DNA of 28,222 bases from a virus. Where the stretch lies: the IMG/VR virus record IMGVR_UViG_3300025703_000015, positions 1 to 28,222 of that record, one strand, 5' to 3'. The stretch's first letter is position 1. The number at the start of each line of letters is the position of its first letter. Shown piece by piece: positions 1 through 28,222 of this stretch. The notes beneath the pieces were generated by a model, which saw nothing but the letters and a program-made list of their open reading frames with translations, was not told where the DNA came from and did no database searches. A program made the translations under genes and the position numbers.

Positions 1-440
1 TTTTCTTCCCTTTTTATTTTACGAGAAGCAATGTCCCCTTTGGGGACTATAGGGGATAAAGTTTCTTTTGTAGGAGTTTCTTTTGTGGGTGTCTTTAGGA
101 CACTAGGGGGGGTGTCGCTAGGACACTGGTAGGAACTATTTGAATCCTCTATGACAACCAGTTCGTAGAAGGTCTGCTCGGTACCACTTTCTCCAACTTT
201 GATCTTGTTGATTAGGCCAAGATTTTGGAGGCTTTTTGTGGCACTTAAAATGGCCTGTCTTTGTGCGCCCGTGAACTTTTCAAGCTGGCTTAAACTGATC
301 CTATCTCTGACTTTGTGCCACCCGAATGTTTTACGGACAATGACCATAAGCACCTTAAGCTCTACAAAAGAGAGCTTTGGGAGCCACTCATCAAAAAGTT
401 CGTTGGGGGCTTGTGTGTAGTTTGGTACTGGGATTCTCAT
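1..440 (-). CDS. O-like phage replication initiator, N-terminal part (cut by window edge)
   Basis: Leftward gene with 146 codons visible; the 3' end lies beyond base 1. Residues about 2-80 match the N-terminal winged-helix domain of lambda O-type replication proteins: an IPVPN start, then KVLMVIVRKTFGW (29-41), then ISLSQLEKFTGAQR (48-61) and LGLINK (74-79). That domain binds origin repeats and recruits the replicative helicase machinery. After residue 100 the protein becomes a Ser/Thr/Pro/Lys-rich linker containing TPTKE twice (about 118-127). The start is ATG 438-440 with AAAGGAG six bases upstream. A helicase loader or helicase would be expected further left but is out of view. Origin repeats in O-family phages usually lie inside the linker region; I see no clear iterons in the part present. 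Domain assignment is firm; the role follows from the family. Confidence 0.85.
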   Translation of the reverse strand, partial: MRIPVPNYTQAPNELFDEWLPKLSFVELKVLMVIVRKTFGWHKVRDRISLSQLEKFTGAQRQAILSATKSLQNLGLINKIKVGESGTEQTFYELVVIEDSNSSYQCPSDTPPSVLKTPTKETPTKETLSPIVPKGDIASRKIKREE

Positions 441-478
441 AGGAAACTCCTTTGGTTTTGGAGTCCCACAAGCTAGTC

Positions 479-507
479 TTGAAGAAAAAAAGTGGAAATT
501 ATACTAT
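479..507 (+). promoter_or_regulatory. candidate rightward promoter for small transcript
   Basis: TTGAAG (479-484), a 17-base spacer, then TACTAT (502-507), each matching four of six consensus sigma-70 bases. It would start RNA near 514 and feed a structured stretch ending at the terminator at 608-635. It overlaps the leftward TATAAT box, so the two promoters probably compete. Confidence 0.35.
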
Positions 508-526
508 CCCAAAAAGATGGGATCTT
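498..526 (-). promoter_or_regulatory. candidate leftward promoter for the O-like gene
   Basis: On the minus strand a perfect TATAAT lies at 498-503, about 58 bases before the start of the O-like gene. The matching -35 position (521-526) reads AAGATC, which is poor, so activity may need an activator. It overlaps the -10 of a rightward candidate promoter and sits beside a dyad at 506-523. Confidence 0.35.
506..523. promoter_or_regulatory. dyad overlapping divergent promoters (possible operator)
   Basis: ATCCCA and TGGGAT form 6-base inverted arms around a 6-base centre. The dyad overlaps the rightward -10 and abuts the leftward -10. A perfect 14-base palindrome, GATCTTATAAGATC (521-534), follows immediately. 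The position suits a repressor site, but no regulator has been tied to it. Confidence 0.3.
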
Positions 527-635
527 ATAAGATCACTATCGTTCTTCAAGGGTCGCAGCTTGAAGGGACATATCATTTTCATCATTCTCGTAAGTAAGTT
601 AAATTTTACCCTCGGATTACCTCCGAGGGTTTTTT
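514..635 (+). ncRNA. candidate structured small RNA, with an embedded 26-codon micro-ORF
   Basis: Between the divergent genes at 440 and 727 there is a short rightward unit with its own promoter candidate and a strong terminator. It contains the palindrome at 521-534, a 7-base perfect stem CTTCAAG/CTTGAAG (544-550 and 559-565, loop GGTCGCAG), and the terminator stem. It could act as an antisense or trans-acting regulatory RNA. An alternative is coding: ATG 517 opens a 26-codon frame ending in TAA 595-597, just before the terminator. That frame is open back to 421 without another start codon, so it may instead be the 3' remnant of a lost gene. No ribosome binding site precedes 517. The terminator is clear; the identity of the transcript is not. 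Confidence 0.35.
608..635 (+). terminator. rho-independent terminator (rightward)
   Basis: Perfect 8-base stem ACCCTCGG (608-615) and CCGAGGGT (623-630) with a 7-base loop, followed directly by six T (630-635 region). The T tract is on the plus-strand side, so it ends rightward RNA. No standard-size rightward gene lies upstream, which points to a small transcript or an attenuated leader for the gene at 727. Confidence 0.85.
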
Positions 636-726
636 CTTTAACATACAATATTTCATTTGTAAAAAATGTAGTATCTTCGTTAAGTTCTTTATTAACTAAA
701 ACACAATCCATTAAACGGAGGGGATT

Positions 727-921
727 ATGGCTCTGGTTCAACTTGATCTTTTCAGAGATGCTCTTAAGCAACAAGAAAACATAGAACTTGAAGAATTTAA
801 AAAATCGGCGACAAAGTGCATAAAAGGACTTTTCGCCCGTCACAACGAAATGGAATTTCTTGTCTTTGAGATGCACAAGAAAATCGACAAATTGCAAGAA
901 GAGGTCTACAGGCATGGTTGA
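727..921 (+). CDS. small helical protein, unknown function
   Basis: 64 residues, highly charged and mostly helical, with a heptad-like C-terminal half (EMHKKIDKLQEEV) that could form a coiled coil. ATG 727 follows a strong GGAGG (717-721), so the start is well supported. It overlaps the next gene by eight bases, implying coupled translation. The two form a short rightward pair downstream of the terminator at 608-635. I do not recognise a family. The -10/-35 elements for this pair are not obvious in 636-716. Confidence 0.75.
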   Translation: MALVQLDLFRDALKQQENIELEEFKKSATKCIKGLFARHNEMEFLVFEMHKKIDKLQEEVYRHG

Positions 922-1204
922 GATCATTGGATTCTCTATTTTAGTCATCGTAGGCTTCTTCCTGGGCGTATATGCCACCAGTAGGAGGGATATATCTCAA
1001 CAGGTTACTTTCTTGCAAGAAGATTTGAAGGCTTTCAGACAGCTTACTCTTTCGGAATTTGAGATGGTTGAAGAAAAAATTCAAAAAATCTTCCCATATA
1101 AACCTGAGATAAAGCGCAAGCCTGGTCGTCCTAAAGGATGGAAGAAATCCCCTCCTGCGATGCAGGAAGGGAGCCAGAACGGAGAAGTACATGGCAAACC
1201 TTAA
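914..1204 (+). CDS. small membrane-anchored protein with basic AT-hook-like tail
   Basis: 96 residues from ATG 914, chosen because it sits just inside the end of the preceding gene after a GAAGAGG stretch; an in-frame start at 860 would lie deep within that gene. Residues about 3-21 are one hydrophobic membrane span. A helical, probably coiled-coil segment follows (25-60). The tail is strongly basic with KPGRPKGWKK, which resembles an AT-hook core (GRP flanked by Lys). A membrane anchor joined to a DNA-binding-like tail could tether DNA to the membrane, but this is inference only. Its last four bases overlap the end of the convergent YqaJ gene. Confidence 0.75.
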   Translation: MVEIIGFSILVIVGFFLGVYATSRRDISQQVTFLQEDLKAFRQLTLSEFEMVEEKIQKIFPYKPEIKRKPGRPKGWKKSPPAMQEGSQNGEVHGKP

Positions 1205-2079
1205 ACTATACTTAGACGAAATTTTTGTATACTAGGTTTTCTGTATGCATTTAAGTCCAGGCTAGGAGCGGAATCACCTAAAAGTTGTTGAATCTGTTGG
1301 ATGTATTCGGTCGTGGCTCTATCGTAATCAATGGAGCCTTGACACTCCTGCCTGGTTAACTTAACCCCACCTCCGACGGAACTAGCACCGCCAGAGGCCT
1401 CAATGATCTTAGCCCTTAAAATCTTTTCCTTTTCTTCACAAGACTTTAAAGAGACATAAGTTTCCCTCCATTCACTGACCAGTTTTCTCCATTCTGGATC
1501 AGAGTCCTTCTCTTGATGGTCTTGTGAAGTTTTTTCAGGGGGTGTCTTATTAAGCACGCAGTCCCAAAACTCACGTTCTTTTTCAACCAAGATATTAATA
1601 TACTCCTCGTCCCTCTCTACTTTTACAGCTACATATGATCCCTCGTAAAAACTTACATATGTCATATAGGGCAAACATGCACAAGCCAGCTGGTGTTGGA
1701 GTTGGGGAATATACTTCTCTGGAACCTGTCCCTTCATAGCTGTGTCATGATCGGCCTTTCCTGGGCATTTGATCTCAAAGATGTGATGCCCCAGCCAGTC
1801 TATAGCGTCCAAAGAACTGCGCATCCATTCAAAGTCGGGGTGGCAGATATTTTTGGGAGCCAGGAGCAGCTGGAAATCATCCTCCAACCTGTCTCTTATC
1901 ATAGGCTCAAGATCGGTTCCGCGCTTCATGGCAGCGTTCTGTGCTTTCTCAGGAGTTCCCTCAACTTTGTCTTTCCAAAGCTGGAGAGGAGTAGACCACG
2001 GGCTTACACCCATGATGATGGGAGCGTCGCTGCTCCCGATTCCACCTCTACGCCACTCAAGCCACTCTTTCCGATCCAT
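1201..2079 (-). CDS. YqaJ-family phage exonuclease
   Basis: 292 residues. The fold is the lambda-exonuclease/YqaJ type, a processive 5'-3' nuclease that makes single strands for recombination. Visible family marks are GIGSSDAP (13-20), GTDLEPMIR (54-62), SSLDAID (88-94) holding the acidic metal ligand D91, EIKCP (102-106) with the catalytic E and K, and YIPQLQHQL (123-131). The C-terminal third is charged and less conserved. The start overlaps the ERF gene by 23 bases, so the two are co-translated. Together they form the exonuclease plus annealing-protein pair used by many phages for replication and end repair. It is the last gene of the leftward operon and converges on the membrane-protein gene ending at 1204. 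Confidence 0.92.
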   Translation of the reverse strand: MDRKEWLEWRRGGIGSSDAPIIMGVSPWSTPLQLWKDKVEGTPEKAQNAAMKRGTDLEPMIRDRLEDDFQLLLAPKNICHPDFEWMRSSLDAIDWLGHHIFEIKCPGKADHDTAMKGQVPEKYIPQLQHQLACACLPYMTYVSFYEGSYVAVKVERDEEYINILVEKEREFWDCVLNKTPPEKTSQDHQEKDSDPEWRKLVSEWRETYVSLKSCEEKEKILRAKIIEASGGASSVGGGVKLTRQECQGSIDYDRATTEYIQQIQQLLGDSAPSLDLNAYRKPSIQKFRLSIV

Positions 2080-2731
2080 TTTTCATCTCTGGGTTTTTGA
2101 TTTTGTTTTCTAGGGACTTGATGACTTTGTGATAGTCGTTATTTTTTAGGTGATAGATACTCTCAATGTCGTATCTTGCTATCAGATATTCATTCAGGTC
2201 TTTGAGATATTGCTTGTCCGTGATCTTGTCTAGATAGGTATCTAACACGTCGCATTGCTCATCGCTGATGATCTTATCCAGTTCATTGTTGGGGCTGGTT
2301 TGCGGTTTATGGGTAGTTGGGTTGTCGCGGAAAGGCTTCGTTGCAGCCTCCGCGTCGTCATCTGCCTGATATACTCCAACAATCGCTGCTAGAGCTGTTC
2401 TGCGACAGTAGGTAACGCAGCTAACAACTTCTTGAGGCCCAGGCTTGTTGATGGGAAGAGCCATTACACTCTTGATCCACTGTCCGCTAGTATGGGCAAG
2501 AAGGGTTGAAAGGGCTTGTTTTCCGTCCACAAAGTCTAATGTTTGAATGACAGACAGGCCGTTTTTTGATAGAGGTTCCCTGCAAGCTTGCCATACAGAT
2601 GCTAAATCCGCATATCTGCTCTTATGGAATGTATTATCGCTATCCTTTGTAGCGTGGGTTAGCTGACCCTGGACTTTTACTAGAGCTGTCACTAGTTCGT
2701 TGATCTGTTCAGATTGCATTGGGTTTGTCAT
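2057..2731 (-). CDS. erf: ERF-family single-strand annealing recombinase
   Basis: 224 residues. ERF proteins (founding member P22 Erf) bind single-stranded DNA and anneal complementary strands. Family marks include a FHKSRYADLASVWQA block (35-49), LSKNGLSV (54-61) and the TYCRRTALAAIVGV block (107-120) followed by an acidic ADDDAEA run. ATG 2729-2731 is preceded by GAGGAA seven bases upstream. The stop of the upstream 52-residue gene overlaps this ATG as ATGA. The C-terminal region after residue 130 is a variable linker plus helices, as is usual. It works with the adjacent YqaJ exonuclease; no single-stranded-DNA-binding protein gene is seen beside them. Confidence 0.93.
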   Translation of the reverse strand: MTNPMQSEQINELVTALVKVQGQLTHATKDSDNTFHKSRYADLASVWQACREPLSKNGLSVIQTLDFVDGKQALSTLLAHTSGQWIKSVMALPINKPGPQEVVSCVTYCRRTALAAIVGVYQADDDAEAATKPFRDNPTTHKPQTSPNNELDKIISDEQCDVLDTYLDKITDKQYLKDLNEYLIARYDIESIYHLKNNDYHKVIKSLENKIKNPEMKNGSERVA

Positions 2732-2886
2732 ATTACTTCCTCATCATATCGTTGTAGGTTAAAAAAAACTTCTCTTGCTTCGTTCATGTCTACTGGCTCG
2801 TTCGGGTTCAGAGCTGCATACCATTTAACAAAACCTTCCAGGTCTGTCGGCTCTGGAACGTCTGGTTCTAAGAGGTGATCAAGCAT
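2728..2886 (-). CDS. 52-residue acidic protein, unknown
   Basis: Small leftward gene from ATG 2884-2886 with a very strong GAGGGGG site upstream, ending in a TGA that overlaps the ERF start (ATGA). The product is acidic (many Glu/Asp, PDVPEPTD near the N-terminus) with an aromatic FVKWYAAL stretch at about 20-27. Tight coupling and the good ribosome binding site make it real despite its size. It may be an accessory to ERF or only a spacer cistron; no family recognised. Confidence 0.7.
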   Translation of the reverse strand: MLDHLLEPDVPEPTDLEGFVKWYAALNPNEPVDMNEAREVFFNLQRYDEEVI

Positions 2887-3064
2887 GTTTCCCCCTCAGC
2901 GCGTCAAGCTCAGCCTCGCTGCGTTTCATGCGGACGATAGAACCTTCGCACTCTTTCAGAAACCTTTCGGCTTCGCTGAGGTGGTAATTGATGGATTCAA
3001 GTAAATATTTTTCTTCCGATTGAAAGAAACAGTCGGAACTGTTAAGATTTTTTTCGCAAGTCAT
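2879..3064 (-). CDS. small coiled-coil-like protein, unknown; start uncertain
   Basis: 61 residues from ATG 3062-3064, ending eight bases inside the next gene. The body is helical and charged (SINYHLSEAERFLKECEG and a KRSEAELDAL repeat-like end). An in-frame ATG at 3107-3109 would add 15 residues, but that codon lies in the loop-proximal part of a 10-base perfect hairpin (3093-3118). Neither start has a good ribosome binding site, so translation may depend on the upstream cistron. No family recognised. Confidence 0.6.
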   Translation of the reverse strand: MTCEKNLNSSDCFFQSEEKYLLESINYHLSEAERFLKECEGSIVRMKRSEAELDALRGKHA

Positions 3065-3092
3065 ATTGCATACCCATAAGTTAGAGGTTAGG

Positions 3093-3118
3093 CTCTCTGG
3101 GACTGTCATCCCAGAGAG
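3093..3118. terminator. strong 10-bp hairpin inside leftward operon
   Basis: CTCTCTGGGA (3093-3102) and TCCCAGAGAG (3109-3118) pair perfectly around a CTGTCA loop. On the plus strand a T-rich stretch (3121-3135) follows, so it could stop rightward antisense RNA. In the leftward mRNA it lies between two cistrons without a U tract, so there it is more likely a processing, stability or translation-control element. Confidence 0.45.
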
Positions 3119-3129
3119 TCGTTTTAATT

Positions 3130-3327
3130 TTATTTCCTTAAAAGATCAATGAACATTTCATAAAGACGGTCGGTTCTGGCCGATTGCGCTGCTAGTTGCG
3201 CGTCCATTTTAGCTTCCAAAGCCTTCATCTCTGATTTCATATCTCTGGTGAAGTACCAGAAGATCGCAGCCATCGTAATGACCGTCGGAAGGTTGAAAGT
3301 GTTTAAGATTTCGATTAACTTGTCCAT
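3130..3327 (-). CDS. small one-pass membrane protein with coiled-coil tail
   Basis: 65 residues. A hydrophobic span at about 14-28 (LPTVITMAAIFWYF) is followed by a basic residue pair and a helical tail rich in Ala, Glu, Lys and Gln (SEMKALEAKMDAQLAAQSARTD). Start ATG 3325-3327 has AAAGGAG upstream with good spacing. This layout is common in phage small membrane proteins such as superinfection-exclusion or antiholin-like proteins, but nothing assigns it specifically. It lies in the early leftward operon, far from late genes, which argues against a lysis role. Confidence 0.75.
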   Translation of the reverse strand: MDKLIEILNTFNLPTVITMAAIFWYFTRDMKSEMKALEAKMDAQLAAQSARTDRLYEMFIDLLRK

Positions 3328-3396
3328 GATCTGCTCCTTTTGTTTTCGATCTTGTCTGAAGATTAACAGACGCGATCATTTAACGCAACATTTGTT

Positions 3397-3678
3397 TCAC
3401 GCCTTTAATTTTTCCCTAGGGCAATCTTCTGTAACGAGTATCAACTTCTGACCCACGCCCATGCCGAGTCCTAGGCCGTGTCTCTTATAGTGGGGAGCGC
3501 ACATATTCGCCCATACACCCGTGGTCGTCCTAGCGTCATAATTAGCACGCTCTTCGCAAAAATCGCACTTGGGTAAATGGGTTACTTCAACAGACGTGCT
3601 GGGTTTTTGCTTTTCCTCGCGGTCAGCTTTCGCAGCCTCCTTCTCAAACATCTCATTGGCTAATTTGATAAAATTCAT
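3397..3678 (-). CDS. small zinc-site protein, unknown
   Basis: 93 residues. A helical charged N-terminus leads to CDFC (38-41) and a later single Cys-His pair in ANMCAPHY (about 57-64), then a glycine-rich GLGLGMGVGQK loop. The Cys/His spacing suggests one structural zinc. Small proteins with this CxxC, WANMC, GxGxG arrangement recur in phage genomes without known function. Start ATG 3676-3678 follows GGAG. It is the first gene of the leftward operon driven from the 3679-3810 control region. Confidence 0.75.
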   Translation of the reverse strand: MNFIKLANEMFEKEAAKADREEKQKPSTSVEVTHLPKCDFCEERANYDARTTTGVWANMCAPHYKRHGLGLGMGVGQKLILVTEDCPREKLKA

Positions 3679-3703
3679 ACTTTCTCCGTTTTTGGTATCT
3701 ATT

Positions 3704-3721
3704 CACAACCTTACACAACCT
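3704..3721. promoter_or_regulatory. tandem 8-bp direct repeats, one helical turn apart
   Basis: CACAACCT occurs at 3704-3711 and again at 3714-3721, a 10-base period. It lies in the leader of the leftward operon, between candidate promoters and the first gene. Same-face half-sites spaced by one turn suit a cooperative DNA-binding protein, possibly the Cro-like product encoded at 3811. Confidence 0.35.
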
Positions 3722-3751
3722 CTAACATTTTGGGCAAGCACAAACGTTACA

Positions 3752-3780
3752 TTGATTCTTTTTCCCCTATAGGTTAAGAT
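3752..3780 (+). promoter_or_regulatory. candidate rightward early promoter
   Basis: TTGATT (3752-3757), a 17-base spacer and TAAGAT (3775-3780), about 30 bases before the HTH gene at 3811. The -10 overlaps the leftward -10, and both fall inside a 15-base motif that recurs inverted at 13760-13774. Confidence 0.45.
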
Positions 3781-3795
3781 ATAAACAAACGTCAA
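3766..3795 (-). promoter_or_regulatory. candidate leftward early promoter
   Basis: Minus-strand TTGACG (3790-3795), an 18-base spacer, then TATAGG (3766-3771). It would drive the recombination operon from 3678 down to 1201. It overlaps the rightward promoter candidate at 3752-3780, so the two should interfere with each other. Confidence 0.45.
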
Positions 3796-3810
3796 ATAAA
3801 GGGGAATTTT

Positions 3811-4029
3811 ATGCTGCTAGAACTATATCTTGAGTCTCGAAACATTCAGCACAAAGAGTTTGCCAAAATGCTGGAGGTTTGCCCTCACTCTATCACAAAT
3901 TACATTACCAGAAAAAGGCTTCCCACGTTAGTAATAGGGAGAAAGATCGAGAAGCTTACCAAGGGTAAGGTGTCGATTGATGACCTCATAGAACACTGGG
4001 AGAAAGGTGATAGAGCTAACTGTGCATAG
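3811..4029 (+). CDS. Cro/C1-type HTH transcription regulator
   Basis: 72 residues. Residues about 11-35 form a helix-turn-helix: HKEFAKMLEVCPHSITNYI, with the recognition helix around PHSITNYITRKR. The rest (KIEKLTKGKVSIDDLIEHW) is the usual helical end of XRE-family domains. It should bind operators in the adjacent divergent control region and switch between leftward and rightward transcription. The start follows AAGGGGA seven bases upstream. Being first in the rightward operon fits a Cro-like role; no partner repressor gene is visible on the other side, so this need not be a temperate phage switch. Confidence 0.8.
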   Translation: MLLELYLESRNIQHKEFAKMLEVCPHSITNYITRKRLPTLVIGRKIEKLTKGKVSIDDLIEHWEKGDRANCA

Positions 4030-4429
4030 TCTTCCAATCCCTTGGTCTGCTTCCCGTGTATCCAGGGGAAAGCACTGGAACCCTCGTGGAAAGGATAAGC
4101 TGTGGACTCAATGGACTATTAAGAGCCAATATAAGGGGAAGCCCTTGGATGGGTACATAGTCCTGGATATGACCTTTTGGGAGCCTCCTCCCTTATCTGC
4201 TTCCAAAAGCGCAAGGGCTAGAATGTTGTCCGGGGAGATTAGACCAACCAGATGTGATAACACAAACATGCAAAAGTTTATCGAAGATTGTTTAAAGAAC
4301 ATTGTATTCCGTGACGATAGATATGTTTGCAAAAATATATCTGAGAAGTTATATGGAACTAAAGGGAAGACTGTAATTAAGGTTTATACCCTGGAGGAAT
4401 ACAATGCGAATCGTGCTGGACAACATTGA
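4007..4429 (+). CDS. rusA: RusA-like Holliday junction resolvase
   Basis: 140 residues. RusA dimers cut four-way DNA junctions, here probably to clear branches before packaging. Matches are the N-terminal LPIPWSASR, the GYIVLDMTFWEP strand (49-60), and the core block CDNTNMQKFIEDCLKN (83-98) followed by FRDDRYV (101-107). In E. coli RusA the core is DxDNxxK; here D84, N87 and K90 align, but the second Asp is Thr86, so one catalytic acid may be replaced. The start is taken as GTG 4007, close behind GGGAG; GTG 4022 is possible. It overlaps the HTH gene by 23 bases. Confidence 0.8.
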   Translation: MIELTVHSLPIPWSASRVSRGKHWNPRGKDKLWTQWTIKSQYKGKPLDGYIVLDMTFWEPPPLSASKSARARMLSGEIRPTRCDNTNMQKFIEDCLKNIVFRDDRYVCKNISEKLYGTKGKTVIKVYTLEEYNANRAGQH

Positions 4430-4604
4430 AGGTGAAATCTACGGCGATATCATTCTGTCTCCTTCCGAGATGGAGCGGATGCGTTCGGGAGAGATGATTG
4501 ATACCTATACCGCTCTAGGTAGCCGAAGGTATTATCTGGGAGTGCGCTTAAAAGGAGTATCGGAGTATGTCGAAGAAGAAGACGAAATCGCAAAAGACTA
4601 TTAA
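4404..4604 (+). CDS. small acidic protein, unknown
   Basis: 66 residues from ATG 4404, which follows GGAGGAA with good spacing and lies inside the end of the resolvase gene. The product is rich in Asp, Glu and Ile with a YYLGVRLKG strand near the middle and an acidic EEEDEIAKDY end. It also overlaps the next gene by 38 bases. No family recognised; coupling to rusA suggests early/middle expression. Confidence 0.7.
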   Translation: MRIVLDNIEGEIYGDIILSPSEMERMRSGEMIDTYTALGSRRYYLGVRLKGVSEYVEEEDEIAKDY

Positions 4605-4779
4605 GAAGGCGTTCGATAAGTTTGGTGAAGGAAAGCTTCATTCAGGATCGAAGAAGGGGCCGATTGTGACCAGTAGACCGCAAGCTACGGCAATTGCGTT
4701 AAGTGAAGGGCGTAAAACTGTTCACAAACCCAAGAAAGCTCCCAACCGTCTTTACATCGGGACTGCCAGCGTCGCGTAA
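4567..4779 (+). CDS. small basic protein resembling DUF6496
   Basis: 70 residues. A lysine-rich start (MSKKKTKSQKTIKKAF) is followed by GEGKLHSGSKKGPIV and a QATAIALSEGRK segment. The pattern of a lysine-rich helix, a GKxHSGSKKG turn and an AIALSEAR-type helix resembles the DUF6496 family found in phages and plasmids, whose function is unknown. ATG 4567 is preceded by CGGAG. It overlaps the upstream gene by 38 bases. The match is from memory of the pattern, so moderate confidence. Confidence 0.7.
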   Translation: MSKKKTKSQKTIKKAFDKFGEGKLHSGSKKGPIVTSRPQATAIALSEGRKTVHKPKKAPNRLYIGTASVA

Positions 4780-4865
4780 GTTGTAGCTACTTATATACGG
4801 TTATAGCGAGAAATTGCTGATTTGAGGTATAACTTTTTTCACAATCGAAATATGGAAGGAGTTGT

Positions 4866-5093
4866 ATGAAGCTGGACGAAATTGACGGAAACTTAGCACT
4901 CAAAGAATCTTTACTACTTGATGCCCACGCTGGACTGCTAAGCCTTGAAAATGTGTCAAATCATTATTTAATGAGGAAGCTCAAATGTACGGAAGACATG
5001 GCAAAACTGGTTATTAAAGAAATGATTCGTAGGAAAAGGGGGATGTCAAAACATTTTAGTGCAACAAAAGATGCATTATCAGACGTTAAATAA
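4866..5093 (+). CDS. small helical protein, unknown
   Basis: 75 residues, start ATG 4866 after GGAAGGAG at ideal spacing. The first 45 residues are Leu/Ala/Asp-rich helices; the second half (ALVIKEMIRRKRG type) is basic, giving an acidic-to-basic gradient. It could be a small DNA-binding or adaptor protein, but no motif is recognised. An 86-base gap precedes it (4780-4865), T-rich near 4829-4835, without a convincing promoter. Confidence 0.7.
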   Translation: MKLDEIDGNLALKESLLLDAHAGLLSLENVSNHYLMRKLKCTEDMAKLVIKEMIRRKRGMSKHFSATKDALSDVK

Positions 5094-5108
5094 TTTATAA
5101 GGTAACGA

Positions 5109-5357
5109 ATGGCTAGACTTAAACCATTTCATATCGACGGGATCAAATGTCAGTGTGGTAGACCTTCATATATACATGTTACCTCAGTGATGCCTAATGG
5201 CCAAGTAAATTTTGCCTGTGATCGCTATCTATATACTAGGGGGGATGACGGATGCATAGGATTCATTCACGAAGGCCAATTGGTTTGGAGGGAAGAAGTT
5301 CCACTAGAGGGAAAAAAACAGGCTTATGGCTCTGTTGCATATATGAATAAAACATGA
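5109..5357 (+). CDS. small cysteine-containing protein, possible zinc ribbon
   Basis: 82 residues from ATG 5109 with AAGG upstream. It contains CQCG (14-17), a lone Cys in NFACDRY (about 37) and another in DDGCIG (about 49), a spacing that could bind one zinc in a beta-ribbon. Aromatic and Gly residues around these cysteines suit a small beta fold. One of a series of small Cys-pair proteins in this phage. Function unknown. Confidence 0.65.
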   Translation: MARLKPFHIDGIKCQCGRPSYIHVTSVMPNGQVNFACDRYLYTRGDDGCIGFIHEGQLVWREEVPLEGKKQAYGSVAYMNKT

Positions 5358-5361
5358 GATT

Positions 5362-5574
5362 ATGAATAAGCCCATTCCCTTCGCCAAATGTCTTGTGTGC
5401 GGTTTAAAAGCCCACGGTTGCTTTATGCTTGATTTGTGGGAGGAATGTCCCGTCTGTTGTTCACATGAGAAAAGAGGAGACTCGCCTAAAGCCAAATTAA
5501 AACCCGGGTCGTTTCTTTGCAATGATTGTTCTAATAGGATCGAAGTCTGGGAAATCAAGCGTGGATTGCGTTAG
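5362..5574 (+). CDS. small zinc-binding protein with paired CxxC motifs
   Basis: 70 residues. Cysteine pairs are CLVC (10-13), CPVCC (29-33) and CNDC (53-56), plus a Cys at 20, enough for one or two zinc sites. The ribosome binding site is weak (GAG four bases before ATG), and the previous gene ends four bases upstream, so translation is probably coupled. The TAG stop (5572-5574) shares its last base with the first base of tRNA-Ser. No family recognised. Confidence 0.65.
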   Translation: MNKPIPFAKCLVCGLKAHGCFMLDLWEECPVCCSHEKRGDSPKAKLKPGSFLCNDCSNRIEVWEIKRGLR

Positions 5575-5660
5575 GACGGGTGGCAGAGAGGCTTATTGAG
5601 CTTGTCTTGAAAACAAGAACGGGAGAAATTCCGTCGATGGTTCAAATCCTTCCCCGTCCG
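5574..5660 (+). tRNA. tRNA-Ser, anticodon UGA
   Basis: Cloverleaf with long variable arm, as expected for serine. Acceptor stem GGACGGG (5574-5580) pairs with CCCGTCC (5653-5659) and leaves discriminator G. The anticodon stem CTTGT/ACAAG is perfect around loop CTTGAAA, giving anticodon TGA, which reads UCA. The variable arm is a 6-bp stem with a GAAA tetraloop (ACGGGA/TTCCGT, one G-T pair). The T loop is TTCAAAT; the T stem has one T-T mismatch and the D stem is short. CCA is not encoded. The gene follows the preceding stop codon directly and must be cut from the mRNA. Phage tRNAs usually offset codon-use differences with the host. Confidence 0.93.
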
Positions 5661-5675
5661 TTTGTGAAGAGAGTT

Positions 5676-5987
5676 ATGGGCAAGCTTAGAAGGTTAAGAA
5701 GACTCAAATACCAATTACCTACCAATATCTACCAAATTGGTAGCAAGGAACATATGGAAGCATTTGTAGACCCCCAAATGGAAAAAGAAATCCGTTATCT
5801 CGCCACCGAAATCATTCGAGAGTGTGTTAAGAGCTGTCTATCATCTCAAGTTCAACTTGCCTCGACAGGTAGTGCGCATTATAGTTTGGCCCTCAAATAC
5901 AAGGTTTCTCCTTCCGACTTCAATTCAATCTTAGACGGACTCAAGAAAGTCTATAAGAAAGAATTCGATCTCCTCAATCCCTCCTAA
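5676..5987 (+). CDS. small basic-N-terminal protein, unknown
   Basis: 103 residues from ATG 5676, preceded by GAAGAGAG. The reading frame is open further left (GTG 5580), but that extension lies wholly inside the tRNA gene and is rejected. The N-terminus is very basic (GKLRRLRRLKY), then helices including a CVKSCLSSQ segment and a C-terminal YKVSPSDFNSILDGLKKVY that resembles a small helical DNA-binding unit. It may bind nucleic acid through the Arg/Lys start. Last gene before the gap and candidate promoter region at 5988-6082. Confidence 0.7.
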   Translation: MGKLRRLRRLKYQLPTNIYQIGSKEHMEAFVDPQMEKEIRYLATEIIRECVKSCLSSQVQLASTGSAHYSLALKYKVSPSDFNSILDGLKKVYKKEFDLLNPS

Positions 5988-6027
5988 AGTCTTTTCTTTA
6001 CTTTCCTCTATTCCAAAATATCACTCT

Positions 6028-6060
6028 GTGTTATTTAAAAGTTGAAGTAACACTTAAAAT
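6028..6060 (+). promoter_or_regulatory. inverted repeat with candidate -10 ahead of the mini-gene chain
   Basis: GTGTTA (6028-6033) and TAACAC (6048-6053) form a 6-base dyad, and TAAAAT (6055-6060) could be a -10 box about 23 bases before the first small gene at 6083. No good -35 is placed 16-18 bases upstream. The gap 5988-6082 has no gene, so a promoter or activator site here is plausible. Confidence 0.3.
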
Positions 6061-6082
6061 CTGCGCGAGCAGAAGGATATTT

Positions 6083-6193
6083 ATGGCTGCTAAGAAAAAA
6101 CCAATGAAAAAAGAATCCATGAAAATGATGGAGAAGAAAGAATCTAAAGGAATGAAAAAAGCTATGAAGAAAATGGCTTGTAAGGGGATGTAA
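6083..6193 (+). CDS. 36-residue Lys/Met-rich peptide
   Basis: ATG 6083 is preceded by AGAAGGA at good spacing. The peptide is almost entirely Lys, Met, Glu, Ala and Ser, with repeated MKK and KKxM units (KKPMKKES, GMKKAMKKMA) and one Cys. It should be strongly cationic and may bind nucleic acid or an acidic partner; this is inference. Its TAA overlaps the next ATG (TAATG), so the next gene is translated by reinitiation. Similar Lys/Met peptides occur near phage packaging genes but have no known role. Confidence 0.65.
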   Translation: MAAKKKPMKKESMKMMEKKESKGMKKAMKKMACKGM

Positions 6194-6426
6194 TGAAGAA
6201 AAAGGCTATTAAGAAAGTTGGTGCATCGGGAAAACCATCCAGCAAAACATCAACGGCGACGAAGACGGCTACCGCGACTAAAACCTCAACAGATGCTTAT
6301 ACCCAAGGAAACATTACGGTAACTGGTGGTGCCGGAAAAGGAGCGACTACAGTTAAAATAGGAATTCCTGGAGGCTCTCTGGCTAATCGTTCAAAAAAAG
6401 CCACTAAAGCTAAAGGGAAGAAGTAA
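6193..6426 (+). CDS. basic low-complexity protein with Thr/Lys repeats
   Basis: 77 residues. The N-terminal half is Lys, Ser, Thr and Ala with a short TATKT-type repeat (about 21-32). A glycine-rich middle (TVTGGAGKGATTVKIGIPGG) may form beta strands, and the end is again basic (KKATKAKGKK). The start overlaps the previous stop and the end overlaps the next start, both as TAATG. The composition recalls histone-like or DNA-condensing tails. No family recognised. Confidence 0.65.
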   Translation: MKKKAIKKVGASGKPSSKTSTATKTATATKTSTDAYTQGNITVTGGAGKGATTVKIGIPGGSLANRSKKATKAKGKK

Positions 6427-6539
6427 TGGTTCCGTTCCCCACACCCAAAAACCCCAAGAAGAAGGTCAAGAAAGTGAAGAAAGACGTTCGCCTTACCGCT
6501 GGGGTTTCTCCTAAATTCGTAATGAAGGGGACGCTTTAA
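6426..6539 (+). CDS. 37-residue basic peptide
   Basis: Start ATG overlaps the previous TAA (TAATG) and its own TAA overlaps the next ATG. The core is a Lys/Val repeat (KKKVKKVKKDV) between a Pro-rich start (PFPTPKNP) and a short hydrophobic end. Net charge is very high. Too small for a known family; reality is supported by the unbroken chain of coupled cistrons. Confidence 0.6.
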   Translation: MVPFPTPKNPKKKVKKVKKDVRLTAGVSPKFVMKGTL

Positions 6540-6694
6540 TGGACAAGAAGATGCGCTCTCAGGTCACGAAGCCCATTCGAAAGGCCGAAAAGATTCTTAA
6601 GAAGGCCGAGCATAGCAATGTGAAGCTGGCCAATTACGATGAAAAGGTTCGTGATCCTATGATAGCCAAATACAAAAAGCTTAAAAAGAAATGA
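6539..6694 (+). CDS. 51-residue basic helical protein
   Basis: TAATG-coupled to the upstream cistron and ATGA-coupled to the next. Two lysine-rich helices (PIRKAEKILKKAEH and IAKYKKLKKK) flank an NVKLANYDEKVRDP turn. The amphipathic pattern suits DNA or RNA binding or a packing role. No family recognised. Confidence 0.65.
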   Translation: MDKKMRSQVTKPIRKAEKILKKAEHSNVKLANYDEKVRDPMIAKYKKLKKK

Positions 6695-6939
6695 GAATCA
6701 CTGTAGGAACTCCCAAAAACCGACGCTCTTTATGGCGTTATCAAGATGTACCTACTGATCGTAAGGGTTGGGTGAATAATTTAGATTATCACCCTGCTCC
6801 TTTTGAAATCTGTTGCTTAAAGATAGAAAATAAGTCTAAACCTATTAATGGCTGGTGGACTGGGACTGACTGGTATGGACTGCGACTTAAGTACACAGAT
6901 AATATATTGGGCTGGAAAGTCAATAAAGAGGCCATATGA
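6691..6939 (+). CDS. 82-residue Trp-rich protein, unknown
   Basis: ATGA-coupled at both ends. Unlike its neighbours it is not simply cationic: it has seven Trp, several Tyr and Gly (LWRYQDVP, GWWTGTDWYGLRLK, LGWKV), suggesting a compact beta fold that might bind carbohydrate or nucleic-acid bases. No family recognised. Its place inside the chain of basic mini-genes may be only positional. Confidence 0.65.
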   Translation: MRITVGTPKNRRSLWRYQDVPTDRKGWVNNLDYHPAPFEICCLKIENKSKPINGWWTGTDWYGLRLKYTDNILGWKVNKEAI

Positions 6940-7172
6940 AAGAACCTACAAAGGGGTCGGGCAAACTCTCAAAAGTCCGCTCTAAACCAGGAGAATCTAA
7001 TGCGTTTAAGTACAAAGGTGTCAAATCTTTTGCTGGGCCTGATAAAACATATCCCATCAACACAAAGGCTAGAGGACGCAACGCGCTTGCAAGAGCGCAT
7101 TTTGCAAGTAATCCCTCCTCAATTCGGGCCAAAGTCCATGCGAAATATCCGTCCATAGGCAAGAAAAAATGA
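6936..7172 (+). CDS. 78-residue basic protein with AGP-xxxYPI motif
   Basis: A basic N-terminus is followed by SFAGPDKTYPI (about 31-41), NALARAHFASNP and a KVHAKYPSIGKKK end. The pattern (AGPxxxxPI, alternating Ala/His/Arg helix, AKxPSI) recurs in small conserved phage proteins of unknown function, sometimes next to structural genes. ATGA overlaps link it to both neighbours. Probably a folded helix-turn-helix-like unit with a cationic tail. Confidence 0.7.
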   Translation: MKEPTKGSGKLSKVRSKPGESNAFKYKGVKSFAGPDKTYPINTKARGRNALARAHFASNPSSIRAKVHAKYPSIGKKK

Positions 7173-7324
7173 GCTATTCCCATCCTTTCGGTGAACCAAT
7201 CAAAGTCATAACCAAAAAGCCCAAGGTTAAAGCGAAGACTGATCTTAAAGCTCAGCCTATTAAGAAAAAGCATCGAGCTTCTCAACGCGTAACACAGGGT
7301 AATTACAATGAGTTCTTTGGATAA
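7169..7324 (+). CDS. 51-residue basic peptide
   Basis: ATG 7169 overlaps the preceding stop (ATGA). The middle is lysine-rich (VITKKPKVKAKTDLKAQPIKKKHR) and the end is QGNYNEFFG. Its last 17 bases overlap the start of the methyltransferase gene, so it may couple that gene's translation; the methyltransferase has only a weak site of its own. No family recognised. Confidence 0.6.
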   Translation: MSYSHPFGEPIKVITKKPKVKAKTDLKAQPIKKKHRASQRVTQGNYNEFFG

Positions 7325-8594
7325 GCTATCCTGGAAGACCGAATTCCGAAAGATTAAAGACCTAACTCCTTTCCCTACCAATCCCCGTACCATGTCTAAA
7401 GAGCAAGCTAGACAGCTTATTGACTCATTAGAGAAGTTCGATTATGTTGAACTTGTCGCTATTAACGCCGACAATACTATCCTGGCTGGGCATATGCGGA
7501 TTAAAGCCATGCAACAGATTGGATGGGGGAATATAAGCCTTGAAGTTAGAGTCCCAAACAGACAGCTCACCGATGAAGAAGCGAAGGAGTACGTTATCCG
7601 CAGTAATAAGAATACTGGTGGGTGGGATTTTGATATTCTCGCTAGTGATTTCGACGTGGGTGATCTTCATAATTGGGGCTTTACTGCGGAGGAATTGGCC
7701 GACAATATTCTTGATTTAGGCTCTACTCCCGAAGAAGATTCAAATGAGCTAATGACTCCCCCTAAAGACCCAAAGACTAAGCTTGGAGATATTTATGAAT
7801 TGGGTTCTCATCGGCTTATTTGTGGGGATTCCACTAACGCAGATACTGTTAATTTATTGCTGGATTCGGCGGAGCCTATCTTAATGGTAACTGACCCTCC
7901 TTATGGGGTTAATTATGACCCTAAATGGCGAAAGGATATTAAAGGTAAGCACGGCGTTGCTGCCAGGGCAATGGGTACAGTCCAAAATGATGATCAAGTC
8001 AATTGGGCTTTAGCTTGGCATTTATTCCCAGGTTCAGTTGCTTATGTTTGGCACGCATCCCTCCACACATATGAGGTCTATAAATCCTTGGTGGACTCCG
8101 AATATGACATTATATCTAACATTATTTGGGCTAAACAGCATTTTGCCTTGTCTCGTGGAGACTATCATTGGCAGCACGAACCCTGCTGGTATGCCGTAAA
8201 GAAGGGCCACCCCCACAATTGGCAGGGTGCTAGGGATCAGTCGACGCTTTGGGAAATATCCAATTTAAACGCCTTTGGTGCCAATAAAGAAGAGGGGGGC
8301 GAACGAACAGCCCACTCAACCCAAAAGCCTCTTGAATGTATGTCTAGGCCAATCCAAAACAATACTGAAAAGGGCGACGGTGTTTATGATCCCTTCTTAG
8401 GTTCGGGAACAACATTAATTGCTGCTGAACAATTAGATCGAAAGTGTTATGGTATTGAATTAGACCCAGCTTACTGCGATATTATCGTGGATAGATGGGT
8501 TAAGTTTAGAAAAAAGAACGGTAAGGATGCCGTTGTAATTAAAAATAGTGAAGAAACAAAGGAATTTTATGGCAACGACAAAACCGTTTACTAA
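7308..8594 (+). CDS. ParB-domain/DNA methyltransferase fusion (beta class, N6-A or N4-C)
   Basis: 428 residues. The N-terminal ~130 residues are a ParB/sulfiredoxin-type domain: LTPFPTNPRT, then NTILAGHMRIKAM (56-68; GHMR replaces the usual GHRR) and an ENIxR-like VIRSNKN. The C-terminal part is an amino-methyltransferase with catalytic DPPY (196-199) ahead of the SAM-binding YDPFLGSGTT (360-369), the order of the beta class, which methylates adenine N6 or cytosine N4. GIELDP (374 onward) completes the SAM pocket. Such orphan fusions are known in phages and may protect phage DNA or mark packaging DNA. No restriction endonuclease is adjacent. Confidence 0.9.
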   Translation: MSSLDKLSWKTEFRKIKDLTPFPTNPRTMSKEQARQLIDSLEKFDYVELVAINADNTILAGHMRIKAMQQIGWGNISLEVRVPNRQLTDEEAKEYVIRSNKNTGGWDFDILASDFDVGDLHNWGFTAEELADNILDLGSTPEEDSNELMTPPKDPKTKLGDIYELGSHRLICGDSTNADTVNLLLDSAEPILMVTDPPYGVNYDPKWRKDIKGKHGVAARAMGTVQNDDQVNWALAWHLFPGSVAYVWHASLHTYEVYKSLVDSEYDIISNIIWAKQHFALSRGDYHWQHEPCWYAVKKGHPHNWQGARDQSTLWEISNLNAFGANKEEGGERTAHSTQKPLECMSRPIQNNTEKGDGVYDPFLGSGTTLIAAEQLDRKCYGIELDPAYCDIIVDRWVKFRKKNGKDAVVIKNSEETKEFYGNDKTVY

Positions 8595-8736
8595 AGCACA
8601 ATATAAACAAGCAGAGAAATCAGTGAAAAAAGCAAGAAAAGAGGGCGAAAAAAAAGTATCTGCTCATAATAAATCCCACGCGACCTATCTTAAAGAAAGA
8701 AAGGCGCGATATAAGAAAGAAGGAATAACCGAATAG
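8569..8736 (+). CDS. 55-residue Lys/Ala-rich protein
   Basis: Start ATG 8569 follows AAAGGAA; an in-frame GTG at 8548 lacks a comparable site. The product is helical and strongly basic (KQAEKSVKKARKEGEKKVS, YLKERKARYKKE) with regular Lys/Ala heptads. It overlaps the methyltransferase end and the next gene. It resembles the other basic mini-proteins upstream of the methyltransferase and may share their role. Confidence 0.65.
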   Translation: MATTKPFTKAQYKQAEKSVKKARKEGEKKVSAHNKSHATYLKERKARYKKEGITE

Positions 8737-8912
8737 TGGATGAATTCTACGCAACCCAAATAACAATTAAAGAATCCCCATTGCTATCAAAAATCCGTGT
8801 TACCAAGGCCATCTACAAAAGTTGGGAACATGAACAGAGATATTGGAAGTGGTATGGGAAAACACTTATAAAAGCGATACAAAGGGATTATGGCTCGTCA
8901 ACTAACAGGTAA
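8736..8912 (+). CDS. 58-residue aromatic basic protein, GTG start
   Basis: Opens at GTG 8736, which shares a base with the preceding TAG stop, and ends 23 bases inside the small terminase gene. AAGGA lies about 11 bases upstream. The product contains a Trp/Tyr cluster (SWEHEQRYWKWYGK) and basic residues. The exact fit between two overlapping genes argues it is real; no family recognised. Confidence 0.5.
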   Translation: MDEFYATQITIKESPLLSKIRVTKAIYKSWEHEQRYWKWYGKTLIKAIQRDYGSSTNR

Positions 8913-9393
8913 TCCTTGCGGTCGACCAGAGAAACCAATTGACTGGAGTCAGTTTGAAGGTTTATGCGCATTACAATGTACTCAAGGTGAAATAGCTAAT
9001 ATACTTCATGTTAATGAAGATACAGTTAGATCAAGAGTATTAGATCATTACGGGGAAGATTATTCGGCTGTATATAAAAGGTTTAGTGCACCAGGATTAT
9101 GTAGTGTTAGAAGAAATCAATTTGTTTTATCAAAGAAAAATGCAACGATGGCGATTTGGCTCGGTAAGATATGGCTAAATCAGATTGATCCAGGAATAGA
9201 AAAAATACAGGACAATGGCCTTGCAAACCTCAAAAATGCCCTTAGAGAGATTCTCGACGAAGAGCGAACTAGCGGTTCTGAACGATCCCCTCTGGAGGAT
9301 CAACAACCTCTACTGGATCAAGGATGCAGAAGGCAAGAGGAAGAAATTCAAGCTGAATTGGGCGCAACAGATGCTTTGGGAGGAGATGCATGA
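8890..9393 (+). CDS. terminase small subunit (TerS-like)
   Basis: 167 residues. It begins GNPCGRPEKPIDW, then a helix-turn-helix (about 29-50: CTQGEIANILHVNEDTVRSRV), then a LCSVRRNQFVLSKKNATMAIWLGK block (about 71-94) typical of small terminases. TerS recognises phage DNA for packaging and loads the large subunit. ATG 8890 follows AAAGGG. The last ~60 codons (9215-9393) overlap the TerL gene in another frame, which is long for such genes; the conserved part ends before the overlap, so the tail may be a byproduct of overprinting. Confidence 0.85.
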   Translation: MARQLTGNPCGRPEKPIDWSQFEGLCALQCTQGEIANILHVNEDTVRSRVLDHYGEDYSAVYKRFSAPGLCSVRRNQFVLSKKNATMAIWLGKIWLNQIDPGIEKIQDNGLANLKNALREILDEERTSGSERSPLEDQQPLLDQGCRRQEEEIQAELGATDALGGDA

Positions 9394-10723
9394 CTCGAAC
9401 ATCATCCTTAAAGCGCGTCAGCTCGGAATTACCACCTTCTATTGCATCTATCTCCTCGACCGAACTCTCTGGGAGGAAAACACACAGTCTGGGATTATCG
9501 CGCATACGCTCGATGACGCATCGAACATCTTCACAGACAAACTTAAATACGCGTTCGATCAATTACATCCCGATATACGGAAAATATTTAAGCCCGTGGG
9601 TAATTCCGCAAAGGAACTATCCTTTGCACATGGTAGCACTATCCGTGTCGGTACATCTTTGCGCTCGGCGACTAACCAATATCTCCATATCTCAGAGTTT
9701 GGCAAGATTTGTGCAAAATATCCTGAACGCGCCCGAGAGATTATTACTGGGTCATTAAACACTGTCCATGCTGGGCAAAAGATATTCATTGAATCAACAG
9801 CAGAGGGTAAGGAAGGAGCGTTCTATGAGATGTGCGAAGACGCTCGCAACAACCCTCCTAAATCCTCTCAAGATTTCAAGTTCTTTTTCTTCCCCTGGTG
9901 GAAACATCCTCTCTATACTCAAGGCGTTAAAGCAGAAATCTCCTCTGATTTAAAGGACTACTTCAATAAGCTGCAATTAGAAGGGATTAATTTAACCGAC
10001 CCTCAAAAATGGTGGTATGCAAACAAATACAAGTATCAGAAAGACGACATGTTCCGCGAGTTTCCGTCTAAGCCCGAAGAGGCATTTTCGGCTTCTCAAG
10101 AGGGCTATTGGTATGCCACGGTCATCAAAGAGCTGTACGAGACGGGGCACGTCACGAATGTGGCGTATGATAGGGCTTTACCAGTTCATTGTGCATGGGA
10201 CTTAGGCCAAGCAGACAGTATGTCTATATGGTTTTTTCAAGTTAACCGATCTGATGACATTAATATCATAGATTTCTGGCAAAAGAACAACACTCCTCTG
10301 CATCAAGTCGGGATACTGTTGAAGGAAAAGGGATATAATTATGGTACTCATATTTGGCCTCACGACGCTGCTGCTAGGGATCGCGCTGGCATCACTTTTC
10401 AAAGTCAAGCCAGAGATATTGGTATTACTGGTATTGTACTTGAGCCTCACTCTCTTATTCACGGCATTAGCCTTGTTAAAACAACCCTCCCCAAGTGCTG
10501 GTTCGACCAGACCAAATGCAAAGAGGGACTTAAACTATTGGAGAATTACAAAAAGAAGTGGTCTCCCTCGCTTGGTGGGTGGACAGCAGAGCCAGTTCAT
10601 GATGAGTGTTCCCATTGCGCCGATTCCTTCCGTTATCTTGTTGCAGGAATAAAGAGAGTTGTGTCAGCATCGGGGAGTTTAGAGAACGATTACGCAGCAT
10701 TGAGGAAGTACTTTGGATCATAA
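9215..10723 (+). CDS. terL: terminase large subunit (packaging ATPase-nuclease)
   Basis: 502 residues. The motor pumps DNA into the procapsid and cuts it. ATPase marks are LNWAQQ (47-52), Walker-A-like LKARQLGITT (65-74), Walker B YLHISEFG (156-163) and coupling motif FIESTAEG (191-198). The nuclease domain follows with AWDLG (D329), PHDAA (D384) and CADSFRY (D470), the three acidic metal ligands. The Walker A lacks the usual GK[ST], as in many phage terminases of this group. Start taken as ATG 9215 with AGGA upstream; ATG 9236 is possible. The portal gene is next among large genes, as in most phages. Confidence 0.95.
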   Translation: MALQTSKMPLERFSTKSELAVLNDPLWRINNLYWIKDAEGKRKKFKLNWAQQMLWEEMHDSNIILKARQLGITTFYCIYLLDRTLWEENTQSGIIAHTLDDASNIFTDKLKYAFDQLHPDIRKIFKPVGNSAKELSFAHGSTIRVGTSLRSATNQYLHISEFGKICAKYPERAREIITGSLNTVHAGQKIFIESTAEGKEGAFYEMCEDARNNPPKSSQDFKFFFFPWWKHPLYTQGVKAEISSDLKDYFNKLQLEGINLTDPQKWWYANKYKYQKDDMFREFPSKPEEAFSASQEGYWYATVIKELYETGHVTNVAYDRALPVHCAWDLGQADSMSIWFFQVNRSDDINIIDFWQKNNTPLHQVGILLKEKGYNYGTHIWPHDAAARDRAGITFQSQARDIGITGIVLEPHSLIHGISLVKTTLPKCWFDQTKCKEGLKLLENYKKKWSPSLGGWTAEPVHDECSHCADSFRYLVAGIKRVVSASGSLENDYAALRKYFGS

Positions 10724-10733
10724 TGACGTAGAA

Positions 10734-10883
10734 ATGCCTCCGATGCCCGACGGTGTAAAGAGTTGGCTAGAAGCACAAAAGATAAGAATATTGGGCGAGC
10801 CAGTTACGGTCTTTAATAAGGATCGAAGCATAACCACTTACTATAGATATCCCATCCAAGTTAACGAAGGCCAGCCACAATAG
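10734..10883 (+). CDS. 49-residue protein, unknown
   Basis: Begins 11 bases after the TerL stop at ATG 10734. It starts MPPMPDGVKSWL, and has a TYYRYPIQV strand before a short tail. The ribosome binding site is weak, so it may depend on TerL translation. The stop lies in the loop of a hairpin (10869-10889: GCCAGC/GCTGGC). No family recognised. Confidence 0.5.
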   Translation: MPPMPDGVKSWLEAQKIRILGEPVTVFNKDRSITTYYRYPIQVNEGQPQ

Positions 10884-11104
10884 CTGGCTCCGACTACTCA
10901 GTGGAACCTATTCAGAAAACCTTTCGTCCCACCAATTTAGTCCATATCTCTTAGATAAACAAGGGCCAACCACGTTGATCAGCCCTTACCAAGACATCAT
11001 TGCGATCAATTTTGGTTACATCACAATAGAACTTTATCACATTGATTAAAACATTTCTCTTCATACCCTAGAGTTATACATAGGTCGGTATTTATCACAA
11101 GACC
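10884..11104. other. 221-bp gap before the portal gene
   Basis: No ATG-started frame on the plus strand. The left end is the 3' arm of the GCCAGC/GCTGGC hairpin, which has no T tract and so is a poor terminator. A second looser inverted repeat, AAGGGC/GCCCTT, spans about 10963-10990. The region is A/T-rich toward 11040-11095, with TTGATT and TATACA boxes badly spaced for a sigma-70 promoter. It may hold a late promoter I cannot recognise. Confidence 0.4.
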
Positions 11105-13132
11105 TTGGAGGCTTCTATTCGCAACAGTGACCCGATTTTTTGGCCAGATGATACTGTTAATCTCTCTATAAGACAGCAGCGGAATAAGAATTATACCGAC
11201 GCTATTAACATTCTCCAGACCCAATGGTATGAAGCGGACTTAGATCAAAGATATGTGATGGGAGATCAGGATATCTGGGGTTTAATTCATCCTGGTGTAT
11301 CTCTATCCCGACGCAAGACATTCAACTTCAACGTTACGAACGGATTAATTCAAACTCCCTCTGGTTATCAGCGTAGGAACCGCAAATCATCTACCGCCGT
11401 TCCAATTCTTAATGCAGCTCAAAAGACAGCCGATCAGCTCACTAAATCCTTATTCCACGTTCTTAATAAAAGCGGAGTCTACCAGACTTATTCCGATTGC
11501 TTCGAGAAAGGCGCGTTAACTAAAGGATTGGGATTCTTATCAACTTATATTGATAAAACAGAGGATTGTATCTCGGGAGATATTAAGAAGCGATATGTAG
11601 ACATGGCTTCATGCATGTTTGATCCTTACTTCCGCAGACACGATATGACTGATTGCCGATGGTTTGAAACCCGACAGTTCTTTGATAAGAACGAAGCTGC
11701 CGATCTATATGCCGAGTTCCGCGATGAAATCCTTGCCCTTCCTAATGGAAGCTACCGCGATGACAGATTCTATTACATGCCAGAAGTCTACCAAATCCAA
11801 TTCCCCAACCTGATTGCGTTCGATGAATACTGGTATTCAACCTCACGAGAAGCAACCTATCTAGTTGATAAAGAGACAGAGGAATGTCAAGAGTGGACGG
11901 GCGACGAGGAGCTTCTTCGTGACAGAATGAGGATGAAAGCACAAGACGGTGAAGAGCTGCGTAAAAAGTTAGCTGTAGTAAAACAAATGAAGCCTACCGT
12001 CCGACGCTGTGTAATCCTCAACGACAGAGTGATGGTTGACGAAGCTAATCCTTATGGCCTGGATCGCTACCCAATCATCCCATGTCTGGGCTACTTCAAT
12101 CCAGATACCCCCTATTATGCTTATAAGTTCCGTGGAATCGCTAGAGATTGTAGGGATGCCCAATACTGCTTCAATAGATTCCAAGTCAATGGAATGGATC
12201 AGGTAGAGGCGCAGCAAGCTGGGATCAAGATGGAAAAAGGCGCATTGGTGACTCCCGATGACGCTCTTAATCAAGGTAATGGGCGCGTTCTCACTACTCA
12301 GGTTGGCATGTTCGATAAGGTAGAAAAGCTCCATGTTGACCCTCCTTCTCCCGTATTCCTCCAGATGGTAGATACTCTTAAGAACTACATGATGGAGATC
12401 GCTGGTGTTACACCTGAGATGATGGGGCAAGAGATCGACGACAAGGCTGGTATCATCACCATGATCCGTCAATCAGCCTCTATTACCCGTCTTCAAACTC
12501 TCTTCGATCAGTTCGACGAGTTCCAAAGATTAGACGGCGATTTAACCATTGAGATGATCCAAAAGAACTACACAGTGGGTAAAATCCGTCAGATCATCCA
12601 CGAAGACCCAACTCCTGAGTTCGAGGACAAACTGTTCTTCAAGTATGCTTGCAAGGTTGCAACGGGCGTTTTGACAGAGACGCAGCAACAATTAGAAGTC
12701 CAGCAGCTCATGTATATCAAAGAGATGGGTGGGCCTGTTGAATGGAGCGATATCGTTCCGAAGATGACCCTCCAAAACAAAGACGAGCTACTCCAAAAGA
12801 TGCAGCAGCGTGAGCAAGCAGCCTCTCAGCAACAACAACAGATGGCTCAGCTCCAAATGCAGCAAATGGAAGTGGACAACAAGACCAAGATATCCTATGC
12901 GAACTCTCAGGATGGTCTTGCTGCCGAGCGTAGAGCTAAGATACACACCGATGTGGCTATTGCCCACGAGAAATTAGAGCGATCCGAAGAAGAGAAGACC
13001 GCAGGTCTACTCAACATCATTAAGGCTCTTAAAGAACTTCAAGGAATGGATCTCGATCATGTCGAGAAGTCCTTGAATATCCTCCATAGTCTAAGTCCCA
13101 GTGCTGATAAGGAAAGCAAGGAAGCCTCATAG
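11105..13132 (+). CDS. portal protein, P22-like family; non-ATG start
   Basis: About 675 residues. The dodecameric portal forms the DNA gate at one capsid vertex and docks terminase. Family marks are the QQRNKNYTDAINILQTQWYEADLDQRYVMGDQD start, a NGLIQTPSGYQRRNRKSS block and the EIAGVTPEMMGQEID region. The C-terminal ~110 residues are Gln/Met-rich coiled coil (QQREQAASQQQQQMAQLQMQQ), suited to a barrel. No ATG precedes the conserved N-terminus. TTG 11105 gives the longest frame but overlaps the only GGAGG (11107-11111); ATT 11117 sits five bases after that GGAGG and is the better-placed initiator. Confidence 0.92.
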   Translation: MEASIRNSDPIFWPDDTVNLSIRQQRNKNYTDAINILQTQWYEADLDQRYVMGDQDIWGLIHPGVSLSRRKTFNFNVTNGLIQTPSGYQRRNRKSSTAVPILNAAQKTADQLTKSLFHVLNKSGVYQTYSDCFEKGALTKGLGFLSTYIDKTEDCISGDIKKRYVDMASCMFDPYFRRHDMTDCRWFETRQFFDKNEAADLYAEFRDEILALPNGSYRDDRFYYMPEVYQIQFPNLIAFDEYWYSTSREATYLVDKETEECQEWTGDEELLRDRMRMKAQDGEELRKKLAVVKQMKPTVRRCVILNDRVMVDEANPYGLDRYPIIPCLGYFNPDTPYYAYKFRGIARDCRDAQYCFNRFQVNGMDQVEAQQAGIKMEKGALVTPDDALNQGNGRVLTTQVGMFDKVEKLHVDPPSPVFLQMVDTLKNYMMEIAGVTPEMMGQEIDDKAGIITMIRQSASITRLQTLFDQFDEFQRLDGDLTIEMIQKNYTVGKIRQIIHEDPTPEFEDKLFFKYACKVATGVLTETQQQLEVQQLMYIKEMGGPVEWSDIVPKMTLQNKDELLQKMQQREQAASQQQQQMAQLQMQQMEVDNKTKISYANSQDGLAAERRAKIHTDVAIAHEKLERSEEEKTAGLLNIIKALKELQGMDLDHVEKSLNILHSLSPSADKESKEAS

Positions 13133-13717
13133 AACAAGGCATAATCTACCTTTGTGAACGTGGTGATGACACTCTCTACATAATGGTCGAAGATTCTCCT
13201 TAGTGTTGTTCTTCCTATTCCTGTCTAAGTGATGTACTTCGATTTTTTCAGTGCTTCGACACGAATAGCATATCTCTCCGTATGCTTCTCTTGAAATCAC
13301 TCTAAAGAGAGCAGCTCCATTTCTATAGTTTCTACCGTTTTCACGTCTTTGATCCTCTTGAGCCTTGCAAACTGGAGAGCAAAATCTATAGCATTTCTTT
13401 TGCCAAGGAGTTTGAGAGAACTCTTTGGAGCAAACGGGACAGGTGGACATAACTCTCGCCGACATTTTGTGATCTCTAAAACATTTGGTAGAACAGAACG
13501 TGGCCTTAGAACCTTGTTTCTCTCGTTTGCGTTTGTCGTAAGCTTTTATGTGGAATTCATTTTTGCAATAACAACATTTCAATCTACTCTCATAGAATAG
13601 TTTACGACAAGTGTCAGAACACATTCGAGTCTTACATTTTTTTAATTCGCAATTATAGATAGTGATTAACTTAGAGCAATTTTGACATGGTACTTGAGTG
13701 CGCTTATATTTTTTCAT
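13127..13717 (-). CDS. HNH homing-type endonuclease with multiple zinc knuckles
   Basis: 196 residues on the minus strand, against the late genes. Four cysteine-pair units precede the nuclease: CQNC/CSDTC, CCYC/CSTKC, CPVC/CSPVC. The HNH core is CYSC (150-153), VHHLDRNRKNN (161-171) and CRECHHHVH (180-188). Free-standing HNH genes of this type are mobile, cutting genomes that lack them. The start has no clear ribosome binding site. The 3' end overlaps the end of the portal gene by six bases, so the element was inserted directly behind portal without breaking it. Repeated treble-clef-like units may bind DNA. Confidence 0.88.
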   Translation of the reverse strand: MKKYKRTQVPCQNCSKLITIYNCELKKCKTRMCSDTCRKLFYESRLKCCYCKNEFHIKAYDKRKREKQGSKATFCSTKCFRDHKMSARVMSTCPVCSKEFSQTPWQKKCYRFCSPVCKAQEDQRRENGRNYRNGAALFRVISREAYGEICYSCRSTEKIEVHHLDRNRKNNTKENLRPLCRECHHHVHKGRLCLVL

Positions 13718-13759
13718 TTGTTTAAAAATAGTTCTTTTCTATGGTGAAGTTGAGAAAGA

Positions 13760-13774
13760 ATCTTAACCTATAGG
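13760..13774 (-). repeat. 15-bp motif, inverted copy of 3766-3780
   Basis: ATCTTAACCTATAGG here is the exact reverse complement of the 15 bases at 3766-3780, which cover both -10 boxes of the early control region. This copy lies just before the gene at 13783 and ends in part of its GGAAGA ribosome binding site. A shared regulator site is possible; chance is not excluded. Confidence 0.5.
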
Positions 13775-13782
13775 AAGATTAT

Positions 13783-13980
13783 ATGAAAGAATCAATGTCA
13801 AAAGCCGGCTACACGCAAGGTGCGATGGAGCCTAAAGTAAAAGACTACCAAAAACCTGCTTCAGACTTCTCACAAGAAGGCTTTAGCAAAACTCTTGAGT
13901 ATGTAGAGCGTCAAGACGCTTTCCAAGCGAAAGAAGCGAAAGAAATTAAATCTCAAGCTTATAAAGGCCGTTACTCATGA
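13783..13980 (+). CDS. 65-residue Lys/Gln/Glu-rich protein, unknown
   Basis: ATG 13783 follows GGAAGA with suitable spacing. The product is hydrophilic with SKAGYTQGAMEPKVKDY at the start and an AFQAKEAKEIKSQAYKGRYS basic end. No family recognised. It is the first rightward gene after the HNH insertion and is ATGA-coupled to the next one. Confidence 0.65.
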   Translation: MKESMSKAGYTQGAMEPKVKDYQKPASDFSQEGFSKTLEYVERQDAFQAKEAKEIKSQAYKGRYS

Positions 13981-14147
13981 GCAAAGCAAATAAAGTAGAG
14001 GTTCAGAAAGGTGCTAATGATGCTCGTCTTAAGACCCAAGGGACTATGACTCATCATCAAGCAATCTCTCAGAAAACAGAGGAAAATGCCCTTCGTAGGA
14101 GTGGTCAAACTCTTACATGGCATGAGCCGAAAACTTCTAGAAAATAA
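13977..14147 (+). CDS. 56-residue hydrophilic protein, unknown
   Basis: ATG 13977 overlaps the preceding stop as ATGA. The product has no hydrophobic segment and is rich in Lys, Thr, Gln, Ala and His (TQGTMTHHQAISQ). It ends TAA 14145-14147, just before a 12-bp hairpin. No family recognised. Confidence 0.6.
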   Translation: MSKANKVEVQKGANDARLKTQGTMTHHQAISQKTEENALRRSGQTLTWHEPKTSRK

Positions 14148-14159
14148 TATGCAATTCAC

Positions 14160-14188
14160 ATAAGGTCTAGGAAAACCCTAGGCCTTAT
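14160..14188 (+). terminator. 12-bp hairpin abutting the next start codon
   Basis: ATAAGGTCTAGG (14160-14171) pairs with CCTAGGCCTTAT (14177-14188) with one G-T pair and an AAAAC loop. No T tract follows, so classical termination is unlikely to be efficient. It ends three bases before the ATG at 14192 and buries the only SD-like bases there, so it may control translation or mark an mRNA end. Confidence 0.4.
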
Positions 14189-14191
14189 TCT

Positions 14192-14428
14192 ATGGAATCC
14201 AAGTTAGTATTTCGTCTTCCAGATAGCTACGAGGCAGAATACGGCTCGGTTCCTGAAATTAGATTCATGAACCCCGAAGATGTCAAATTTTATGATGGAG
14301 AGGGGAGCGAAATTATAGTCCCCAAATGCAAGATATGTGGATGGCACAAAAATAAATTAATGGGCCAAGAAAGCTTTATGTGGCTTTGCTCGAATGGATG
14401 TAAAGATGAGAGATTGGAAAAAATTTGA
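14192..14428 (+). CDS. small protein with C-terminal zinc-ribbon cysteines
   Basis: 78 residues. The N-terminal half (VFRLPDSYEAEYGSVPEIRF) is beta-like; CKIC (47-50) and a C-terminal CSNGC (68-72) can hold one zinc ion. No good ribosome binding site precedes ATG 14192, and a strong hairpin occupies the leader. Function unknown. Confidence 0.6.
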   Translation: MESKLVFRLPDSYEAEYGSVPEIRFMNPEDVKFYDGEGSEIIVPKCKICGWHKNKLMGQESFMWLCSNGCKDERLEKI

Positions 14429-14603
14429 GAATGACGAAATCATGACTGTATGGAAAGGTTATATCGCCCAGGAATTCGGCAGTAGCAATCCATTAGGTCT
14501 TAAATTATATACTGAGAAGCCCATTAGATTGACTTGTATGGAAATCATCCAATTGGTCGATGAGCTTATGAACCGCTTGGAGATTAAAGATAAGAATGAA
14601 TAA
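14406..14603 (+). CDS. small helical protein, unknown; start uncertain
   Basis: 65 residues if started at ATG 14406; ATG 14394 (69 residues) and ATG 14442 (53 residues) are alternatives, and none has a clear ribosome binding site. The frame overlaps the end of the zinc protein. The C-terminal half (TCMEIIQLVDELMNRLEIKDKNE) is a strong amphipathic helix. No family recognised. Confidence 0.5.
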   Translation: MRDWKKFENDEIMTVWKGYIAQEFGSSNPLGLKLYTEKPIRLTCMEIIQLVDELMNRLEIKDKNE

Positions 14604-14742
14604 ATGAATGATTTACGATGGGATAACTGAAATATTAGTAAGCAAACGCGTGATAGCGTTGATGGAAGGACAAAAGCGCAAGCTACAATACCTCCAACGC
14701 GCTGGGTGTGAATCCCAGCCCCATGCTTTTACGAGGATAAAA
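14604..14742 (+). other. structured leader or tRNA-like stretch
   Basis: Contains a 6-bp/7-nt hairpin GCTGGG-TGTGAAT-CCCAGC (14701-14719) resembling a tRNA T arm, a 5-bp hairpin AACGC/GCGTT (14645-14660) and a long stem GCGTTG/CAACGC (14656-14661 with 14695-14700). The T loop lacks the conserved TTC and no proper anticodon arm can be drawn. The frame of the next gene is also open through here from ATG 14608, so part may be coding. Confidence 0.3.
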
Positions 14743-14937
14743 ATGAACGATAATCAGAAAGCAGCACATGAGATTCTTCTTAAATCCTTTGAGAAGATGA
14801 ACGAAAACCTTCTGTCAGGAGCGACAGATTCAATTGAATACGGTTATATGAAGAAAATATTTCTGAGTAGTCTTCATGCAATCGAGCAATGGTATTATGT
14901 AGATTGTGGTGATGAGGAGGATAATTACGATGACTGA
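14743..14937 (+). CDS. 64-residue acidic protein, unknown
   Basis: ATG 14743 follows GAGGA at ideal spacing and is preferred. The same frame is open back to ATG 14608 (109 residues), four bases after the previous stop, but without a ribosome binding site. The product is helical and ends with a very acidic DCGDEEDNYDD. Its last eight bases overlap the GroES-like start. No family recognised. Confidence 0.6.
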   Translation: MNDNQKAAHEILLKSFEKMNENLLSGATDSIEYGYMKKIFLSSLHAIEQWYYVDCGDEEDNYDD

Positions 14938-15223
14938 GAAGATCATTCCCTTTGGAAAGCGAGTATTAGCCCTTAGGATTAAGCCAGCCGAAAAGACTGC
15001 AAGCGGTATTATTATCCCCGATTCAAGCCAGAAGAAGCAGGATAGGGCGGTAGTTGAGGCGATTGCAGATGAATTAATGGACTCAAATGGAATCCCTTCT
15101 ATTCCAATTCATATAGGAGCCACCGTATTGATAGAAAAATATGCTGGTAGAGAAGTAGACGGTTATCCTGATTTAGTGCTTCTTAAATTAGATGAGATTA
15201 TGGGCTTGGTTGAGAATGGATGA
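14930..15223 (+). CDS. GroES-like co-chaperonin (Cpn10)
   Basis: 97 residues, the normal Cpn10 length. It starts KIIPFGKRVLAL, then TASGIIIPDSS (23-33), where III (27-29) fits the GroEL-binding tripeptide of the mobile loop, then AVVEAI and a C-terminal GATVLIEKYAGREV and LVLLKLDEIMGLV. Phage co-chaperonins such as T4 gp31 replace host GroES to fold the major capsid protein. GAGGAGG nine bases before ATG 14930 predicts strong expression. No GroEL gene is seen, so it would work with host GroEL. Its place between portal and capsid genes supports a role in head assembly. Confidence 0.9.
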   Translation: MTEKIIPFGKRVLALRIKPAEKTASGIIIPDSSQKKQDRAVVEAIADELMDSNGIPSIPIHIGATVLIEKYAGREVDGYPDLVLLKLDEIMGLVENG

Positions 15224-15791
15224 AGACCCAGAACTAATCAAGAAAGCCTTAGCAAAGCACCGATCCCACTACGATCCTACGCGCGATACGGTAGGTAAAA
15301 TCTACCGTGATGCGCAGATCAACAACCGCGAGGATTGTATTGAGGTGGGAGATATGGCTAGGGAGCTTACAACCTCTCTGGTTGATGATATCAACGATGC
15401 TATAGCCGAATACGACAAGCGAGAAGTTCCCTATTACCTAATGCTTCACGAAAGCAAAGACCTCCAGATGAAGTCAGCCCTTCGCCGTAGGATGCTCTAC
15501 TTCAAATATCGCCCTTGGCCAGAGGATGACACAACCGTATTCTGGAAAGACCCCAAATCTCAAGACCTTCGATTCTGCTGGTGCCTCCCTCATTGGTCAG
15601 AGATGGATAACGTACTTCAAAACCCTCATCAATATGACAAGGAATATGTCTTCCAGATTAAGATGTGGAAGAAATTCAATCTTAAATGCTTTGGGTTCTA
15701 TGAAAGCAAAGAAGGGGAATGGTTCCCCAATCCTAAATGGTCAGACAAAAAGATAGAGGAATATGGAAAGCAAAAGATTATTACTCTCTGA
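15216..15791 (+). CDS. conserved phage protein, unknown (191 aa)
   Basis: Starts at ATG 15216, overlapping the GroES-like gene by eight bases; an in-frame ATG at 15192 would lie deeper in it. An early KKALAKHRSHYDP is followed by helices, then a Trp/Tyr/Phe-rich second half (YFKYRPWPEDD, RFCWCLPHWSEMDN, MWKKFNLKCFGFYE). The aromatic content suggests a compact folded protein. Such genes sit beside portal/scaffold in this phage type, but I do not know the function. It overlaps the next gene by 29 bases. Confidence 0.7.
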   Translation: MDEDPELIKKALAKHRSHYDPTRDTVGKIYRDAQINNREDCIEVGDMARELTTSLVDDINDAIAEYDKREVPYYLMLHESKDLQMKSALRRRMLYFKYRPWPEDDTTVFWKDPKSQDLRFCWCLPHWSEMDNVLQNPHQYDKEYVFQIKMWKKFNLKCFGFYESKEGEWFPNPKWSDKKIEEYGKQKIITL

Positions 15792-16005
15792 TGAGGAAAA
15801 ACGAATCTTGAATGGGCTGTCTCCGAAATTGCGTGAAAAATTTTCGCGCTACGCGGAAGACAATAAGGAGAAGCTTCCTGATCTGCATTTAATGGCCCAA
15901 CAGATGCGTGAGGCTAGTCAGATGATAGATGACATGGTTTATGACCTTTCAAACCCACCAATCGCCGTTATTGAGGTCGAATCTAAAGATATTTCTATAC
16001 AATAA
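15763..16005 (+). CDS. 80-residue helical protein, unknown
   Basis: ATG 15763 follows AGAGGAA. Charged helices (LLLSDEEKRILNGLSPKLRE, HLMAQQMREASQMIDDMVYDL) and a short hydrophobic end. It is the last rightward gene before the leftward cassette, whose end is only four bases away. No terminator hairpin separates them. Confidence 0.65.
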   Translation: MESKRLLLSDEEKRILNGLSPKLREKFSRYAEDNKEKLPDLHLMAQQMREASQMIDDMVYDLSNPPIAVIEVESKDISIQ

Positions 16006-16009
16006 CTAA

Positions 16010-16297
16010 TCAACTCGATCTATTGCACAAAAAATCAAAATAGCTTGGATGCCCAAAAAACTCGGCCAATCGAAGAGCATTTTTGTGGCCAATCCCTGTC
16101 CTTCCCAGTTTCAAATTAGAAAGAGTGTTGGGATAGATACCGACCCTTTTAGCTATTTCACAGATCATCATGCCAGATTTATCAATGTAATAGTTTAAAA
16201 GTTGCGCACCCAGCAATCTGCTTTCACCCTTGGCCGATTCAGGAGTGACGAGGGTCAAAATAATTACTTTATTGCAATGAGGACAATCAAAATTCAC
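16010..16297 (-). CDS. HTH regulator with N-terminal zinc ribbon
   Basis: 95 residues, GTG start at 16295-16297 with AGGA upstream, overlapping the membrane gene stop (GTGA). N-terminal CPHC (5-8) looks like half of a zinc site; residues about 45-75 form an XRE-type helix-turn-helix (ICEIAKRVGIYPNTLSNLKLGR then GHKNALRLAEFFG). It probably binds DNA. It is last in a leftward three-gene cassette lying inside the late genes and may regulate that cassette or late promoters. The second zinc ligand pair is not evident. Confidence 0.7.
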   Translation of the reverse strand: MNFDCPHCNKVIILTLVTPESAKGESRLLGAQLLNYYIDKSGMMICEIAKRVGIYPNTLSNLKLGRTGIGHKNALRLAEFFGHPSYFDFLCNRSS

Positions 16298-16482
16298 GGC
16301 TTATCCTGTTGATTTGCGAAAGCCTCGTGCATGATTCCTTTAGTTATTAAAACTGTCTTAATGACTGTTAGGTCTGTTCTAATGTTCACATAGCAGGTTA
16401 TAATAACGGTAGAGATTGTGAAAACCACTCCCACTGCTGTCCAAAAAATACCCCAGTCGAATCTTTTACGTTCGTATGTCAT
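16294..16482 (-). CDS. small one-pass membrane protein
   Basis: 62 residues. One strong span at about 11-30 (IFWTAVGVVFTISTVIITCY) after a basic N-terminus (YERKRFDW), then a polar tail. ATG follows AAGGAA. The charge pattern predicts the N-terminus inside the cell and the tail outside. Candidates are a lysis-timing or exclusion protein; nothing decides between them. Middle gene of the leftward cassette. Confidence 0.7.
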   Translation of the reverse strand: MTYERKRFDWGIFWTAVGVVFTISTVIITCYVNIRTDLTVIKTVLITKGIMHEAFANQQDKP

Positions 16483-16531
16483 ATATCTTTCCTTTTTTGT
16501 AGTATTCTATAACATTCGACGCATTTAGTCA

Positions 16532-16783
16532 TCACAAATAAGGAACTTTCGTCGTCCAATAATCCTTCTTCTGCTTTAGCTCGCCAATCGTAGAGCAACC
16601 GTCAGAGCAATAAACCCAACGATGCTCAGCACATGGATTGCCACAGATACGGCAATGGCAAACCACAGCTTTCCCCTTATCCTTTTTAGTCTTCTTTTCA
16701 TAACTGCACTTATAGCACATATTTGACGCAATAAAATCACTTTCTTTCCTTACTTCATCACATTCTGGGCATATCTTAGTCAT
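16532..16783 (-). CDS. small multi-cysteine zinc-finger protein
   Basis: 83 residues. CPEC (5-8) and CYKC (23-26) form a first zinc site; CHCRIC (42-47), CAEHRWVYC and CSDGC form a second. The first unit resembles the N-terminal fingers of phage HNH endonucleases (as in the gene at 19738), and the second resembles units of the HNH at 13127, but there is no HNH core. It may be a relic or a stand-alone DNA-binding protein. Start ATG 16781-16783 follows AAAGG. First gene of the leftward cassette. Confidence 0.65.
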   Translation of the reverse strand: MTKICPECDEVRKESDFIASNMCYKCSYEKKTKKDKGKAVVCHCRICGNPCAEHRWVYCSDGCSTIGELKQKKDYWTTKVPYL

Positions 16784-16806
16784 AGTAAACCTTTTAAAAT
16801 ACTCCT

Positions 16807-16834
16807 TTGATTTAAAAAATCTCTTAAATAATGT
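16807..16834 (+). promoter_or_regulatory. candidate promoter for scaffold/capsid genes
   Basis: TTGATT (16807-16812), 16-base spacer and TAATGT (16829-16834), in the divergent gap between the leftward cassette and the scaffold gene. A leader of about 70 bases would follow, containing short GC hairpins (AGGC/GCCT at 16843-16857; TGGCG/CGCCA at 16871-16891). Confidence 0.35.
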
Positions 16835-16908
16835 CCAGGTAAAGGCTCCGCTCGCCTAAAGAAGCGTGAATGGCGCAATAGATGCTCGCCACATCAAAGG
16901 AAAAAATT

Positions 16909-17649
16909 ATGGAAGAAGTCCAAACACAAAACGCAGAACCAGAAATGGTTCAGGATGTCGAACATCCAGAGACAGAAACCGCTCAGGAAGCAGCTCCGAA
17001 AGAGTCCCGTCAGGATAGAAACTGGCGAGAGTTGAACAGAGCAAAAGACGAAGCAGAACGAAAAGTAAAAATGCAGGATGAAATGCTGGCGAGACTCATG
17101 ACCTCGCAACAAACCGTTCAGCAATCCCCAGTTGAAGAGGACATCTTAGCCGATCTAGCCAAAGAGGAATACGTCGGAGGCGAGAAGGTAGCTAAGGGTC
17201 TGAGAAAGATTGAGGAAAGATTTGAGAAGAAGCTTCAAGCTATGGAAGCCAAGTATAAAGAGAAAGAGCAAAACTCCCTCTATAACTCAGTCAAATCTGA
17301 ATATGCCGATTTCGATCAGGTCGTCACTCCTGAGACACTAGACCTCATAGAAGAAACCAACCCACGCCTAGCAGCTAGTCTTGCAAAAACGATGAAGGAA
17401 GATCCTTATTCATTTGCAATTCAAAGCTATGAATACATCAAAGCTAAAGGCCTATCTAAGAAATTTGAGCCAGCTAAGAAAATGTCAGAAGTGGACAAGA
17501 AGATCGAGCAGAATAAAAAAACTGTTCAGTCTCCTCATGCCTATGACAAACGGCCAATGGCGAAAGCCTTTGAGCTTACGGATGACCTAAAGAAAGACCT
17601 ACAGAAAGAGATGTATCAATACGCTCAGCACGCAGGGATGGGATACTAA
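16909..17649 (+). CDS. scaffolding protein-like
   Basis: 246 residues from ATG 16909, which has AAAGGA upstream; the in-frame ATG 16882 is less well placed. The N-terminus is acidic and Gln/Glu/Pro-rich, the middle is coiled coil (ELNRAKDEAERKVKMQDEMLARL and KIEERFEKKLQAMEAKYKEKE), and the C-terminal region is basic/helical. This composition and its place directly before the major capsid gene are typical of scaffolds that guide procapsid assembly and leave before packaging. No sequence family mark proves it. Confidence 0.7.
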   Translation: MEEVQTQNAEPEMVQDVEHPETETAQEAAPKESRQDRNWRELNRAKDEAERKVKMQDEMLARLMTSQQTVQQSPVEEDILADLAKEEYVGGEKVAKGLRKIEERFEKKLQAMEAKYKEKEQNSLYNSVKSEYADFDQVVTPETLDLIEETNPRLAASLAKTMKEDPYSFAIQSYEYIKAKGLSKKFEPAKKMSEVDKKIEQNKKTVQSPHAYDKRPMAKAFELTDDLKKDLQKEMYQYAQHAGMGY

Positions 17650-17659
17650 TAGGTAACAA

Positions 17660-18607
17660 ATGACAGTTTCAATTGCTACGCTGCCTCCACAAATCCAGCA
17701 GCGATATAATGCGAAGCTTCTTTCTACACCAGAAAGAAACCTCGTCCACATGTTGTTTGCAACTCCAGTAGAGTTGCCAGACAATCAAGGGTTTATTGAT
17801 AGACAGTCTCGTTATGACCGTCTTGATCTATTCCCAGTACCGCTAGATGATGCACAAACCAATCCTCCTGCTCAACAGCTTAACCGCGTTGACGTGGATT
17901 GCCGTGTACGCGTCTATGCTACCTACATTGTCCTCACAAGACAAGTAACTATCACTAACGAAGACCCTGTTCTTAACAGTGCAGCTGCTCGACTTGGCCA
18001 ATCACTCCGTGAGACCCAAGATTCTCTCGTAAGAGACGAATTGGAAGCTACCGCTTCTATCATCAACTGCGTTGGTGGAACTAACGGCGACTTGCCAACA
18101 GAGATGGCTCTTTCCGATGTTGATGATGTTGTAACTGTGTTGCAAAACAACTCAGGCGAATACATCACTCAGATCGTAGAAGCGGATTTGAAGTTCGGCA
18201 CAGCTCCTGTCGGGGATTCTTATGGGTGCATGTTGACTACTCAAATGATTCCTGTACTGAACAACATTCAGGGATTCATTCGTAAGTTTCAGTACCCCCA
18301 CATTTCTGAAACCTTGGCGACGGAATGGGGTGGAGTTAATAACGTTAGATTCTTTGTTTCAGAACAAGGATCAATTACACCTAACGCTTCGTTACTAGGA
18401 GCAAATATTGCTAACGCTTTTGTTTCAGCTAAAGAAGCTTACAAAGTGGTGTGGCAAACAGGTGGTAAAGCACGCTTTATCTACCTACCGCCTGGTTATA
18501 ACAATGACCCTTGCATGTTGCGCCACACAGCTGGTTGCTCTATGTATCAAGGTCAATGTATCACCAATGACCTGTGGCTCCAAAACTTACGCTCAACAGG
18601 GATATAG
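17660..18607 (+). CDS. major capsid protein, N4-gp56 family
   Basis: 315 residues. It begins with the QRYNAKLLSTPERNLVHMLF helix typical of N4-gp56 coat proteins, followed by FIDRQSRYDRLDLFPVPL, a VLTRQVTITNEDPVLN strand-helix and the LGQSLRETQDSLVRDELE spine-like helix. These correspond to the HK97-fold arm, E-loop and spine. It forms the icosahedral shell. AGGT precedes ATG 17660. No cleavage protease gene is seen, so maturation probably proceeds without a dedicated protease here. The nearby GroES-like gene may help fold it. Confidence 0.85.
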   Translation: MTVSIATLPPQIQQRYNAKLLSTPERNLVHMLFATPVELPDNQGFIDRQSRYDRLDLFPVPLDDAQTNPPAQQLNRVDVDCRVRVYATYIVLTRQVTITNEDPVLNSAAARLGQSLRETQDSLVRDELEATASIINCVGGTNGDLPTEMALSDVDDVVTVLQNNSGEYITQIVEADLKFGTAPVGDSYGCMLTTQMIPVLNNIQGFIRKFQYPHISETLATEWGGVNNVRFFVSEQGSITPNASLLGANIANAFVSAKEAYKVVWQTGGKARFIYLPPGYNNDPCMLRHTAGCSMYQGQCITNDLWLQNLRSTGI

Positions 18608-18618
18608 GGGGATAAATT

Positions 18619-19686
18619 ATGTTGCCTTATTCATTTATTGGTTGCGGTTCTTATACGAACGGCGCAACTCCAATTTCTACAACTGTCATGCTCAATGATA
18701 AACCTGACTTCTTCATGGTCAGAGATATCACTAATTGGGGTGCCAGCATTGCAGGAACCTATGTAGCTGCTCCAGAACTCGAAAGCTGGTGGTATTCTAC
18801 TATGGCTCCTCAAAGCTATAGACAGACATCTCAATTGGCTGTAGTCGTGGCTAATCCCAACCTACAGACAAATGCTGGAGTAACTGGTGGATTCCAATTC
18901 ATCAACTCTGCTGTACCTCCTACTTTTGCAAGTCTCGCTGACACTGCAATCACCAACACAACCTTTGTGGTCTCTATGGCTAACACTGGAAGTATTCAAG
19001 TAGGCGATATTGTCAGAATCATTGCTCCTACTGGTATGTTGCAACTCGGCGGTCTATCAGCCCAAGTTACAGCGGTCACAACTAACGTAAGCATCACGCT
19101 GGGTTATATTGCTACTGCTGTCACTGCTGGTTTGGCAATCGCTGCTCCTGCAACTACAGGCTTCATCTTGAAATTTTACAGACCGCTTTTCTATCCAAAA
19201 GCTCTCCAAGTTCTGTTCATTCAAAATGCTGTCCTTCCTAAAGTTTACTTTGCAGAACAAAATGATTTCACCCCTGGTGAGATCGTTGACTTCAACATCC
19301 CTGTAGGATACGGGATGCAGCAAGTTAGCTTCTTAACTGGCCACCCTTTCGGTGCTGCTAGAGTTCTTACTGTGATTAACACAGCCACAGAGTCCTCTAT
19401 CACAATTGATTTGGATACAAGCGGATTTACTCCATTTGTTTACCCAACATCAGTTAATGCCTTCCAAGCTTCCCCTCCTACTTGCTTCCCAGCAGGATCA
19501 GGTGTGGTTCCTTTGAATGGCAACCCGAACGTGCCAGCGTCGCCTCCAGGCACTAACCTGGTCGATGCTTTCGACAACTTGAACAAGTACTACATGTATC
19601 TTGGTTTCAATGTCGTTGGTGCAGCTAATGCAACTATGCAATGGACAGCCTTTAAGGCCGATTTCAACGCTCTCACTAACGCTTGA
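18619..19686 (+). CDS. virion structural protein with repeated beta modules
   Basis: 355 residues, GGGGGA before ATG 18619. After an N-terminal domain with LNDKPDFFMVRDITNW, there is a Thr/Val/Ala-rich beta stretch (about 100-165, with SIQVGDIVRI) and a second module at about 195-275 (NDFTPGEIVDFNIP ... FTPFVYP). The tail includes PPGTNLVDAFDNLNKYYM. The second module and the TNLxDAFDN end recur in the gene at 20627, so these are diverged paralogues. Position next to the capsid gene suggests a head decoration or head-tail protein. Confidence 0.7.
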   Translation: MLPYSFIGCGSYTNGATPISTTVMLNDKPDFFMVRDITNWGASIAGTYVAAPELESWWYSTMAPQSYRQTSQLAVVVANPNLQTNAGVTGGFQFINSAVPPTFASLADTAITNTTFVVSMANTGSIQVGDIVRIIAPTGMLQLGGLSAQVTAVTTNVSITLGYIATAVTAGLAIAAPATTGFILKFYRPLFYPKALQVLFIQNAVLPKVYFAEQNDFTPGEIVDFNIPVGYGMQQVSFLTGHPFGAARVLTVINTATESSITIDLDTSGFTPFVYPTSVNAFQASPPTCFPAGSGVVPLNGNPNVPASPPGTNLVDAFDNLNKYYMYLGFNVVGAANATMQWTAFKADFNALTNA

Positions 19687-19712
19687 TTTATAAGCGATCC
19701 GTGAGTATGGTG

Positions 19713-19733
19713 GCCTCGTCTAAACAACGAGGC
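19713..19733 (+). promoter_or_regulatory. hairpin sequestering the HNH ribosome binding site
   Basis: GCCTCGT (19713-19719) pairs perfectly with ACGAGGC (19727-19733) around loop CTAAACA. The GAGG that should bind ribosomes for ATG 19738 is in the 3' arm. No T tract follows, so terminator function is unlikely. In T4, the I-TevI mRNA uses a comparable hairpin to limit endonuclease translation. Confidence 0.65.
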
Positions 19734-19737
19734 TATT

Positions 19738-20274
19738 ATGAAAAAGTGTACACATTGCAAAGTTGAAAAAGAACTTAATGAGTTCTGGAAAAGAAAGAAT
19801 AGAAGCTCAGGATACCAAACGATCTGCAAAGATTGTTTAAACCAACAAAGATATGCAAAACATCGGGAAAATCCCGAGATTAAACGTGCAAAACGCAGGG
19901 AATGGTATCAAAAAAACAGGGAGAAAATGATAGAAAGTGTCAAAAACTATCAGAAAAACCTTTCTCCAGAAAAAGAAGCACAGCGTCAAGAATTAAGAAG
20001 ATTGGCTTTCCAAAGGTCAAAAGAACAGAAACAAAAAAAACTGTTTTATCTTCTGAATATCTATGATAAGAATAAATTTGAGGCCAACAAGTTATTGGCA
20101 GAAGCGTTAAGGAATGGGGAAATTAAAAAACCCGATAACTGTCAAATCTGCAACGAAATTAAGCCTTTAGATGGCCATCATGCTGATTATGACAGACCTT
20201 TAGAAGTGGTTTGGGTGTGCCGAAAGTGTCACATGCAAATTCATAAAAAACTAAGACAAGGATCAAAATGTTAA
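19738..20274 (+). CDS. HNH homing-type endonuclease
   Basis: 178 residues. An N-terminal zinc finger (C4, C7, C30, C33: CTHC ... CKDC), common in phage HNH genes, is followed by a long basic linker (45-100) and an HNH core: CQIC (135-138), LDGHHADYDRP (144-154) and CRKCHMQIH (161-169). It is a mobile gene set between virion genes, overlapping the next start by seven bases. Its ribosome binding site lies in a 7-bp hairpin, which would keep expression low. It is on the same strand as its hosts, unlike the HNH at 13127. Confidence 0.9.
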   Translation: MKKCTHCKVEKELNEFWKRKNRSSGYQTICKDCLNQQRYAKHRENPEIKRAKRREWYQKNREKMIESVKNYQKNLSPEKEAQRQELRRLAFQRSKEQKQKKLFYLLNIYDKNKFEANKLLAEALRNGEIKKPDNCQICNEIKPLDGHHADYDRPLEVVWVCRKCHMQIHKKLRQGSKC

Positions 20275-20630
20275 TACAAGAAACTAGAGCCAGATCAATC
20301 TCGGTCAGAACAGCGGAAGAGAAACTTAAATCTGCTGAACGGATCAAGAAAATACAAAAAGAAGGCGAGAAGATGATTAAAGGCATCTTTGAGTTCGTCG
20401 ATGCCCAAGGTGGATGGTTTGACTTTTCCTACAGGTTCTACCCAGGCGAACCAGTACGCACAGTCAAAATTACACATGGAGAAATCGTTGATATCCCAAT
20501 GGATATGGCAAAACATCTGAACAACGTCTACAAGAAAGTTAGAATGATCAGAGAAAATGCCGATACTGGTAGAGATGTCATCACTAAGATTTCCAGAACA
20601 AGATTCATTCCGATGGAAATGGTTGCATGA
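20268..20630 (+). CDS. 120-residue protein, probably virion-associated
   Basis: ATG 20268 follows AAGGATC inside the end of the HNH gene. A charged N-terminal helix (TAEEKLKSAERIKKIQKEGEKMIKG) leads to a beta-rich half with GGWFDFSYRFYPGEPVRTVKI and a DIPMDMAKHLN segment. The second half resembles short phage structural proteins with similar FYPGEPV strands, but I cannot name the family. ATGA overlap links it to the next gene. Confidence 0.65.
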   Translation: MLIQETRARSISVRTAEEKLKSAERIKKIQKEGEKMIKGIFEFVDAQGGWFDFSYRFYPGEPVRTVKITHGEIVDIPMDMAKHLNNVYKKVRMIRENADTGRDVITKISRTRFIPMEMVA

Positions 20631-21229
20631 GTGTATTTTATCCTGCCTATAGTCTCATTAGCTCTATTAGTCAGGCTCAAAATGCAGTCGTTACTTTTCC
20701 GTCTCCTCATGATTTCACAGTAGGGGAAATAGTTTCTTTTAGGGTTTCCCCTCCCTTTGGAATGTTCGAGATGAACAACCAAGAGACTGTCGTTCAGGCA
20801 ATCACGCCGACAACCATAACGACCACAATCAACAGCATGAATTATACCCCTTTTGTACAGGCTCCCTATCAACTACCAATTTTGAATATTTTGGTAAATA
20901 CCCCAGTTTTAGGTGAGACGCAGTTCGTCTTCGCGTCCAATCCGTTCACCGTAGGCGAGGATGTATATTTCCAAGATATAGATGGGACAAACGTAAACTT
21001 CCTAAACGGATTCGTCTATCAGGTGATCAATGCAACGCCCACGACAATTAATATCTCCTTTAACTCTAATCTTGTCACTTATGTGGGTGGAGGACTTGCT
21101 ACTTTGTATCCTTTCTCCGATTTCACCTTCCTGCCAATGGCTATTCCTTCCTCATCGGGAGTTATTCCAAACGCTGTGCCTCCTCAAACCAATTTAGCGG
21201 ATGCGTTCGACAACATACCTAACACATAG
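20627..21229 (+). CDS. virion structural protein of tandem beta modules
   Basis: 200 residues. Two tandem modules are visible: about 8-77 (HDFTVGEIVSFRVSPPFGM ... YTPFV) and about 95-165 (NPFTVGEDVYFQDIDG ... LVTYVGGG). They resemble each other and the second module of the 18619 product. The C-terminus PPQTNLADAFDNIPNT matches the TNLxDAFDN part of that protein but stops where the paralogue continues for about 35 residues. Likely tail or head-surface protein of beta-sandwich or barrel repeats. Confidence 0.7.
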   Translation: MSVFYPAYSLISSISQAQNAVVTFPSPHDFTVGEIVSFRVSPPFGMFEMNNQETVVQAITPTTITTTINSMNYTPFVQAPYQLPILNILVNTPVLGETQFVFASNPFTVGEDVYFQDIDGTNVNFLNGFVYQVINATPTTINISFNSNLVTYVGGGLATLYPFSDFTFLPMAIPSSSGVIPNAVPPQTNLADAFDNIPNT

Positions 21230-21235
21230 AGAATT

Positions 21236-22312
21236 ATGGCTATTGTAAATCTAAATTCGATCTTCGCAAAGATAAGAAGGCTGACGGGAACAGGCAACGA
21301 CACTCAAATCCCAAACTTTGCCAATCCACTCAATCCGAATAGCGTAGGATTAGCGGACTATATCAATAGCTTCTACAACTATGATTTCCCTGCTCAATTC
21401 CGCTCGCTTAAGCTAAAAGACACCTACACGTTCAATACAATCCAGGGCGTTGATACATACGCCTTTAACTCCGAGCAGTTCACCACACTAGAAATGCCTT
21501 GCAGAGTTGCCAAACGCGATGTGCAGCTATTCTTCGATCAATGGACGTTTTACGGGTTATATTTCAATTGGCAAAACTTCACCAATTTCACATTCAGCAA
21601 TGGAACTGCTGGCCCATATGCAGGGAATACCACTGGTTCCCCTTTGATTCGGAGCGTTAATAATAATCCTTTGAATATAGGCAGTGCAAGTGTTCCAGGC
21701 GTTTCTCAGGGAAATCCAGGATGGCCAGCAGCTCGTGTTCAGAATATTTTGATTACAGCCAATACACTAACAGGGACTCTAAATGTCACCGATGATGGGA
21801 ATGGTGGGTTGATCGGGGATTGCCTTGCAGGTGGAACCATCAACTATCAAACTGGCGCGATAAACAATCTTACTTTTACCCAAGTCATCCCACAGGGTAA
21901 TCAAATTCAGATTCAATACAATCCAGTCAAAGAGTCTATTCCTCTTTCGATCCTTTTCTATCAGAATCAGTTTACTCTGAGACCAGTTCCAGATCAGGGG
22001 TATACAGTCGAACTAACAGCATATCGGCAACCTACACAAGCCTTAATGAATTTAGGCGCAGGGACGGGTACACCAGAACTATCTGAATGGTGGGAGTGCA
22101 TTGCAGTTGGGGCAGCCAAGAAGGTGTATGAAGACCGTTTAGATACCGACGGCATGATGCTCATGGATAAGATGCTAAAGGAGCGTTATGACGTGTGCTA
22201 TACACGCACCTATGCGCAATTAGGAAGCCAAAGGATCGCTACCATCTTTAGTGATCAAAATAATTATAACAATGGATCGGGCTTTGGCTTCGGTTCTGGA
22301 TCAGGAGTTTAA
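21236..22312 (+). CDS. head-tail adaptor-like protein with inserted beta module
   Basis: 358 residues. The N-terminus (IFAKIRRLTGTGND, then LADYINSFYNYDFP) and the C-terminal helical part (TPELSEWWECIAVGAAKKVYEDRLDTDGM) resemble P22 gp4-like adaptor or neck proteins that join portal to tail. Between them, residues about 171-230 form a beta module (TDDGNGGLIGD ... GGTINYQTGAINNLTF ... QIQIQYNP) that recurs in the next large gene. The C-terminal Gly/Ser-rich tail (FGFGSGSGV) is flexible. Family assignment is by pattern and position, not certain. Confidence 0.6.
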   Translation: MAIVNLNSIFAKIRRLTGTGNDTQIPNFANPLNPNSVGLADYINSFYNYDFPAQFRSLKLKDTYTFNTIQGVDTYAFNSEQFTTLEMPCRVAKRDVQLFFDQWTFYGLYFNWQNFTNFTFSNGTAGPYAGNTTGSPLIRSVNNNPLNIGSASVPGVSQGNPGWPAARVQNILITANTLTGTLNVTDDGNGGLIGDCLAGGTINYQTGAINNLTFTQVIPQGNQIQIQYNPVKESIPLSILFYQNQFTLRPVPDQGYTVELTAYRQPTQALMNLGAGTGTPELSEWWECIAVGAAKKVYEDRLDTDGMMLMDKMLKERYDVCYTRTYAQLGSQRIATIFSDQNNYNNGSGFGFGSGSGV

Positions 22313-22315
22313 TAT

Positions 22316-22942
22316 ATGACATTTACGGGAAACATTCCAGTCGCTACGCAATCTTTGGGACAAACCGTGGTTGCTGTGAATAATAACTTTGCCAATTATT
22401 TCAATCTTCTTTCGGTGGATCACCAAGGGCCGAACGCTGCTAATCAGGGATTTCACAAACAAGTTTCTTATCAAACCTACATTCCTCTGGCTACTCTTCC
22501 TCTTTTCCCTCAGAACTTGAATCAGTCATATTTGTTTCCTCTTCAATTAGGGACAGCAGGGACAAGTCTAGCCTACCAACCCTCGGTAGTGAACAATTAT
22601 GTGCCTGTTTCTCCAAGGGCTGTATGCAGAGCGCAAAGAACAACAGGAACAACGTGGCAATTAGCTACAGGAGAAGAAGGGCCATTTGCAGCAGGGAGCC
22701 AATTCAATGTGTCAGCCGTAGCAGCAGCAGGAGCACCCACAACCAATAGTTTTAGAGTTAATTTTTCTAGTCCCTTCACTAACAACAATTATTTCGTTGT
22801 GATTACAGGTGAGAATTTGTCTAACTCTGCGAATTGCAGTGGTTGGGTCGTAGCTAAAGATGCCTCCTTCAATTGGATGGATATCGCAGTTTCAGTAGTT
22901 CCTTTCCCCACAACAGGTTTCGTAACCGTAATGGTATACTAA
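22316..22942 (+). CDS. tail/neck structural protein, unknown family
   Basis: 208 residues. GGAG inside the preceding gene end serves as ribosome binding site. The start (VATQSLGQTVVAVNNNFANYFNLLSVDHQ) is typical of short phage tail or fibre-associated proteins, which often carry QxxxxxNFxxI and an SVDH or DHV segment. The remainder is Thr/Val/Asn-rich beta (FSSPFTNNNYFVVITGENL). The end overlaps the next start as TAATG. Role inferred from composition and position. Confidence 0.6.
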   Translation: MTFTGNIPVATQSLGQTVVAVNNNFANYFNLLSVDHQGPNAANQGFHKQVSYQTYIPLATLPLFPQNLNQSYLFPLQLGTAGTSLAYQPSVVNNYVPVSPRAVCRAQRTTGTTWQLATGEEGPFAAGSQFNVSAVAAAGAPTTNSFRVNFSSPFTNNNYFVVITGENLSNSANCSGWVVAKDASFNWMDIAVSVVPFPTTGFVTVMVY

Positions 22943-25311
22943 TGTCGATGCAGAACTTCCCAATTGTCGGACTGACCAAAGGTTTGCAGACCAATGTGCA
23001 ACCTGCGATGTTGCCCGATCAAGCATTGGCGTTCTTTCAAAATGAATACTGTTGGAGGGAGAGGTGGGTTAAAAGAGAAGGAAGACAACTTCTTGGAAGA
23101 CTTACAAGGGTTACTTTCCTGACACCAGCTTCTCTAGGAACTACTCCTCCTGGCGTAACAACTCTGAACTTTCCAAACATTTTTACCACTCTGGGTATCC
23201 CCGAAACTCTTCCTGGCCCTGAATTTGAAGAAGGTTCTCTAGTAATAACAATTGGCGCGCCTGATGCTGCTACTTTTACCGATCTTGGAAATGGAACATT
23301 TTCCGTGACTGGCAACGGATTAGCAGCAGGATCGTTCATTAATTATGTCACAGGGAATCTAACACTCAATTTTATAGCTCCGACCGTAGGGGGTGCAGCA
23401 ATCACTATCACCTTCAATTATTTCCCTGACCTTCCAGTGATGGGTATCCCACAAAGAATCTTAGCCAACCTCAACCAAACGGAAACGATCTGGTTTGACA
23501 CAACTTACGCCTATGTTTGGAACGGGGTGGGTTTCCAAGAGTTTATTCCTGGGACGACCTGGAACGGTGGAAATGCGGACTTCTTTTGGTCATATAACTA
23601 TCAAGGTGCAACCTCTGACATTAGATTATTTTGGACAACCAACTTCTTTAATAACGCAGGAAGTCCGATCAGGTATACCGATGGCGTAACATGGACGGAT
23701 TTTGCACCTCTTACTACAGCAACAACGTCGCTCTTTCAGTCCAGGATCATTATCGCCTATTATGGTAGATTGCTCATGTTAAATACCTGGGAGGGAATCA
23801 CTGCTGGTGGATATACAGGTGCTACGAATTTCTTCAACAGATGCCGTTTTTCCCAGCTTGGCGATCCTACGGATCAAGTTAATGGCTGGCGAACAGATAT
23901 CTTTGGAAGAGGAGGGGTAATTGATGCTCCTACCAACGAGGCGATCACTGGAGCGACGTTTGTTCGCAACACGCTTGTTGTGGACTTTGAGAATAGTACT
24001 TGGCAGCTTAGGTATGTGGGAGAATACGGGCTACCTTTTGTTTGGGAACGAGTCTCTTCTGATTTTGGAAGTGACTCTACTTTCAGTGGAGTATTATTTG
24101 ATAATTATCGTCTGTCGGTCGGTTCTAGGGCTATTATTTCCGCTAATGGAACGCAGGTTAACAGAGTAGACCTCGATATTCCTGACGCAGTGTTTGAATT
24201 TCAGGACGCTAATGATGGTTTAGAGCGTATCCAAGGGATCAGAAACTTTCAGAAAGAATTGGTTTACTGGAACTATGTAGATTCCAACACGGGCGTAGAC
24301 CTAACAGGCACTTCACCAACCTTCCCTAATTATGTTCTCCTCTACAACTACAGAAATCAGACGTGGGCTGTCTTTAGAGATAGCATTACAGCTTTTGGTC
24401 AATTTCAGAGCAACATCGGGATCACATGGGGAAGCCTTACAACTTTCTGGGGTTCAACAGACATTCTTTGGAGCGAGGGAGCCGATCAATCTGGCTTTGA
24501 GCTGATTACTTGCGGAGATCAACAGGGATTTGTCTCTATCTATTGTGATGAATCCCCTTCACAAATTTCAACGGTGGCAGCTAACGATCAAGAGACGCTA
24601 ACGATTACGGCGATTAATTTGGCCACTTCATTAATTACAGTTCAGTCTATCTCGCATAATCTTCTACAAGGTGAGATAATCTATATCTCAGGCCTTCTAT
24701 TTCTCGATTCGACCACGATGCTCCCTATCCCAACTGATTTAAATAATCAGATTTATCAAGTTCAGCAAACTGCATCACAGAACACCTTCCAACTGCTTAA
24801 GTACAACTTCACCAGTGGGCAATATGAGCCTTTTGTATTCACTCCAGCAGCGGCAACTTCACTGTATGTCGGCGGGGGTAGGATTACCCTTTTTCCTCAA
24901 ATGAATATCCTTACCAAAGACATCAACTTGTTCCAAGGAAAGAGCAAGCAAACAAAGCTTTCGCGCTTGGATTTTTTAGTTGAACCAGTGTCGGCGGTCG
25001 GGGAAATTCCAGGAGGAGCGGTTAACGTAAATCTTTGGCTTAACGCGACGTTAAATTCACCGACCAATCCAATTTCAGGAAATATCTTAGTGGGCAATCA
25101 GCAATTGAGCCTTAACCTTGACCCGTCATTCTATACTCCTGGAAGTCAATACGCTTGGTTCAGCTTTTACGCAACGCTTGCTTCTCAGTATTTCAGCATT
25201 AATATCACCTATGGCGACGCACTAATGAACACTTTTGCAACGCACAGCCAGACTTGTACTGTCTACGGGATCAATGCGTGGTGCAGAGTCGGCGGTAAAC
25301 TGGTTTATTGA
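22942..25311 (+). CDS. large tail protein, probable nozzle / DNA-stabilisation protein
   Basis: 789 residues from ATG 22942 (TAATG with the previous stop); an in-frame ATG at 22873 lies within the upstream gene. The N-terminus GLTKGLQTNVQPAMLPDQALAFFQN is followed by a beta module at about 100-165 shared with the 21236 product. YFPDLPVMG (160-168) and a long beta-propeller-like region with repeated Trp/Phe blades follow (up to about 540). A FCCH-like module at about 553-630 (SHNLLQGEIIYISG ... EPFVF) and a jelly-roll-like end complete it. Size and place match P22 gp10-type tail stabilisers. Confidence 0.6.
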   Translation: MSMQNFPIVGLTKGLQTNVQPAMLPDQALAFFQNEYCWRERWVKREGRQLLGRLTRVTFLTPASLGTTPPGVTTLNFPNIFTTLGIPETLPGPEFEEGSLVITIGAPDAATFTDLGNGTFSVTGNGLAAGSFINYVTGNLTLNFIAPTVGGAAITITFNYFPDLPVMGIPQRILANLNQTETIWFDTTYAYVWNGVGFQEFIPGTTWNGGNADFFWSYNYQGATSDIRLFWTTNFFNNAGSPIRYTDGVTWTDFAPLTTATTSLFQSRIIIAYYGRLLMLNTWEGITAGGYTGATNFFNRCRFSQLGDPTDQVNGWRTDIFGRGGVIDAPTNEAITGATFVRNTLVVDFENSTWQLRYVGEYGLPFVWERVSSDFGSDSTFSGVLFDNYRLSVGSRAIISANGTQVNRVDLDIPDAVFEFQDANDGLERIQGIRNFQKELVYWNYVDSNTGVDLTGTSPTFPNYVLLYNYRNQTWAVFRDSITAFGQFQSNIGITWGSLTTFWGSTDILWSEGADQSGFELITCGDQQGFVSIYCDESPSQISTVAANDQETLTITAINLATSLITVQSISHNLLQGEIIYISGLLFLDSTTMLPIPTDLNNQIYQVQQTASQNTFQLLKYNFTSGQYEPFVFTPAAATSLYVGGGRITLFPQMNILTKDINLFQGKSKQTKLSRLDFLVEPVSAVGEIPGGAVNVNLWLNATLNSPTNPISGNILVGNQQLSLNLDPSFYTPGSQYAWFSFYATLASQYFSINITYGDALMNTFATHSQTCTVYGINAWCRVGGKLVY

Positions 25312-25317
25312 GGTTTT

Positions 25318-25794
25318 ATGAGTTCAACTTCTGATCCAGCTCTCCAGGTAAACCAACTTCCGATAAGCATTGAATTTCCTGAAGACCCCGAAAGATTCCG
25401 AGAGGTCTTAACAACCAATCTCAGGAATACCGCTTCCACCGTGAATACTAAAGAGGGCGGTCTTTATAATCTAATTGAACAGTTCCCATCAAAACAATAC
25501 TACAACATTAATAACGTAAACACGTTTAGAAACGTTTATCGCAAGGTTTTTGATTTAACTGTGCTTAATGGAGGCCCGATTGGTGGTGGCGCAACTGTTA
25601 CCTTTCCACACGGGATCGTGGGTTTAATGTTTGGGACATTGATTTATGCAGGATGCACAAGCGTGACTCCGACTTACTTTTCCGTGATGGGGCAACCGAA
25701 TATTTTCTTAAGCGCAACTAACATTAATTTTACAAATCCACTGGGCGTTGCATTAACTTCGGTAATCGCAGTGTGCGAATACCTTAAAAATTAA
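25318..25794 (+). CDS. tail structural protein, unknown (158 aa)
   Basis: ATG 25318 follows GAGG. The start is LPISIEFPEDPERFREVLTTNLRNTASTVNTKEGGLYN, a pattern seen in small phage tail proteins ahead of host-binding domains (IPxEFPxDxxxFxxVL ... VNxKExGxY). A beta half follows (TVTFPHGIVGLMFGTLIYAG). It could be a fibre-attachment or head-tail protein. Last gene of this stretch; a candidate promoter follows. Confidence 0.65.
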   Translation: MSSTSDPALQVNQLPISIEFPEDPERFREVLTTNLRNTASTVNTKEGGLYNLIEQFPSKQYYNINNVNTFRNVYRKVFDLTVLNGGPIGGGATVTFPHGIVGLMFGTLIYAGCTSVTPTYFSVMGQPNIFLSATNINFTNPLGVALTSVIAVCEYLKN

Positions 25795-25798
25795 CATA

Positions 25799-25827
25799 TT
25801 GATATAAGCAATTTTCTCGCATAGGAT
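25799..25827 (+). promoter_or_regulatory. candidate promoter before ejection-protein genes
   Basis: TTGATA (25799-25804), a 17-base spacer and TAGGAT (25822-25827), 19 bases before ATG 25847. It matches sigma-70 consensus better than other sites in this region (five of six at -35, four of six at -10). It would give extra expression of the internal virion genes. Confidence 0.45.
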
Positions 25828-25846
25828 GAAAAAAAAGGGTTAAAAC

Positions 25847-26452
25847 ATGGGATTTCTTACAGGCGATAAGGGTGGTTTTAAACAACTATCTACTCAAACT
25901 GGCGGTCAGGAACAATTCTTCAACCAGTTCCTCCAGAACTTGATGCAGCAGATGGGGGGCGGTGGACAGGGTGGCCAAGGAGGTCAGCAGGGGAACTATG
26001 GACAAGCTCAAAGCTATGTCCAACAGATGCTTTCAGGCAGGCCAGAAGCCTATCAGAACTTTGCAGCTCCGCACATGCAGAACTTTCAAGAGCAAACGAT
26101 CCCACGCCTTGCGGAGAGATTCGCAGGACTTGGTGGTGGAATGGGCGGTGGAACTCTAGGATCATCTGGTTTCGGCCAAGCTATAGGAGGAGCTGGAGCG
26201 CAGCTTCAATCAAGTTTAGCTGGTCTATATGCTCAATTGCAGCAACAGGCAGCTCAACAGGCCTTCGGTAATTATAACAGTCAATCAGGACAAGCCCTAG
26301 GAACTCGTGCCTTTGAAAATACCTATCAACCTGGAACTACGGGGGCAATCGGCGGTCTCCTACAAGGCGTTGGCGCTGGCACAGGAATAGCTTTAGGCGC
26401 GACTGGCGGTGGTGCGTTGACTTCTGCATTTGGCAAATTATTCAAATCATAA
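25847..26452 (+). CDS. Gly/Gln-rich internal virion (ejection) protein candidate
   Basis: 201 residues. A polar N-terminus leads to a Gly/Gln-rich stretch (MGGGGQGGQGGQQGNYGQ, about 36-53), an amphipathic helix (MQNFQEQTIPRLAERFAGLGGG), repeated Ala/Gln helices (LQSSLAGLYAQLQQQAAQQAF) and an Ala/Gly hydrophobic end (IGGLLQGVGAGTGIALGATGGG). Small Gly/Ala/Gln-rich proteins of this kind are injected with DNA in P22-like and related phages. It heads a block with the next two genes. Confidence 0.6.
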   Translation: MGFLTGDKGGFKQLSTQTGGQEQFFNQFLQNLMQQMGGGGQGGQGGQQGNYGQAQSYVQQMLSGRPEAYQNFAAPHMQNFQEQTIPRLAERFAGLGGGMGGGTLGSSGFGQAIGGAGAQLQSSLAGLYAQLQQQAAQQAFGNYNSQSGQALGTRAFENTYQPGTTGAIGGLLQGVGAGTGIALGATGGGALTSAFGKLFKS

Positions 26453-26461
26453 GAGGATAAA

Positions 26462-27886
26462 ATGGTTCAAATTTTACCGCCTAAGACAAATTTAGGAACT
26501 CAATTCGGTCAAGCTCTCGGGGGCGGTTTAGAGCAGGGTTTGAAAAAAGGGGTTGATATTGCCTTTCAAAAGGGTATATTAAACCAGGCTTTTAGCGATC
26601 TCAAGAATCTCCCGAAAGATGCATCGCCTTTCGATAAATACCAAGCTTTTGTTCAAGGGACAATTGGGCTTCCAGACCAAGGACGAATACTACAGGGTTT
26701 TGCTCCCTTCATTAACGCTCAATCTACTGGGAAAAAAGGTGGAGAGGTCGATTTTCCTCCAGGTGGAGGATCAAATGGCATCCCAGGTAAGGGTGAGAAT
26801 AATCAAACAAATGCAACGCAAAATGTTCCACTTAACAAAGTAACCGATCCTCAACAATTTCTAGTAAGAGCCAACGAAGAATTGGGCGGTGGACTTCCCC
26901 CTCCGTCTTATACTCCCGATTTGTTTCAAGGCACACTAGACCCCACAAGTTTAGGTCTAGGCCCTGTCCCTCCTCAATATTCGCCAGAAGAGATTTTGCA
27001 AGCTAGAACTCAGGATATGCAACAGGGATTTCCAGACTCTCCTAGAGCAAGCATCATGGAGCAATACAATGAAAAATCAAGAGAACGAACAGCAGACATT
27101 GTTAAAGCAGCCCAGATTCAATCCGACATATCGACGCGCGCGTCCACACGACAAAATGATCAAAGAGATTTCGTAAGTGCAGAGTTGGGTATTCCATTAA
27201 ACAACAGAAGTCCAGAACAGGAAGGTTTACTATCCGTCGCTGAGAATGTTGGAGCTAGGCCTGAATATAGAAATATAGCTAATGACAAAATTAGAGCGGA
27301 TCGAATTGCCCAAGAAGTTAGAAAATATCAAGCAGCACATCAGCAATTCAAAGAATCCTCTCAAAGACCTAATCCTATCCTCAATAGAGAAAAATATTAT
27401 AGAGATATCAGCAACAACAAAGCGAAGGCAAAAACTTTAATTGATTTTGGCAAGTTAGATGAAACTTTTAAAGATTTAGCCAATGGCGGTTGGTCTGTTT
27501 CTGAAATTGCTAAACAGGTTGCTCCTCTTTCAGAAGAGGTAAACAAAAACCTTGAAGCTGTAACGCCCGTTCCTTATGAAAATGGGAAATATTCAAGTGA
27601 CCCAAAGAAATCATATGACTCTATGTACAATTATTTAGAGAAAAATATTAAGCCTGGAAAATTCAATCCAAAAAACCCCAGCGCGGTAGAACCAGGAACA
27701 TCCTTGGTGTTAAGCAGGAATGGCTTGCTAAAGAAGGGATTTGGGTACAATGAAATTGATACAGCTATAAGTAATTTGGTAAACCAGGGAAAGCTTAATT
27801 TAGACCCTTATCAGAATATTGAATTTCAATATATGAAGGACTCTCCATCCAAGACTTTAAGTATTTACGAAATATTGTTTGAGTAA
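26462..27886 (+). CDS. internal virion/ejection protein candidate (474 aa)
   Basis: GAGGA precedes ATG 26462. The first 80 residues are helical with alternating Gly/Leu/Lys (GQALGGGLEQGLKKGVDIAF), then a Gly/Pro/Asn-rich linker (about 90-180, with PPPSYTPDLF), then a long charged helical region (185-330) and a C-terminal globular part that ends SPSKTLSIYEILFE. No enzyme motif is seen. The extended helical layout and its position suit a protein ejected with DNA. No family recognised. Confidence 0.55.
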   Translation: MVQILPPKTNLGTQFGQALGGGLEQGLKKGVDIAFQKGILNQAFSDLKNLPKDASPFDKYQAFVQGTIGLPDQGRILQGFAPFINAQSTGKKGGEVDFPPGGGSNGIPGKGENNQTNATQNVPLNKVTDPQQFLVRANEELGGGLPPPSYTPDLFQGTLDPTSLGLGPVPPQYSPEEILQARTQDMQQGFPDSPRASIMEQYNEKSRERTADIVKAAQIQSDISTRASTRQNDQRDFVSAELGIPLNNRSPEQEGLLSVAENVGARPEYRNIANDKIRADRIAQEVRKYQAAHQQFKESSQRPNPILNREKYYRDISNNKAKAKTLIDFGKLDETFKDLANGGWSVSEIAKQVAPLSEEVNKNLEAVTPVPYENGKYSSDPKKSYDSMYNYLEKNIKPGKFNPKNPSAVEPGTSLVLSRNGLLKKGFGYNEIDTAISNLVNQGKLNLDPYQNIEFQYMKDSPSKTLSIYEILFE

Positions 27887-27888
27887 CC

Positions 27889-28222
27889 ATGACATTTTTA
27901 ACTTCTTTAGCATTGGGTCACACAGCCGAACAAGTTGTCGATTTTTTAATTAATTCCTATCCCAATCTTGGGAAGAGGATAAGACAAGCTAAAAACATTG
28001 GACACGACGCTAAAGAGATAGTTAACATGTTCAATGGGATAGATAAAAAAAAGTTAAAAGACTTAGATAAACGAGCTGAACGGCCTGGTGGATATCATAT
28101 CAATCCATTAATTGCGACCCAAGAAGCGACAAAGAAAACATCAGCTCATACACAAGTAAAAAATGCAGCCTTACCAGCATTAGGGGTGGCAGGAACAGCA
28201 TTAGGCACATATCTAGCCCCCG
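27889..28222 (+). CDS. internal virion protein candidate, C-terminus cut by window edge
   Basis: 111 codons visible from ATG 27889, two bases after the previous stop; the frame stays open to the right edge. The start is hydrophobic (FLTSLALG), followed by a helical polar stretch (QVVDFLINSYPNLGKRIRQ), a Lys-rich hinge (KKKLKDLDKRAER) and an Ala/Gly hydrophobic segment (AALPALGVAGTALGTYL) that may cross a membrane. It probably belongs to the ejection-protein block. No catalytic motif is present in the visible part. Confidence 0.55.
   Translation, partial: MTFLTSLALGHTAEQVVDFLINSYPNLGKRIRQAKNIGHDAKEIVNMFNGIDKKKLKDLDKRAERPGGYHINPLIATQEATKKTSAHTQVKNAALPALGVAGTALGTYLAP

Follow-up and report, generated by a model that had tools for sequence, protein, structure and literature searches.

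A cassette of small, mostly basic, overlapping genes ahead of phage terminase genes: candidate head and packaging accessory proteins

The overlapping gene chain

In this work, we have examined a 28,222-bp IMG/VR fragment (the window) in which seven short ORFs, m1 to m7, occupy positions 6083-7324. All seven lie where the original prediction had placed them, joined by TAATG or ATGA overlaps, and the chain continues, again as predicted, by overlaps through a ParB-methyltransferase gene, two more small genes (m8 and m9) and the genes for both terminase subunits to position 10723. These genes, together with a DUF6496 gene lying upstream, are the following.

4567-4779, + strand: DUF6496 (PF20106) lysine-rich protein, 70 aa, +15, just downstream of RusA
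6083-6193, + strand: m1, 36 aa, 39% Lys, Met/Lys-rich, net charge +11, AAGGA ribosome-binding site
6193-6426, + strand: m2, 77 aa, net charge +17, conserved core TKTSTDAYTQGNITVTGGAGKGATTVKIGLPGGSL
6426-6539, + strand: m3, 37 aa, 27% Lys, net charge +10, coupled ORF with ribosome-binding site
6539-6694, + strand: m4, 51 aa, 29% Lys, net charge +12, predicted single long helix
6691-6939, + strand: m5, 82 aa, tryptophan-rich (GWWTG..W), weakly basic (+6)
6936-7172, + strand: m6, 78 aa, net charge +17, small folded domain in the model
7169-7324, + strand: m7, 51 aa, net charge +9, coupled ORF
7308-8594, + strand: ParB-N plus N6/N4 DNA methyltransferase, 428 aa
8569-8736, + strand: m8, 55 aa, about 25% Lys, +11, coupled ORF
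8736-8912, + strand: m9, 58 aa, GTG start, mildly basic, 46% identical to an ORF of locus L168
8890-9393, + strand: terminase small subunit (TerS), phrog_309 (E 0.0016), homologues in L082, L014 and L003
9215-10723, + strand: terminase large subunit (TerL), phrog_2 (E 3.2e-32), 89 viral relatives

Within m1-m7 there are three TAATG joins (1-nt overlap) and three ATGA joins (4-nt overlap). The overlaps that follow measure 17 nt between m7 and the ParB-methyltransferase gene, 26 nt between the latter and m8, 1 nt between m8 and m9, 23 nt between m9 and TerS, and 179 nt between TerS and TerL. When chains were restricted to ATG-started ORFs of 35 codons or more joined by overlaps of 1 or 4 nt, the longest in the window had seven members, the maximum in 300 dinucleotide shuffles was three, and the longest in the other phage loci compared by the same test was six. 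Usable ribosome-binding sites precede the first and sixth genes among others and are weak at some joins, which would be compatible with translational coupling of m1-m7. Promoter and terminator scans returned counts close to the shuffled expectation, with no clear promoter ahead of 6083. As had been foreseen, six of the seven products are very cationic (+9 to +17), m5 being the exception, and the pI values of m1-m7 range from 9.6 to 10.9. The ParB-methyltransferase matches phrog_498 (ParB-like/DNA methyltransferase) over residues 10-418, across both domains (E 3.4e-120); in Pfam, N6_N4_Mtase is matched with an E of 6.9e-25, and the match to ParB_N alone is weak (E 0.16).

Two further features of the region were observed. 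The start of TerL well inside TerS is conserved (9215-9393 in the window; 5518-5672, about 155 nt, in L082; 6085-6206, 122 nt, in L083), and a tRNA-Ser gene (anticodon TGA) lies upstream of the cassette at 5574-5660 of the window, directly after a small cysteine-rich ORF.

Coding status of the mini-genes

Are these short frames genes? The chain might be made up mostly of coupled ORFs that have no function, being frames of low complexity, rich in lysine, on an A-rich coding strand. A-rich sequence does favour Lys codons, and four of the small ORFs (m1, m3, m7 and m8) are without homologues. Against this stand the length of the chain, which exceeds that of the shuffles, and the way in which its members change. 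Both m2 and m4 are under purifying selection, with a dN/dS of about 0.1 (dN 0.13-0.19; dS 1.3-2.6, saturated in several pairs), the differences in m2, m4, m5 and m6 fall mainly at third codon positions, and long runs of invariant residues mark the m2 core and the m4 helix in the family alignments. Taken with the homologues described below, this comparative evidence establishes m2, m4, m5 and m6 as genuine genes. For these four the non-functional reading is largely refuted, and for the chain as a whole we consider it very improbable.

Homologues of m2 were found at 15 loci, with identity up to 79% across the full length; in L231 the m2 core is embedded in a 340-aa protein. The m4 family comprises 28 viral loci and has 14 invariant residues, including D34, E35, R38, D39, P40 and I42, and the AF2 model of m4 (pLDDT 80) is one long helix. 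The m5 family has 13-15 members, among them a copy in L082 that is 56% identical and lies at the same position; the viral scan with m5 confirmed no relatives, the family members having come from loci fetched otherwise. For m6 there are 25 homologous loci plus further members, and its model (pLDDT 79.5) has short strands and helices at 44-56 and 60-70. No homologue was found for m1 or in the search with m3, the scan of viral contigs with m7 gave none, and the viral scan with m8 confirmed no relatives; these four sequences are not traceable because they are too short or too repetitive, and what supports them is position and coupling. Short Lys-rich ORFs do stand at the place of m1 in L082 and L087, with a resemblance to m1 that is compositional. 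A comparison of m4 with 84,980 prokaryote genomes gave 35 pattern matches, none of them confirmed, and so no host is assigned. Neither m2, m4, m5 nor DUF6496 matched cultured phages, and the PDB sequence search with m4 and m2 returned nothing meaningful.

Close relatives and the two genomic slots

The three nearest informative relatives by TerL, L082, L087 and L083, share the gene order RusA - acidic 64-69 aa protein - DUF6496 - ... - ParB - ... - TerL. Ahead of ParB, L082 carries a 41-aa Lys-rich ORF and m5, L087 a 46-aa Lys-rich ORF and m4, and L083, with homologous head and packaging genes, none of the seven mini-genes. In all three the ParB position is taken by a ParB-only gene of about 160-180 aa without the methyltransferase domain (L082:4167-4658, L087:4904-5383, L083:5179-5718); judging from these sequences, the domain is gained or lost among the closest relatives. 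Many m4, m6 and m2 loci also have no gene of the ParB-methyltransferase type. The differing subsets and the ParB-only genes of the three relatives thus indicate that the mini-genes form no fixed set and do not depend on the methyltransferase. The original prediction had spoken of a fixed-ratio set with a functional tie to the DNA-modifying enzyme, and neither proposal was borne out. It had also named loss of the mini-genes beside retained neighbours as evidence against itself; such a loss is seen in L083 for the whole set, while m2, m4 and m6 are individually conserved elsewhere.

The TerL genes of two of these relatives have features of their own. In L087 (5917-8207) a 198-aa ORF separates two pieces of TerL, which may point to a homing-endonuclease intron, and in L082 (5518-8010) the TerL frame of 830 aa has an extra C-terminal part beyond the terminase match.

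Where do the homologues lie? Two intervals recur: slot 1, from RusA to the ParB-methyltransferase or terminase genes, as in the window, and slot 2, from the portal to the scaffold or major capsid protein (MCP) gene. Each of m2, m4, m5, m6 and DUF6496 is found in both. Together they make up a common pool of small and for the most part basic genes, combined differently from phage to phage, with DUF6496 as an outlying member. DUF6496, of which ORF 4567-4779 is a member (PF20106, E 8.6e-8, 32.9 bits against a cut-off of 24), is a separate family from m1-m7, also without assigned function, and lies 1.3 kb upstream of the chain; its homologues stand upstream of ParB in L082, L087 and L083, and in the portal-scaffold interval in L195, L230 and L232. 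Homologues of m6 occur between portal and scaffold/MCP in L166, L195, L197 and L199, the L199 copy being fused to DUF6496, and after the MCP in L190. They are also near portal, head or terminase genes in distant phages (portal/head in L202, L206 and L209), and a PHROG scan of 91 m6 neighbours returned terminase, portal, major head protein and head maturation protease at the top; the m6 of Streptomyces phage JustBecause (gp232) has no head genes adjoining. For m2, the place is between portal and scaffold/MCP or directly after the portal in L220, L221, L224, L228, L229, L230, L232 and L234, and after the MCP in L223, a slot shared with the m6 of L190; a few m2 copies are near TerL. The m4 genes lie mostly between RusA/replication genes and the methyltransferase or TerS, with replication/RusA, methyltransferase and terminase genes, not capsid genes, as their main neighbours, and between portal and scaffold/MCP in L166 and L181.

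The same small genes travel together. L166 has the order portal - Lys-rich - m4 - m6 - scaffold - MCP and L163 the order Lys-rich - m4 - m6 - methyltransferase - TerS, that is, the same trio in the other slot. A Lys-rich ORF stands just upstream of m4 at 10 of 21 distinct loci, two of these ten ORFs being members of other basic families, versus 2.3% for other small genes (p 1e-11). Most portal-scaffold examples were retrieved with the mini-genes themselves as queries; among nine portal-scaffold slots reached through TerL, three held small basic genes, and two of the three are near-identical. The slot before the methyltransferase or TerS is not basic in general, since basic genes there were not enriched (25% versus 23% background), and the portal-scaffold slot of the window contains a pair of small genes, neither of them strongly basic. 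Because of these sampling limits, we claim a preference of these families, wherever they occur, for head and packaging intervals; we do not claim that basic genes are a general feature of such intervals.

Several other genes in or near these slots may be recorded. Another Lys-rich family (MDKKI...KADKKRDK), which is related to m4 at the profile level, occurs in both slots (L002:4865-4999, L003:5086-5220, L008:7246-7362, L086:8723-8869, L227:3735-3869), and in L017 (5139-5765) the RusA frame runs on into a Lys-rich tail of the MDKKI type and may represent a fusion. Right after the portal, the window has two coupled small genes (13783-13980 and 13977-14147) that are kept in L083, L084, L085, L086 and L087; in L084-L086 one of the two has a His/Lys-rich N-terminal extension. 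A GroES-like co-chaperonin gene (phrog_3188, E 5.8e-13) lies between portal and scaffold at 14906-15223 of the window. In several phages m4 is followed by a gene for a secreted-looking protein of 270-420 aa, in most of them before the methyltransferase or TerS (L165:5219-6478, L171:5220-6278, L174:1912-2889, L176:5567-6382, L187:5181-6203, L189:2345-3376). In the cultured Tunturiibacter phage Tunturi_2 (L217:5753-6561, gp25-gp29), the m6 homologue gp26 belongs to a run of small genes that overlap one another, not far from endolysin and structural genes. Klebsiella phage MY01 is another isolate with an m6 or m2 homologue.

What stands of the earlier interpretation, its fixed set and its methyltransferase tie apart, is the membership of the mini-genes in the packaging/head module: their homologues adjoin portal, scaffold, capsid and terminase genes, and m6 recurs as a domain within a virion cargo protein, as described below. 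For m2 and m6 this link to the head module is well supported. It bears on the proposal that the peptides serve host takeover or counter-defence and are encoded in a variable accessory locus that merely happens to be in the late region. Subsets do differ between close relatives, as with accessory and arms-race genes, and the T4 internal protein IPI is an anti-restriction protein (PMC9026906); yet homologues of m2 and m6 appear repeatedly in head-gene intervals, which would be unusual for early takeover genes, and we regard this proposal as unlikely.

The m6 domain, internal head proteins and DNA condensation

The m6 protein matches phrog_16160 (E 1.6e-7), as do 21 of 26 members of its family, and scores 13.4 bits against DUF6582 (PF20223), below the gathering cut-off of 27.3; seven of the 26 relatives match DUF6582 (E <= 0.01). 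These are related sequences, and both families are without assigned function; a literature search for DUF6496 and DUF6582 found no paper. In crAss-like phages, tblastn with m6 gave matches of 54-56% identity inside gp45. A profile of 26 viral m6 proteins hit residues 268-329 of crAss001 gp45 with an E of 2.2e-13 as its sole significant PDB match; gp45 was excluded from this profile, which makes it an independent test, E-values from a profile containing gp45 being inflated. crAss001 gp45 is cargo protein 1 (C1), a virion cargo/ejection protein, with residues 214-245 in the tail barrel and residues 425-552 bound to the portal inside the capsid. Mass spectrometry of virions found its peptides 275-300 and 307-320, and the authors of that study expect gp45 to be ejected and to contribute to the transmembrane channel (PMC10172136). 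The m6-like stretch therefore falls in the unresolved link between the tail-barrel and portal-bound segments. The likeness is confined to gp45 268-329: m6 is a stand-alone protein, and the remainder of gp45 (842 aa here) is not in m6.

Structure searches with the m6 model gave no Foldseek match in the PDB. Among viral models, Foldseek matched a protein of an uncultured phage and a protein of Marseillevirus LCMAC101, annotated as a 2-cysteine adaptor (37% identity, E 3e-6); the similarity to giant-virus proteins also includes Sylvanvirus. Two other candidates were set aside, a match of m6 to cytochrome c oxidase in the PDB sequence search (E about 0.1, chance) and a weak similarity of an 'IKHPGAL' family to gp45 391-418 (whole-protein E 0.2).

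The gp45 match bears on a further reading, in which the mini-proteins serve assembly or packaging without ever entering the mature particle; during morphogenesis they would act on scaffold, portal, terminase or replicating DNA. The slots, adjoining terminase or lying between portal and scaffold, would suit such a role, and the long helix predicted for m4 could bind a partner. The m6 domain, however, is kept inside a cargo protein of the mature crAss001 virion, and we are inclined to doubt this reading, while giving it some weight.

The closest functional counterpart of the cassette is offered by the T4 internal proteins IPI, IPII and IPIII. Both systems comprise several small basic proteins that are produced, presumably so in the cassette, along with the head genes, and that are poorly conserved, relatives having other basic proteins in their place (PMC9026906). 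The T4 proteins are present at about 360 copies each, bind DNA at low salt, are packaged and ejected, and are largely dispensable, IPIII helping head assembly (PMC9026906); the cassette is likened to them by analogy. No homology to m1-m7 was detectable in the T4 internal proteins. A shared N-terminal capsid-targeting propeptide of the T4 type was not found across m1-m7, whose N-termini (MAAKKK, MKKKAI, MVPFPT, MDKKMR, MRITVG, MKEPTK and MSYSHP) share only lysines, and the gp21-type cleavage motif ([LI]xE or [LIV]xE[AGS]) is absent from all seven. The likeness is therefore one of analogy and not of membership.

Could the basic peptides instead coat or compact the genome for packaging, in the manner of protamines? 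Their high net charge, the adjoining terminase genes and the low-salt DNA binding of the T4 proteins speak for it. Nevertheless, the seven peptides sum to +82, and a 38-kb genome has about 76,000 phosphates (the relatives' contigs are 37-39 kb), so that some 10 copies of each would neutralise about 1% of the phosphates, and each would have to be present in hundreds of copies to make a difference. T4-like copy numbers would reach roughly a third of the phosphates at an estimated cost of about 16 MDa of protein, more than a head built for such a genome could readily take. Bulk condensation or charge neutralisation by the seven is thus unlikely. The set is moreover missing from L083 despite homologous head and packaging genes, the T4 counterparts can be dispensed with, and a paper on chloroviruses sees no evidence for a large share of basic proteins in neutralising the dsDNA of phages (PMC3281028). 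Chlorovirus virions do contain basic DNA-associated proteins (PMC3281028); these and protamine-like proteins resemble the mini-proteins in being small and basic, and no sequence relation to them was found, nor any protamine- or histone-like family match for m1-m7 in Pfam, PHROG or NCBIfam. We consider the protamine-like reading quite unlikely.

What we propose instead is a polycistronic cassette encoding small accessory proteins of the head or packaging module, most of them basic and probably internal-head or ejected peptides, a reading whose chances we judge evenly balanced. A literature search for such cassettes of basic head proteins found nothing on them. Its genes belong to a pool whose members podovirus-like relatives swap across the two slots; the sharing of the pool and the use of both slots are shown by the comparisons above. 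Its products would be made together with the terminase and head proteins and would enter the prohead near the portal or the DNA, where their lysine-rich surfaces may bind DNA or head proteins; some might then be ejected with the genome, and they could aid head assembly or early infection, as T4 IPI-IPIII do, and would not be expected to act as the main DNA counter-ions. We infer the virion location, DNA binding and ejection of the mini-proteins from the gene neighbourhoods, the m6 domain and the T4 analogy. More tentatively, it is possible that m2, m4, m6, DUF6496 and others belong to a widespread, undescribed pool of T4-IP-like internal, ejected proteins of podovirus-like phages of roughly 37-40 kb, shuffled as a cassette between the two slots, with m6 also built into the crassvirus ejection protein and Foldseek hinting at giant-virus proteins.

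Phage proteins this small tend to be passed over when no function is assigned to them. At least four families in the present set, rare or absent in the cultured-phage collection searched, are conserved, travel together and lie next to head genes; m6, one of the four, forms part of a virion ejection protein whose structure is known. The mini-gene families are direct targets for virion proteomics. If the proposal is true, many uncultivated podovirus-like phages would inject variable sets of basic peptides into their hosts, and the T4-type strategy would exist outside the T4-like phages.
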